Source: SAR202 cluster bacterium (GTDB taxonomy: Bacteria > Chloroflexota > Dehalococcoidia > Lucifugimonadales > UBA826). From it: a stretch of DNA of 49,286 bases. The position numbers and the translations under genes are program-made. The stretch covers positions 1 to 49,286 of the forward strand of contig JAKUTY010000013.1 of assembly GCA_022447825.1 (NCBI GenBank), read 5' to 3'. Positions 1 through 49,286 of this stretch are shown here, in pieces (position 1 is the stretch's first letter; the number at the start of each line of letters is the position of its first letter). Below the pieces are notes generated by a model. It searched no databases. It was not told the DNA's origin and saw nothing but the letters and a program-made list of their open reading frames with translations.

Positions 1-459
1 TGTTCAACCTCCGAAGAATATCAAGATATTTCAAGCTCCTTGGTTAAAGAGGCTTTTGAAAACATTTTATCGGCAAAAGTTAAATTATCAGACAAACCAA
101 TTAATGAAGAATTGTATTTGATGTCAATTAGTGAAGATTCTGCACAATTATTCACAATGAACATAGAGAATGAGGATACTTTTCCTACTGTATATTGGAT
201 AATGACTAATTGTGAAATTACAGAAAAAAATTTTAAAAATTTTGCTAATTATGCCATTGGCGACAAAATACAACTCACTGGAACAGTTGCACCCGAAGGA
301 TTTGCCACTCAAAGTCAATTATCTAGAGAAACAATGAATTTTAAAGTCATTGAAAAAATCATGAATGACAAAAATCTTAAAGATGTTAGCGGAGATTCAG
401 TGATTGGTGGTATCACATTTAATCTGAGTACTTGTGATATAGAATCACCAGATCAGTAA
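1..459 (+). CDS. partial hypothetical protein at the end of a probable integrated element
   Basis: The reading frame is open from the first base of the window to a TAA at 457-459, so the 5' end is missing. An internal TTG at 40 could act as a start, but nothing requires it. About 152 residues are visible. They begin with a Cys and a Ser/Thr/Glu-rich stretch, which would fit the mature end of a lipoprotein but cannot be tested without the upstream sequence. The rest is acidic and soluble, with alternating strands and a Gly-Asp-Lys-Ile segment that could belong to a small beta-barrel. I recognise no family. It lies just left of a tRNA-Lys 3' fragment, so it may be cargo of an element whose right end is near 627. 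No partner gene is visible. Confidence 0.5.
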   Translation, partial: CSTSEEYQDISSSLVKEAFENILSAKVKLSDKPINEELYLMSISEDSAQLFTMNIENEDTFPTVYWIMTNCEITEKNFKNFANYAIGDKIQLTGTVAPEGFATQSQLSRETMNFKVIEKIMNDKNLKDVSGDSVIGGITFNLSTCDIESPDQ

Positions 460-483
460 ATTATACAGATTAAAAAACAATAG

Positions 484-505
484 AAGTAGGCAAAAAGTAG
501 GCAAA
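484..505. repeat. two tandem copies of an 11-bp repeat
   Basis: AAGTAGGCAAA occurs twice head to tail (484-494 and 495-505). The repeat lies between the stop of the partial gene and the tRNA-Lys fragment. A further inverted pair, GTCAGT at 578-583 and ACTGAC at 605-610, sits closer to the fragment. Short direct repeats next to a tRNA attachment site resemble arm-type integrase sites. That reading is inference. Confidence 0.45.
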
Positions 506-626
506 AATAATTGAACATAATTGTATGTAATTTGGCGTAATGGTTTTAGGGCAGAGGTTTTGTGCCTAGTAATGTCCGTCAGTTGCAGATAGTTGTACAT
601 AATGACTGACAAAAAACAGGTAGTAT

Positions 627-676
627 AATGACTCTTAATCATTAGGTCGTGGGTTCGAACCCCTCCCGGCTCACCA
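627..676 (+). other. 3' fragment of tRNA-Lys(CUU), probable attachment site of an integrated element
   Basis: The 3' two-thirds of a tRNA is present. It comprises a perfect 5-bp anticodon stem (627-631 with 639-643), a loop with anticodon CTT at 634-636, a 5-nt variable loop, a T arm with loop TTCGAAC at 654-660, a 7-nt acceptor strand (666-672), a discriminator A and an encoded CCA (674-676). The matching 5' acceptor strand (GAGCCGG) and a proper D arm are absent upstream; similarity fades at about 619. Integrases that use tRNA genes leave a truncated 3' copy at the far end of the element. With this orientation the element would lie to the left and the native chromosome to the right. The terminator directly after the CCA supports this. 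Confidence 0.6.
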
Positions 677-703
677 CTAATTTATAGCTAGATTAGTGGT
701 TTT
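674..703 (+). terminator. hairpin terminator overlapping the tRNA CCA
   Basis: A perfect 8-bp stem pairs CCACTAAT (674-681) with ATTAGTGG (692-699) around a 10-nt loop, followed by TTTT at 700-703. The stem starts on the CCA of the tRNA-Lys fragment, as expected for the original terminator of that tRNA gene. The region from 704 to the TTG start at 803 shows only AT-rich leader. Confidence 0.65.
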
Positions 704-802
704 GCTTACATTGTTAATACATTATCTTATTGAAAATTTTTTAATTTTTACCTTTACTTAATTACTGATACTATTTGCAATACACATTACTAGGAGAATA
801 AT

Positions 803-1966
803 TTGTCTAATCTTACTTATTCCAAAATCTCAGAATCTGAAGCTGAACTAACATGGTCAATTGTCGAGCAGGCGCTTCACAGACATGGCGATCCAAATTG
901 GAATAGGAAAGTAGGTTATAAAAATTTCAGGGCTATTAGATCCGATGGGAATATATTAGGTGGTATTGCAATCATAGATATGGGTCAATGGTTTGGCGGC
1001 AGAAAGGTACGCACTGGGGCTGTTACATCAGTGGGAGTTGCTCCAGAAGGTCGTGGTATCGGTGCAGCTTCTACAATGCTTTCAAATGCATTAAAAGAGA
1101 TGAGAGATAACGGTATGGCTATTTCAACCCTTTTTCCATCTAGTGTCAGAGTCTACAGATCCAAAGGATATGAAAGGTCCGGAGTTATGCTTACATATGA
1201 AGCTCCCATAAAAGAAATGAGAGCAGCGCTGAATAAACTTAAAGTTGAACAAGCATCAAACGATGAGGAAATGGTATTACTGTTCAATGAAAGAGCTCAA
1301 CAAGGTAATGGCAATTTGGACAGAGGTAGTTTACTTTGGGATCTAATCACTACAAGTGATGGCAGACCTATTTACAAATATTACATTCGCGATGAAAACC
1401 AAGTAGTTGGATATATTAATTATCAACAGTCTAGATCAGGTGACCACATTAGAATTCGAGATATGGTTTCTTCAACTCAACAGTCATCAGAAAGAATCTT
1501 AAGATTTTTTGCTGACCATAGAACAGTTATAGATACAATTTCTTGGAATGGCCCCCCGACCGACCCTATTGACTTCGCTATGGAGGAACAAGAAACAAAC
1601 CTAAAATCATCTACAGACTGGATGGTAAGAGTTTTAAATATTTCAGATGCTTTAGAACAGAGAGGTTATCCTGCAGGAGTTAATGCTTCAGTAGATTTTG
1701 AATTCAACGACAATGAGATCCCAGAAAATAACGGGATTTGGCATTTAAATATAAATGAGGGTAGGGGATCTGTTAAAAAAGTTACATCACCATCATCAAA
1801 ACAAGTCTTAAAATTAGGACCCCGTGGTTTTGCACCTTTATACACTAGTCATTATTCAGCTACCGATTTAAAAATCATGGGAATTATTGATGGTTCTGCA
1901 GAAACAATCGCGTTGGCAAACACAATATTTGCTGGGCCCAAACCGTGGATAGGTGAACAATTCTAG
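803..1966 (+). CDS. Eis-like GNAT family N-acetyltransferase
   Basis: This 387-residue protein has the Eis architecture: an N-terminal GNAT domain, a second degenerate GNAT-like domain and a C-terminal SCP2-like domain. The acetyl-CoA loop is seen at residues 81-88 (PEGRGIGA). Tyr118, in a V-Y-R-S-K-G-Y motif, aligns with the general-acid Tyr of Eis. The chain ends in Phe, and in mycobacterial Eis the C-terminal Phe carboxylate is the catalytic base. Eis enzymes acetylate amines on aminoglycosides, polyamines or protein lysines; the substrate here is unknown. The start is TTG at 803, chosen because AGGAG lies about 8 nt upstream. The downstream serine hydrolase begins within about 25 bp, so the two are probably co-transcribed. 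No signal peptide is visible. Confidence 0.8.
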   Translation: MSNLTYSKISESEAELTWSIVEQALHRHGDPNWNRKVGYKNFRAIRSDGNILGGIAIIDMGQWFGGRKVRTGAVTSVGVAPEGRGIGAASTMLSNALKEMRDNGMAISTLFPSSVRVYRSKGYERSGVMLTYEAPIKEMRAALNKLKVEQASNDEEMVLLFNERAQQGNGNLDRGSLLWDLITTSDGRPIYKYYIRDENQVVGYINYQQSRSGDHIRIRDMVSSTQQSSERILRFFADHRTVIDTISWNGPPTDPIDFAMEEQETNLKSSTDWMVRVLNISDALEQRGYPAGVNASVDFEFNDNEIPENNGIWHLNINEGRGSVKKVTSPSSKQVLKLGPRGFAPLYTSHYSATDLKIMGIIDGSAETIALANTIFAGPKPWIGEQF

Positions 1967-1988
1967 TATATCTCCAAAGGTGGATCTG

Positions 1989-3191
1989 ATGAGTTATTTT
2001 GGTTTTTCAAAATCTAGACTAAATTTGATTGATGAACATTTACAAAAAAAATATATAGACACGAAAAGATTTGCAGGGACATTGACTGGAGTGTACCGAA
2101 ACGGTGAACTCGGATATATATCAAGTTTAGGCATGATGGATATAGAACAAAACATACCGATGAATCGAGATACAATTTTTCGTATTTATTCTATGACTAA
2201 GCCAATTACATCAGTGGCGTTAATGACTCTTTATGAAAAAGGAATGTTTCAATTAGACGATCCCGTATCAGAATACATTCCATCATTTAAAAATTTAGGA
2301 GTTTATCAACAGGGGCATATGGGTGACTTTATTAGTACTCCTTTAGAAAGAGAAATTACCATTCGAGACTTATTAACTCATCAATCTGGATTAACCTATG
2401 GTCACACGGAAAGAACAAATGTAGATCATGCCTATAGGACTATGGGAATTGATCGAGAATCTCAAGAAAGTCTTGCTACATTTGTTGAGTCATTAAGTAC
2501 AATTCCTATTGAATTTTCTCCGGGAACTGGTTGGAATTATTCAGTTTCTACGGACGTATGTGGTTACTTAATTGAAGTCATTTCAGGTAAAACTCTTGAT
2601 GTGTTTTTCCAAAACGAAATTTTTGACCCTCTTGAGATGTCAGATACAAGTTTTCATGTTCCACCCGAAAAAATCTCTAGATTTGCTTCATGTTATTCAT
2701 ATCAACAATCCAATTCTTTGACTTTGGTGGATGATGCTATTTCAGGAACTTTCATATCTAAACCTAAAGTATTTTCCGGTGGTGGTGGCCTTGTATCTAC
2801 ACTTGATGATTACATTTCTTTTTGTGAAATGATTTTAAATGGCGGATCACTAAATGATCACATGATAATCAGTCGCAAAACTTTAGATCTTATGACTTCA
2901 AATCATTTGACAAATGGTACAGACCTTAGAAGTTGTGCGTATGGTAGATGGAGTGAAACTTCTTATACTGGCGTTGGATTTGGTTTAGGATTTTCAGTTT
3001 TGTTAAATCCCGCAGCATCCCAAGTATCAGGTAATGTTGGAGAATTAGCATGGGGTGGAGCTGCAAGTACAGCTTTTTGGATAGACACTGTAGAGAATTT
3101 AGCAGTACTATTTCTGACTCAATTACGTCCTTCAAGTCAATATAACATAAGAAGAGAATTGCGCACCCTGGTATACGCTGCTATTGATTGA
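1989..3191 (+). CDS. serine hydrolase of the class C beta-lactamase/EstB fold
   Basis: The 400-residue product carries the serine beta-lactamase-like motifs: Ser68-x-x-Lys71 (SMTK), a Tyr184-Ser dyad after N, and a late W-G-G segment in place of KTG. Such proteins are esterases, amidases, D-aminopeptidases or beta-lactamases; the substrate cannot be read from sequence. There is no signal peptide, so a cytoplasmic esterase or amidase is more likely than a cell-wall enzyme. The ATG at 1989 is preferred because AAAGGTGG at 1976-1983 is correctly spaced. A GTG at 1953 would overlap the upstream gene by 14 bp. It probably shares a transcript with the Eis-like gene. A clear paralog sits on the minus strand at 32696-33955. 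Confidence 0.82.
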   Translation: MSYFGFSKSRLNLIDEHLQKKYIDTKRFAGTLTGVYRNGELGYISSLGMMDIEQNIPMNRDTIFRIYSMTKPITSVALMTLYEKGMFQLDDPVSEYIPSFKNLGVYQQGHMGDFISTPLEREITIRDLLTHQSGLTYGHTERTNVDHAYRTMGIDRESQESLATFVESLSTIPIEFSPGTGWNYSVSTDVCGYLIEVISGKTLDVFFQNEIFDPLEMSDTSFHVPPEKISRFASCYSYQQSNSLTLVDDAISGTFISKPKVFSGGGGLVSTLDDYISFCEMILNGGSLNDHMIISRKTLDLMTSNHLTNGTDLRSCAYGRWSETSYTGVGFGLGFSVLLNPAASQVSGNVGELAWGGAASTAFWIDTVENLAVLFLTQLRPSSQYNIRRELRTLVYAAID

Positions 3192-3223
3192 TACGACATG
3201 TTGAGTACTAAGGTTTGACTATA

Positions 3224-3523
3224 TTAGCTGGACTTGCAAATTTCAATCACACCTAATTCTGATAATTCTTGTTCAGAATAGTGTGACTTAAATTCTTCCA
3301 TTTTTTCTCGATACAATTTGACGTACTCATCTGAGTCATGCTCAAACTTTTCTCGTTCTTTTTCAATTTTCATGATGTAAGCTCTTTCGTCAGGTCGTTC
3401 TGAAATATCCAAACATGTAGGTTTGTTTGTTGAATTACAACTAATAAATATAATTATTAAAAACAAAAACATTGTTAATGTTAAAGATTTAATCCCGCGC
3501 AATAACCTGAAGCCCATGCCCAT
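3224..3523 (-). CDS. small predicted lipoprotein of unknown function
   Basis: The N-terminus has basic residues, a strongly hydrophobic stretch (L-F-L-I-I-I-F) and a lipobox-like I-S-C followed by polar residues. This indicates a lipid-anchored, exported protein of about 70 mature residues. The mature part is Lys/Glu-rich and predicted helical, with two further Cys residues, one near the C-terminus. I recognise no family. The start is uncertain. The ATG at 3523 overlaps the upstream flavoprotein gene by 43 bp. A TTG at 3502 would give a classical short signal peptide, and an ATG at 3472 follows the upstream stop without overlap. It is likely translated from the same minus-strand mRNA as the HI0933-type gene. 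Confidence 0.45.
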   Translation of the reverse strand: MGMGFRLLRGIKSLTLTMFLFLIIIFISCNSTNKPTCLDISERPDERAYIMKIEKEREKFEHDSDEYVKLYREKMEEFKSHYSEQELSELGVIEICKSS

Positions 3524-4713
3524 TGAAAGTTGAATCCTCCTAAATGACCAGTAACATCCATTACTTCTCCTGCAAAGTATAAACCCGGATAATCTTTTAC
3601 TTCCATAGTTTTGGAACTAATTCCGGAAGTTTTTACTCCACCTACAGTAACTTCTGCAGTTCTATAACCTTCTGTGGATGAAGGGTTTAATGTCCAATTA
3701 TGAATTTGGTTAGCTATTGTGTATAAAATAGATTCGTTAATTTGATCCAATGGAGTTTTTTTATACTTTCCCCACCAAATATTTTCAAATTCTCTTAGAA
3801 AAGATTTCGGTAAAAATTCACGTAAAAATGTTTTCAATAAAACTTTATGGCCATTATTTTTGGCTTGATTTAATTGATCAAACAAATCTATATCAGGTAC
3901 AAGATTTAATTTAATAGAATCCCCATGATTCCAGTAATTTGAAATCTGCAAAATAGCAGGGCCACTGATTCCTTTATGTGTAAAAAGTATGTTGTCATAA
4001 AAAATCTGATTATTGCATTCAACTTTTGAGTATATAGATATACCTGCAAGATTTTTAAAAACTGTTTGATATTTATCCGTAAAAATAAAGGGTACTAAGC
4101 CAGCTTTAGTTTCAGTTACTTCAAGTGCATATTGAGTAGCTACATCATAACCATATGCACTACCACCTAAAGTAGGAATTGATAGTGCTCCAGTAGCTAT
4201 TAATAGAGACTCACATTCGAATTTTAAAAAATTAGATGAATCTTTTAAAATTTCATCACAATTAATTTGAAAATTTTTAGTTGGATTATCTGTGCGCCGT
4301 ACTTGAGTTACATTAATATCACACATTATTTTCACATTATTAGATTTACATTCGTTCAATAACATATCCAATATTTCTCGTGACGAATGAATACAAAAGT
4401 ACTGGTTTTTTTTCCTTTTCTCATATTCTATGCCGTGAGTTTCTACTAAACGAATGAAATCTATAGGTAAAAACTGATTAAGTGCCGATTTACAAAAATG
4501 TTCATTTTCAGAAATGAAATTTTCAGCCTCCACAAATTCATTTGTAAAGTTACAGCGACCCCCTCCAGACATTAGGATTTTTTTCCCTACTTTATTAGAT
4601 TTTTCTAAAATTAAAACTTTTCTACCGCGCCTTGAAGCAGTGATAGCAGCCATTAATCCGGCAGCACCAGCGCCTAAAATAATAACGTCATAAAATGTTG
4701 AATTTTGTAACAT
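3481..4713 (-). CDS. HI0933/BaiN-type NAD(P)/FAD-dependent oxidoreductase
   Basis: This 410-residue flavoprotein opens with a Rossmann GxGxxG motif near residues 12-17 (GAGAAG), followed by the family signature G-G-G-R-C-N-F-T-N. It ends with the C-terminal FAD-contacting segment G-G-F-N-F-Q-W-A-W-A-S-G, typical of the HI0933 family. Length matches the family. Members such as YhiN are poorly characterised, and BaiN reduces bile-acid intermediates, so the substrate is open. The gene is divergent from the ThDP enzyme at 4838, with about 124 bp between the starts for both promoters. Confidence 0.85.
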   Translation of the reverse strand: MLQNSTFYDVIILGAGAAGLMAAITASRRGRKVLILEKSNKVGKKILMSGGGRCNFTNEFVEAENFISENEHFCKSALNQFLPIDFIRLVETHGIEYEKRKKNQYFCIHSSREILDMLLNECKSNNVKIMCDINVTQVRRTDNPTKNFQINCDEILKDSSNFLKFECESLLIATGALSIPTLGGSAYGYDVATQYALEVTETKAGLVPFIFTDKYQTVFKNLAGISIYSKVECNNQIFYDNILFTHKGISGPAILQISNYWNHGDSIKLNLVPDIDLFDQLNQAKNNGHKVLLKTFLREFLPKSFLREFENIWWGKYKKTPLDQINESILYTIANQIHNWTLNPSSTEGYRTAEVTVGGVKTSGISSKTMEVKDYPGLYFAGEVMDVTGHLGGFNFQWAWASGYCAGLNL

Positions 4714-4837
4714 TATGTTTTTTTGTATTGAATAATCATTCTATAAATTTACACTTGAATCATATATTTTCCGAGGGAAAAATGGACATTACTTTAGCTG
4801 ATATACTCCCATTATTAAAACATCTAAGGAGTATTCA

Positions 4838-6484
4838 GTGAAAGTAATTGATGCAATATCTCAAATTTTAAAAATTGAAGGGGTTAATTATCTTAGTGCA
4901 TTTCCTACCACTCCAGTAATTGAAGCAGCTGCAGCAGCTGGTATAAAACCAGTCATATGTAGGCAGGAACGTGTCGGAGTAGGTATTGCAGATGGATACG
5001 CTAGAACTACTAGAGGAAATCCTCCAGGAGTTTTTGCTATGCAATATGGTCCAGGTGCAGAAAATGCTTATGCCGGGGTAGCCACTGCTTACGCTGACTC
5101 TGTCCCTGTGTTGTTTTTACCATTGGGACACCCATTAAAAAGAGATAGAGTATTTCCTCACTTTAGCTCTGTAGACAGTTTTAAAACAATTACAAAAAGT
5201 GTGGAACAAATCAATGAACCAGACAGAGTAATTGACACAATGAGAAGAGCCTTTTCACGATTAAAAAATGGACGCCCAGGTCCAGTTATGGTAGAAATCC
5301 CTTCTGACATAGCTAATGCAGAATTGGATTCAAATATATTAGCTGCTTATTCTTCTTCTAATCCTGTTTTGTCATCCGCTAATCCATCAGATGTCATGGC
5401 ATCAGCAAAACTTTTACTAGAAGCAAAAAATCCTATTGTGTATGCAGGGCAAGGCGTTTTGTATGCTGAAGCATCTGAAGAATTAACAGAATTAGCTGAA
5501 TTGTTAAATATACCTGTAACTACATCAATGGCTGGCAAGGGATCTATTGATGAAAGACATCCTTTATCTCTTGGCAGTTCTTCTGTAGTGATGAATGGGG
5601 CTGTATTGGACTATATGAAAAAATCTGACGTTCTGTTAGCTATTGGAACAAGCCTTACTAGGCATGGCATGATTACAACTATTCCAACTGGTAAAAAGAT
5701 AATTCATTCAACTAATGATCCAATAGATATTGGGAATTATTACGACCCAGACGTTGCACTTTTGGGTGATTCGAAATTAGTTATAAATCAGTTAATTGAA
5801 GCTTGTAAAGACCTATTGTCTACTAGCACTAAAAGAGAATCTCCGGCAGACAACATATCATTGTTAAAACACAATTGGTTAAAAGATTGGAACAATAAAC
5901 TCTTATCTACACAAAAACCTATGACCCCGTATAGAGTAATTCATGAGTTCATGAACGTTACTGATCCATCCCAAACTATAGTTACACATGATTCAGGTAG
6001 CCCTCGAGACCAAATCATGCCTTTCTATAGTTCAGGCGGACCTGGTACATACATCGGATGGGGTAAATCTCATGGACTAGGGACTGGTTTAGGATTAAAC
6101 ATTGGAGCCAAATTAGCTGATCCTGACAAGTTTGTAGTGAATTTTATGGGAGATGCAGCATTTGGCATGACTGGACTAGATTTCGAAACTGCCGTTAGAA
6201 GTAATATTCCCATTTTGACTGTAGTGCTTAACAATTCAACAATGGCTATTGAAACAAGTCATATGGCTACATCACACGAGCTCTACAATACAAGAGACCT
6301 AGGTGGTGATTATTCAGAAATGGCGAGATCTATGGGTGGATGGTCTGAAAAAGTTTCTAATCCTGAAGATATAGGTAATGCATTTTTAAGAGCTAAATCT
6401 GCGACAGAAAACGGTCAGGCAGCATTATTGGAATTCATCACATCTGAAGAACAAGATTTCTCTTTTAGAGGTCTATTAACTTAA
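4838..6484 (+). CDS. thiamine diphosphate-dependent enzyme of the acetolactate synthase/benzoylformate decarboxylase superfamily
   Basis: The 548-residue product has the three-domain layout of this superfamily. The N-terminal Pyr domain carries the catalytic Glu44 (in RQE). The C-terminal PP domain has a ThDP/Mg motif at 438-440 followed by Asn-Asn at 465-466. The motif reads GDA rather than the usual GDG; the Mg-binding Asp and the spacing are retained. Members decarboxylate or ligate 2-oxoacids. No regulatory subunit gene is adjacent and the context gives no pathway, so the reaction cannot be named. The start is GTG at 4838, with AAGGAG about 7 nt upstream. It converges with the phosphatase gene, leaving 4 bp between the stops. 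Confidence 0.82.
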   Translation: MKVIDAISQILKIEGVNYLSAFPTTPVIEAAAAAGIKPVICRQERVGVGIADGYARTTRGNPPGVFAMQYGPGAENAYAGVATAYADSVPVLFLPLGHPLKRDRVFPHFSSVDSFKTITKSVEQINEPDRVIDTMRRAFSRLKNGRPGPVMVEIPSDIANAELDSNILAAYSSSNPVLSSANPSDVMASAKLLLEAKNPIVYAGQGVLYAEASEELTELAELLNIPVTTSMAGKGSIDERHPLSLGSSSVVMNGAVLDYMKKSDVLLAIGTSLTRHGMITTIPTGKKIIHSTNDPIDIGNYYDPDVALLGDSKLVINQLIEACKDLLSTSTKRESPADNISLLKHNWLKDWNNKLLSTQKPMTPYRVIHEFMNVTDPSQTIVTHDSGSPRDQIMPFYSSGGPGTYIGWGKSHGLGTGLGLNIGAKLADPDKFVVNFMGDAAFGMTGLDFETAVRSNIPILTVVLNNSTMAIETSHMATSHELYNTRDLGGDYSEMARSMGGWSEKVSNPEDIGNAFLRAKSATENGQAALLEFITSEEQDFSFRGLLT

Positions 6485-6488
6485 TAAA

Positions 6489-7250
6489 TTATTCTAAAAA
6501 TAAATTCTTCATACGTATTATTGAATCATTTGATAAACCTTTGGATAAAACATATGCCGTCATAGACCCATATGTATCATTGATATATTGAAGTACATCT
6601 TCAAGAGTTTCAGGATATGCGTCCATGAGTTCTTTTGGAAATTTTTCATAATTCTCCGCAGTCATACTCCGCTTCATACGTTCTAAAATTTTATGTTTGT
6701 ACTTATGACTTTCTGCATAATCATCAATAATATGGTCTTCATGTACGTTTAGAAGTGATAAAACTACAGCTGCAATGATTCCTGTTCTATCTTTACCAGC
6801 AAAACAATGAAAAACTGCTGGAACAGAATCATCTGTTTTAATGAGATTTTCAATTACATCTACAATTTGATCACCAGATTTTTCCATCACCCATATGTAA
6901 AAAGCTACCAAATCTGCTGGTTCTCCAGGCGCCCTTTCTTTTTGTGACCATTCAGTAGCATCAGAATCTGAAAACAAAGGAATATGAATTCTTTTGATGT
7001 TCCCATTAATAGCTTTTCCTAAACCTTCTTTTTGAATAGCGTTGTCTGTACGCATATCAATTACAGTCGTAATTTTTAATTCATTTTGAAAAATTTCAGA
7101 ATCAGCGTCAGTCATTTCATGTAATGCGTCACTTCGAAATATCAAATTATATTTAGTAGTGAGGCCTTCTATAGTTTCGAATCCCCCTAAATCACGAAAA
7201 TTATAACTACCTTCAAAAAGTAACCTGTTTTCTTCTCTTTCTATACTCAA
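6489..7250 (-). CDS. tyrosine-protein phosphatase (Y_phosphatase3 family)
   Basis: The 253-residue protein has the two family hallmarks: an N-terminal N-F-R-D-L-G-G segment (residues 17-23) and a P-loop active site H-C149-F-A-G-K-D-R155-T-G. Homologs dephosphorylate phosphotyrosine, phosphoserine or phosphoinositides. The Lys and Asp inside the loop resemble the IphP/LipA-like group, which tends to accept lipid phosphates. No signal peptide is seen. The start is TTG at 7250, preceded by AGAGGT about 4 nt away. The 218-bp space to the divergent SDR gene holds AT-rich promoter sequence and an open stretch of about 40 codons without a start (7263-7386), which I do not call a gene. Confidence 0.85.
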   Translation of the reverse strand: MSIEREENRLLFEGSYNFRDLGGFETIEGLTTKYNLIFRSDALHEMTDADSEIFQNELKITTVIDMRTDNAIQKEGLGKAINGNIKRIHIPLFSDSDATEWSQKERAPGEPADLVAFYIWVMEKSGDQIVDVIENLIKTDDSVPAVFHCFAGKDRTGIIAAVVLSLLNVHEDHIIDDYAESHKYKHKILERMKRSMTAENYEKFPKELMDAYPETLEDVLQYINDTYGSMTAYVLSKGLSNDSIIRMKNLFLE

Positions 7251-7468
7251 ATTTACCTCTTACAAAAATCTTGTAACAATACTATAAGATATTTTTACGT
7301 TCCATTTTTTGATGGTGAAGATAATGGTGTTTCAAAATTAGGTATTAGAGAATTTTTTGGGATTCGAAAGAATGGCCATAATTAGATGATCATTTGGTAA
7401 ATCAGCCATAAAATTATAATTATTTCCGTACATATGATATGTTTCCATGATTTCATTAAGGAAATTCA

Positions 7469-8218
7469 ATGAGATTATTCGACAAAATTTGTGTCATCAC
7501 AGGTGCGTCTAATGGAATGGGCGCAGCTGAAGCAAACCTATTTGCTAAAGAAGGTGCTCAGGTGATCTTGTGTGACATTCAAGATCAATTAGGCAAATCC
7601 TTAGCAACTGACATTAATGAATCTGGCTTTTCTGCCAATTACGTACATCTAGACGTAACTAAAGAAGATCAATGGGAATCATTAATCTCATTTATAACAA
7701 AAGAATTCGGTAGATTAGATGTATTAGTTAACAATGCTGGAATTAGTTCATCCGGACCAGATTTTTTAGATACTGACGCTTTTGATCGAGTAATGCATGT
7801 TAACTCTAGAAGTGTCTTTTTAGGTATGAAATCCGTAATTCCGTTAATGGAAAAACAACAAAAAGGCAGTATTGTAAACATCTCCTCTGTTTCAGGAATT
7901 ATAGCTCAAAATTACGTTCACATGGGATATAGTGCTTCTAAAGCGGCAGTAAGATTAATGACCAAATCTGTAGCTGTAAAATACGCTTCCAAGGGAATTA
8001 GAGCTAATTCTGTACATCCAGGCATTCTACCTCCTATGACTACATCACAAGGAACAGCTGATCCTGAAGTTAGAAAAGGAATGATTTCTGATGTACCTAT
8101 GGGTCGGGCAGGGTTAGTGGAAGAAGTAGGAAATGCCGTATTGTTTTTAGCCTCTGATGAATCATCGTATATAACAGGAGCTGAATTACCTGTTGATGGT
8201 GGATTAACTGCTAAATAA
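7469..8218 (+). CDS. short-chain dehydrogenase/reductase (classical SDR)
   Basis: All classical SDR motifs are present in the 249 residues: the nucleotide-binding T-G-A-S-N-G-M-G (11-18), an acidic Asp36 after the second strand favouring NAD(H), N-N-A-G (88-91), and the catalytic triad Ser140, Tyr154 and Lys158. The C-terminal S-Y-I-T-G-A-E-L-P-V-D-G-G segment is typical of 3-oxoacyl-ACP reductase-like or cyclohexanol/glucose dehydrogenase-like SDRs. The substrate is not readable. ATG at 7469 follows AAGGAA. Its stop overlaps the stop of the convergent MFS gene by 8 bp. Confidence 0.87.
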   Translation: MRLFDKICVITGASNGMGAAEANLFAKEGAQVILCDIQDQLGKSLATDINESGFSANYVHLDVTKEDQWESLISFITKEFGRLDVLVNNAGISSSGPDFLDTDAFDRVMHVNSRSVFLGMKSVIPLMEKQQKGSIVNISSVSGIIAQNYVHMGYSASKAAVRLMTKSVAVKYASKGIRANSVHPGILPPMTTSQGTADPEVRKGMISDVPMGRAGLVEEVGNAVLFLASDESSYITGAELPVDGGLTAK

Positions 8219-9683
8219 TTTTCTTGACTCGCAAATGTGCGATTGTTCCAATAAATTGCACAATCCCCATAGTTAAAAATACATATTTCATTCCCAAAAT
8301 AAATGAACTTAACAAGTCACTTCCTGCATTAGCATTTATTACCGGTTCTACATCTGATGAAAAACCAAAAGCTAGCATAGTGGCAGCTACAATTGCTGTT
8401 GCCATAGCGATTCCTGAAACATTCCCCGAATTTCTTGAAAGATTTACTAATGCTGAAACAACACCATGATTATTTTTAGATACAGAGGAAAAAATAGATG
8501 AACTGTTAGGAGGCATAAATATTGCAGATCCAAAACTAAATATCATGATTGATGTCATTAGATATAAAAATGAAGTTTCAGCATTCATAAACCCTAGCAT
8601 AATTAAACCGATACCAGATAACAGAAGCCCTGTAGCAGTAAAAATCTTCACTCCGTATTTATCAGAATATAAACCTGCAAAAGGACCTAAAATTATCCTT
8701 GCAACAGCATTAGGAACTAAAATTAAAGAAACTTGTGCTGCATTATATTTAAAAGCTGCCTGTAAAAAGAATGGAATAATAAATCTAAATGATGAAATAC
8801 CTAAAAATGATAAAAAGTTTGAACCAACACCAACACTTAAAGCTGGTGATTTAAATAAAGATAAATCTAACATAGGATTTGAAAATTTTAATTCCCAAAA
8901 TATAAAAAATACCAAAGAAATCAAAAACACTATAAAGCCTGCAATAATTGACAATGAATTCCATCCAACACTACTTCCGTTGGATAATGTAACTAATAAA
9001 GATAAAAGTATTAGTGTAGATAAAGTAGCTCCCACCCAATCAAATTTCGCAGATTTAAGATTTGTTTTATTAAATTGTTTAGAAGTTAAAACATAAGATG
9101 TAGCACATATCGTCAATAAACATAACGGTCCATTAATCCAAAAGATCCAATTCCAACTAGCATAAGTAATTAAAAAACCACCAATGATAGGACCTAGCAC
9201 TCCTCCAGTTCCTATGATACTTCCATGAGCTCCGAGTCCCTTTCCACGTTCATTATCTGGAAAAACTGAAGTTACTATTGCCATTCCATTGGCTTGAATC
9301 ATTGCTCCAGCAAAACCTTGTAAAACCCTAAAAGGAATCATTACAAGAATTGGAGAACTAATTCCAATCAATGCAGCTATATATGTAGAAGAACCAGAAC
9401 ACAAAGACATTAATCCAAAAAACAAACATCCTAAAAGATACATGGGTTTTCTTCCAATGGTGTCCGATAATTTACCCATTAGAAGTAACATAGAACTAAT
9501 CGTTAAAGCTTCTGCCAAAACTACCCATTGAATAATGGTTAAAGACACATCGAATTCTTTGGCCAATGTAGGTAATGCAATACTCACAGCTCCGTGATGA
9601 ATCACATTAGTAAGAGATCCAGTAGCCATAGCAAAAAATACATACCACTTGTAATTTGAAGATTTAAGAATGAAATTCCGCAT
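8211..9683 (-). CDS. MFS transporter, 14-helix DHA2 (EmrB/QacA) type
   Basis: The 490-residue protein is almost entirely hydrophobic, with about 14 predicted helices, the count of the DHA2 drug:H+ antiporter group. Family marks include the loop 2-3 motif G-K-L-S-D-T-I-G-R-K-P and the antiporter-type helix 5 motif with G-P-I-I-G-G. Members export drugs, dyes or metabolites in exchange for protons. No regulator of the TetR or MarR type is adjacent. It lies 32 bp downstream of a second MFS gene on the same strand, so both are probably on one transcript. Confidence 0.85.
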   Translation of the reverse strand: MRNFILKSSNYKWYVFFAMATGSLTNVIHHGAVSIALPTLAKEFDVSLTIIQWVVLAEALTISSMLLLMGKLSDTIGRKPMYLLGCLFFGLMSLCSGSSTYIAALIGISSPILVMIPFRVLQGFAGAMIQANGMAIVTSVFPDNERGKGLGAHGSIIGTGGVLGPIIGGFLITYASWNWIFWINGPLCLLTICATSYVLTSKQFNKTNLKSAKFDWVGATLSTLILLSLLVTLSNGSSVGWNSLSIIAGFIVFLISLVFFIFWELKFSNPMLDLSLFKSPALSVGVGSNFLSFLGISSFRFIIPFFLQAAFKYNAAQVSLILVPNAVARIILGPFAGLYSDKYGVKIFTATGLLLSGIGLIMLGFMNAETSFLYLMTSIMIFSFGSAIFMPPNSSSIFSSVSKNNHGVVSALVNLSRNSGNVSGIAMATAIVAATMLAFGFSSDVEPVINANAGSDLLSSFILGMKYVFLTMGIVQFIGTIAHLRVKKII

Positions 9684-9715
9684 CAGAATATTCTATAGGT
9701 GTTCATTTTTAATAT

Positions 9716-10933
9716 CTATAAAACTATTTTTTTTACATTTTTTAGCATAGTTAAAGATACCAATCCTGTCCCGAACAAAATGACACCATTAAATAAAAAA
9801 CCAAATTTTGCACCCCGCATATCTGCTATTGCCCCCAACCCCAAATGTCCTAACGGAGCAGTCCCGATACTAAGAACCCAAGAGCCCATTGCTGTTCCAC
9901 GATCCTTATTAGGAACAGAAACCTGCATTAAAGATTTAAACAATGTATCTGCTGACATAGCAGAAGCATTAATTAAAAATAAAATAATCGCGAAAGAAAT
10001 AAATGAAGTAGAAAAATAGGCCGCAATTTGTGTAAGACCAAAAACAGTTGTAATTAATAAAACCAATAACCCCTTAAATTTGTATGCTTGAAAAACAGTT
10101 AAAGCAACTAATCCAGCAAACCCACCTAGTTGCCGAATAGCTGTTAATACTCCTAAACCAAATGCTCCTAAATATAAAACATCTTTAGAAAAAACAGGAA
10201 CTAATGTCATATGAGTAAATCCAAAAATTTCCGACATTGAAACCAATATCATCAATGTAATTAAGATTGAATGATTTTTTAACAGCTTAAAATAATTCGT
10301 CATGCTATCAATAAAACTATCTGATTGATCTCCTCGGAATTCTCCAGGTGTTCGAACATTCAGTAAAATTAAAAATGATGCGAAAGAAAATAATCCAATA
10401 ACAATATATTGAATACCAACATTAAATTCCTGAATCAGCCAACCAGATAAAAATGCTCCGAAAATACCTCCAAACTGAGAGAATATTTGCAATAAAGATA
10501 AACCGGTTACTACACCTGATTCACCAACAACATCATAAATATATGTTTGCCTTAAAGTAAGAATAAAAGCAAAGGCTGTTCCAGAAAACATATAAAACAC
10601 TAAAAGAATCAAGATATTTACTTGATCTATGATTAATAAAAGCCCCAAGAATATGGGTATTACCCCAGAAATAAATGTAACTAAACGCAACATAATTCTT
10701 CTATCAAAATTGTCAGCAAAAAATCCTGAGAACACTCCGAACAAAAACATAGGAAGCATGCGAATTGCCATTGCTACTCCAACCATAAATGGAGAATCTG
10801 TCATTTCAACAACAAGCCATCCTAACGCAACATGCTCCATTCCAAACCCCATCCAATGTGAAAATGTAGAGAATGATAAGTTCTGAAAATCTTTAATTTT
10901 TAGAATATTTTTCCAATGCATCTGTTGAGACAT
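9716..10933 (-). CDS. MFS transporter, 12-helix, MFS_3/EntS-like
   Basis: The 405-residue integral membrane protein has about 12 predicted helices. It has the motif F-S-G-F-F-A-D-N-F-D-R-R between helices 2 and 3, and a repeat of it (G-L-G-A-I-A-D-M) in the second half. This pattern fits the MFS_3 group, which includes enterobactin exporter-like and macrolide-efflux-like proteins. The substrate is unknown. The ATG at 10933 is divergent from the DEAD-box helicase gene, with 76 bp between. It is the first gene of a likely two-gene transporter operon. Confidence 0.82.
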   Translation of the reverse strand: MSQQMHWKNILKIKDFQNLSFSTFSHWMGFGMEHVALGWLVVEMTDSPFMVGVAMAIRMLPMFLFGVFSGFFADNFDRRIMLRLVTFISGVIPIFLGLLLIIDQVNILILLVFYMFSGTAFAFILTLRQTYIYDVVGESGVVTGLSLLQIFSQFGGIFGAFLSGWLIQEFNVGIQYIVIGLFSFASFLILLNVRTPGEFRGDQSDSFIDSMTNYFKLLKNHSILITLMILVSMSEIFGFTHMTLVPVFSKDVLYLGAFGLGVLTAIRQLGGFAGLVALTVFQAYKFKGLLVLLITTVFGLTQIAAYFSTSFISFAIILFLINASAMSADTLFKSLMQVSVPNKDRGTAMGSWVLSIGTAPLGHLGLGAIADMRGAKFGFLFNGVILFGTGLVSLTMLKNVKKIVL

Positions 10934-11009
10934 GGCGACATTGTATATCTTTAAATATTTATTGCTATCTAAGTACTGAATTGACTGTTATGCTATTTAA
11001 ATAAACACT

Positions 11010-12272
11010 ATGACTTCTTTTAATGAATTAAATATCTCATCTAGAATTTTGGATGCTATCGAATCTGTTGGCTATGAAACTACTACACCTATCCAAGAAC
11101 GGACTATTCCTGTTGCATTAAAGGGTAGGGATGTTTTAGGACTCGCACAAACCGGTACAGGAAAAACTGCAGCATTCACAATTCCAATTCTTCAAAAATT
11201 AATCAATTCTGACGGCCAAAGTATCAAAGCTTTAATAATTGCACCCACTAGAGAGTTAGCCGATCAAATAAATGAAACTGTTCAACAGTTATCAAAATAT
11301 ACCAAATTAAAAAGTCTGACAGTATATGGGGGAGTAAATAAAAAACCCGAAGTCACAAGATTACAGCGTCGCGTGGATATACTAATAGCATGTCCTGGAA
11401 GGTTATTAGATCATCTGAAAGAAAAATCTTTACATCTAAATGATTTAGAAATGTTAGTTTTGGATGAGGCTGATACTATGTTTGATATGGGATTTCTTCC
11501 TGATATCACAAAAATACTTACATATCTTCCCAAAAAACACCAATCCTTATTGTTTGCAGCTACTATGCCAAAGCCTATCAAACAATTAACGGACAAAATC
11601 TTTGACTCCCCAGAAACAATTCAGATCGGGACCATTAAACCAGCTCAAACAGTTTCTCATCATTTATACCCAATCAATGAAAAGATGAAAAAAGATGCGT
11701 TATTGAAAATTCTGAATTCTACTGCCACTGGCCAAATACTAATATTTACTAGGACAAAATTCAGAACTAAAAAAGTTTTTGCTGACTTAGATAAAAACAA
11801 TTTTAGAGTTGTCGCCCTACAAGGCAACATGTCTCAAAATAAAAGAATGCAATCAATGAATGGGTTTAAACAAGGAAAATATGACATTTTAGTTGCAACT
11901 GATATTGCTTCTAGAGGAATTGATGTCTCGAATGTGACTCACGTAATCAATTATGACATGCCTACAACTGTAGATACATATATTCATAGAATTGGCAGAA
12001 CCGGAAGAGCTTCTAAAGAAGGTGAAGCTTATACATTTATGCTACCTGAAGATTCGGGGATGGTAAAACGTATAGAGAAAGTCTTGGGAGAAAATATAGA
12101 GAAACGATTTCTAGAAGACTTTAATTACGGTGATATGAAAGTATTTGATTCACCAAAACAATTACATAAATCTAACAGATTTAAAAGACAAACTAACTTC
12201 AAAAAAACATCTACAAAACATTCTAGAACAAGAAACCAATCAAAAAATCATAGGCCCTCATCCAAGAGTTAA
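11010..12272 (+). CDS. DEAD-box ATP-dependent RNA helicase
   Basis: All RecA-domain motifs of a DEAD-box helicase are visible: the Q motif (T-P-I-Q, about residue 26), motif I A-Q-T-G-T-G-K-T (46-53), P-T-R-E-L-A (79-84), D-E-A-D (152-155), an A-A-T variant of motif III, and H-R-I-G-R-T-G-R in the second domain. The C-terminal 50 residues are Lys/Arg/Ser/Asn-rich and probably disordered, resembling RNA-binding tails of RhlE/CsdA-like proteins. It probably unwinds rRNA or mRNA structure, for example during cold adaptation or ribosome assembly. The tRNA-Leu and SRP RNA genes follow, each with its own promoter elements. Confidence 0.92.
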   Translation: MTSFNELNISSRILDAIESVGYETTTPIQERTIPVALKGRDVLGLAQTGTGKTAAFTIPILQKLINSDGQSIKALIIAPTRELADQINETVQQLSKYTKLKSLTVYGGVNKKPEVTRLQRRVDILIACPGRLLDHLKEKSLHLNDLEMLVLDEADTMFDMGFLPDITKILTYLPKKHQSLLFAATMPKPIKQLTDKIFDSPETIQIGTIKPAQTVSHHLYPINEKMKKDALLKILNSTATGQILIFTRTKFRTKKVFADLDKNNFRVVALQGNMSQNKRMQSMNGFKQGKYDILVATDIASRGIDVSNVTHVINYDMPTTVDTYIHRIGRTGRASKEGEAYTFMLPEDSGMVKRIEKVLGENIEKRFLEDFNYGDMKVFDSPKQLHKSNRFKRQTNFKKTSTKHSRTRNQSKNHRPSSKS

Positions 12273-12279
12273 AGCAATG

Positions 12280-12285
12280 TATAAT
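12280..12285 (+). promoter_or_regulatory. -10 box for tRNA-Leu
   Basis: A perfect TATAAT sits 11 bp before the first base of the tRNA, placing the transcription start within a few bases of the mature 5' end. No good -35 box is seen at 16-18 bp. The element lies only 8 bp after the helicase stop codon. Confidence 0.6.
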
Positions 12286-12296
12286 ATATAAACTCT

Positions 12297-12380
12297 GGGG
12301 GAGTGGCGGAATGGTAGACGCGCTAGTCTTAGGAACTAGTGTCGAAAGGCGTGTGGGTTCGAGTCCCTCCTCCCCCACCA
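12297..12380 (+). tRNA. tRNA-Leu(UAG)
   Basis: Complete class II tRNA of 84 nt including an encoded CCA. The acceptor stem pairs 12297-12303 with 12370-12376 perfectly. The anticodon stem is 12323-12327 with 12335-12339, and the anticodon is TAG at 12330-12332, which reads CUA/CUG and probably other CUN codons. A long variable arm follows, then the T arm with loop TTCGAGT. The T stem contains a U-U mismatch at its second pair, identical to the one in the tRNA-Lys fragment at 627-676. Confidence 0.95.
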
Positions 12381-12384
12381 TTCG

Positions 12385-12413
12385 TTGACACCCACTATTT
12401 CCTGACCTAATAT
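12385..12413 (+). promoter_or_regulatory. sigma-70-type promoter of the SRP RNA
   Basis: A perfect -35 TTGACA (12385-12390) and TAATAT (12408-12413, 4 of 6 matches to TATAAT) are separated by exactly 17 bp. The predicted start is near 12420, where the conserved 5' part of the SRP RNA begins. The -35 box starts 5 bp after the tRNA-Leu CCA. Confidence 0.8.
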
Positions 12414-12419
12414 TTATTA

Positions 12420-12630
12420 GGGTCGTGCTAGGTGGGGAGTTAGCGGTGCCCTGTACTCGCAAACCGCTCTAGCGAGACTGAATTCCTATTAGAGAGCTGA
12501 AACGAAACAACCTCTTTGTAGGTTTAATAATGTTGATAGATAGGTCCTACGCGGCAAAACTCTGTGAACCCCGTCAGGTTCGGAAGAAAGCAGCGGTAAA
12601 CGGTAAGTTTTGGGTGCCGTAGGGTAACTT
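12420..12630 (+). ncRNA. ffs: signal recognition particle RNA, long form with Alu domain
   Basis: The 5' part (from about 12420) contains the conserved bacterial Alu-domain sequence, with GTGCTAGG, GGGGAGTTAGCGGTGCCCTG and CCGCTCTAGC. This closely resembles the Bacillus-type scRNA. The 3' part has the domain IV hairpin GTCAGG...GGAA...AAGCAGC, with the GGAA tetraloop at 12582-12585. Compared with the common sequence, one stem pair has changed from C-G to U-A on both sides, which supports the fold. It binds Ffh to target nascent membrane proteins and, through the Alu domain, probably slows elongation. At about 210 nt it is shorter than the Bacillus RNA. The 3' end is approximate. The remaining 75 bp to rsmA hold nothing else I can name. 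Confidence 0.9.
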
Positions 12631-12705
12631 GTTTTGAGTTGTTAAACTTGTTTATGTTGTCACGACTGAACGAAAATAGGTGCTCGGCCCATAAGCGGAT
12701 ACATT

Positions 12706-13515
12706 ATGGATACTTCATTTGTAGCTAAAAAAAAATTCGGCCAACATTTTTTGCATGATAAAAGTATCATCAACAAAATTGTTGCCCACTCTTGTCTAAA
12801 CGAAAATGACAAAATACTAGAAATAGGTCCAGGAAAAGGTTCTCTAACAAAAATTTTAGTGAAATCAAAAGCTAATATAATTGCTTTAGAAATAGATAAC
12901 GACTTAATCAATGGACCTCTCAAAATATTTGATGATTATCCTAATGTACAAATAATAGAATCTGATGCCAACAATTTAAGTCCAGAAATCACTAATCTTT
13001 TAGGAAATTCTTACAAATTGATTTCTAACCTACCATATAATTCGGGAACGCATATCCTGACATCATTATTAACTAGCCCTTATCCACCCAAAACATCTGT
13101 AATAATGCTTCAAAAAGAAGTAGCAAATAATATCTGTGGTAGAGATAACAAATTAGGTTTCTTAGGTGCATTTTTCCAATCATTTGCAACCACTAAAAAC
13201 CTTTTTACTGTTCGACCTACATCATTTAGACCTCCTCCTAAAGTGATGTCATCAGTAATCAAAATTGAATTATTAGATAACCCTCTTATTAATTTAGAAC
13301 AATTAGAATCGTATAAAAGCTTCCTTTATGCAGGCTTTTCAGCTCCTAGAAAACAATTACATAACTCACTTTCAAATGGATTAGATATAACAATGTCTTA
13401 TTCAAAAACATTACTAAGTATGGCTGAAATAAATCCTACAATTCGTCCCGAAAAATTGTCAGTTAATGAATGGGTATCACTTTTTCGAAAATTCATTGAA
13501 ACACAAAAATCATGA
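12706..13515 (+). CDS. rsmA: 16S rRNA (adenine1518/1519-N6)-dimethyltransferase RsmA (KsgA)
   Basis: The protein is 269 residues, as is usual for the family. The N-terminal K-K-F-G-Q-H-F-L signature is at residues 9-16, the SAM-binding E-I-G-P-G-K-G-S at 39-46, and the catalytic N-L-P-Y at 108-111. RsmA dimethylates two adjacent adenines in helix 45 of 16S rRNA during late 30S maturation. It is the first gene of a four-gene run; the next gene, ispE, overlaps its stop by an ATGA. rsmA next to ispE is a common bacterial arrangement. Confidence 0.95.
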   Translation: MDTSFVAKKKFGQHFLHDKSIINKIVAHSCLNENDKILEIGPGKGSLTKILVKSKANIIALEIDNDLINGPLKIFDDYPNVQIIESDANNLSPEITNLLGNSYKLISNLPYNSGTHILTSLLTSPYPPKTSVIMLQKEVANNICGRDNKLGFLGAFFQSFATTKNLFTVRPTSFRPPPKVMSSVIKIELLDNPLINLEQLESYKSFLYAGFSAPRKQLHNSLSNGLDITMSYSKTLLSMAEINPTIRPEKLSVNEWVSLFRKFIETQKS

Positions 13516-14369
13516 ATACATTGAAGTTATATTCCCCAGCAAAGATTAATCTGACTTTAGAAATTTTAAACAAAAGGCAGGATAATTTTCACAACATAAT
13601 TTCTTTAGTTACTGATATATCATTAAAAGATGAAATAGTATTTAGTAGTTCTAAATCAGTAACTTTTGATTCAAATTTCGCCTTAGATCAAAAATCAAAT
13701 TCCATTCTTAACACGATATCTTTGATCAAAAAAAAATTTAAATTGGATAATGGAATTGATGTGAAATTAATAAAAAACATCCCCCTTGCCTCAGGATTAG
13801 GAGGGGGAAGCAGTAATGCTGCAACTACATTAATAGCATTAAATGATATCTGGCAATTGAATCTCAACAAAACAGAAATGATGTTAATTGGTTCTGAAAT
13901 AGGTTCAGATGTTCCTTATTTTTTAGAAAAAGGTTTATGCGTAATTAATGACAGAGGAGAAAATGTCAGAAAAATAAAAGAATCTCCATTGATGTGGTTT
14001 GTTTTACTGTTCTCTGAACATAAACATAAAAACAAAACAAAACACATGTATGAATCTCTAACATTAGATACTTTTACAAATGGTGGCCTAACTAGAAAAC
14101 TTGAGGCTAGACTTAGGAATAATTCAGATCTACCCAACGAGCTCATGTTTAATGGGTTTAATAATATTGCTGACAAAATATTCCCCGAATTATCTGAAAA
14201 AAGAAAGGTATTTAATACATTAGTAGGGGAAGAGACAGTTTTATGTGGAGCTGGGCCTACATTGTTTTATCGGGCTCCAAATAAAGAGACTGCCACCGCA
14301 ATTAATCTATTACTCAATATGAAAAATGGACTTGATTCAATAGTAGTTAATTCAGGAAAAATAGAATAA
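13512..14369 (+). CDS. ispE: 4-diphosphocytidyl-2-C-methyl-D-erythritol kinase
   Basis: A GHMP kinase of 285 residues. P-A-K11-I-N-L carries the substrate-contacting Lys, the ATP loop P-L-A-S-G-L-G-G-G-S-S-N-A lies about residues 90-105, and G-S-D-V-P-Y-F follows with the catalytic Asp. IspE phosphorylates CDP-methylerythritol in the non-mevalonate isoprenoid pathway, so this organism makes isoprenoids by the MEP route. Its ATG overlaps the rsmA stop (ATGA). Its own TAA overlaps the next ATG by 1 nt, indicating translational coupling. Confidence 0.94.
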   Translation: MNTLKLYSPAKINLTLEILNKRQDNFHNIISLVTDISLKDEIVFSSSKSVTFDSNFALDQKSNSILNTISLIKKKFKLDNGIDVKLIKNIPLASGLGGGSSNAATTLIALNDIWQLNLNKTEMMLIGSEIGSDVPYFLEKGLCVINDRGENVRKIKESPLMWFVLLFSEHKHKNKTKHMYESLTLDTFTNGGLTRKLEARLRNNSDLPNELMFNGFNNIADKIFPELSEKRKVFNTLVGEETVLCGAGPTLFYRAPNKETATAINLLLNMKNGLDSIVVNSGKIE

Positions 14370-14785
14370 TGGATGTTGTGATTGCAGGAATAGCATCAGG
14401 ATTGCTGTTTGCATCTATACTAATTAGTGTTGGGTGTTTTGTTATATTTCAAATGTACAGAAATAATGTAATTTGGGTTGTAGATTTATTCAAAGATACA
14501 ACTGCTTCAAAAGTTATATACCCTATAATTATTTTTTTAAATCCTACAATGGCAATTTTTGGTGTAATTTTTGGATTTATATTCATATTTATAGATTCTC
14601 AGATTTCAATAAAATTTTTAGGAAGTCCAAATATTATTTACACATTTGTAATTATTGGATTTAGCCTGATCAGTTTTATTTTTATATATATAATTTCACC
14701 AAAATACTGGAGAAGTTTTCTCGGGATTTTAATTACTTTTGATGCTATATTTGGTTGGCTAATTCCCATACTTTCATCTAATTAG
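14369..14785 (+). CDS. small four-helix membrane protein of unknown function
   Basis: The 138 residues contain four hydrophobic segments (about 3-26, 47-71, 83-105 and 113-134) joined by short loops, so this is an integral membrane protein. I see no catalytic or transport motif. It is translationally coupled to ispE through a TAATG overlap and is followed after 7 bp by the PHP gene. It therefore belongs to the rsmA-ispE operon. Its aromatic- and Ile-rich composition is normal for an AT-rich genome. Confidence 0.75.
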   Translation: MDVVIAGIASGLLFASILISVGCFVIFQMYRNNVIWVVDLFKDTTASKVIYPIIIFLNPTMAIFGVIFGFIFIFIDSQISIKFLGSPNIIYTFVIIGFSLISFIFIYIISPKYWRSFLGILITFDAIFGWLIPILSSN

Positions 14786-14792
14786 GAAAATT

Positions 14793-15479
14793 ATGTTTAC
14801 AGTTGATCTTCATGTACATACAGTAAAAGGTAGCTCTGACAGTAGCCTTTTAACAGAACAATTAATATCCGAAGCTAGCAGAATAGGTTTACAAGGAGTG
14901 CACTTAAGTGAACATGGTGGCGGATGGACAGAAAAAATGATTGAGGAAAACTTTCCCAACACATCACTAAATGTCATCACGGGATTAGAAGTTAACACTG
15001 ATATGGGACATATTATTGCTATAGGAATGGATGCTCACGCTCCAGGAACCCATAATCCTTATGTACTGAGAGAAGCAATTGATAAAGTTGGAGGAGTACT
15101 TATATCAGCTCACCCAATGCGCAATTTTTTTAACAAACCACCATATAACACAAACTTATTATTTAAAGATTGGACTCATTTACCTCAAACAGCAGAAGAA
15201 GCTGCCACTCATGAGCTTTTCTCTATAGTTGATTTTATTGAAGTAACAAACGGTGCAAATACACCTGAAGAAAACAAATTCACTTTAGAAATAGCTAAAA
15301 TCCTCAATAAGCCAGGAACAGGTGGGAGCGACGCACATTCGATACAAGGAATTGGGAAAAGTTGTACAGTATTTCAAAATGAGATCAAATCTAAAACAGA
15401 TTTAATCAAAGAGTTAAAGTCAGGAAACTTCTACCCGGCAGAGGGATTAAACAAATTAGAATTGCATGAATTCAAGTAA
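14793..15479 (+). CDS. PHP-domain metal-dependent phosphoesterase-like protein
   Basis: The 228-residue protein has the PHP metal-binding motifs: D-L-H7-V-H9-T near the N-terminus, H-L-S-E-H-G-G around residue 40, I-S-A-H-P around residue 107, and G-G-S-D-A-H near the C-terminus. Related stand-alone PHP proteins hydrolyse nucleoside 3',5'-bisphosphates or histidinol phosphate, or trim RNA. The exact substrate is unknown. It is the last gene of the rsmA operon and its stop directly abuts the stop of the convergent ilvE gene. Confidence 0.8.
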   Translation: MFTVDLHVHTVKGSSDSSLLTEQLISEASRIGLQGVHLSEHGGGWTEKMIEENFPNTSLNVITGLEVNTDMGHIIAIGMDAHAPGTHNPYVLREAIDKVGGVLISAHPMRNFFNKPPYNTNLLFKDWTHLPQTAEEAATHELFSIVDFIEVTNGANTPEENKFTLEIAKILNKPGTGGSDAHSIQGIGKSCTVFQNEIKSKTDLIKELKSGNFYPAEGLNKLELHEFK

Positions 15480-16403
15480 TTAAACTTCTATTTCTGTACA
15501 CCAATTTCTGTATTTACTGTTATTGCCACGAATAGCAGATTGATAAACTTCATTAATCTGAGTAGAGATTTTACCAGGCAATCCATCTCCAATATCTCTG
15601 TTATCAAGCTGGCCAACGCTTTGGATATGTGCTGCAGTACCTGTAAGAAACACTTCATCAGCAAAATATAATTCACTTCTTCTAATTCTTCTTTCTAAAA
15701 TCTGAAGGCCTAATTCTTCTTTAGCAATTTTGATTGCAGAATCTCTAGTAATTCCTGTTAAATTATTATCTGAAACAGGTGGTGTCACAAGAGTATTTTG
15801 GTTAATCAAGAACAAGTTTTCTCCAGAACCTTCAGATACATAACCATCTTGAGTCAACATAATCGCTTCATCAAAGCCAGCTAAAGTAGCTTCAGTTTTT
15901 GCAAGAATACTGTTCACATAATGACCTGATATTTTTACTCTAGGAGGAATAATGGTGTCATCAACTCTTCTCCATGAAGACGTACAACATCTCAAGGCCC
16001 CATCAGACTCTAGGTATGCTCCAAAGGGAACCATCATAAGTGCAAAATCACTTCCTAATTCTTGTAATTTCAAGTTAGCAACTAGCTCTTCACTTTTGTA
16101 CACCAATGGCCTTATGTAAAGATCTTGTTTATATTGTGATTTTTGAATCAAATTTATTGTGATATCACATAAATCATCTGCAGAATATGGAATATCCATC
16201 ATCAACATTTTTGCTCCCTGGAGCAATCTAACATAATGTTCATGCATTCTGAAAACAAACATTTTTTGTTCATCATCATTCCAATTACCCCTAATCCCCT
16301 CAAAAACAGCTGTCCCATAATGAAGAGCATGAGTCATTATGTTGACATTAGCATCTTTTGCAGAAACAATCTTGCCTTTAAAGTGGACGAGTGATTCTGG
16401 CAT
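15480..16403 (-). CDS. ilvE: branched-chain amino acid aminotransferase
   Basis: A fold-type IV PLP enzyme of 307 residues. The PLP Lys157 sits in V-K-I-S-G-H-Y-V-N-S, followed by the E-G-S-G-E-N-L-F cofactor loop. The N-terminus (H-F-K-G-K-I-V, then H-A-L-H-Y-G) is typical of IlvE. It interconverts leucine, isoleucine and valine with their 2-oxoacids using glutamate. The ATG at 16403 is chosen because AAGGAG lies 7 nt upstream; the ATG at 16409 would be only 1 nt from that site. It has its own promoter in the gap after moeA. Confidence 0.93.
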   Translation of the reverse strand: MPESLVHFKGKIVSAKDANVNIMTHALHYGTAVFEGIRGNWNDDEQKMFVFRMHEHYVRLLQGAKMLMMDIPYSADDLCDITINLIQKSQYKQDLYIRPLVYKSEELVANLKLQELGSDFALMMVPFGAYLESDGALRCCTSSWRRVDDTIIPPRVKISGHYVNSILAKTEATLAGFDEAIMLTQDGYVSEGSGENLFLINQNTLVTPPVSDNNLTGITRDSAIKIAKEELGLQILERRIRRSELYFADEVFLTGTAAHIQSVGQLDNRDIGDGLPGKISTQINEVYQSAIRGNNSKYRNWCTEIEV

Positions 16404-16438
16404 AAACATTCTCCTTATTATGAAACAAATTGATAAGT

Positions 16439-16467
16439 ATTATAGCTTTGTTTAACTACTAGAACAA
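16439..16467 (-). promoter_or_regulatory. promoter of ilvE
   Basis: On the minus strand a perfect TATAAT (16444-16439) is preceded, after exactly 17 bp, by TTGTTC (16467-16462). The -35 box touches the moeA stop codon. The leader is about 30 nt and shows no attenuator or T-box. Confidence 0.6.
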
Positions 16468-17748
16468 TTAATTTAAATGAATAGAATTATCTAATAAAAT
16501 TACATCAACTTCTTGACCAGGTAAAATTTCAGGAATGTCTTCAGGACAAATAGCCAATCCGTTAGCTTTTGCCATTGAAGTCAATATGTTAGATCCCTGG
16601 TCACCCGTAGTGGTGGCAGTAAAAATCCCATTCGTTGATTCCACTATTACTCGAGCATAAACTCTTCTAGAATCGTAATTTTCAATCGAATCAGTTAATT
16701 TTGCTCGAATAATTTTTCTATCATCAATTGATTTACCCATCATCTTTCGAATGGCTGGACGACAAAATTGTTCAAATGCTACAAGCGAACTTACCGGATT
16801 TCCTGGTAATCCTATTATTGGAACAAATGAATTATCGTTTTTTAATTTCCCAAATGCTAAAGGTTTAGCTGGCCTCATATTAACGCTCCAAAAATTAAGG
16901 TTACCCATCTCACCCATGACATCTTTTACAACATCATAATCTCCTTTAGAAACACCAGCTGAAGAGATTACAAAATCTGAATGTAGAGATTTTTCAATCA
17001 TATCTATTACGGATCCTCTATTATCTCGCGCTATTCCAATAATTTTTGGTATAGCTCCTAACTGTAGAACTGAAGAATAAATAGAATAAGTATTACTATC
17101 AAAAATTTGTCCCTGTTGTATTGATTGACCTGGCTCTACCAACTCATCACCTGTAGACAAAATAGAAATTACTGGCTTACGAATAATATTAATCTTTTCA
17201 AATCCCACTGAAGCCAATAATCCAATCAATGAAGGGGTAAGCGTAGAAAATTTCTCTACAACAATTTCACCCACCGATAAATCTTTTCCTAATTGCCTGA
17301 AGTTTGCACCAACATCTCCTGGAATTTTAATTCCGACAAAAGACTTATCAGAATTTATATTCCAATCTAATTCTGTAGTATCTTCAAAGGGAATTATTGA
17401 ATCTGCGCCTTCAGGAATTGGAGCCCCTGTCATTATTCGTGAGGCACTGCCCTTAATCACCTTTAGAGAAGGAACAGATCCAGCTTTAATCGTTTCTAAT
17501 ATTTTTAAATTTACAACATGTTCATCAGATGCTAATTCAGTATCTGAAGCAATTACAGCATATCCATCCATAGCGGAATTGTTGAAAGGCGGAATGTTTA
17601 AAGGTGAGATTACATCTTCGGTGACTACTAATCCCAAAGAATCTAAGATAGAGATAGATTCACTATTCAGGACAAAAAAATTCTCAAGGATTTTCTCTCT
17701 TGCCTCTTCAACACTAATCATGTCTGCATGGTAATGGTTTTGTCTCAT
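16468..17748 (-). CDS. moeA: molybdopterin molybdotransferase MoeA
   Basis: The 426-residue length and domain order match MoeA. An N-terminal E-E-A-R-E-K-I-L region is followed by N-S-A-M-D-G-Y-A, the I-M-T-G-A-P-I-P-E-G-A-D motif, the S-T-G-D-E-L-V-E-P-G segment and the GLPGNPVS loop. MoeA inserts molybdate into adenylylated molybdopterin, so the organism should have molybdoenzymes; none lies in the window. It starts 1 bp after the pheT stop and is therefore probably on the pheST transcript, an unusual partner for phenylalanyl-tRNA synthetase genes. Confidence 0.92.
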   Translation of the reverse strand: MRQNHYHADMISVEEAREKILENFFVLNSESISILDSLGLVVTEDVISPLNIPPFNNSAMDGYAVIASDTELASDEHVVNLKILETIKAGSVPSLKVIKGSASRIMTGAPIPEGADSIIPFEDTTELDWNINSDKSFVGIKIPGDVGANFRQLGKDLSVGEIVVEKFSTLTPSLIGLLASVGFEKINIIRKPVISILSTGDELVEPGQSIQQGQIFDSNTYSIYSSVLQLGAIPKIIGIARDNRGSVIDMIEKSLHSDFVISSAGVSKGDYDVVKDVMGEMGNLNFWSVNMRPAKPLAFGKLKNDNSFVPIIGLPGNPVSSLVAFEQFCRPAIRKMMGKSIDDRKIIRAKLTDSIENYDSRRVYARVIVESTNGIFTATTTGDQGSNILTSMAKANGLAICPEDIPEILPGQEVDVILLDNSIHLN

Positions 17749-17749
17749 A

Positions 17750-20176
17750 TCAGTATCTTTGATCTATATTTAATTGATGTTTTAATGATTTGAGAATTTT
17801 CTGTTGAGCCTTATCAATATCATTCGTAGAAAGAGTAGCTTCATATGATTGAAAAACAATTTTAAAAGTCATAGATTTTGTGTTTTCAGGAAGCTCTTCT
17901 CCTTCATACAAATCTATAATAAAAGTATCAACAACTAATGAGTTTTTTGAAATCATCTGGGTTATCTGATCAGCTTGAATAGAGTTATTCACCAATAAAG
18001 CTATATCTCTTTCAGAGGATGGGAATTTACTAGGCCTCGTATATTGATGTTCTAAAAGATTAGCTTTTTTAAGGATTTCTTCCAAAAATATTTCTATCAT
18101 TACTACAGATTCATTCAAATCAAAATGAGATAAAGAATGTTGAGAAATTTCACCAATATTACCAACATGAGAATTGTTAATTAAAATTTTTGCAGCTTTA
18201 CCCTTAGCAAAAAAACCCTCGTCACACTCTTCTAATTGAAATACTATTTTGGTAGCTTCGAATAAGTCCTCTAAAACTCCTTTTGCATCATAAAAATCTA
18301 CAGATTCATGTGTTTTGTCCCATAAGTTTTCTTGATTTCTTTTACCGGATAAAACAGCAATTAATTGATCATTTTCATCAGGCATGATTTGTGAGTTAAA
18401 CTTTTTATACTCTCCAAATACTCGACCTATTTCAAATATCTGAATAGGATCTGATTGGTTTAATCTTCGATTATTGGAAAGGGTATCTAATATGTTTACC
18501 CTTAAATTAGGTCTCAAAACATTTTTAGTAGAATCCATAGGGTTTTGGACCTTAACAAAAATTTCAGAAGAAATTTCAGTAGTTTCAGTCAATTTTGCAC
18601 CATTAACTACCGCATAAGAAATCGTTTCATTAAAACCTGAATAGACTAAAGTATCTCTAATTATTTCACGAAAATTAATATAAGTACTATCATCACGGTC
18701 AGGAATAATTGAATTTATTTTTGCTGTGGGTAATTGATCATAACCATAAATTCTAGCAAATTCTTCAATCAAATCTGCTTCAATTTTAATATCTGATCTC
18801 CATATAGGAGGTGTCACAAATATTGTTCCCGAAGATTTGATTTCAATTAAGCACCCTAAAGATTCGAATATATTTAATATTTCAGGTAATTCAAATTGAG
18901 TGCCAAGTAATTTATTAAGATTCTCTAATTTAAAAGCTACTTTTAAATCATCTGTAGTTCTCTGATAGATATCTATATGATTAGATAAAGGAACACCACT
19001 TGTTATTTCTTGAATCAATGAAATTGCTCTATCAAAAGCTAACTCAGCAATTTCTGGGCGAAGATATCTTTCAAACCTATATGATGCTTCTGTATTAATA
19101 TTCAACGCATTTCGTGTGAATCTAGTATTTGAAGCACTAAAATTTGCAGCCTCAAGAAATACATCAGTAGTATTAGAATCTATTTCAGTATTTGAGCCTC
19201 CCATAATTCCAGCTAATGCTATTGGTTTAGAATCGTCTGCGATCACCAACATAGGATATTTTAAAGTTCTATTTTCGCCATCTAAAGTATCAATTTTTTC
19301 GCCATCTTTAGATGGACGAACCAAAATTTTTTTATTTGGAATTTTTTTGTAGTCAAAAGCATGTAATGGCTGTCCAAATTCCAACATGACAAAATTTGTT
19401 ATATCAACAACATTATTTATTGGCCTATGGCCAGTTTTAATTAAGGCATCTTTGAGCCAATCGGGAGATTCTTGAATTTTTACATTTTCAATTACTGTTC
19501 CCATATATCGTGAACACAACTCACTATCAATTATGTCAATTTCAATAAAATCTTCGATTTTTTTATTTGAAGGAGAATAACTAGTGACAGGATAAACAAC
19601 ATTTTGTTTAGTGATTGCAGCCATTTCATGAGCAGTTCCAATAACTGACAGACAATCAGGTCTATTTGGAGTGAGTTCAGTTTCGATAATTACATCAGAG
19701 AGTAAGTTCTTTACAGGAGTACCAATTGGAATAGATGAATCTAATTCTAAAATTCCTGAATGATCTTCTCCCAAACCTAATTCTAAAGAAGAACAAACCA
19801 TACCAGAAGACTCAACACCACGAATTTTGGCTGATTTCAATACTTCGTGATTATTAGATCTTGGATTGAACAGATAGGCACCTTCTTTTGCAAAAACAAT
19901 TTTTTGAGAAACATACAAATTAGGCGCACCACATACAACTGTACGAGTCTCTGAATCAGAAAGTTTAATAGTTGGTAATCTTAATTTATCAGCATCAGGA
20001 TGAGGTTTGATATCAATAATTTCACCTACTAAAAGATGTTCTGCGTCCCAATGTTCACCAACAATGTCTATAGAGGATACTTCCGTTCCTGCCATAGTCA
20101 TCAAATGAGACAAATCATTAATATCTATACCATCTAGATTAATATATTTTTTTAACCACGATACTGGTACTTTCAT
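17750..20176 (-). CDS. pheT: phenylalanine--tRNA ligase beta subunit
   Basis: The 808-residue full-length bacterial beta subunit shows the N-terminal M-K-V-P-V-S-W-L start, a Myf-type tRNA-binding OB domain with H-P-x-A-D-K-L near residue 58, B3/4 editing and B5 domains, and the C-terminal ferredoxin-fold anticodon-binding domain with K-F-P-S-S-E-R-D-I-A. With PheS it forms the alpha2-beta2 synthetase and hydrolyses mischarged Tyr-tRNA. AGGA overlapping the pheS stop serves as its ribosome binding site. Confidence 0.96.
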   Translation of the reverse strand: MKVPVSWLKKYINLDGIDINDLSHLMTMAGTEVSSIDIVGEHWDAEHLLVGEIIDIKPHPDADKLRLPTIKLSDSETRTVVCGAPNLYVSQKIVFAKEGAYLFNPRSNNHEVLKSAKIRGVESSGMVCSSLELGLGEDHSGILELDSSIPIGTPVKNLLSDVIIETELTPNRPDCLSVIGTAHEMAAITKQNVVYPVTSYSPSNKKIEDFIEIDIIDSELCSRYMGTVIENVKIQESPDWLKDALIKTGHRPINNVVDITNFVMLEFGQPLHAFDYKKIPNKKILVRPSKDGEKIDTLDGENRTLKYPMLVIADDSKPIALAGIMGGSNTEIDSNTTDVFLEAANFSASNTRFTRNALNINTEASYRFERYLRPEIAELAFDRAISLIQEITSGVPLSNHIDIYQRTTDDLKVAFKLENLNKLLGTQFELPEILNIFESLGCLIEIKSSGTIFVTPPIWRSDIKIEADLIEEFARIYGYDQLPTAKINSIIPDRDDSTYINFREIIRDTLVYSGFNETISYAVVNGAKLTETTEISSEIFVKVQNPMDSTKNVLRPNLRVNILDTLSNNRRLNQSDPIQIFEIGRVFGEYKKFNSQIMPDENDQLIAVLSGKRNQENLWDKTHESVDFYDAKGVLEDLFEATKIVFQLEECDEGFFAKGKAAKILINNSHVGNIGEISQHSLSHFDLNESVVMIEIFLEEILKKANLLEHQYTRPSKFPSSERDIALLVNNSIQADQITQMISKNSLVVDTFIIDLYEGEELPENTKSMTFKIVFQSYEATLSTNDIDKAQQKILKSLKHQLNIDQRY

Positions 20177-20183
20177 GTTAATC

Positions 20184-21239
20184 CTAAGAAAACTGTTTTA
20201 AAAACCTTAAATCATTAGAGTAAAATAATCGCACATCATCTATCCCATTTCTCAACATTGAAATCCTTTCAGCACCCATTCCAAATGCAAAACCAGAATA
20301 TATTTCAGGGTCATACCCAACACCTTTTAAAACTTCAGGGTGAACCATACCTGCACCCATTATTTCTATCCATCCTGTAAAACTGCAAACCTTGCAACCA
20401 TCACGATCACCATCACATTTAAAGCAATCAATAGAGACTTCTGCGCCAGGTTCAACAAAAGGGAAAAAATCACATCTAAATCTAGCTTTCCGTTTCTGTC
20501 CAAACATATTTTGAGCAAATTCTTCTAAAGTAGATTTTAAATGTGCAAAAGTAATTCCTTTGTCCACAACTAAACCCTCTACCTGACAAAATTGCCATTC
20601 ATGAGTGGCATCAGTTGCTTCATATCTATAGGTTTTTCCAGGAACAATTACTCGAATTGGAGGATTTTGTTTTTCCATTAATCTAATTTGCATTGGGGAA
20701 GTATGTGTTCTAAGTAATAATGGTTGGATATTGACATCACTTGTTGTATCAACCCAAAGAGTATTCCACATATCTCTAGCAGGATGGTCTATAGGTATAT
20801 TTAATTTCTGGAAATTATACTCATCAAGTTCTACTTCAGGACCCTCTGCTAAATCAAATCCCATTTCAGTAAAAACTTTTGTAATTTCTCTCACAACTAC
20901 CGTGGTGGGATGAAAAGAACCGTGAGATTTACGACGACCAGGAAGACTAAAATCTAAAGTAGGATTAGATTCTTCAGCATCTGTAGAAGTGTAGTCATCA
21001 AACTTTTCTTGAATTAAATCTTGAAAAAATATTTTGATTAAATTTGCATTTTTACCAGCATCTTTTTTTTGATCTGATGGAAGAGTAGAAATATTTTTAA
21101 TCAAATCAGTAATTGAACCTTTTCTTCCTAAAAGTTCAGATTTAAATTCTTCTAATTGTTCAAGGTTAGAAATCAAATCAAATTTTTCAATTGCTTTTAA
21201 TCTAAGCTCGTTTCCATAGGAATCTTTTTGAAAGTCCAT
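20184..21239 (-). CDS. pheS: phenylalanine--tRNA ligase alpha subunit
   Basis: The 351-residue protein has an N-terminal coiled coil for tRNA binding followed by the class II catalytic core. Motif 1 contains G-F-D-L-A-E-G-P-E-V-E. Motif 2 contains T-Y-R-Y-E-A-x-D-x-T-H. Motif 3 lies in G-F-A-F-G-M-G-A-E-R, and the C-terminus reads N-D-L-R-F-L. Four cysteines in a C-x2-C...C-x2-C cluster lie around residues 275-290. It charges tRNA-Phe together with PheT. It is the promoter-proximal gene of pheS-pheT-moeA and has an operator-like palindrome at its promoter. Confidence 0.96.
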   Translation of the reverse strand: MDFQKDSYGNELRLKAIEKFDLISNLEQLEEFKSELLGRKGSITDLIKNISTLPSDQKKDAGKNANLIKIFFQDLIQEKFDDYTSTDAEESNPTLDFSLPGRRKSHGSFHPTTVVVREITKVFTEMGFDLAEGPEVELDEYNFQKLNIPIDHPARDMWNTLWVDTTSDVNIQPLLLRTHTSPMQIRLMEKQNPPIRVIVPGKTYRYEATDATHEWQFCQVEGLVVDKGITFAHLKSTLEEFAQNMFGQKRKARFRCDFFPFVEPGAEVSIDCFKCDGDRDGCKVCSFTGWIEIMGAGMVHPEVLKGVGYDPEIYSGFAFGMGAERISMLRNGIDDVRLFYSNDLRFLKQFS

Positions 21240-21264
21240 ATTATTTCTCTTTGAATAAATTACA

Positions 21265-21300
21265 GTATCAAATTATGAAATTGATACTACATAAGGTCAA
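21265..21300 (-). promoter_or_regulatory. pheS promoter with a palindrome centred on the -10 box
   Basis: On the minus strand, TTGACC (21300-21295), a 17-bp spacer and CATAAT (21277-21272) form a strong promoter about 33 bp before the pheS ATG. A perfect 7-bp inverted repeat, GTATCAA (21265-21271) with TTGATAC (21281-21287), flanks the -10 box symmetrically. It could be a repressor operator or a hairpin at the start of the transcript. No T-box sequence is present. Confidence 0.6.
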
Positions 21301-21342
21301 GGAAATTATTCCACATTTTTATAAATTACTCTGCAATAGATA

Positions 21343-21348
21343 TATAAT
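21343..21348 (+). promoter_or_regulatory. -10 box for the MscS-like gene
   Basis: A perfect TATAAT lies 18 bp before the ATG at 21367, so the leader would be about 12 nt. There is no convincing -35 at 16-18 bp. It sits back to back with the pheS promoter. Confidence 0.45.
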
Positions 21349-21366
21349 ACCCTTACAGGTTTTTAT

Positions 21367-22458
21367 ATGATAATTTCTGAATCTTTACTCAGAGCCTCAA
21401 TTACTGTAGCAATAATAATAGGGTTGTCTGTATTCATAGCTCTATTATTGTTATTTATAATTAGGACAATAATAAAAAAACAGACTGATAACAGTTTAAT
21501 CACTGTAATAGTCCGAGAATGTAGGCTGCCTCTAATTTTTGTCATTTTATTGACATGTATTTACTCAAGTTATCTAGTCATAATCACTACTGACGATCAA
21601 TTAGTACAACCACTCATGGAGACAAGAGTATTTGCCAAAAATATTTGGCAAGTTGGGTTAATAATATTTTTCACAACATTATTAGCAAGAGTAGGGGACA
21701 GATCTATATTTTGGTATGTAGTTAATATTTCAAAAAAGACTGCTACAAAACTCGATGACAATTTACTTCCAATAGTCAGAAGAATTCTTCCTTTAGCAAT
21801 TTATTCGGTAGGATTTCTAGTTTCAGTAGATAATTTAGGAATATCAGTCAGTCCAATTTTGGCTGGGTTAGGAATTGGTGGACTAGCCGTAGCACTTGCT
21901 GTACAACCAACACTTAGCAACTTTTTTGCAGGCACCTTCGTTGTAACAGATGGGGGGTTACGTCCAGGAGATTTTATTGAACTTGATGATGGCAATTCAG
22001 GATATGTTGAATCAGTAGGATGGAGAAGTACTAAAATAAGAAGTATTTATAATAACTTAGTTATTATTCCGAATTCAAAAATGGCAGATAGTGTTGTTAC
22101 AAATTATTACAGCCCAACTCCTGCAATGAATGTACTAGTGGAGTGTGGTGTCAGCTATGAATCAAACCTTAAAAATGTAGAGATGTTCGTATTAGAAGAA
22201 GCAACAGCTTTAATTAATGAATCTAACTTATCTATCAAACATGTCCCTCCATTTTTTGGTTTTTCTAATTTTGGTGACTCAAATATTGATTTCTTTGTAT
22301 ACATACAAGCTATTGATAGGCTATCTACTTTCACACTAAAAAGTGAACTCATTAAAAGAATCCATGAAAGGTTTGATAGAGAAAACATTGATATTAACTA
22401 TCCTGTGAGAAAAATAATTTCTGATTCACCAAATAATTCAATTGACATATTAAAATAA
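21367..22458 (+). CDS. MscS family mechanosensitive ion channel
   Basis: The 363 residues give about four hydrophobic helices (9-35, 50-70, 92-108, 140-185). The last contains the Gly/Ala-rich pore-lining helix (G-L-G-I-G-G-L-A-V-A-L-A). The MscS beta domain follows (G-D-F-I-E-L-D-D...G-Y-V-E-S-V-G-W-R-S-T), with P-N-S-K at its end. It is a small-conductance osmotic release channel in the inner membrane. It may equally be a YnaI/YbdG-like homolog. It stands alone, divergent from pheS and convergent with the glycosylase gene, 3 bp apart. Confidence 0.9.
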   Translation: MIISESLLRASITVAIIIGLSVFIALLLLFIIRTIIKKQTDNSLITVIVRECRLPLIFVILLTCIYSSYLVIITTDDQLVQPLMETRVFAKNIWQVGLIIFFTTLLARVGDRSIFWYVVNISKKTATKLDDNLLPIVRRILPLAIYSVGFLVSVDNLGISVSPILAGLGIGGLAVALAVQPTLSNFFAGTFVVTDGGLRPGDFIELDDGNSGYVESVGWRSTKIRSIYNNLVIIPNSKMADSVVTNYYSPTPAMNVLVECGVSYESNLKNVEMFVLEEATALINESNLSIKHVPPFFGFSNFGDSNIDFFVYIQAIDRLSTFTLKSELIKRIHERFDRENIDINYPVRKIISDSPNNSIDILK

Positions 22459-22461
22459 TTT

Positions 22462-23319
22462 TTAATCATCGTTTCTTCTACTATGAAATAAATAATGGTT
22501 GATATATCCAGAATTTTCTCCGAAATAATCTTGAAAATGACTTCTTAATTTCGAATCATGAATTTTATTAACATTATCATTCAAGTACGTTTCTCTTAAA
22601 ACTCGATTAATCCAAACATCTACCGGAAAAGCATTCAAATTATCTAATGAAAATAACATTACACAATTAGCAACTTTATCTCCAACTCCAGGAAACATTG
22701 TTAACTGATTTAAGTTGTCATAATAATTTTGAGATCTTAATTTCTTCAAATCTATATTATCTTTAAGGATAATTTTAGAAGTTTCGAAAATGTATTTCGC
22801 CCTATACCCAAATCCCATAGATCTCAAATTGTCTTCGCCAGCATCTATAATTTGTGATGGAGTAGGAAAAGTTTTATATTCTCCAAAAGAGTCGTTAAGA
22901 GTATTACCACTAGAATTTATTAATTTTCTTAGCATTAATTTGATTCGCTTCATATTGTTATTACTAGAACAAATAAAAGTAACAAGGCATTCCCAAGGGT
23001 CTTGTCTTAATAAATGTAATCCTTCAAATTTATTAAATGCGGACAATAAATAATTATCTGATTGAATTGATTTGTATATTTCACTTAAATCGTCGTCAAC
23101 TCTCAAATAATTTTCTAAAACTTTTATTTGAGTTTCATTAGGATGTAGGGGATATACCATTTCAACTTGATCGTAAATTTGGCGAGCTCGATAACGAGTT
23201 TTGTTTAAGATAACTTCATGAGTTTTTAAATTTTCATCTTGAATTGGATCCCATAAAAAAGATTGTCCGCTATAAAGAGTAGATTCCAAATCATATTTAG
23301 ATTTACTGTTCAGTATCAT
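22462..23319 (-). CDS. 8-oxoguanine DNA glycosylase/AP lyase (OGG1 type)
   Basis: The 285-residue protein has an N-terminal OGG_N region (L-Y-S-G-Q-S-F-L-W) and a helix-hairpin-helix GPD domain. The catalytic Lys215 lies in P-G-V-G-D-K-V-A, and the conserved Asp234 in P-V-D-V-W; both align with the catalytic pair of eukaryotic OGG1. It removes 8-oxoguanine paired with cytosine and nicks the strand. The ATG at 23319 is preferred because homology starts there. It overlaps the end of the dinG-like gene by 17 bp, so the two repair genes are coupled. Confidence 0.86.
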   Translation of the reverse strand: MILNSKSKYDLESTLYSGQSFLWDPIQDENLKTHEVILNKTRYRARQIYDQVEMVYPLHPNETQIKVLENYLRVDDDLSEIYKSIQSDNYLLSAFNKFEGLHLLRQDPWECLVTFICSSNNNMKRIKLMLRKLINSSGNTLNDSFGEYKTFPTPSQIIDAGEDNLRSMGFGYRAKYIFETSKIILKDNIDLKKLRSQNYYDNLNQLTMFPGVGDKVANCVMLFSLDNLNAFPVDVWINRVLRETYLNDNVNKIHDSKLRSHFQDYFGENSGYINHYLFHSRRNDD

Positions 23320-26062
23320 GATTAAACCATTGAGTAATAAGACTGCCCATATCATGTATTGAAGTGTGAGATACAGGTACGTTGGGTAAAGATTTTACAA
23401 ATCTTTTTCCATATGGAGCTTTAACAATTCTATTATCTAAAACTACAATTACACCTTTATCATCTTTAGATCTGATTAGTCGTCCAAAACCTTGTCTAAA
23501 TTTCATGATTGCATTGGGTACAGCAAATTCATTAAAACCATTCGCGTAATTTTCAAATCGTGCTTGATATATCGGATCAGAGGGAACATCAAAAGGTAAT
23601 CGAGTAATAACTAATGAATTTAACGCAGAGCCTTTCAAATCAACTCCTTCCCAAAATGAACTTGTTCCCAAAATCAATGATTCATTGTCACTATTAATTA
23701 TTTGCAGTAAGTTACGAGGAGAACCATGAATTCCCTGAGCTAACAAATTTTTATTAAGGCTTTTTTCTTTCTTAATGAGATCATAGACTGTATTTAGTGC
23801 TGAGTATGAAGTAAAAAGTACTAACACACCGCCTGGGGCTTTTTCACAAATGATTTTTATAGCACTAGCTACGTATTCTAAATAATTAGTATTTCGAGGA
23901 TCAGGTATATCATTTGGTATAAGTAATAGTGCTGAACTTTGATAATCGAATGGCGATCCCAAAATTAAAGATTCATCAGGATGAAATCCAGTTCTAAAGT
24001 TGATATGTTCAAATTTCTCATCTGATGTCAAAGTTGCACTAGTGAGAACTACAGATTCTTTTTGAGAAAATAATTCTTTATATAAAATATCACCAACCAC
24101 AAAAGGAGCCCCATTAAAACTAGAAGTTTCCCTACTAGAATCTGAGAGAATCCAATAAACAAAATGTTTTTGATTTTCTGAGAAAAATTCTAATAAGTGG
24201 CTTGTTAAAGATTTAGCATTTGAATATGAAGCTTCAGTGATTCCCAAATATTCAGTGATTCCAATCAAATTAATTTTTGTTTCCAAAGTTTTAATCAAAT
24301 CATTTAAAACATTTAAAAATTCTTCCAATAAAACTATTAAGTTATCTGAGAGATCCGCCAAATCTTCCCAATTATTAATTTGATGATTTGCAGAAACACG
24401 AATTTTATCTGATTTAAATTTACTTATTTCTAAATGCTGTGAAAGAAAACCTATTGAAAATAAAGAAGCAAAATTTTCCTGTAGTCGACGGACAATATTT
24501 TGAGTATTGTCATCTAAAATCCCCAATTCATTTATAGCTACAGGATTTGAATCTCTAGTAAAAACTCTTCTAAGACGTTCATAAATATTCTCAGAGCCAA
24601 CAAAATCACTGAGTAAATCATTTACCAACGTTCTATTAATTGAGAAAGCAAAGGCAGATGAAGCTTGATCTTCAATATGATGAGCCTCATCAATTATTAA
24701 ATTTTCATAAGGAGGAAGGATTGACCCTTCTGAAATCAAATCTGACATCAATAGTGAGTGATTTACAATTATGGCATTCGATTCGTTAGCTTTATTTCTA
24801 GCCTGCCTCAAAAAGCACTGGCCTTCTAAGCCCATACATCTCAAAGATTTCTCTGCATTAAATTTATTTAATATAGCCCTATGATCAGATCTACTGATAT
24901 TCATTTCATTGAGGTCTCCCGAATTAGAAGAATGCAACCAAACAATGATTTTTGACATTAAAATCCCAGAATTTGTATCAATAGTTTGTAATGAAACCTG
25001 GGATTCAAACTTTTGTAAACATAAATAATTAGATCGACCTTTCAATAAAGAGAAATTAGTATCATCATCTGTATTCAAACCTAAAATATTCATAACAAGA
25101 GGCAAATCTTTATCAATTAATTGCTCTTGAAGACCAATAGTATTAGTAGAAATCACAATTTTTTCATTTGAATTAATTGAATAATTTATAGCTGGTATTA
25201 GATAAGCCAAAGACTTTCCTACACCAGTGCCTGCTTCAACAATCAGATTTTTTTTATTTTCTAGTGCTTTTTGAACATTTAAAGCCATTTGGTTGTGCTG
25301 AGCTCTATATTCGAGACCTTGTAAAGATTGTGAGAACTTTGCATTGGTTGAAAAAATTTCTTCGATTTGTAATTTATTATCTTCATTATCAAGTTTATTT
25401 GATCCAGAATGTGAATTTTTATTCATTTTTTGATCTTTAACAGAATTAATCAAAACATACTGAAAAAATGAAGGATCTATCCAATTACTACTATTTGCCA
25501 CCTGTGACAATCGCCCAATTATTGAAGAAGGTAATAATTTGGCATGATTTACTATTTCATTAAATAAATGCATTGTTGATTGGCAATCTGCAAGAGCTCG
25601 ATGGCTTTCTTGAACAGAAAACTTAAATTCATTTTTTAATGATTGCAAAGAATAACTAGGTGATTTTGGGAAAAAAACGTAGCTTAAGTCTAAAGTATCA
25701 AAAACCAAATTATCAAAACTCAAACCGTAATTCTTAAGAAATCCCAAATCAAAATTAACATTGTGCCCAACAATTGGTAAATTTTTAATTAAGTCAGTTA
25801 AAACCTCCGAAATCGAATCAAATTCTGGAGCATCTATTAAGTCAAAATCTGAAATCCCCGTTAATTCTGTTACAAAAGGTGGGATAGGCCGACTAGATTT
25901 AACCAATGATTCAAATGAATTAATGATCTCATCACCTTTGAATACTAGTACGCCGACCTCAATAATCTGATCTGTAAGAGGATCAGTTCCTGTGGTTTCC
26001 AAATCGATTACGCAAAAAAAATCTTGATTAATTTGGTTTAAATTATTATTGAATTGAACCAT
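23303..26062 (-). CDS. dinG: DnaQ-like exonuclease-DinG helicase fusion
   Basis: The 919-residue product joins an N-terminal DEDDh 3'-5' exonuclease (D20, E22 in D-L-E-T-T-G; D105; H154 and D159) to a DinG/XPD-type superfamily 2 helicase. The helicase half has Walker A A-G-T-G-V-G-K-S (277-284), D-E-A-H (458-461) and a late Q-G-F-G-R-L-I-R motif. This is the architecture of the long Firmicutes-type DinG. In the region that holds the 4Fe-4S cluster in E. coli DinG I find only three cysteines (C348, C409, C416), so the cluster may be absent or altered. Likely role: unwinding damaged or R-loop DNA. The 3' end overlaps the glycosylase gene. Confidence 0.9.
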   Translation of the reverse strand: MVQFNNNLNQINQDFFCVIDLETTGTDPLTDQIIEVGVLVFKGDEIINSFESLVKSSRPIPPFVTELTGISDFDLIDAPEFDSISEVLTDLIKNLPIVGHNVNFDLGFLKNYGLSFDNLVFDTLDLSYVFFPKSPSYSLQSLKNEFKFSVQESHRALADCQSTMHLFNEIVNHAKLLPSSIIGRLSQVANSSNWIDPSFFQYVLINSVKDQKMNKNSHSGSNKLDNEDNKLQIEEIFSTNAKFSQSLQGLEYRAQHNQMALNVQKALENKKNLIVEAGTGVGKSLAYLIPAINYSINSNEKIVISTNTIGLQEQLIDKDLPLVMNILGLNTDDDTNFSLLKGRSNYLCLQKFESQVSLQTIDTNSGILMSKIIVWLHSSNSGDLNEMNISRSDHRAILNKFNAEKSLRCMGLEGQCFLRQARNKANESNAIIVNHSLLMSDLISEGSILPPYENLIIDEAHHIEDQASSAFAFSINRTLVNDLLSDFVGSENIYERLRRVFTRDSNPVAINELGILDDNTQNIVRRLQENFASLFSIGFLSQHLEISKFKSDKIRVSANHQINNWEDLADLSDNLIVLLEEFLNVLNDLIKTLETKINLIGITEYLGITEASYSNAKSLTSHLLEFFSENQKHFVYWILSDSSRETSSFNGAPFVVGDILYKELFSQKESVVLTSATLTSDEKFEHINFRTGFHPDESLILGSPFDYQSSALLLIPNDIPDPRNTNYLEYVASAIKIICEKAPGGVLVLFTSYSALNTVYDLIKKEKSLNKNLLAQGIHGSPRNLLQIINSDNESLILGTSSFWEGVDLKGSALNSLVITRLPFDVPSDPIYQARFENYANGFNEFAVPNAIMKFRQGFGRLIRSKDDKGVIVVLDNRIVKAPYGKRFVKSLPNVPVSHTSIHDMGSLITQWFNHDTEQ

Positions 26063-26134
26063 TTAAATTTGTAGATTGAATAACTAAGTTAAAATATGTG
26101 AATACAGTTCCATAATAAAACATAATATATAGAA

Positions 26135-27514
26135 ATGAGTAAAAAGAATTCACAAAAATTCATAAAAAGATTATCTAATGAAGTAGGAGATTTTACAGTT
26201 TCATTAGATTTAGATATACGTTTGTACGAATATGATATTAAAGGCAGTAAAGTACATGCTGAAATGCTTGCTATGCAAAATATTATTACCCAACAAGACA
26301 AAAATCTAATTGTCGAAGGCCTTGATCAAATTTTACTAGAAATCCAATCCGACTCTTTCCCATGGGATTATACACTTGAAGATATTCATATGAATGTAGA
26401 AAGTCGTCTTCATGAAAAAATTGGGCCTGTAGCAGGGAAACTCCACACTGCCAGATCAAGAAATGACCAAATATCTCTGGACACTAGAATGTTTGTTAAA
26501 GACGCATGTACTGAAATCAATGATTTAATTAAAGAATTACAAGAAACTATTGTTGACTTAGCCCAAAAATCTACGAACATAATCATGCCAGGATACACTC
26601 ACTTACAAAGAGCTCAACCTGTATTGTTAGCTCATCATTTCTTGGCATATTACGAAATGCTTAAGAGAGATATTCAGAAATTCACTTATGTTTTTGAAGA
26701 AGCAGACAATATGCCTTTGGGTAGTGCTGCACTAGCTGGTACCCCTCATCCTATAAACAGAGATTTTGTGGCAGAACAGCTTAATTTTTCTAAAATCACT
26801 TCTAATAGTATTGATGCAGTTTCAGATAGGGATTTTATTCTTTCATTTTTATTTGCTTCAAGTGTATTTATTACCCATATATCTAGATTTTCTGAAGAAT
26901 TAATACTTTGGTCTTCTTCAGAATTCAACTTTATACAAATGTCTAATGATTTCACTACCGGAAGTAGCATAATGCCCCAAAAAAGAAATCCAGATTTTGC
27001 CGAGATTTCTAGAGGTAAATCAGGAAGAACCATAGGAAATCTTGTATCTTTATTTACAATTCTGAAAGGATTACCCCTAGCATATAATCGTGATTTACAA
27101 GAAGATAAAAATGGATTATTTGATTCATACGATACGGTAACTTCTGTATTAAAAATATTCAATATGATGCTTAAAGATATAAAGTTAAACGCAGAAAATC
27201 TTACTTCAGCAGCAAATGAAAGCTTGTCTTTAGCAACTGATATTGCTGACTATCTTGTTGAAAAAGGTTTGGACTTTAGAGAATCATATTCAATTGCTAG
27301 TTCAATTTCAGATCATTCTTTAAGTACTGGGAAGTCAATTTCAAATTTCACAATGAATGACTACAAAACATTCTCCGCCTTATTCCAAGAGGATGTTCTC
27401 GAAATTAATATCCAAACTTCTGTAGACTCCAGAACTAGTTATGGGGGCACAGCTACCAAAAATGTATTATCTCAAATCAATTTAGCAAGACAACAATTGA
27501 ATGAAAAACAATAG
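26135..27514 (+). CDS. argH: argininosuccinate lyase
   Basis: The 459-residue protein has the fumarase/aspartase superfamily signature G-S-S-I-M-P-Q-K-R-N-P carrying the catalytic Ser, together with T-A-R-S-R-N-D-Q near residue 108 and G-Y-T-H-L-Q-R-A-Q-P near residue 155. It splits argininosuccinate into arginine and fumarate, the last step of arginine synthesis. Length is normal. It heads an overlapping operon argH-rpe-tsaD; rpe starts 14 bp before the argH stop. argC is 4 kb away on the same strand but in a separate unit. Confidence 0.95.
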   Translation: MSKKNSQKFIKRLSNEVGDFTVSLDLDIRLYEYDIKGSKVHAEMLAMQNIITQQDKNLIVEGLDQILLEIQSDSFPWDYTLEDIHMNVESRLHEKIGPVAGKLHTARSRNDQISLDTRMFVKDACTEINDLIKELQETIVDLAQKSTNIIMPGYTHLQRAQPVLLAHHFLAYYEMLKRDIQKFTYVFEEADNMPLGSAALAGTPHPINRDFVAEQLNFSKITSNSIDAVSDRDFILSFLFASSVFITHISRFSEELILWSSSEFNFIQMSNDFTTGSSIMPQKRNPDFAEISRGKSGRTIGNLVSLFTILKGLPLAYNRDLQEDKNGLFDSYDTVTSVLKIFNMMLKDIKLNAENLTSAANESLSLATDIADYLVEKGLDFRESYSIASSISDHSLSTGKSISNFTMNDYKTFSALFQEDVLEINIQTSVDSRTSYGGTATKNVLSQINLARQQLNEKQ

Positions 27515-28172
27515 ATTTAAAATTTACCCATCTATCTTGACCGCTGATTTAGCACAACTTGAAAATCAGATTTCTACTGCTCAAGACAATGGTATTGACG
27601 GGTTTCACATTGACATAATGGACGGACAATTTGTACCACCAATTACATTCGGCCCAATTATTGTTTCTCACATTAGAAAAATCACTCAATTACCAATAGA
27701 TATTCATATGATGGTCATCAACCCCGACAGATTTTTTGAAGATTTAATTATTGCTGGAGCTGATTCTATAACTATTCATTATGAATCAACAAAAAACTTT
27801 GATGAAACCCTAGATAAACTCAAAGACCTTAATGTTGAATGTTCAATAGCCATTAATCCAGAAACAAAATTAACTGATGTCCAAAATTACTTAAACGAAA
27901 TAAATCAAATTTTAATAATGTCAGTTAATCCAGGATATGGCGGACAAAAATTCATACCATCTTCTATTAAAAAAATTAAATCTACTAAATCTATTATCAA
28001 TAATTCAAATTTAAAAACTAAAATTCAAGTTGATGGAGGCATAAACTCGAATACGATTGACAGTGTTTTGCAAGCAGGTGCTGACATTGTAGTAGCTGGG
28101 AGTGCTATTTATAATGATGATAATGATATTAAAACTTCTATAAAAACTCTTAAAGACTCTATTAGTAAATGA
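27501..28172 (+). CDS. rpe: ribulose-phosphate 3-epimerase
   Basis: A 223-residue TIM barrel with the family metal ligands His36, Asp38, His69 and Asp178 (in V-D-G-G-I), and the M-S-V-N-P-G-Y-G-G-Q-K-F signature around residues 140-151. It interconverts ribulose 5-phosphate and xylulose 5-phosphate in the pentose phosphate pathway, which links it to the transketolase-like gene at 35019. Its start overlaps argH by 14 bp and its end overlaps tsaD by 4 bp. Confidence 0.94.
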   Translation: MKNNRFKIYPSILTADLAQLENQISTAQDNGIDGFHIDIMDGQFVPPITFGPIIVSHIRKITQLPIDIHMMVINPDRFFEDLIIAGADSITIHYESTKNFDETLDKLKDLNVECSIAINPETKLTDVQNYLNEINQILIMSVNPGYGGQKFIPSSIKKIKSTKSIINNSNLKTKIQVDGGINSNTIDSVLQAGADIVVAGSAIYNDDNDIKTSIKTLKDSISK

Positions 28173-29197
28173 ACATATTAGGTATAGAAACATCCTGTGA
28201 TGATACTGCAATTTCTATTGTAAAAGATGGTCAATCCATAAAATCAAATATTATTGCTTCTCAAGTACATATGCATGAAAAATATGGTGGAATCATTCCT
28301 GAAATAGCATCTAGAGAACATTTTTTAACTATTATTCCTACTATTAACGAATCCTTATATGAGTCCGGACTTACCCATAAAGAAATAGACTGTATAGCAG
28401 TAACAAATGGCCCGGGATTAGCCGGATCACTATTAGTTGGAGTAAATGCAGCAAAAGGATTAGGGTTGGCTTGGGATAAACCAGTCATGCCTATTAATCA
28501 TCTCGAGGGACACATATATTCTGGTTGGTTAGATAATAAAAACCCTGATAAAGAAGTTGGATTTCCCCTAATTTGCCTTATTGCATCTGGTGGTCACACA
28601 GAAATGGTATTGATGAAAAACCACTTAACTTATGAAATTATTGGAAAAACTCGTGATGATGCAGCAGGAGAAGCTTTTGATAAAACAGCTAGAGTACTGA
28701 GATTAGGATTCCCCGGAGGACCAGAAATCCAAAAGGAAGCCGAATCTGCTAATGGCAATCTAGATCCATTTCCACGCCCTGAAATAAAAGACTCGTTAGA
28801 TTTTAGTTTAAGTGGATTAAAAACTGCAGTTGTAAATCGAGCTATTAAAGAAAACATTTATCCTCACACAGATTTTAATGCTCCAAATAATGAAATAGTT
28901 TCTGAATATTCATTTGCTTTCCAAGAAGCTATAGTAGATACCCTAATTAGAAATATATCGAGAGCTCTTAAAAATTTTGAGGCTAAAGGGGTATTACTGG
29001 GTGGTGGAGTTGCTGCTAATTCAAGACTTAGGGAAAAAATGGCCCAAAACCTCGATATTCCTTTGATTGCACCTAAACCATATTTATGCACTGATAATGG
29101 TGCAATGATAGCTAGTGCTGCATATTATAGGATTAAACAATATGGAACTTCTCCAACGTTTGATATGGATGTAGTCCCTAACTTAAAACTTCATTAA
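28169..29197 (+). CDS. tsaD: tRNA N6-adenosine threonylcarbamoyltransferase
   Basis: The 342-residue protein opens with G-I-E-T-S-C-D-D-T and has the metal-binding His111 and His115 in N-H-L-E-G-H. The ATP-binding segments G-H-T-E and G-G-V-A-A-N also fit TsaD (YgjD/Gcp). With TsaB and TsaE it transfers the threonylcarbamoyl group to A37 of ANN-reading tRNAs. It overlaps rpe through ATGA. Its stop overlaps the convergent small membrane-protein gene by 4 bp. Confidence 0.95.
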   Translation: MNILGIETSCDDTAISIVKDGQSIKSNIIASQVHMHEKYGGIIPEIASREHFLTIIPTINESLYESGLTHKEIDCIAVTNGPGLAGSLLVGVNAAKGLGLAWDKPVMPINHLEGHIYSGWLDNKNPDKEVGFPLICLIASGGHTEMVLMKNHLTYEIIGKTRDDAAGEAFDKTARVLRLGFPGGPEIQKEAESANGNLDPFPRPEIKDSLDFSLSGLKTAVVNRAIKENIYPHTDFNAPNNEIVSEYSFAFQEAIVDTLIRNISRALKNFEAKGVLLGGGVAANSRLREKMAQNLDIPLIAPKPYLCTDNGAMIASAAYYRIKQYGTSPTFDMDVVPNLKLH

Positions 29198-29646
29198 TCA
29201 ATCCAATATTTCCTCAATGGAATATGAGAATTTAAAACCTCTGTTTTCAATTGATTAAAAATTTCAACCGGCATCTGTTCTTTCAATTCAAAAGTAATAA
29301 AGTTGCCATATATTGATAGTTTCAAAACATGAGGAATCTGATTTGTAAATTGGTCATAAATCAAATAAATCGCCATTAATCCCAATATAAAAAAACCTAT
29401 CGATTTTATAAATAAATCAGAGACTAAAGAATTAAAAATCAACGCTACAATAACAGCAGAAACCACCCAAAATATAGTCATCAATAATGACTTTGTAATT
29501 AGTAAATTATGTTGTTCAACAGAATTAACTGAACTTAAAGGTGCGACTCCATTAGAACTTGAAAATTTAGTGACAATATTGAAATACAGAAAATTATCTT
29601 TAATAATTAAACTGTTATTGTTCTTTAAATAATCTAAATAAGTCAT
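29194..29646 (-). CDS. hypothetical two-helix membrane protein
   Basis: The 150 residues have two central hydrophobic helices (about 52-74 and 79-99) flanked by polar, strand-rich ends. The layout resembles small PH-like or YcxB-like membrane proteins, but I cannot assign a family. The ATG at 29646 overlaps the first possible ATG of the divergent methyltransferase, so one of the two starts must be further inside. No ribosome binding site is obvious. Coding potential looks genuine because the frame is intact and flush with tsaD. Confidence 0.6.
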   Translation of the reverse strand: MTYLDYLKNNNSLIIKDNFLYFNIVTKFSSSNGVAPLSSVNSVEQHNLLITKSLLMTIFWVVSAVIVALIFNSLVSDLFIKSIGFFILGLMAIYLIYDQFTNQIPHVLKLSIYGNFITFELKEQMPVEIFNQLKTEVLNSHIPLRKYWID

Positions 29647-29656
29647 GATTTTTACT

Positions 29657-30280
29657 ATGAATATTTCTAAATGGTTTTTTGCTAACTGGTACGATGTATT
29701 AAATTCGATAGTCGAACCCTTAGTTATACCTTATCGTAAACAAACTACTTCAAAATGTGAAGGGGAGGTAGTAGAAATCGGTGGTGGAACTGGTGCAAAT
29801 CTATTATTTTTTGACCATGCTAAAAAAATCACTATTTTAGAGCCTGATAAATATATGCGAAAAATACTAGAACAAAGAATTCATAACATTAAAATCCCTG
29901 TAAAAATCATTCCAACAATTGGTGAGGACATACCTGTTAGCAGTAACTCTGTTGACAGTGTGTTGTGTACGTTAGTCTTGTGTATGGTTGATGACGTTGA
30001 AAAAGTAATTAATGAAGCACACAGAATATTAAAACCCGGAGGAAAATTTTATTTTTATGAACATATCAAAGCCAACTCAAAATCTGGGACAATTTTTCAA
30101 TTTATTTTAGATCCATTTTGGAAATTTGCGACTACTGGGTGTCATTTAAGAAGAAACACCTTAGAACATATCCAAAATTCAAACTTCACAGATATACAAT
30201 ATGATTATTTCAACTTAAACGTGGGAATTCCATTTACAATACCCAACATAGTTGGTGAAGCAACAAAAAAACAGGAGTAA
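29657..30280 (+). CDS. class I SAM-dependent methyltransferase
   Basis: Motif I (V-V-E-I-G-G-G-T-G-A-N) near the N-terminus, an acidic E-P-D at the end of the second strand, and H-R-I-L-K-P-G-G define a Methyltransf_11/UbiE-like fold of about 207 residues. The N-terminal F-A-N-W-Y-D segment resembles phospholipid or small-molecule methyltransferases. The substrate is unknown. I prefer the ATG at 29657; an ATG at 29645 would overlap the start codon of the divergent gene. It is followed after 2 bp by the TPR gene, so the two are probably co-expressed. Confidence 0.8.
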   Translation: MNISKWFFANWYDVLNSIVEPLVIPYRKQTTSKCEGEVVEIGGGTGANLLFFDHAKKITILEPDKYMRKILEQRIHNIKIPVKIIPTIGEDIPVSSNSVDSVLCTLVLCMVDDVEKVINEAHRILKPGGKFYFYEHIKANSKSGTIFQFILDPFWKFATTGCHLRRNTLEHIQNSNFTDIQYDYFNLNVGIPFTIPNIVGEATKKQE

Positions 30281-30282
30281 TT

Positions 30283-30801
30283 TTGACCTATAATTGGCAA
30301 GGAAACCCAGACTTAAGTGCAAAAAGTGATCAAGACCACATCAAAGACATTATCAGTGCTCTAGACACAGAAATACTAAAAAACCACAATGACTTTAAAG
30401 CCATTTTTTTAAGAGCAAATGCATACTTGGATTCAGGTAAATATTTAGAAGCCATTTCAGATTACTTACATATTATTCAGAATGAATCTAACCATCCGAC
30501 TGCTTTAAATAATTTGGGAATTTGTTACAGGAGCTTAGGTAATCCTGAAAAAGCAATAGACACATTTAATCAAGCTATAGATCTAAATCCAGACTACAGA
30601 GATGCCTTTAATAATCGAGGAATGGCCTATAGTGATATTAATAAAATGGATGAAGCAATTGAAGACTTTAATCAAGCTATAGATCTAGATAATCAATTTT
30701 GGTACGCATTTTCTAATAGAGGAATGGCTTATTGGTCCATAGGAAAGAAACAAGAAGCATATAAAGATTACGAAACAGCAAAAAATCTACAAAATTTTTA
30801 A
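30283..30801 (+). CDS. tetratricopeptide repeat protein
   Basis: The 172 residues contain about four TPR units from residue 41 to the end, with the usual A-x-N-N-L-G, Y-x-x-A and N-P pattern. Repeats 3 and 4 share a nearly identical DNA segment (F-N-Q-A-I-D-L encoded at about 30568 and 30670), pointing to recent internal duplication. It probably acts as a protein interaction scaffold in the cytoplasm; no signal peptide is visible. The start is TTG at 30283, with AGGAG overlapping the end of the methyltransferase gene. Nth follows 9 bp later. Confidence 0.82.
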   Translation: MTYNWQGNPDLSAKSDQDHIKDIISALDTEILKNHNDFKAIFLRANAYLDSGKYLEAISDYLHIIQNESNHPTALNNLGICYRSLGNPEKAIDTFNQAIDLNPDYRDAFNNRGMAYSDINKMDEAIEDFNQAIDLDNQFWYAFSNRGMAYWSIGKKQEAYKDYETAKNLQNF

Positions 30802-30810
30802 TATCCTCAA

Positions 30811-31464
30811 ATGATTAAAAAAGATCGAGCAAAATTTATCCTAAACAAACTCAATGAAATCTACCCTGAAACACCAATCCCCTTAAATCATTCGAATCAT
30901 TTTGAATTGTTAATTTCTGTATTACTTAGCGCTCAATGTACTGATGAAAGAGTTAATCAAGTCACTCCAAAGTTATTTAGTCTAGCAAATAATCCCAAAT
31001 CAATGGCAGTAATACCAACAATCAAAATTCAAAATATTATTAAACCATGTGGATTATCTAAAACTAAAGCTAATAATATTTCATTACTATCCCAAATATT
31101 AGTGAAAAATCATAATTGCCAAGTTCCATCTAATTTCAAGGATTTGGAAAATTTACCCGGAGTAGGTCATAAAACTGCTAGTGTAGTTATGTCGCAAGGA
31201 TTTGGTTATCCTGCTTTTCCTGTAGACACTCATATTCACCGATTAGCTCAGAGGTGGGGTTTAACTCAAGGAAAAAATGTTGTGCAGACTGAGAATGATC
31301 TTAAAAAGCTTTTCCCTGAAAACCAATGGAACAAATTACATTTACAATTTATTTTTTATGGGAGAGGACACTGTACAGCAAGAGGTTGCGATGGGACGAT
31401 ATGTGAAATTTGCAAAACATGTTACCCATTAAGAAAAAAACCTTTCAAGTCAAAAAAATCTTAA
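30811..31464 (+). CDS. nth: endonuclease III (DNA glycosylase/AP lyase)
   Basis: The 217-residue HhH-GPD protein has the catalytic Lys121 in P-G-V-G-H-K-T-A and Asp139 in P-V-D-T-H. It excises oxidised pyrimidines and cleaves abasic sites. At the C-terminus, where a 4Fe-4S loop is expected, five cysteines (188, 193, 198, 201, 204) replace the usual C-x6-C-x2-C-x5-C arrangement. A cluster may still form, with shifted spacing. It is the third gene of the methyltransferase-TPR-nth run. Confidence 0.93.
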   Translation: MIKKDRAKFILNKLNEIYPETPIPLNHSNHFELLISVLLSAQCTDERVNQVTPKLFSLANNPKSMAVIPTIKIQNIIKPCGLSKTKANNISLLSQILVKNHNCQVPSNFKDLENLPGVGHKTASVVMSQGFGYPAFPVDTHIHRLAQRWGLTQGKNVVQTENDLKKLFPENQWNKLHLQFIFYGRGHCTARGCDGTICEICKTCYPLRKKPFKSKKS

Positions 31465-31496
31465 CAATTCTGTTATAAATTAAAAGTTTCGTACTG

Positions 31497-31502
31497 TATA
31501 AT
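31497..31502 (+). promoter_or_regulatory. -10 box for argC
   Basis: A perfect TATAAT lies 22 bp before the argC ATG. The -35 region is poor. AAAGGA about 6 nt before the ATG is the ribosome binding site. No ARG-box palindrome is evident. Confidence 0.45.
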
Positions 31503-31524
31503 TCTTGAATTCAAAGGATATTTC

Positions 31525-32556
31525 ATGAAAATTGGCATTATTAATGTTACTGGATATGCAGGAGCTGAAGTTGCAAGAATAGCCTTCGATCACCCTGAAA
31601 TAGAATTAGTTTCAGTTACAGGAAGAAGTGGAGCTGGTAAAAAATTATCTGAGGTTTTTCCTCATTTATTTAAAATTAATTTAACAATCACTCAGGATAT
31701 TGAAACTGATGTAGATTTTGTATTCTCCGGCCTACCTCATGCAGCTAGCGCTGAAGCTTTGAGCACAATTGTAAAATCCGGAACCAAGGCTGTAGATATC
31801 AGTGCTGATTTCAGATTACAAGATTTGAAAACCTATAAAGAATGGTACCAAATAGACCATCCCACCCCTGAGCTTTTAAAAGAAAGTGTTTATGGGTTAC
31901 CTGAGTTATACAAACAAAAAATCAAAAACACCTCACTTGTAGCAAATCCAGGGTGTTACCCAACTGCTTCAATTCTAGCTTTAGCACCTGCATTAAAAAA
32001 TCATGCGATCACATCTGATATCATTATTGATGCAAAATCCGGCGTTTCAGGAGCTGGAAGAACTTTATCATTAAAAACGCATTTCTCTGAGGTTAGCGAA
32101 AACCTTTCAGCTTACGGAGTTGATGGACACAGACACATGCCTGAGATAGCTCAAGAGCTAGACAAATTAGCGAATCAACCATCTAGTTTAACTTTCATAC
32201 CTCACTTAATCCCCATGAACAGAGGTATTTTAGCCACCTGTTACGCCCCTTTATCATCGGATTTTATCCAACAAAATTCTGATCCTAAATCTAAAATTAT
32301 CGAAATCTACAAAAGTTTTTATGAAAATGAAAATTTCACACATGTAGTTGATCAACCCCCGATGACAAAACATACATTAGGTAGTAATGATTGCATCATA
32401 TACCCAACAGTAGATTTGAGAACAAACCGGTTGGTTGTAATTAGCTGCTTAGATAATCTAGTCAAAGGAGCTGCTGGACAAGCTATTCACAATATGAATA
32501 TCATGTCAGGTTTTCCTGAAACTGCAGGATTAACACAATTATCTTTATATCCATAA
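31525..32556 (+). CDS. argC: N-acetyl-gamma-glutamyl-phosphate reductase
   Basis: The 343-residue protein begins with a Rossmann G-Y-A-G-A-E motif (10-15). It carries the catalytic Cys144 in the diagnostic N-P-G-C-Y-P-T-A (141-148), with His and the H-x-P-E-I segment later in the chain. It reduces N-acetylglutamyl phosphate to the semialdehyde in arginine or ornithine synthesis. No other arg gene adjoins it; argH is 4 kb upstream. It is followed by the tRNA-Glu gene. Confidence 0.95.
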   Translation: MKIGIINVTGYAGAEVARIAFDHPEIELVSVTGRSGAGKKLSEVFPHLFKINLTITQDIETDVDFVFSGLPHAASAEALSTIVKSGTKAVDISADFRLQDLKTYKEWYQIDHPTPELLKESVYGLPELYKQKIKNTSLVANPGCYPTASILALAPALKNHAITSDIIIDAKSGVSGAGRTLSLKTHFSEVSENLSAYGVDGHRHMPEIAQELDKLANQPSSLTFIPHLIPMNRGILATCYAPLSSDFIQQNSDPKSKIIEIYKSFYENENFTHVVDQPPMTKHTLGSNDCIIYPTVDLRTNRLVVISCLDNLVKGAAGQAIHNMNIMSGFPETAGLTQLSLYP

Positions 32557-32576
32557 AAAAATTCGTATTTTCATCG

Positions 32577-32605
32577 TTGAACATAAATGATTATCATTTT
32601 AGAAT
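32577..32605 (+). promoter_or_regulatory. promoter of tRNA-Glu
   Basis: TTGAAC (32577-32582) and TAGAAT (32600-32605) are separated by 17 bp and end 12 bp before the tRNA. The match is good at the -10 and moderate at the -35. Confidence 0.6.
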
Positions 32606-32616
32606 ATATATTTAGT

Positions 32617-32693
32617 GGCCCCATCGTCTAGCGGTCCAGGACGCTGGCCTTTCACGCCGGAAATCGCGGGTTCGAATCCCGCTGGGGTCACCA
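32617..32693 (+). tRNA. tRNA-Glu(UUC)
   Basis: Complete 77-nt tRNA with encoded CCA. The acceptor stem pairs 32617-32623 with 32683-32689 and includes one G-U pair. The anticodon loop CTTTCAC contains TTC, flanked by a 5-bp stem with one G-U. The T stem is a perfect GCGGG/CCCGC around TTCGAAT. The convergent serine hydrolase stop lies 2 bp beyond the CCA, so no separate terminator fits between them. Confidence 0.96.
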
Positions 32694-32695
32694 CT

Positions 32696-33955
32696 TCAAT
32701 CTTCGATAGCTGAATAAACTAAAGATTTCAACTCTCTTCGTACATTATAAGAGTCTGATGGTAATAGTTGAGTTAATAAAATTACTATTAAATCCTCAAC
32801 GGGATCGATCCAAAATGTGGTACTTGCCCATCCACCCCAAGATAATTCTCCAACACTTCCTGCAGCTTGAGAAGTCGCTGGATTAATTAATACAGAAAAT
32901 CCCAAACCAAACCCAACACCGCCTTGGTTCCAGTAATATCTCGCATCATTTCCACCAGTAAATCCTCTTTCACGTAAATCGCTATTTGACCACAAAAGTT
33001 GAGAATTTGGATCAGTCTTGTCTATTAAATGATTTTGACTCATTAATTCAATAGTTTTTCTACTTAACAATCGTTTACCTTTATATACCCCTTTATTTAA
33101 TATCATTTGGCAAAAGTGTAAATAGTCATCTAATGTAGAAAGAAGACCAGATCCACCTGACAAAAACTGAGGCGGGGTGGTGAAATTACCATAAATGGGG
33201 TTATCAGTCCTAATTGGAGGTCCAAATGGTTGAAATTCATAATTAGCTGCCAAACGATCAATCTTAGTGTCAGAAACATGAAATGAAGTATCAATCATAT
33301 TTAATGGATCAAAAATTTCATCCAAAAAATATTGATCTAATGACTTACCTGAAAACAACTCAACTAAATACCCGCAAACATCAGTAGCAATTGAATAATT
33401 CCAATGACTGCCAGGTTGAAATTCTAGAGGCAATTCAGTTAACAATTTGATTTTTTCTTGCATAGGGGCATCTGCAAACACCAATCCTAAATCTTGATAA
33501 GCTGCATCAACTTCAGTGATACGGGTTAATCCATAAGTAAAGCCAGCCTGATGTGTCAAAAGATCATGGATTGTCATGCGCCTGACTGTATCTTGAGTAA
33601 CAAAACTGCTTTGATCACCAGAAACATATACTTTTAAATTTTCAAATGACTCTATGTATTTAGATACTGGATCATCTAATTGAAATAAGCCTTTTTCATA
33701 CAATTGCATTAGTGCTACAGATGTAATTGGTTTAGTCATAGAATAAATTCTAAAAATAGTATCTCTACTCATTGGTTTATTTAATTCTTTATCCATAAAA
33801 CCTAATGCAGAAGAATGAACCAACTTACGCTTTCTAAATATTCCAGTTACAAATCCATTAAATTTATTTGTATCAAGATAATTTTCCTGAAGAAATTGGT
33901 CGATGTAGTTTAGTTTGTCTACAGACATTCCACCTATTTGAGTATCTTTAGGCAT
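32696..33955 (-). CDS. serine hydrolase of the class C beta-lactamase/EstB fold, second paralog
   Basis: The 419-residue protein has Ser72-x-x-Lys75 (SMTK), a catalytic-type Tyr187-Ser and a C-terminal W-G-G-W-A-S-T segment. It matches the 1989-3191 protein along its whole length, including the R-D-T-I-F-R-I-Y-S-M-T-K-P-I-T-S-V-A block. The two are therefore duplicates or members of an expanded family. The ATG at 33955 is chosen because AGGAAG precedes it; upstream in-frame codons lack a binding site. There is no signal peptide. Likely an esterase or amidase of unknown substrate. Its 3' end is pressed against tRNA-Glu. Confidence 0.84.
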   Translation of the reverse strand: MPKDTQIGGMSVDKLNYIDQFLQENYLDTNKFNGFVTGIFRKRKLVHSSALGFMDKELNKPMSRDTIFRIYSMTKPITSVALMQLYEKGLFQLDDPVSKYIESFENLKVYVSGDQSSFVTQDTVRRMTIHDLLTHQAGFTYGLTRITEVDAAYQDLGLVFADAPMQEKIKLLTELPLEFQPGSHWNYSIATDVCGYLVELFSGKSLDQYFLDEIFDPLNMIDTSFHVSDTKIDRLAANYEFQPFGPPIRTDNPIYGNFTTPPQFLSGGSGLLSTLDDYLHFCQMILNKGVYKGKRLLSRKTIELMSQNHLIDKTDPNSQLLWSNSDLRERGFTGGNDARYYWNQGGVGFGLGFSVLINPATSQAAGSVGELSWGGWASTTFWIDPVEDLIVILLTQLLPSDSYNVRRELKSLVYSAIED

Positions 33956-34032
33956 AAATAAATTCTTCCTATTAATTATTGTAACTTTCAACGATAATAA
34001 AATTATAGATATTATTCAACACTAATATATTA

Positions 34033-35022
34033 ATGAAACAATTTTTATTTTTATTTTTACTTCCATTTATAGCTATAAGTACATCTTGCTTAAGTAACCA
34101 AGATCAGATTGAATTGACACTACAAAACACTGAAGAAAAATTAAGTCAGCAAGTTGAAATTTCAGAAGTTTTATCTGATTTGTATGTTGATCTACAAAAA
34201 CAAATTAATCAAATAGAAAAAGATAACAATCAATACACTTCCGAATTAAATCGTAAAATTGTTAACCTTGAAACAATATCAAATTATACCTCTACACCAA
34301 CTTCTACCCCAACAATAACTCCTGTTCCAACTGCCTCTCCCACCCCTGTTCCAACTGCCATTCCCACTCCAATCCCAACGCTTACCCCCACTCCTGTCCC
34401 AACGTCATCTCCTACTCCTGTTCCAACATCTACACCAACTGTTCCCAACGTATTAAATGAAGCTACCCAAAAGATTGTCAGAGTAACATCAGGAAATAGT
34501 TCTGGAAGTGGAGTTATAGTTGACAGTCCCAATAAAGATTATAATTATTCGAAACTAATCATCACAAACAGCCATATCATTAAACCTTTTACCACCCTGA
34601 CTATTGAATTCTTTGATGATTCAATCAAAACAGGGTCTCTTATCAAAAATGACTCCATTAATGATATTGCTTTAATATATGTAAATAATCCCAATGAACA
34701 CAAATCATTCGATATCTCAGGAATCAGTGACCCTACAGTTGGAGAAAATGTATATGCCTTAGGTTATCCATTAAGTTCAAATTTCACTATTACATCAGGA
34801 ATTGTTTCAGCTAAAATCATCATTGATAATCAACAAATCATTCAAACTGATGCAGCTTTGAATCCAGGTAATAGTGGTGGAGCATTAGTTAACTCTAAAG
34901 GAGAATTACTCGGCATCAATACAAGCAGAGTGGAAGAAAGCAGCGACGGTAGAGCAGTAAATAATCTAGGATATTCTATTTTCATCGACTATATTCAAAA
35001 CCTTTTTGGAGAATTAAATTAA
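34033..35022 (+). CDS. lipoprotein trypsin-like serine protease with a Thr/Pro stalk
   Basis: The 329 residues fall into four parts. First is a signal peptide with lipobox S-T-S-C19. Next comes a helical, probably coiled-coil segment (about 25-85). A Thr/Pro-rich linker (87-137) follows, built from repeated P-T-P-V-P-T units. Last is an HtrA-type trypsin domain with the triad His181 (N-S-H), Asp211 (N-D-I-A-L) and Ser281 (G-N-S-G-G). No PDZ domain follows. This suggests a surface-anchored protease held away from the membrane by a rigid stalk, perhaps for quality control or peptide scavenging. It overlaps the convergent transketolase-like gene by 4 bp. Confidence 0.87.
   Translation: MKQFLFLFLLPFIAISTSCLSNQDQIELTLQNTEEKLSQQVEISEVLSDLYVDLQKQINQIEKDNNQYTSELNRKIVNLETISNYTSTPTSTPTITPVPTASPTPVPTAIPTPIPTLTPTPVPTSSPTPVPTSTPTVPNVLNEATQKIVRVTSGNSSGSGVIVDSPNKDYNYSKLIITNSHIIKPFTTLTIEFFDDSIKTGSLIKNDSINDIALIYVNNPNEHKSFDISGISDPTVGENVYALGYPLSSNFTITSGIVSAKIIIDNQQIIQTDAALNPGNSGGALVNSKGELLGINTSRVEESSDGRAVNNLGYSIFIDYIQNLFGELN
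34291..34443 (+). repeat. degenerate repeats encoding the Thr/Pro stalk
   Basis: Short repeats of the type CCTGTTCCAACTGCC recur with small changes inside the protease gene and encode P-T-P-V-P-T units. They lie in frame and are a coding minisatellite likely to vary in length between strains. Confidence 0.65.
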
Positions 35023-37556
35023 TTCTCTCCTAAAAGATTTACTTGAATATTTTTGCGATTCTCGTAATCGGATGCAAATTTTCTAATTGCAGCCAATATA
35101 GTTTCGGAATCTAAGTTTGCTTCTTGCAAAACCTCTTCTTCAGACCCTCCTGATAACCAAGAGTCATTCCAATCTGATACCAATGAATATTGCTCAGTCA
35201 ATGGTCCAACTGATGAAACAGGCCTCATTCTTTTGGTACCAGTACTCACAATCATCATATTAAATTTAGCTGAGTCAGGCATTACTGAATCTTGGTAAGC
35301 CTTTGATTGAGCTCTAAATAATTCTTCGGAAACTGCTGAGATAATGCGAACATTTATACCAGACTTGTTAATCTCCGAGATTATATTCATTAAGTTGTTA
35401 GTTGCAGAAGCACCTTGTACAACAACATAGCCCTGTTTTGGTTTTGCATTATCAAAGTCACGAATTAAATAAAAACCTTTTGCTGCAGCTCTAATATCTG
35501 TATCAGCCAAACTATCACGGTCAACAACCGGATAATCAGGACGAGCACACTCTAGTACTATCACTCCTACCTTGGGATCTCGGGCTGCAATTTTTGCAGC
35601 TGCAAAATACGCTGGCGCAACATCATTATAGTCCCAAAAATTCAAATTAATGATTTGATCTCTTGGAAACAGTTTCCAAACTTGAGGTGAGAAAATACCA
35701 AAGTGAGTTCTCGCATCAGCTGCAGTTTCAGGTCCTGAATGACCCGCAAGGATGTTTAAAACTCCAACTCTAAATGGACTATCTTGATTTTGTTGACTCC
35801 ATACTCTTACAGGAAGATACATGAGAGGAGTAAATGCACCATAAGTACCACTTAAAGCCCAAACTCCTGAATGGACATCTGGATCCAATGAAGCAGATTG
35901 ACTAACTAAGCCAACAGCCGTAGAAACGTTTCCTGCCTCTTGAATAGCAGATTTCATTCTAATTCCTGTAGGATTAGTAACAGGATCAAAAGTTCCCCAA
36001 ACAGAACCTTTTTCTACGTTTATGGATTCTGCCAAATCGGCAGCTAATAAAACCATTCTGTTATCTGTGACATAGTTCATCCATTTGACGATTTCAGAAA
36101 TTGCTCTACGGCCACCTCGCTTATTTCCATACTCTTCAAAAAGTTTGATATCTAAATCTTTACTCTCATCACTAGTATGTTTACTCATAGAAACTTTTTG
36201 AGATTCTAATGGTAAATTTGCGGGATCTAATCGAGAATCTAAAAATGGATCTTCTTTAGGATTAATTCTTAAATTTAAGTCGTCTGTAACCTGGTCACCA
36301 ATTGAAACTAAATGATCGGCAAGCCATTTACCCAAATCTGTTCGATCTAAAACTGACATAATTACATCAATATTTGTTTTGTACTGAATTAATCTTTCGC
36401 GCTCATCTGTTACTGGTCCATCTTCTATTCCAACAAATTCAACTCCAAATCTTCTTTCAAATGTTTTAGCCAAAGAAACAAAATATTCAGAATTCATTGA
36501 AAAAGTGTATGGGTGACTTTTAAAACTAGTTATTTGCTCCCCATAACCAGGTATTTCACCGTTTTCTGCAGCAGGCCACCAACCTTTAACTGTTTTTCCA
36601 ACCAAAATCATGGGACGACGATCCGATGGATCCCATTCTTCCATGGCTTTAAATGTAGAGATAACATCTTCAATGTTATTAGCATCATCTAACGAAAAAA
36701 CATTCCATCCATATGAAGCCCATTGATCTTCAATTCTATATCCTTCATATTTTGAATCAATTACCCCACCTACCAAACTATCATCAATTCCAGCATTGTT
36801 ATATGAAAGCAGTACCCTCAAACGTTTTCCAACTTGTTGAGATAGTGCTTGTGTTTTCATTTCTTGAGAATGACCTGAAGTCATAGCAAATTCACCTTCA
36901 ACAGCTATGATTTTAGGACCAGAATCACCGGCGCCCATAATTTCCCAAAATGCAGCCTTTCCAGCTGCAGTAGCTACACCAATACCCGAAGGCCCACCAT
37001 TCACGTCATTTGTAACATCCGTACTTTCAGAATGACCTGAAAGTGAACGAATTCCCCGTATTTTAGACTGAGCCATTACAGGATGGTCTACCAAATCATT
37101 TTCAGAAAGAATTGTCTCCATTCCTGATTTAGAACGCCTAAATCCTATGCAATCAATTGATAAAAGTGTCTGATTAGGATCTGCATAATATTTCGAATCC
37201 CCAGTAAGGTTGTATTGCCTATGCAGTGCTTCACCAAGAACCATCCACAGTGCATATGTAACCGGAGCATTATGTCCACCAGCTAATAAAAATTTATCTG
37301 AAAAAGGATGTTTTGGTCTTCTATAATCGTATTTCATTCCACCGAATTCAGGACCTGCCAAATGCGAAGCTACGGTGTATGCCGTATAAGCAAGTGGGCC
37401 ACCAAAATGTCCTGTTTGACAATAATTACCCATCATTACCAAGGTCATTGCAGTCATAAAAGAAACATCTTCTAGTTGATTCTTGTTGAAATCAGGTAAA
37501 TCAACTTCGGTTGAGTTATGAATGGGCTGAAGGGTAACAGACTTTACTTTTGGCAT
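35019..37556 (-). CDS. transketolase-family thiamine diphosphate enzyme, unusually long
   Basis: This 845-residue protein has a transketolase-like order. The PP domain contains G-H50-F-G-G-P-L, G-G-H95-N-A-P and G-G-P-S-G-I-G. The cofactor motif reads G-E-F (221-223) where GDG is expected, followed by Asn253-Asn254. The Pyr domain has A-A-D-L-A-E-S and the likely catalytic Glu540 in I-Q-E-A-G-N. The C-terminal domain has the S-T-G-T-K segment. Typical transketolases have about 660 residues; the excess lies mostly between the PP and Pyr domains. It may exchange ketol units in the pentose phosphate pathway or act on another substrate. Phosphoketolase motifs are absent. The ATG at 37556 follows AGGA; a TTG at 37562 is less likely. 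Confidence 0.8.
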   Translation of the reverse strand: MPKVKSVTLQPIHNSTEVDLPDFNKNQLEDVSFMTAMTLVMMGNYCQTGHFGGPLAYTAYTVASHLAGPEFGGMKYDYRRPKHPFSDKFLLAGGHNAPVTYALWMVLGEALHRQYNLTGDSKYYADPNQTLLSIDCIGFRRSKSGMETILSENDLVDHPVMAQSKIRGIRSLSGHSESTDVTNDVNGGPSGIGVATAAGKAAFWEIMGAGDSGPKIIAVEGEFAMTSGHSQEMKTQALSQQVGKRLRVLLSYNNAGIDDSLVGGVIDSKYEGYRIEDQWASYGWNVFSLDDANNIEDVISTFKAMEEWDPSDRRPMILVGKTVKGWWPAAENGEIPGYGEQITSFKSHPYTFSMNSEYFVSLAKTFERRFGVEFVGIEDGPVTDERERLIQYKTNIDVIMSVLDRTDLGKWLADHLVSIGDQVTDDLNLRINPKEDPFLDSRLDPANLPLESQKVSMSKHTSDESKDLDIKLFEEYGNKRGGRRAISEIVKWMNYVTDNRMVLLAADLAESINVEKGSVWGTFDPVTNPTGIRMKSAIQEAGNVSTAVGLVSQSASLDPDVHSGVWALSGTYGAFTPLMYLPVRVWSQQNQDSPFRVGVLNILAGHSGPETAADARTHFGIFSPQVWKLFPRDQIINLNFWDYNDVAPAYFAAAKIAARDPKVGVIVLECARPDYPVVDRDSLADTDIRAAAKGFYLIRDFDNAKPKQGYVVVQGASATNNLMNIISEINKSGINVRIISAVSEELFRAQSKAYQDSVMPDSAKFNMMIVSTGTKRMRPVSSVGPLTEQYSLVSDWNDSWLSGGSEEEVLQEANLDSETILAAIRKFASDYENRKNIQVNLLGEN

Positions 37557-37612
37557 ATACAATCCTGTAGGTGAATTTGTAAATTTGAACTACATCAAAT
37601 CTAATCAAAGGA

Positions 37613-37670
37613 ATCTTATTGGAGACTGAGATATGAGTCAATAAATGTATCTCATAATTGGCTCATATCT
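37613..37670 (-). promoter_or_regulatory. promoter and overlapping inverted repeat upstream of the transketolase-like gene
   Basis: On the minus strand TTGACT (37641-37636), 17 bp and TAAGAT (37618-37613) form a promoter. The -35 lies inside one arm of a long inverted repeat: 37629-37642 pairs with 37657-37670, 14 bp with one G-U. A competing 7-bp pairing joins 37627-37633 (TGAGATA) to 37648-37654 (TATCTCA). The repeated ATGAG/CTCAT units suggest a repressor or activator operator. In RNA read from upstream the same sequence could form alternative hairpins. Confidence 0.5.
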
Positions 37671-37683
37671 TATGTTTTATTCA

Positions 37684-37869
37684 CTAACCACAGAAACATT
37701 TAGAATTATCTGAAGAGAAAATTTCTTCAGAGTCAAGTTCTGACATAGCAAACGCAAAAAGAATTCTAGCTGCTTTAGATTCATCAGTAATTTGAAAATC
37801 AGCCGTATTTTCAGCTATCCAGTCTATTTGTTCTTGTTCTAGTTCAATAGTAATTTCTTTTTTTGGCAT
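37684..37869 (-). CDS. 61-residue protein ending Cys-x-Cys-Gly
   Basis: The frame starts with ATG at 37869 after a strong AGGAG spaced by 6 nt, so translation is likely. The N-terminal half has a short strand followed by two helices (about 5-45), rich in Glu and Ile, somewhat like a ribbon-helix-helix or a carrier-type leader. The last ten residues are Ser/Asp-rich and end Cys58-Phe-Cys60-Gly61. I recognise no family. It is divergent from a PAL-like gene (PAL acts on peptides ending in alpha-hydroxyglycine) and lies upstream of the transketolase-like gene on the same strand. It could be a small regulator, a metal-binding protein or a peptide precursor; the choice is open. Confidence 0.6.
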   Translation of the reverse strand: MPKKEITIELEQEQIDWIAENTADFQITDESKAARILFAFAMSELDSEEIFSSDNSKCFCG

Positions 37870-37885
37870 TAGATTCTCCTATAGG

Positions 37886-37914
37886 TTGACAATATATCTA
37901 GATCACACCAACAT
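37886..37914 (+). promoter_or_regulatory. candidate promoter of the PAL-like gene
   Basis: A perfect TTGACA (37886-37891) is followed after 17 bp by CAACAT, a weak -10. The predicted start leaves a leader of about 24 nt, with AGGAG before the ATG at 37945. On the opposite strand TATATT (37896-37891) could serve the 61-residue gene, so the two promoters would overlap. Confidence 0.4.
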
Positions 37915-37944
37915 AGCAACACAAACTTATTTTAGGAGTACGCA

Positions 37945-38976
37945 ATGGCCGAAGATAAAAATCATGACTGGGAATTTGGAATTAAAGAAGAGGGTCATAC
38001 TGCAGACCAAAACATAGACGGAAACGTCATATTAGGAGAAGGTAACTTCAAATATGAGGTAACAGGGTTAAATTGGGGGAATCTACCTGACGGTTGGGTT
38101 TATAAAGAGGCGACAGCTGTAGATGTAGATTCTAAAGATAGAGTTTATGTATTTAACCGTGGGACTAGCCCAATGATAGTTTTTAACTCAGACGGAGAAA
38201 TTGTTGACACTTGGGGAGAAGGCGTATTCTCAAATCCTCATGGTATTACTGTTGGACCAGATGATGAAATTTTTTGTGTTGATAATGGTGATAGTACAGT
38301 TAGAAAATTCACATCTGATGGCAAATTATTATTTACATTAGGGACACCCGGTGAGCATGCCCCTAAAATGAGTGGATTACCATTCAATCGCCCTACTAGA
38401 GTTGGGGTAGATAAACGAACTGGAGAGTTTTACGTTGCAGACGGATACTCAAATGCAGTAGTTCACAAATATTCCCCTGATGGAAAATTACTTTTTACTT
38501 GGGGTGAATCAGGAACTAATCCTAATCAATTTAATATTGTGCATGATGTGGTAGTAGATGATGAAGGCTGGGTTTATATTGCTGATAGAGAAAATCATAG
38601 AATTCAAGTGTTTGATTCAAATGGAAAATTTGAAACTCAATGGAACAATATGTCTAGAGCTGCCTCATTAACACTTAGCGCTACAACTGGAGAGCAATTA
38701 ATGTTCGTTGGAGAATACTTTTGTGGAATTGGCTCTAACGACACTGGCACAGATTTAGGTCCTAGAGTTTCGGTATTAAATTTAAAAGGTGAGGTTCTTG
38801 CCCGTGTAGGACGTGATAGTTACGGGGAGCAAAAAGGAAGATTTTTCTCACCTCACGGAATTGCTGTTGACTCACAAGGTGATATATATGTAGCTGAAGT
38901 AGCATACAGTGATTATGGTAGCAAAATGGACCCCCCTAGAGAATTGCGATCTATGCAAAAACTTGTAAAAATCTAA
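37945..38976 (+). CDS. PAL-like six-bladed NHL beta-propeller (peptidyl-alpha-hydroxyglycine amidating lyase family)
   Basis: The 343 residues form about six NHL repeats. The five residues known to build the active site of peptidyl-alpha-hydroxyglycine alpha-amidating lyase are all in place: Arg72 (F-N-R-G), His99 (N-P-H-G-I), Tyr168 (A-D-G-Y), His200 (I-V-H-D-V) and His304 (S-P-H-G-I). The three histidines would bind zinc. PAL cleaves alpha-hydroxyglycine at a peptide C-terminus, leaving an amide and glyoxylate; related lyases act on ureidoglycolate. There is no signal peptide, so it should be cytoplasmic. No hydroxylating monooxygenase (PHM) is in the window. The ATG at 37945 follows AGGAG. 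Confidence 0.8.
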   Translation: MAEDKNHDWEFGIKEEGHTADQNIDGNVILGEGNFKYEVTGLNWGNLPDGWVYKEATAVDVDSKDRVYVFNRGTSPMIVFNSDGEIVDTWGEGVFSNPHGITVGPDDEIFCVDNGDSTVRKFTSDGKLLFTLGTPGEHAPKMSGLPFNRPTRVGVDKRTGEFYVADGYSNAVVHKYSPDGKLLFTWGESGTNPNQFNIVHDVVVDDEGWVYIADRENHRIQVFDSNGKFETQWNNMSRAASLTLSATTGEQLMFVGEYFCGIGSNDTGTDLGPRVSVLNLKGEVLARVGRDSYGEQKGRFFSPHGIAVDSQGDIYVAEVAYSDYGSKMDPPRELRSMQKLVKI

Positions 38977-38997
38977 TAGTGTACCGTGTAGAGGTCC

Positions 38998-39210
38998 TCA
39001 CCCTCCTCCAATTGCTTTTACGATCTCTACACGATCCCCATCAGAAAGAATTTTCAAAACATAATCATCTTTTTGAATGATTTCTTGATTTAAAGCCACG
39101 GCAAAAGCTTTTTGATTCATTAAACCGTTAGAATCGAGATACTCAAATAATGATATACCTGAAACTATTTCAATTTTTTTACCGTTCACAAAAATATTCA
39201 TTAGATCCAT
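38998..39210 (-). CDS. thiS: sulfur carrier protein ThiS
   Basis: A 70-residue ubiquitin-fold protein with the N-terminal F-V-N-G-K strand and the obligatory C-terminal Gly-Gly (A-I-G-G-G). Its thiocarboxylate supplies sulfur for the thiazole ring made by ThiG. The ATG at 39210 is preferred because AGAGG, inside the end of the upstream gene, is correctly placed; an earlier ATG would overlap that gene. Last gene of thiG-thiE-thiS. No ThiF adenylyltransferase is in the window. Confidence 0.88.
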   Translation of the reverse strand: MDLMNIFVNGKKIEIVSGISLFEYLDSNGLMNQKAFAVALNQEIIQKDDYVLKILSDGDRVEIVKAIGGG

Positions 39211-39211
39211 A

Positions 39212-39832
39212 TTAGCCTCTGAAATTTTCATCCATAATAGATTTTAGTCTTTGTGTAGCGTTAACTGGATTTTTATCTTCCAATATAGATCCGATAACAG
39301 CTACCCCATTTGCTCCAGCATTCATGACTTCTTTAACATTGGATTGATTAATGCCCCCAATCCCAATTACCGGAATATCTAATTCATTTTTAATTTGTTC
39401 GATTAATACTGTTCCTGAAAGTGGTCCACCAGGATGAGATTTAGATTGAAACATAGTGCCTGCAATTAAATAGTCAACATTATTTGAATAAGCAATTCTC
39501 GCAGATTCAATAGAGTGAACAGACTGTCCTACAATAAATTTCGAGTCAATGAAATCATCAAGTTTTTCAGTTGATTCTGATAAGTGAATTCCATCTACAT
39601 AGAGAAATTGATTAACTTTGATATTCGAATTTACAATCAATAGAGAATCATTTTTAACAACATGAATTTTTTTTATGTAATCTAATAAAGATTCATGTTC
39701 CATAGATTTTTCACGCACTTGAATCATATTAACGCCACAAGAAGTTACAGACTCAATAATTTCTAAAGTACAATCAATTTCAGATCGGACCTGATTGGTA
39801 ACTAGGCATAAAATCGGACTATCAAAAATCAT
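39212..39832 (-). CDS. ThiE/TenI-family protein (thiamine phosphate synthase or thiazole tautomerase)
   Basis: A 206-residue TIM barrel with the family start and the Q-V-R-E-K substrate motif around residues 38-42. It ends with G-I-G-G-I and the A-N-G-V-A-V-I-G-S-I segment. The usual ThiE sequences I-N-D and G-Q-x-D, which hold the magnesium-pyrophosphate, are replaced by V-N-S and a region without the Asp. That makes the tautomerase TenI a real alternative to ThiE. Either role fits the operon: TenI aromatises the ThiG product, ThiE joins thiazole to pyrimidine. The start overlaps the thiG stop (ATGA). Confidence 0.8.
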   Translation of the reverse strand: MIFDSPILCLVTNQVRSEIDCTLEIIESVTSCGVNMIQVREKSMEHESLLDYIKKIHVVKNDSLLIVNSNIKVNQFLYVDGIHLSESTEKLDDFIDSKFIVGQSVHSIESARIAYSNNVDYLIAGTMFQSKSHPGGPLSGTVLIEQIKNELDIPVIGIGGINQSNVKEVMNAGANGVAVIGSILEDKNPVNATQRLKSIMDENFRG

Positions 39833-40608
39833 GATTTCTCAGAAACATTGGCACCAGGGCTACTAGAAATAGCTTGATTTTTCAATGGGATTCTTCCGGC
39901 TATAAAAGCTTTACGTCCAGCATCAACACCTTGCTTAAATGCCTGTCCCATTAATATTGGATCTTCAGCTTGGGCGATAGCAGTATTAACTAATACAGCA
40001 TCAGCCCCAGCTTCTAATGCTTGAGACGCATGAGATGGAACAGCTAATCCAGCATCTACAACAACTGGAACATTCGAGTTTTCAATAATTATTTGAATTT
40101 CCTCCATTGTGATGATCCCTTGACCAGTACCGATTCCTGAACCTAATGGCATGACTGTTGAACAACCAATATCCTCTAGTCTTTTTGCTAATACAGGATC
40201 TGCACTAATGTAAGGGAGGACTTTAAACCCAAGATTCACTAAAGTTTTTGCCGCATTATATGTACCAATAGGATCGGGCAATAAATGAGCTGGGTCAGGT
40301 ATTACTTCTAACTTAACCCAGTCTGACCCAGTCACTTCTCTGGCTAATTTTGCCACGAATACAGCTTCGTCATCAGTCTTACAGCCCGCAGTATTAGGCA
40401 AAATAGTATATTTTTGCCAATCGAAATAATCTAATATAGATTTTTCATTTGGATTATCAAGATTGAGACGACCAATAGCTATAGTAATAATTTCAGTCCC
40501 CGAAGATTCAATGGAAGCAACCATTTCCTCCATAGTTCTGTGACGACCTGTTCCAATCATCAACCTTGATGAAAATTTTTTCCCTGCAATTTCCAAATAA
40601 TCTGACAT
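39829..40608 (-). CDS. thiG: thiazole synthase ThiG
   Basis: A 259-residue TIM barrel with the Schiff-base Lys99 in W-V-K-L-E-V-I, the N-T-A-G-C segment (72-76), the P-L-G-S-G-I-G-T-G-Q-G phosphate loop and the C-terminal A-L-E-A-G-A-D-A-V-L-V-N-T-A-I-A. It builds the thiazole phosphate from deoxyxylulose 5-phosphate, ThiS thiocarboxylate and dehydroglycine. It is the first gene after a TPP riboswitch, with GAGGA 6 nt before the ATG. The dehydroglycine-forming ThiO or ThiH is not encoded in the window. Confidence 0.94.
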   Translation of the reverse strand: MSDYLEIAGKKFSSRLMIGTGRHRTMEEMVASIESSGTEIITIAIGRLNLDNPNEKSILDYFDWQKYTILPNTAGCKTDDEAVFVAKLAREVTGSDWVKLEVIPDPAHLLPDPIGTYNAAKTLVNLGFKVLPYISADPVLAKRLEDIGCSTVMPLGSGIGTGQGIITMEEIQIIIENSNVPVVVDAGLAVPSHASQALEAGADAVLVNTAIAQAEDPILMGQAFKQGVDAGRKAFIAGRIPLKNQAISSSPGANVSEKS

Positions 40609-40631
40609 AATAAATCCTCAAATTTGTTAAA

Positions 40632-40651
40632 GTAGGGTAGTAGATCCCTAC
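40632..40651 (-). terminator. expression-platform hairpin of the TPP riboswitch
   Basis: On the minus strand GUAGGG (40651-40646) can pair with CCCUAC (40637-40632), followed by three U. The first arm is also the conserved 3' end of the aptamer, so ligand binding and hairpin formation compete for the same bases. The short U run makes a strong intrinsic terminator uncertain; pausing or translational control is possible. Confidence 0.5.
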
Positions 40652-40716
40652 GCTGGCATTATCCAGTTCAGGTTTTGGGTCGGTACATTTACCCTCTCAG
40701 CTCTAGCTCCCCATGA
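40644..40716 (-). promoter_or_regulatory. TPP (THI-box) riboswitch of the thiG operon
   Basis: Read on the minus strand, the conserved aptamer segments occur in order: GGGGAGC, CUGAGAGGG, UACCGACCC, ACCUGAACUGGAUAAUGCC and AGCGUAGGGA. They match the thiamine pyrophosphate riboswitch core, with a very short P3. TPP binding should lower expression of thiG-thiE-thiS. The predicted transcription start lies almost at the 5' edge of the core, so the usual P1 5' strand is short. Confidence 0.92.
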
Positions 40717-40720
40717 GTGA

Positions 40721-40749
40721 AATATATTTAATACCGACATTAAAGTCAA
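40721..40749 (-). promoter_or_regulatory. promoter of the thiG operon
   Basis: TTGACT (40749-40744) and TATATT (40726-40721) on the minus strand are separated by exactly 17 bp. Each box matches the consensus at 5 of 6 positions. The predicted start is near 40714, directly at the riboswitch. Confidence 0.75.
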
Positions 40750-40776
40750 TCTAAAAAAAGAAACAGGAATAAATTA

Positions 40777-41232
40777 ATGAATAGACATTTCACTGCTACA
40801 GGATATGTCGTTATCAATAATTCTATATTGTTGCATTTTCATCCAAAGGTAAAAATGTGGCTTCCTCCAGGAGGACATATAGAAAAAAATGAAGACCCTA
40901 ATCAAGCAGTTATCAGAGAGATATATGAAGAAACCTCTATAGAAACAGAAATAGTTTCAGACTATATTAGTTTAGGATTTGATTACCCCAAACCTATCAT
41001 TCCCCCTGAACACATTTTAATTGAAGATATAAATGATCCTGTTCAAGGTTTTCACCAACATATCGATTTGATTTATTACTGTAAACCTACCAAAATACCT
41101 GACAAATTACCTGAAGAATGGATAGCAATAGACCAATCGCAACTACTCAATAATTCTCTAAATGATATTGCCATTACTAAAGACGTTAGAAAAATAGGTG
41201 TATGTGCAATAGAAAAAATTACTAAACTTTGA
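40777..41232 (+). CDS. Nudix hydrolase
   Basis: The 151-residue protein carries a Nudix box at residues 33-55 (G-x5-E-x7-R-E-I-Y-E-E-T-S-I). The usual final Gly is Ser54; all metal-binding Glu residues are present. Nudix enzymes hydrolyse nucleoside diphosphates linked to another moiety. The substrate here is unknown; oxidised nucleotides and thiamine-related pyrophosphates are possible given the divergent thi operon. The ATG at 40777 stands 28 bp from the -35 box of the thiG promoter, so their control regions touch. Confidence 0.88.
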   Translation: MNRHFTATGYVVINNSILLHFHPKVKMWLPPGGHIEKNEDPNQAVIREIYEETSIETEIVSDYISLGFDYPKPIIPPEHILIEDINDPVQGFHQHIDLIYYCKPTKIPDKLPEEWIAIDQSQLLNNSLNDIAITKDVRKIGVCAIEKITKL

Positions 41233-41289
41233 TTTTTCAGGTATGATTCGGATGCAAAAAAATTTACAGGTATATTAAGAGGTATAAAT

Positions 41290-42357
41290 ATGTCTACACA
41301 CAATATCGCAGTAATAAGAGGTGATGGGATAGGAATTGAAGTTGTAGAAGAAGGATTAAAAGTCTTAACTGCTGTTTCTGATAATTATGACTTTGACTTC
41401 AAATTCACTGAACTACCTTGGAGTTCAGATTATTACAAACAACACGGCGAAATGATGCCCAGTGACGGATTAGATACTCTAAAACAATTTGATTCTATAT
41501 TTCTTGGCGCGGTAGGTCACCCAGATATCCAAGATCATATTACACTTAATGGATTGTTGTTACCTATAAGGCGAGGGTTTGATCAATATGTTTGCGAAAG
41601 ACCTAGCACATTATTCCCTGGCATTACTTCTCCATTAGCTAACAAAAACCCTTATGACATTGATATGGTTGTGATTAGAGAAAATACCGAAGGAGAATAC
41701 GCAAATGTTGGAGGATTTCAATATTTAGATTTCCCAGAAGAAATCGGAATACAAACTGGTGTATTTACTAAAAAAGGGTGCGAAAGAGTAATCAGATACG
41801 CTTTCCAATTAGCTGAAAAAAGAAATAAAAAGAACCACGTTACATCAATAACCAAATCAAATGCTCAAGGATACGGAATGATAGTGTGGGATAGAGCCTT
41901 TGAAAATGTCTCTACAGAATTTCCACACATTTCGACTTCATCTTTGCTAATTGATGCTGCTGCTATGGACTTCATCAGAAAACCGGAAATATTTGATGTT
42001 GTGGTTGGGAGTAATCTTTTTGGCGATATTTTGACAGATATAGGGGCAATAATTAGTGGAAGTATGGGATTGGCATCGAGTGCAAACCTTGATCCTCAAA
42101 AACGATATCCTTCAATGTTTGAACCTGTCCACGGAAGTGCTCCTGATATTATGGGACAAGGTATCGCTAACGCAAAGGCTCAGATTCTTACAGGAGCTAT
42201 GATGCTAAGACACCTTGGAAATGACGATGCAGCATTAGATATTGAGAACGCTGTAACTAAATTACTTGAATCTAAAGAAATGTTAACTCCTGATCTGGGT
42301 GGAAATGCTTCTACTCAACAAGTAGGATCAGCTGTTGTAAACGCTCTAGGTAAGTAA
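41290..42357 (+). CDS. beta-decarboxylating dehydrogenase, tartrate/D-malate dehydrogenase type
   Basis: The 355-residue protein belongs to the isocitrate/isopropylmalate dehydrogenase family: G-D-G-I-G near the N-terminus, R-E-N-T-E-G-E-Y in the substrate loop, and G-S-A-P-D-I-M near the C-terminus. The R-E-N-T-E-G-E-Y-A-N-V-G-G form and the G-H-P-D-I-Q-D-H segment favour tartrate or D-malate dehydrogenase (TtuC/DmlA) over LeuB. It would oxidise and decarboxylate a malate-like acid to pyruvate or a related product using NAD. AAGAGG precedes the ATG. leuS and then leuB follow closely on the same strand. Confidence 0.85.
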   Translation: MSTHNIAVIRGDGIGIEVVEEGLKVLTAVSDNYDFDFKFTELPWSSDYYKQHGEMMPSDGLDTLKQFDSIFLGAVGHPDIQDHITLNGLLLPIRRGFDQYVCERPSTLFPGITSPLANKNPYDIDMVVIRENTEGEYANVGGFQYLDFPEEIGIQTGVFTKKGCERVIRYAFQLAEKRNKKNHVTSITKSNAQGYGMIVWDRAFENVSTEFPHISTSSLLIDAAAMDFIRKPEIFDVVVGSNLFGDILTDIGAIISGSMGLASSANLDPQKRYPSMFEPVHGSAPDIMGQGIANAKAQILTGAMMLRHLGNDDAALDIENAVTKLLESKEMLTPDLGGNASTQQVGSAVVNALGK

Positions 42358-42378
42358 TTATATTTCTAGGAATTATTA

Positions 42379-44862
42379 ATGCCCGCGTCAAATACTATAG
42401 AACCCAGATTTCCATTCAATGAAATAGAACCAAAATGGCAGTCACAATGGGTCAAATCGAAAATTTACAAAACTGATCATTCTGACACAAGACCTAAATG
42501 GTATGAGCTCACAATGTATCCGTATCCATCAGGTGACTTACATGTAGGACACTGGTACGCCATGACGGGTGCAGACATTCATGCACGATATAAAAAAATG
42601 CAAGGATTTAATGTATTACATCCAATGGGATTCGACGCATTTGGTTTACCTGCTGAAAACGCTGCAATCGAGCGAGGAATACATCCTCACAAGTGGACTC
42701 TAGATAACATTGAAAGAATGAGAAACCAACTGAAATCACTCGGCCCAATGTATGACTGGGATAGAGAGATCATCACTTGTCTGCCTGAATATTACAAATG
42801 GAATCAATGGTTCTTCCTACAATTTTATAAAAACGGATTAGCTTACCGAGATTTTGCCCCAGTCAATTGGTGTTCATCTTGTAATACAGTTCTAGCAAAT
42901 GAACAGGTTGTCGATGGAGAGTGTGAAAGATGTACTGCATTGGTTTCTCAAAGAGATATGAATCAATGGTTTTTCAAAATCACTAAGTACGCAGAAGAAT
43001 TATTAGATCAATCTAAAATTGAATGGCCCGAACGTGTCAATACAATGCAAACAAATTGGATCGGAAAAAGTGAAGGTGTAGAATACCAATTCGACATCAG
43101 TGAATACAATTTAGATACAGATATTCTCACTACATTCACAACTAGAATTGATACAGTGTATGGAGTGACATTTGTCGTCATTGCTCCAGAACATCCATTA
43201 GTAACTTCATTAACATCAAAAAGTCAAAAAGAATCGGTAAAAAATTATATAGACCAAGCTAGAAAAGCATCTGATATTGAACGATTATCTACAGATAGAG
43301 AAAAAACAGGTGTATTTTTAGGGACATATTGTATTAATCGTCTTACAGGAGACAAAGTGCCAATATTAATAGGGGACTACGTTCTCAATTCTTATGGAAC
43401 TGGAATAGTGATGGGAGTACCCGCCCATGATCAAAGAGACTTCGAATTTGCAAAAAAATACGACCTACCTATTAAAGTTGTAGTAGCTCCACAAAACTGG
43501 GATGGGGAAATATTAACCGAAGCATATACAGGATCAGGGATTCAAGTTAATTCTGACAAATTCAATGGTTTAGAAAACACAGTAGGGAAAATTGAAATTG
43601 CATCACATATAGAACAAAATGCATTGGGAAAACGTACTATCAATTATCGTATGAGAGACTGGTTAATTTCTCGTCAAAGATACTGGGGAACTCCAATCCC
43701 AATACTTTACTGCATTCATTGTGGCACTCAAGAAAACCCCAAAATTGTTCCTGTACCCGAAAGTCAACTACCAGTATTACTACCCGACGATGCTGAATTT
43801 CTACCAACAGGTGAATCACCGTTAAAACTGAACCAAGATTTCATCAATACCGATTGTCCTGATTGCGGAAAATCTGCTATCAGAGAAACAGACACTATGG
43901 ATACTTTTGTAGATTCTTCTTGGTATTTTCTACGATTTCCAAGTCCTAATTTTCAAGATGGACCATTTCAAAAAGAATATTCAGCACAATGGAATCCTGT
44001 TCACCAATACACAGGTGGTGTTGAACACGCAGTAATGCATTTGTTGTACTCAAGGTTTTTCGTTAAAGCCACTAGAGATTTAGGATTAATCAATTTTGAT
44101 GAACCATTTTTAAGATTGTTCAATCAAGGAACAATTATTTATCAAGGTGCAAAAATGAGTAAATCTCGAGGCAATGTTATTGCTCCTGATGATTATGTTT
44201 CTATAGTAGGTGCCGACACAGTCAGAACATATTTGATGTTTATAGGCCCATGGGAGCAAGGAGGTGAATGGAATGATTCAGGAATTAACGGAGCTACAAG
44301 ATGGCTAAACCGGGTTTGGGATATTTCAGAATTACCTCTAGATTGTAATTCTGAAATATCGGATATAGAAATTGAAAAAAAATTGATCAGGTTACTTCAT
44401 AAAACTATTCAAAAAGTTGGAGAAGATATCGATAATTTCAAATACAACACTGCTATTTCAGGTTTAATGGAATTTACTAATGCTCTCTCAGAATCTAACA
44501 TTAGAAGCAAGGTATCTTCAATTGTTTGGAAAAACCTTACTAATAATCTGTATTTAATGATGTCCCCAATAGTTCCTCACCTTTCTGAAGAGTTATGGAT
44601 TAAAAATCAAAATCAATTTAGTGTTCATAACCAATCATGGCCTAAATTTGATCAAACTCTCGCAAAAGATGACGAAATCACTTTAATAATTCAAATTAAC
44701 GGAAAAGTTCGAGACAAAATCATTGTACCTGCCCAAATTCAAGAAGAAGAAGCGAAAAAAACAGCATTGAATAGCGAGAAAATCAAATCACACATTACTG
44801 ATCAAACAATTAGAAAAATCATTTTTGTTCCAGGTAAACTAATTAATATTGTAGCTAATTAA
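42379..44862 (+). CDS. leuS: leucine--tRNA ligase
   Basis: The 827-residue class I synthetase has the HIGH-type motif H-V-G-H (55-58) preceded by Y-P-Y-P-S-G-D-L, the connective editing domain with T-x-R-x-D-T, and K-M-S-K-S (592-596). Cysteine pairs C-S-S-C and C-E-R-C around residues 170-190 form a zinc knuckle. It charges tRNA-Leu, including the UAG isoacceptor encoded at 12297. It sits 21 bp after the dehydrogenase gene and 12 bp before leuB, so the three are probably one transcript. Confidence 0.96.
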   Translation: MPASNTIEPRFPFNEIEPKWQSQWVKSKIYKTDHSDTRPKWYELTMYPYPSGDLHVGHWYAMTGADIHARYKKMQGFNVLHPMGFDAFGLPAENAAIERGIHPHKWTLDNIERMRNQLKSLGPMYDWDREIITCLPEYYKWNQWFFLQFYKNGLAYRDFAPVNWCSSCNTVLANEQVVDGECERCTALVSQRDMNQWFFKITKYAEELLDQSKIEWPERVNTMQTNWIGKSEGVEYQFDISEYNLDTDILTTFTTRIDTVYGVTFVVIAPEHPLVTSLTSKSQKESVKNYIDQARKASDIERLSTDREKTGVFLGTYCINRLTGDKVPILIGDYVLNSYGTGIVMGVPAHDQRDFEFAKKYDLPIKVVVAPQNWDGEILTEAYTGSGIQVNSDKFNGLENTVGKIEIASHIEQNALGKRTINYRMRDWLISRQRYWGTPIPILYCIHCGTQENPKIVPVPESQLPVLLPDDAEFLPTGESPLKLNQDFINTDCPDCGKSAIRETDTMDTFVDSSWYFLRFPSPNFQDGPFQKEYSAQWNPVHQYTGGVEHAVMHLLYSRFFVKATRDLGLINFDEPFLRLFNQGTIIYQGAKMSKSRGNVIAPDDYVSIVGADTVRTYLMFIGPWEQGGEWNDSGINGATRWLNRVWDISELPLDCNSEISDIEIEKKLIRLLHKTIQKVGEDIDNFKYNTAISGLMEFTNALSESNIRSKVSSIVWKNLTNNLYLMMSPIVPHLSEELWIKNQNQFSVHNQSWPKFDQTLAKDDEITLIIQINGKVRDKIIVPAQIQEEEAKKTALNSEKIKSHITDQTIRKIIFVPGKLINIVAN

Positions 44863-44874
44863 TAGGAGAATTAA

Positions 44875-45969
44875 ATGCGAGCATCCATTGCTATATTAGG
44901 TGGAGACGGTATAGGTCCTGAAGTAGTGGCCGAATCCATCAAGATTTTAGACGCTATTTCTGCAAAATTTAACCATGATTTTGATTTAAAAAACGAACTA
45001 ATTGGAGGTTGTGCTATAGACCAATTTGGTACAGCTTTACCAGATAAAACATTAGAGGCTTGCAATGATTCAGACGCAATTATTCTTGGTGCAGTAGGAG
45101 GCCCAAAGTGGGATGATCCTTCTGCAAAGACAAGACCTGAGGACGGTATTTTAGCTGTTAGAAAATCTCTAGGATTGTTTGCTAATCTAAGGCCAGTCAA
45201 AGTTTATCCATCCCTTATCAATTCTAGTCCTATCAAGCCTGATTTACTTAAAGGGGTAGATATGATGGTCTTACGAGAATTAACAGGAGGGTTATATTTT
45301 GGTAAACCAAAGAAACGCTGGAGTACTAGTAGAGGTCGGCGTGGAGTGGATACTTTAAAATATACAGAAAATGAAATCGAAAGAATATTAAGAGTTGGCT
45401 TTGAATTAGCATTAAACAGAAGAAAAAAACTTACTTCTGTAGATAAACAAAATGTATTGGAGTCTTCTCGCTTATGGAGAGAAATTGCGATTGAATTATC
45501 GTCAGAATATCCAGAGGTAGAACTAGAGCATATTTTAGTGGATAACGCAGCAATGCAACTTATCAGGAATCCGGCAAGTTTTGATGTAGTAGTTTCTGAA
45601 AATACATTTGGAGACATATTAACTGACGAAGCCTCTGTTTTGTCCGGTTCAATGGGGATGCTACCTTCAGCTAGCTTAGCCGCATTACCAGGCAAAAAGT
45701 CAAAAATCACAAAACTTAGCCTATATGAACCAATTCATGGCAGTGCCCCTGATATAGCAGGGAAGGGAATTGCCAATCCAATTGGATCAATACTTAGTAC
45801 TGCAATGATGTTAAGACTATCATTTGGACTTAATGAAGAAGCTGAAGCTATAGAAAAAGAAGTAGATTCGGCACTCGCAGAAGGATACAGAACAGCAGCC
45901 ATAGCATCCGCTGGAGGCTCCATAGTAAAGACTACTAAAATGGGTGATGTGATTTCCGGTATTATTTAA
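44875..45969 (+). CDS. leuB: 3-isopropylmalate dehydrogenase
   Basis: The 364-residue protein shows the LeuB pattern: G-D-G-I-G-P-E-V, then G-A-V-G-G-P-K-W, the [10 protein letters not shown] substrate loop that distinguishes LeuB from ICDH and TtuC, and H-G-S-A-P-D-I-A-G. It oxidatively decarboxylates 3-isopropylmalate in leucine synthesis. It follows leuS by 12 bp, with AGGAG before the ATG. leuA and leuCD are not in the window. Its stop overlaps that of the convergent Ldh-family gene by 4 bp. Confidence 0.95.
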
Positions 45970-47015
45970 AATTTATACTCAGACAAAACTCCATAATGAC
46001 CGGCTAAATCTTTAAGTTGTTGCCAAGTTTTGTCTTCAACATTAATACCAGCAGTAACATTTTTTGTTTTTTTAATTTGTTCAATTTCTCCAGGATAATA
46101 TACTTCAGAAAATCCTGTTGCAGTTTTTGAACTTTTTAAATACATAGCAAAATCACTAACTTCTTTCTTAAAATCTTCAACCTCTCTAAAGGCTTCTATA
46201 TTAAATACTGCTAAAAAACATCCATCATTATGCCTACCGGATGGATCATGACCAAACCCAAGACCTGGCAAGATTCCTGAAAATATCTCAATCATAGAAG
46301 ATAATCCATAACCTTTATGCCCTTCTTGACCTCCCAGCGGCAACATTACTCCCCCATCCTTTAAATCATTAGGCCTAGTAGAGGGGTTACCATTTTTATC
46401 TAAAATCCACCCTTCGGGAATTGATTCATTTCTTGCAGAAGCCAGAGAAATTTTACCTGCTGCTACTGCACTTGTAGCCATGTCTAAAAAAAATGGTCCG
46501 TCTAAATTACTAGGCATAGCTATAGATAAAGGATTTGTACCCAATCTTTTTTCTCGACCACCAAAAGGTGCTACATTTTTCGCAGATCTACCCGAATCAG
46601 CAGTGATAATTCCAATCATATTTTCATTAGCTGCCATAATGGGATAATCTGCTAATCTTCCAATGTGACTTTGTCTATGAATTGTGCCTGCAGCAATGCT
46701 ATGAGTCTTGGCTTTTTCTATTAATCTACTCATAGTTTTTTCAGCAACTACATAACCAAATCCCCAGTTTCCATCAACAACTGTAGTAGTAGCAGAATCT
46801 TTTAAAATTTCTATTTCTGCACCAGGGACTATATGACCTCTTTCCACACGATCAATATAGGTAGGAATTTGGATTATTCCATGTGAATCATGTCCAACTA
46901 AATTTGCATCAATACAATGCCTAGAAATTATCTCTGACTCTTCATCAGAGGCTCCTACAGCTTTCAAAAGTTCTGAAGATATAGTTCGTAATTCTTTATG
47001 ATCAATTACCGGCAT
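45966..47015 (-). CDS. Ldh-family malate/L-lactate/ureidoglycolate dehydrogenase
   Basis: The 349-residue protein has the family signature around the catalytic His (G-H-D-S-H-G-I near residue 45), followed by [14 protein letters not shown] and G-T-N-P-L-S-I-A. These NAD(P)-dependent enzymes use a fold unrelated to classical Rossmann dehydrogenases and oxidise malate, sulfolactate, ureidoglycolate or similar 2-hydroxyacids. The substrate cannot be assigned. AAGGAA precedes the ATG at 47015. It is a single gene on the minus strand. Confidence 0.87.
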
Positions 47016-47084
47016 AGTATTTCCTTTACGTATTAAATTGATAATATAGAGGGTATATTAAAATCATTGAAAGGTTCAAATAGC

Positions 47085-47465
47085 ATGGATACTAGAGAAA
47101 TACATATCTACGTGGGTGAGATAAAGGTCTCAGGTAAATTAAATGATTCACTTTGTGCTACTGCAATTTGGGATTCACTTCCAATTTCTACTAAATGTAA
47201 TACTTGGGGAGATGAAATTTATTTCTCTATTGGACTAAATTTTCCAGAAGACTCAAATGCTACAGATGTAGTTGAATCAGGTACTTTGGCATTTTGGCCT
47301 CCCGGAAATGCATTTTGTATTTTTTATGGTCTAACTCCCGCTAGTAATGATGATGAAATCAGGGCAGCAAGCCCAGTAAATATTATAGGGTCCATTTCAG
47401 AAGATGAAAAAGTTTTTCGCTCTATAGCATCAGGTACAGAAATCACAGTTTCAAAGGCTGAGTAA
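47085..47465 (+). CDS. cyclophilin-like fold protein (TM1367-type)
   Basis: A 126-residue all-beta protein. It contains T-A-I-W-D-S-L-P-I, then W-G-D-E-I-Y-F, and G-T-L-A-F-W-P-P-G-N-A-F-C-I-F-Y-G, which are hallmarks of the TM1367/DUF cyclophilin-like family. Members have a cyclophilin-like barrel without demonstrated prolyl isomerase activity; their function is unknown. The ATG at 47085 is favoured over an upstream TTG at 47067, although the binding site is weak. Its TAA overlaps the tenA ATG by 1 nt, so the two proteins are made from one mRNA. Confidence 0.75.
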   Translation: MDTREIHIYVGEIKVSGKLNDSLCATAIWDSLPISTKCNTWGDEIYFSIGLNFPEDSNATDVVESGTLAFWPPGNAFCIFYGLTPASNDDEIRAASPVNIIGSISEDEKVFRSIASGTEITVSKAE

Positions 47466-48124
47466 TGAGTTTTACCCAATATCTAAGGATACAAGCAAAT
47501 GATTTATGGTCCAAAGAGCAATCCCACCCTTTTATTCAAGAAATTGGGTCTGGTAAGTTACCATTAGAAAAATTTCAGTATTTCATGAAACAAGATTATA
47601 TTTTCCTTATTGAATATTGCAGAGTCATATCACTTTGTGTTGCAAAAACTGAAAAAATTTCTGATATGAATTTTTTCTCTTCGTTACTACATGAAACACT
47701 TGATATCGAAATGGATCTTCACATCAGCTTTTGTAAAGATTTTGATATTTCGAAACAAGACCTAGAAAAAACTTTTCCTTCTAATGCTACAGAATCATAT
47801 ACAAATCATTTACTTAAAGTTGCGTACTCAAAATCAGCTCTCGACATAGCTGTGTCAATTCTTCCCTGCGCATGGGGATATTCAGAAATTGGACAAAAAT
47901 TAAAATCCAATGGATTGCCACTTAACGCTCCCTTATACTCAAAATGGATTGAATTATATAGTTCCGTAGAATTTGAAGAATTGGCAATTCAAATCAAAAA
48001 ATATATCGATTTAGAATCTCAAAACATTTCAGATCAATACAAAAAAAACCTAGAAAATATTTTTATTAGTAGTAGTAATCATGAATATAATTTTTGGGAT
48101 TCTGCGTATAAATTATCACCTTAA
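47465..48124 (+). CDS. tenA: TenA-family aminopyrimidine aminohydrolase (thiaminase II)
   Basis: The 219-residue helical protein retains the key TenA residues at Bacillus numbering: Asp44 (Q-D-Y), Tyr112, catalytic Cys135 (L-P-C-A-W-G-Y) and Tyr139. A Glu near residue 207 closes the site, and residue 47 is Phe instead of Tyr. TenA converts aminomethyl-pyrimidine from degraded thiamine to HMP for salvage. Together with the riboswitch-controlled thi operon this suggests mixed synthesis and salvage. It is translationally coupled to the cyclophilin-like protein and converges with cofE, 3 bp apart. Confidence 0.9.
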   Translation: MSFTQYLRIQANDLWSKEQSHPFIQEIGSGKLPLEKFQYFMKQDYIFLIEYCRVISLCVAKTEKISDMNFFSSLLHETLDIEMDLHISFCKDFDISKQDLEKTFPSNATESYTNHLLKVAYSKSALDIAVSILPCAWGYSEIGQKLKSNGLPLNAPLYSKWIELYSSVEFEELAIQIKKYIDLESQNISDQYKKNLENIFISSSNHEYNFWDSAYKLSP

Positions 48125-48127
48125 CTC

Positions 48128-48892
48128 TTACCTGAAAAGATCGTTAGCTTGGTCTCTGAGTGTGTTAGAAATTTTCTCTGAATCACTTCTTTGGTATCTA
48201 GCACCTCTGATTAGTACTACTGGTACCATGTCAATTTTCCCAGTAACTAATTCTGAAGCAGCGGCTAATTCGTCAGCGATTGCGATTTTTGTTACTTTAA
48301 GAAGTTTTCCAACTGAATCAATTGAATTTGAATAATCTATAAAAGGATTTATTCCCGAAGATCCAATTGCGAAATTCATATGACCCTCTCGCCATGGTCT
48401 CCCAAAAGTATCTGAAATAATTATGGCTATATCATCAATTCCTGATTTATCAATTAATTCTTTCCTAATAATTTCTGCTGAAAAATCTGAGTCCTCAGGT
48501 AATAATGTCACGTGAGGATCACCAGGAACATTAGATGAATCAATTCCAGCATTTGCACAAATAAATCCATGATTTGTTTCAGTGATCAATATTCCTCTAA
48601 ATTCATCAACTCTAATTATGTTTTTAGATTCATCTAATATTAATTGGACTAGCCTAGGGTCTTTAAAAGTTTTTTCAGCTAAGTCATTAGCCTGAGAGGA
48701 AGGTTTGATATCATTTAAATTTCTTGTCCTTGACTCAGATTTTGAAACTATTTTTTGAGTAATCACGAACAAGTCATGATTCTGAATACCACCAAACTGA
48801 CTCATGTTTTCACAAATCATTTCAGAAATACTATCACCTGAATCAAATTCTTTTGAAGAATATATTCCTGAAATCTCTAATCTATCTGACAC
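48128..48892 (-). CDS. cofE: coenzyme F420-0:L-glutamate ligase
   Basis: The 254-residue protein has the CofE signature I-S-D-T-F-G-R-P-W-R-E-G in the second half, V-I-T-Q-K-I-V-S-K-S-E near residue 45 and an I-A-D-E-L-A-A-A-S-E-L segment. CofE adds glutamate residues to F420-0 using GTP, so the organism probably makes the deazaflavin F420. This protein lacks the C-terminal nitroreductase-like domain found in FbiB, so a second enzyme may finish the cofactor. The start is GTG at 48892, with GAGGT about 4 nt upstream. Confidence 0.92.
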   Translation of the reverse strand: MSDRLEISGIYSSKEFDSGDSISEMICENMSQFGGIQNHDLFVITQKIVSKSESRTRNLNDIKPSSQANDLAEKTFKDPRLVQLILDESKNIIRVDEFRGILITETNHGFICANAGIDSSNVPGDPHVTLLPEDSDFSAEIIRKELIDKSGIDDIAIIISDTFGRPWREGHMNFAIGSSGINPFIDYSNSIDSVGKLLKVTKIAIADELAAASELVTGKIDMVPVVLIRGARYQRSDSEKISNTLRDQANDLFR

Positions 48893-48930
48893 AACTACCT
48901 CAATGATTAAATTACTTTACTCAATAGTAA

Positions 48931-48939
48931 TGATATACT
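48931..48939 (+). promoter_or_regulatory. extended -10 promoter of the CoA-ester lyase-like gene
   Basis: TGATATACT combines a TG extension with a TATACT -10 box, about 33 bp before the TTG start at 48972. There is no clear -35, as is usual for extended -10 promoters. Confidence 0.4.
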
Positions 48940-48971
48940 CCAAAATGTTCAAAATTTCATAGGGGTATGAT

Positions 48972-49286
48972 TTGTTATATTTACGAAGCTTGTTATTTAT
49001 ACCGGGGAATCAACCTAAAATGCTTAGTAAGGCTGAAAATGTCTTTCCAGATGCTTTTATTCCTGATTTAGAAGATTCTGTAGCATGGGAAGACAAAGAC
49101 GATGCCAGGAATGTAGTTAATAGCCACCTAGATATGCTTTCCCAAACTTCCAAGCTTATAATTCCAAGAGTCAACGCTTTAGAAACAGGACTATTGAAGA
49201 AAGACTTACAAGCAGTCATAAACAAAAATATTTTTGCCATTGCAATTGGAAAAATTTATTCATCTAAAGATGTACAAGAAATTTCT
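48972..49286 (+). CDS. HpcH/HpaI aldolase/citrate lyase beta-like protein, partial
   Basis: The frame runs from a TTG at 48972, preceded by AGGGG, to the window end; 105 residues are visible. The N-terminal R-S-L-L-F-I-P-G-N segment, then D-A-F-I-P-D-L-E-D-S-V and a P-R-V-N motif, match the CitE/malyl-CoA lyase family. In that family the Glu-Asp binds the metal and the Arg-Val-Asn strand contacts CoA. It would cleave or form a 3-hydroxyacyl-CoA or act on a related ester. The family member cannot be chosen without the C-terminal half. Confidence 0.82.
   Translation, partial: MLYLRSLLFIPGNQPKMLSKAENVFPDAFIPDLEDSVAWEDKDDARNVVNSHLDMLSQTSKLIIPRVNALETGLLKKDLQAVINKNIFAIAIGKIYSSKDVQEIS

Follow-up and report, generated by a model that had tools for sequence, protein, structure and literature searches.

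A truncated tRNA-Lys in a SAR202 genome probably marks the right end of a small integrase-less element

Introduction

How does the 3' half of a tRNA-Lys gene come to stand by itself near the start of a bacterial contig, and what was inserted there? The original prediction for this locus read the fragment as the footprint of a tRNA-targeting integrase, at the right end of an integrated element that would extend to the left. Here, we compare the locus with those of related genomes and argue that the fragment probably bounds a minimal element of a type that carries no integrase of its own.

Materials and methods

The window is the whole stretch of DNA analysed, 49,286 nt, and comprises the whole of contig C5 from its first base; the features described below between positions 1 and 3191, and the tRNA-Glu gene at 32617-32693, lie on the forward strand. 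Its genome (G000) amounts to 1.38 Mb in 53 contigs and is 97.9% complete, and related records place the lineage in SAR202, a marine group of the Chloroflexota. The genomes used most in comparison were G002, a SAR202 single-cell genome of the same genus (AG-426-M11, QCNV01000012.1; 78% complete), G001 (same genus), G004 (another genus) and G010 (same bacterial family). The tRNA survey covered stretches of up to 19 kb downstream of tRNAs, shorter at contig ends, for 34 distinct tRNAs in G000, 31 in G002 and 41 in G004.

Results and discussion

Positions 627-676 of the window are identical over all 50 nt (100%) to positions 27-76 of an intact tRNA-Lys(CTT/CUU) gene in G002, and run from the anticodon arm (anticodon CTT at 634-636) through the variable loop and T arm to the 3' acceptor strand and CCA. 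This is a far better match than chance would be expected to give: allowing up to three mismatches, there is no other match in G000, where this is the sole copy, and among 250 genomes of the order only two G002 copies were found. ARAGORN and Rfam return no tRNA call at these positions because the 5' part is absent, and neither an intact tRNA-Lys(CTT) nor a second copy of the fragment was found in the G000 assembly. The original description of a tRNA-Lys(CUU) 3' fragment lacking its 5' part is thus confirmed by an exact match, with the correction that the 5' side has been replaced by a conserved element end of about 155 nt (472-626, detected with a right-end profile), the inner side of what we read as attR. 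A terminator-type hairpin and T run follow at 673-704 (12-bp stem at 673-700, then TTTT). The hairpin is real; that it is the original terminator of the tRNA, as had been proposed, is questionable, since hairpins of this kind are absent from an uninterrupted tRNA-Glu site in the window and are supplied by the inserts at the tRNA-Glu of G002. The loop TAGCTACG, or near variants of it, is common to terminator-type hairpins behind several tRNAs, including the window hairpin, L139:11341-11370, L206:1146-1175 and the left ends in L181 and L056.

The order of features in G002 is an intact tRNA-Lys(CTT/CUU), 1,392 bp of inserted sequence, and then the 50-nt fragment and downstream gene known from the window, with the flank common to both genomes from window position 469 (91.6% nucleotide identity over 4.5 kb). 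This host flank (705-3191) encodes a GNAT acetyltransferase (803-1966) and a beta-lactamase-family protein (1953-3191), as judged by Pfam and by synteny with G002. An intact upstream tRNA-Lys(CUU) whose 3' half repeats 627-676, as predicted for the window, is therefore found in the sister genome at a distance of 1.39 kb, correctly ordered and oriented and beside the right-hand neighbours seen in the window, which supports the reading of the fragment as a footprint of tRNA-targeting integration. Both an intact tRNA at the near end and a duplicated 3' part at the far end are present in G002, whereas the G000 assembly shows the far end only, the left half of the element being absent because the contig starts at window base 1. 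By sequence resemblance, the genes to the left of the G002 tRNA-Lys are VOC, YajQ-like, cupin and aldo/keto reductase genes, and the latter three have counterparts at the end of contig C22 in G000; this contig breaks off within the YajQ-like gene, about 0.6 kb short of the expected tRNA-Lys. From this synteny, the tRNA and the left part of the G000 element would fall in the assembly gap between C22 and C5.

What lies inside the element differs between the two genomes, and the part in common is the final ~155 nt before the tRNA fragment. The cargo visible in the window is an open frame of 152 aa (1-459) with its 5' end cut by the contig edge; this ORF is absent from the G002 tRNA-Lys insert, which carries a gene for a 149-aa predicted lipoprotein and a 114-aa ORF. 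Because their left neighbours differ in this way, the truncated tRNA copies are not simply a conserved block with identical surroundings, the situation that would have spoken against an integrated element. The 152-aa ORF has no Pfam, PHROG or NCBIfam match above cut-off, and neither 250 genomes of the order nor viral contigs nor phages gave a homologue; a weak PADLOC match to a methyltransferase (E = 0.008) is not believed. The shared ends have diverged about as much as the host flank, and hence vertical inheritance with exchange of cargo is indistinguishable from two separate related insertions. No uninterrupted tRNA-Lys site was found.

A second locus supplies the comparison with a relative lacking the insert that had been proposed as a check. 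The right-end profile matches window 472-619, the G002 tRNA-Lys insert and two inserts at the G002 tRNA-Glu, for a total of four inserts at two tRNAs. The tRNA survey added this tRNA-Glu(TTC) as a single further strong case within the genus; a 3' fragment of it, 50 nt long and 96% identical, lies 1.65 kb downstream of the gene. The insert between them (G002-Glu1) carries a gene for a predicted lipoprotein of 455 aa in which an SNase domain is found. A second left end comes directly behind this insert, then a gene for a predicted membrane protein of 433 aa, and after this a right end and a tRNA-Glu fragment, both decayed, before host sequence resumes. The window carries the uninterrupted counterpart of this two-insert site, a tRNA-Glu(UUC) at 32617-32693 (ARAGORN; junction alignment with G002), and sequence downstream of it aligns with that behind the distal G002 fragment. 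Read from this arrangement, the comparison shows serial insertion in G002 between the tRNA and older inserts, and the junctions at the two loci show integration at both tRNA-Lys and tRNA-Glu. In the stretches searched, G001 had no tRNA 3' fragments. Each of the two tRNA sites of the window is closely followed by a gene of the beta-lactamase family (serine hydrolase-like), at 1953-3191 (PF00144 by Pfam) and 32696-33991 (named by resemblance only).

These observations bear on the simplest explanation of the locus, in which, with mobile elements playing no part, the fragment would be left over from a tandem tRNA-Lys duplication or from gene decay. Nothing speaks for this origin beyond the existence of a second, truncated tRNA copy; in G002 the end sequence found here also stands before a tRNA-Glu fragment, the material between the tRNA copies differs between species and the tRNA-Glu site is uninterrupted in the window. 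We consider such an origin scarcely credible.

The anatomy of the inserts is informative as to how they may move. At the left end, the tRNA 3' half is followed by a hairpin, CGTAGTTTTGACGGACACT and a tandem word of ~11 bp; at the right end, a word pair is followed by about 110 conserved nt finishing in ACTGACAAAAAAC and then by the tRNA 3' half. In a circular junction, the right-end sequence ACTGACAAAAAACAGG would be joined to the left-end sequence CGTAGTTTTGACGGACACT. In the window, the right-end pair is AAGTAGGCAAA, present twice at 484-505 as a direct repeat with 11-nt spacing. The word differs from insert to insert, and in three inserts the same pair occurs at both ends: ATGTGTCCAAA in G002-Lys (tandem, element positions 57 and 1249), ACACGGCAAAA in G002-Glu1 (element positions 56 and 1504) and AATGGACTAAA in a tRNA-Trp insert of G004 (positions 88 and 1446), which belongs to another genus and has end sequences of its own. 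Matched left and right words were not found in the older, decayed G002-Glu2 insert, and no word pair could be recognised in the tRNA-Lys insert of G004. Word pairs behind tRNAs are only mildly enriched in general (14/169, against 3.4% in random stretches), and the argument therefore rests on the pairs matched at both ends. When the ends of both genera were searched across genera at the DNA level, matches were found in G000, G002 and G004 only.

The duplicated tRNA sequence generally starts within the anticodon arm, with identity beginning at position 27 for G000/G002-Lys, 28 for tRNA-Glu, 37 for G004-Lys and 27 for G004-Pro; the G004 tRNA-Trp copy is longer, with identity from position 14. Crossover in the anticodon loop is a classic pattern of tyrosine integrases, and arm-type sites typically look like tandem words just inside both ends of an element. 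We infer that a tyrosine integrase, provided in trans, uses the paired words as its arm-type sites.

Inserts in G004 are also arrayed at tRNA-Trp and tRNA-Lys with conserved ends of their own (L198/L261, L219:17415-17750 and L209:980-1151). One G004 right end runs into a hybrid tRNA, Lys-like in its 5' half and Trp in its 3' part. The repeats of the array are also points at which contigs break.

The original prediction also expected a tyrosine recombinase nearby, and this was not borne out. No insert that could be read end to end, those at tRNA-Lys and tRNA-Glu of G002 included, carries an integrase gene, and the full-length integrase matches in G000, G001 and the 78% complete G002 are of the XerC/XerD type only, as judged by their neighbours in G000 and G001. 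The two in G000, on contigs C45 and C12, were rejected as helpers since their neighbours mark them as chromosomal Xer-type genes, and an apparent G001 integrase on C37/C53 is a xerC-like gene split across two contigs. The sole non-Xer trace in G000 is a broken tyrosine integrase with one internal stop (L016:2283-2600) on the 4.4-kb contig C31. In the same family, G010 contig C154 bears an integrase gene with a word pair of the kind described above at its 3' end. No helper integrase was identified among the genomes searched, and an excised form of the element was not seen. IMG/VR held no match to the exact att core or to right-end patterns; its single left-end match (L220) falls within the coding sequence of a gene on a GC-rich contig that is unrelated, and is put down to chance, and phage records gave ordinary tRNA similarity only.

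One could instead suppose that the window holds the end of an ordinary, larger tRNA-targeted island or prophage whose own tyrosine integrase lies in the unassembled left part, with the G002 inserts being deletion remnants. The left part of the window element is indeed not assembled, a broken integrase sits on a small contig of the same genome, and integrase-bearing islands adjoin tRNA pieces in other genera of the family. Against this, the two Xer-type genes are the only full-length integrases in G000, at 97.9% completeness. In addition, the ends of the G002 inserts are well preserved and bear matched word pairs around one or two genes, at two different tRNAs, an evenness not expected of random deletion. 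We therefore think a larger island unlikely. Given the lack of an integrase in the inserts, and only Xer-type genes and a broken remnant in G000, movement in trans by a helper is instead the most likely mode, as we infer it, and the window element, despite its unassembled left part, very probably belongs to the minimal integrase-less type.

The tandem one- or two-gene inserts with common ends and no integrase would also be expected of serine-recombinase or integron-like cassettes, that is, of one-gene modules stacked at tRNAs by a resident non-tyrosine recombinase. A gene with PF07508 and PF13408 does lie near tRNA-Trp in two genera, upstream of the tRNA at L139:7280-8611 (G002) and L261:2003-3031 (G004), with 55.6% amino acid identity between the two. 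We rejected it as a helper, as the full-length G002 copy has no resolvase domain by Pfam, and it stands behind pyruvate-kinase-like and zinc-ribbon genes; it is possibly a domesticated recombinase. Long blocks of tRNA identity together with paired ~11-bp words fit a tyrosine integrase acting on arm-type sites, and the right end in the window folds no better than shuffled sequence (z = -1.2), with no significant attC-like fold. A cassette mechanism of this kind is accordingly very improbable.

Our preferred reading, which we hold to be probable, is that window 472-676 is the attR of an integrase-less element resembling a cis-mobilizable element (CIME), inserted at tRNA-Lys(CUU) and moved in trans by a tyrosine integrase. 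Site-specific recombination within the anticodon arm would bring a small element into tRNA-Lys(CUU); the tRNA 3' half carried by that element would rebuild the gene at the left, and the host's original 3' half would be pushed to the right end, where it would now form the fragment at 627-676. Such elements would make up a family of minimal, integrase-less units, 1.39 and 1.65 kb where measured (in G002) and carrying one or two genes, for which a helper would supply the tyrosine integrase in trans, acting on the ~11-bp words as arm-type sites.

Several known systems come close to this picture. CIMEs, as characterised in PMC5704250, keep attL and attR, lack integrase and transfer genes and accumulate with newer elements beside the target gene and older ones pushed outwards. 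The G002 inserts likewise retain both att sites and carry no integration or transfer genes, while the window insert shows attR only; compared with the CIMEs of that account, the G002 inserts are far smaller, with one or two genes, the SAR202 ends are common to different tRNAs, and no parent ICE or IME was identified. In the same phylum, Dehalococcoides ssrA islands are described as tandem and bounded by repeats of an RNA-gene 3' end, with 15 of 31 lacking an integration module and proposed to be cis-mobilizable (PMC3146451); the SAR202 inserts resemble this integrase-less half in function. The Dehalococcoides islands of that description use tmRNA as target, serine recombinases and dehalogenase genes, with vcr islands of about 12 kb, whereas the SAR202 targets are tRNA-Lys and tRNA-Glu, with tRNA-Trp and tRNA-Pro in G004, and not tmRNA.

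The original statement that islands in streamlined lineages are little described was too strong, as tRNA cassettes and additive flexible islands are reported for streamlined aquatic bacteria, among them Ca. Actinomarinales (PMC7771536) and Methylophilaceae (PMC10872708); the passages on these islands do not mention conserved ends or matched word pairs. Tycheposons, described in PMC10872708 and PMC11389934 as tRNA-bounded cargo elements of marine bacteria of 4-200 kb with a tyrosine recombinase, differ from the G002 inserts, which at 1.39 and 1.65 kb and with no integrase match them in neither size nor recombinase. Integron arrays and CALINs, as presented in PMC11389934, share arrays of one-gene modules that lack an integrase and would be moved in trans; the SAR202 inserts are set apart by their anchoring at tRNAs and by the duplicated tRNA 3' half, and the one end tested shows no significant attC-like fold. 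Set against these accounts, the general kind is already known from additive islands and the Dehalococcoides ssrA islands, and the common ends with exchangeable paired words look new. Judged by title and abstract, none of the papers found on SAR202 with integrases and mobile elements deals with such inserts.

A broader and more tentative suggestion, which we would regard as possible though doubtful, is that SAR202 bacteria maintain a dispersed cassette system in which modules of one or two genes, free of any integrase and alike at their ends, stand head to tail behind several tRNAs, and in which the paired ~11-bp word serves as an exchangeable address that chooses the helper integrase. More generally, movement of such minimal elements would account for some of the gene turnover in a marine lineage that is abundant and for the most part uncultured, with single genes, several of them for predicted lipoproteins, being added beside tRNAs with no resident integrase. 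The matched words, set in otherwise common ends, offer a handle for finding helper integrases and for testing the movement of minimal elements.

With respect to cargo, a PROSITE-like lipobox pattern occurs in four of six insert-associated ORFs, compared with 63 of 1,118 ORFs (5.6%) in the same genomes, a post hoc comparison on a small sample in which one of the four, at the G002 tRNA-Trp, lies behind a word pair with no distal tRNA fragment and is only a candidate member. Other G004 inserts carry SnoaL-like and oxidoreductase genes. Elsewhere in the window, a tRNA-Leu(UAG) at 12297-12380 is followed after 43 nt by a large-type bacterial SRP RNA at 12423-12687.
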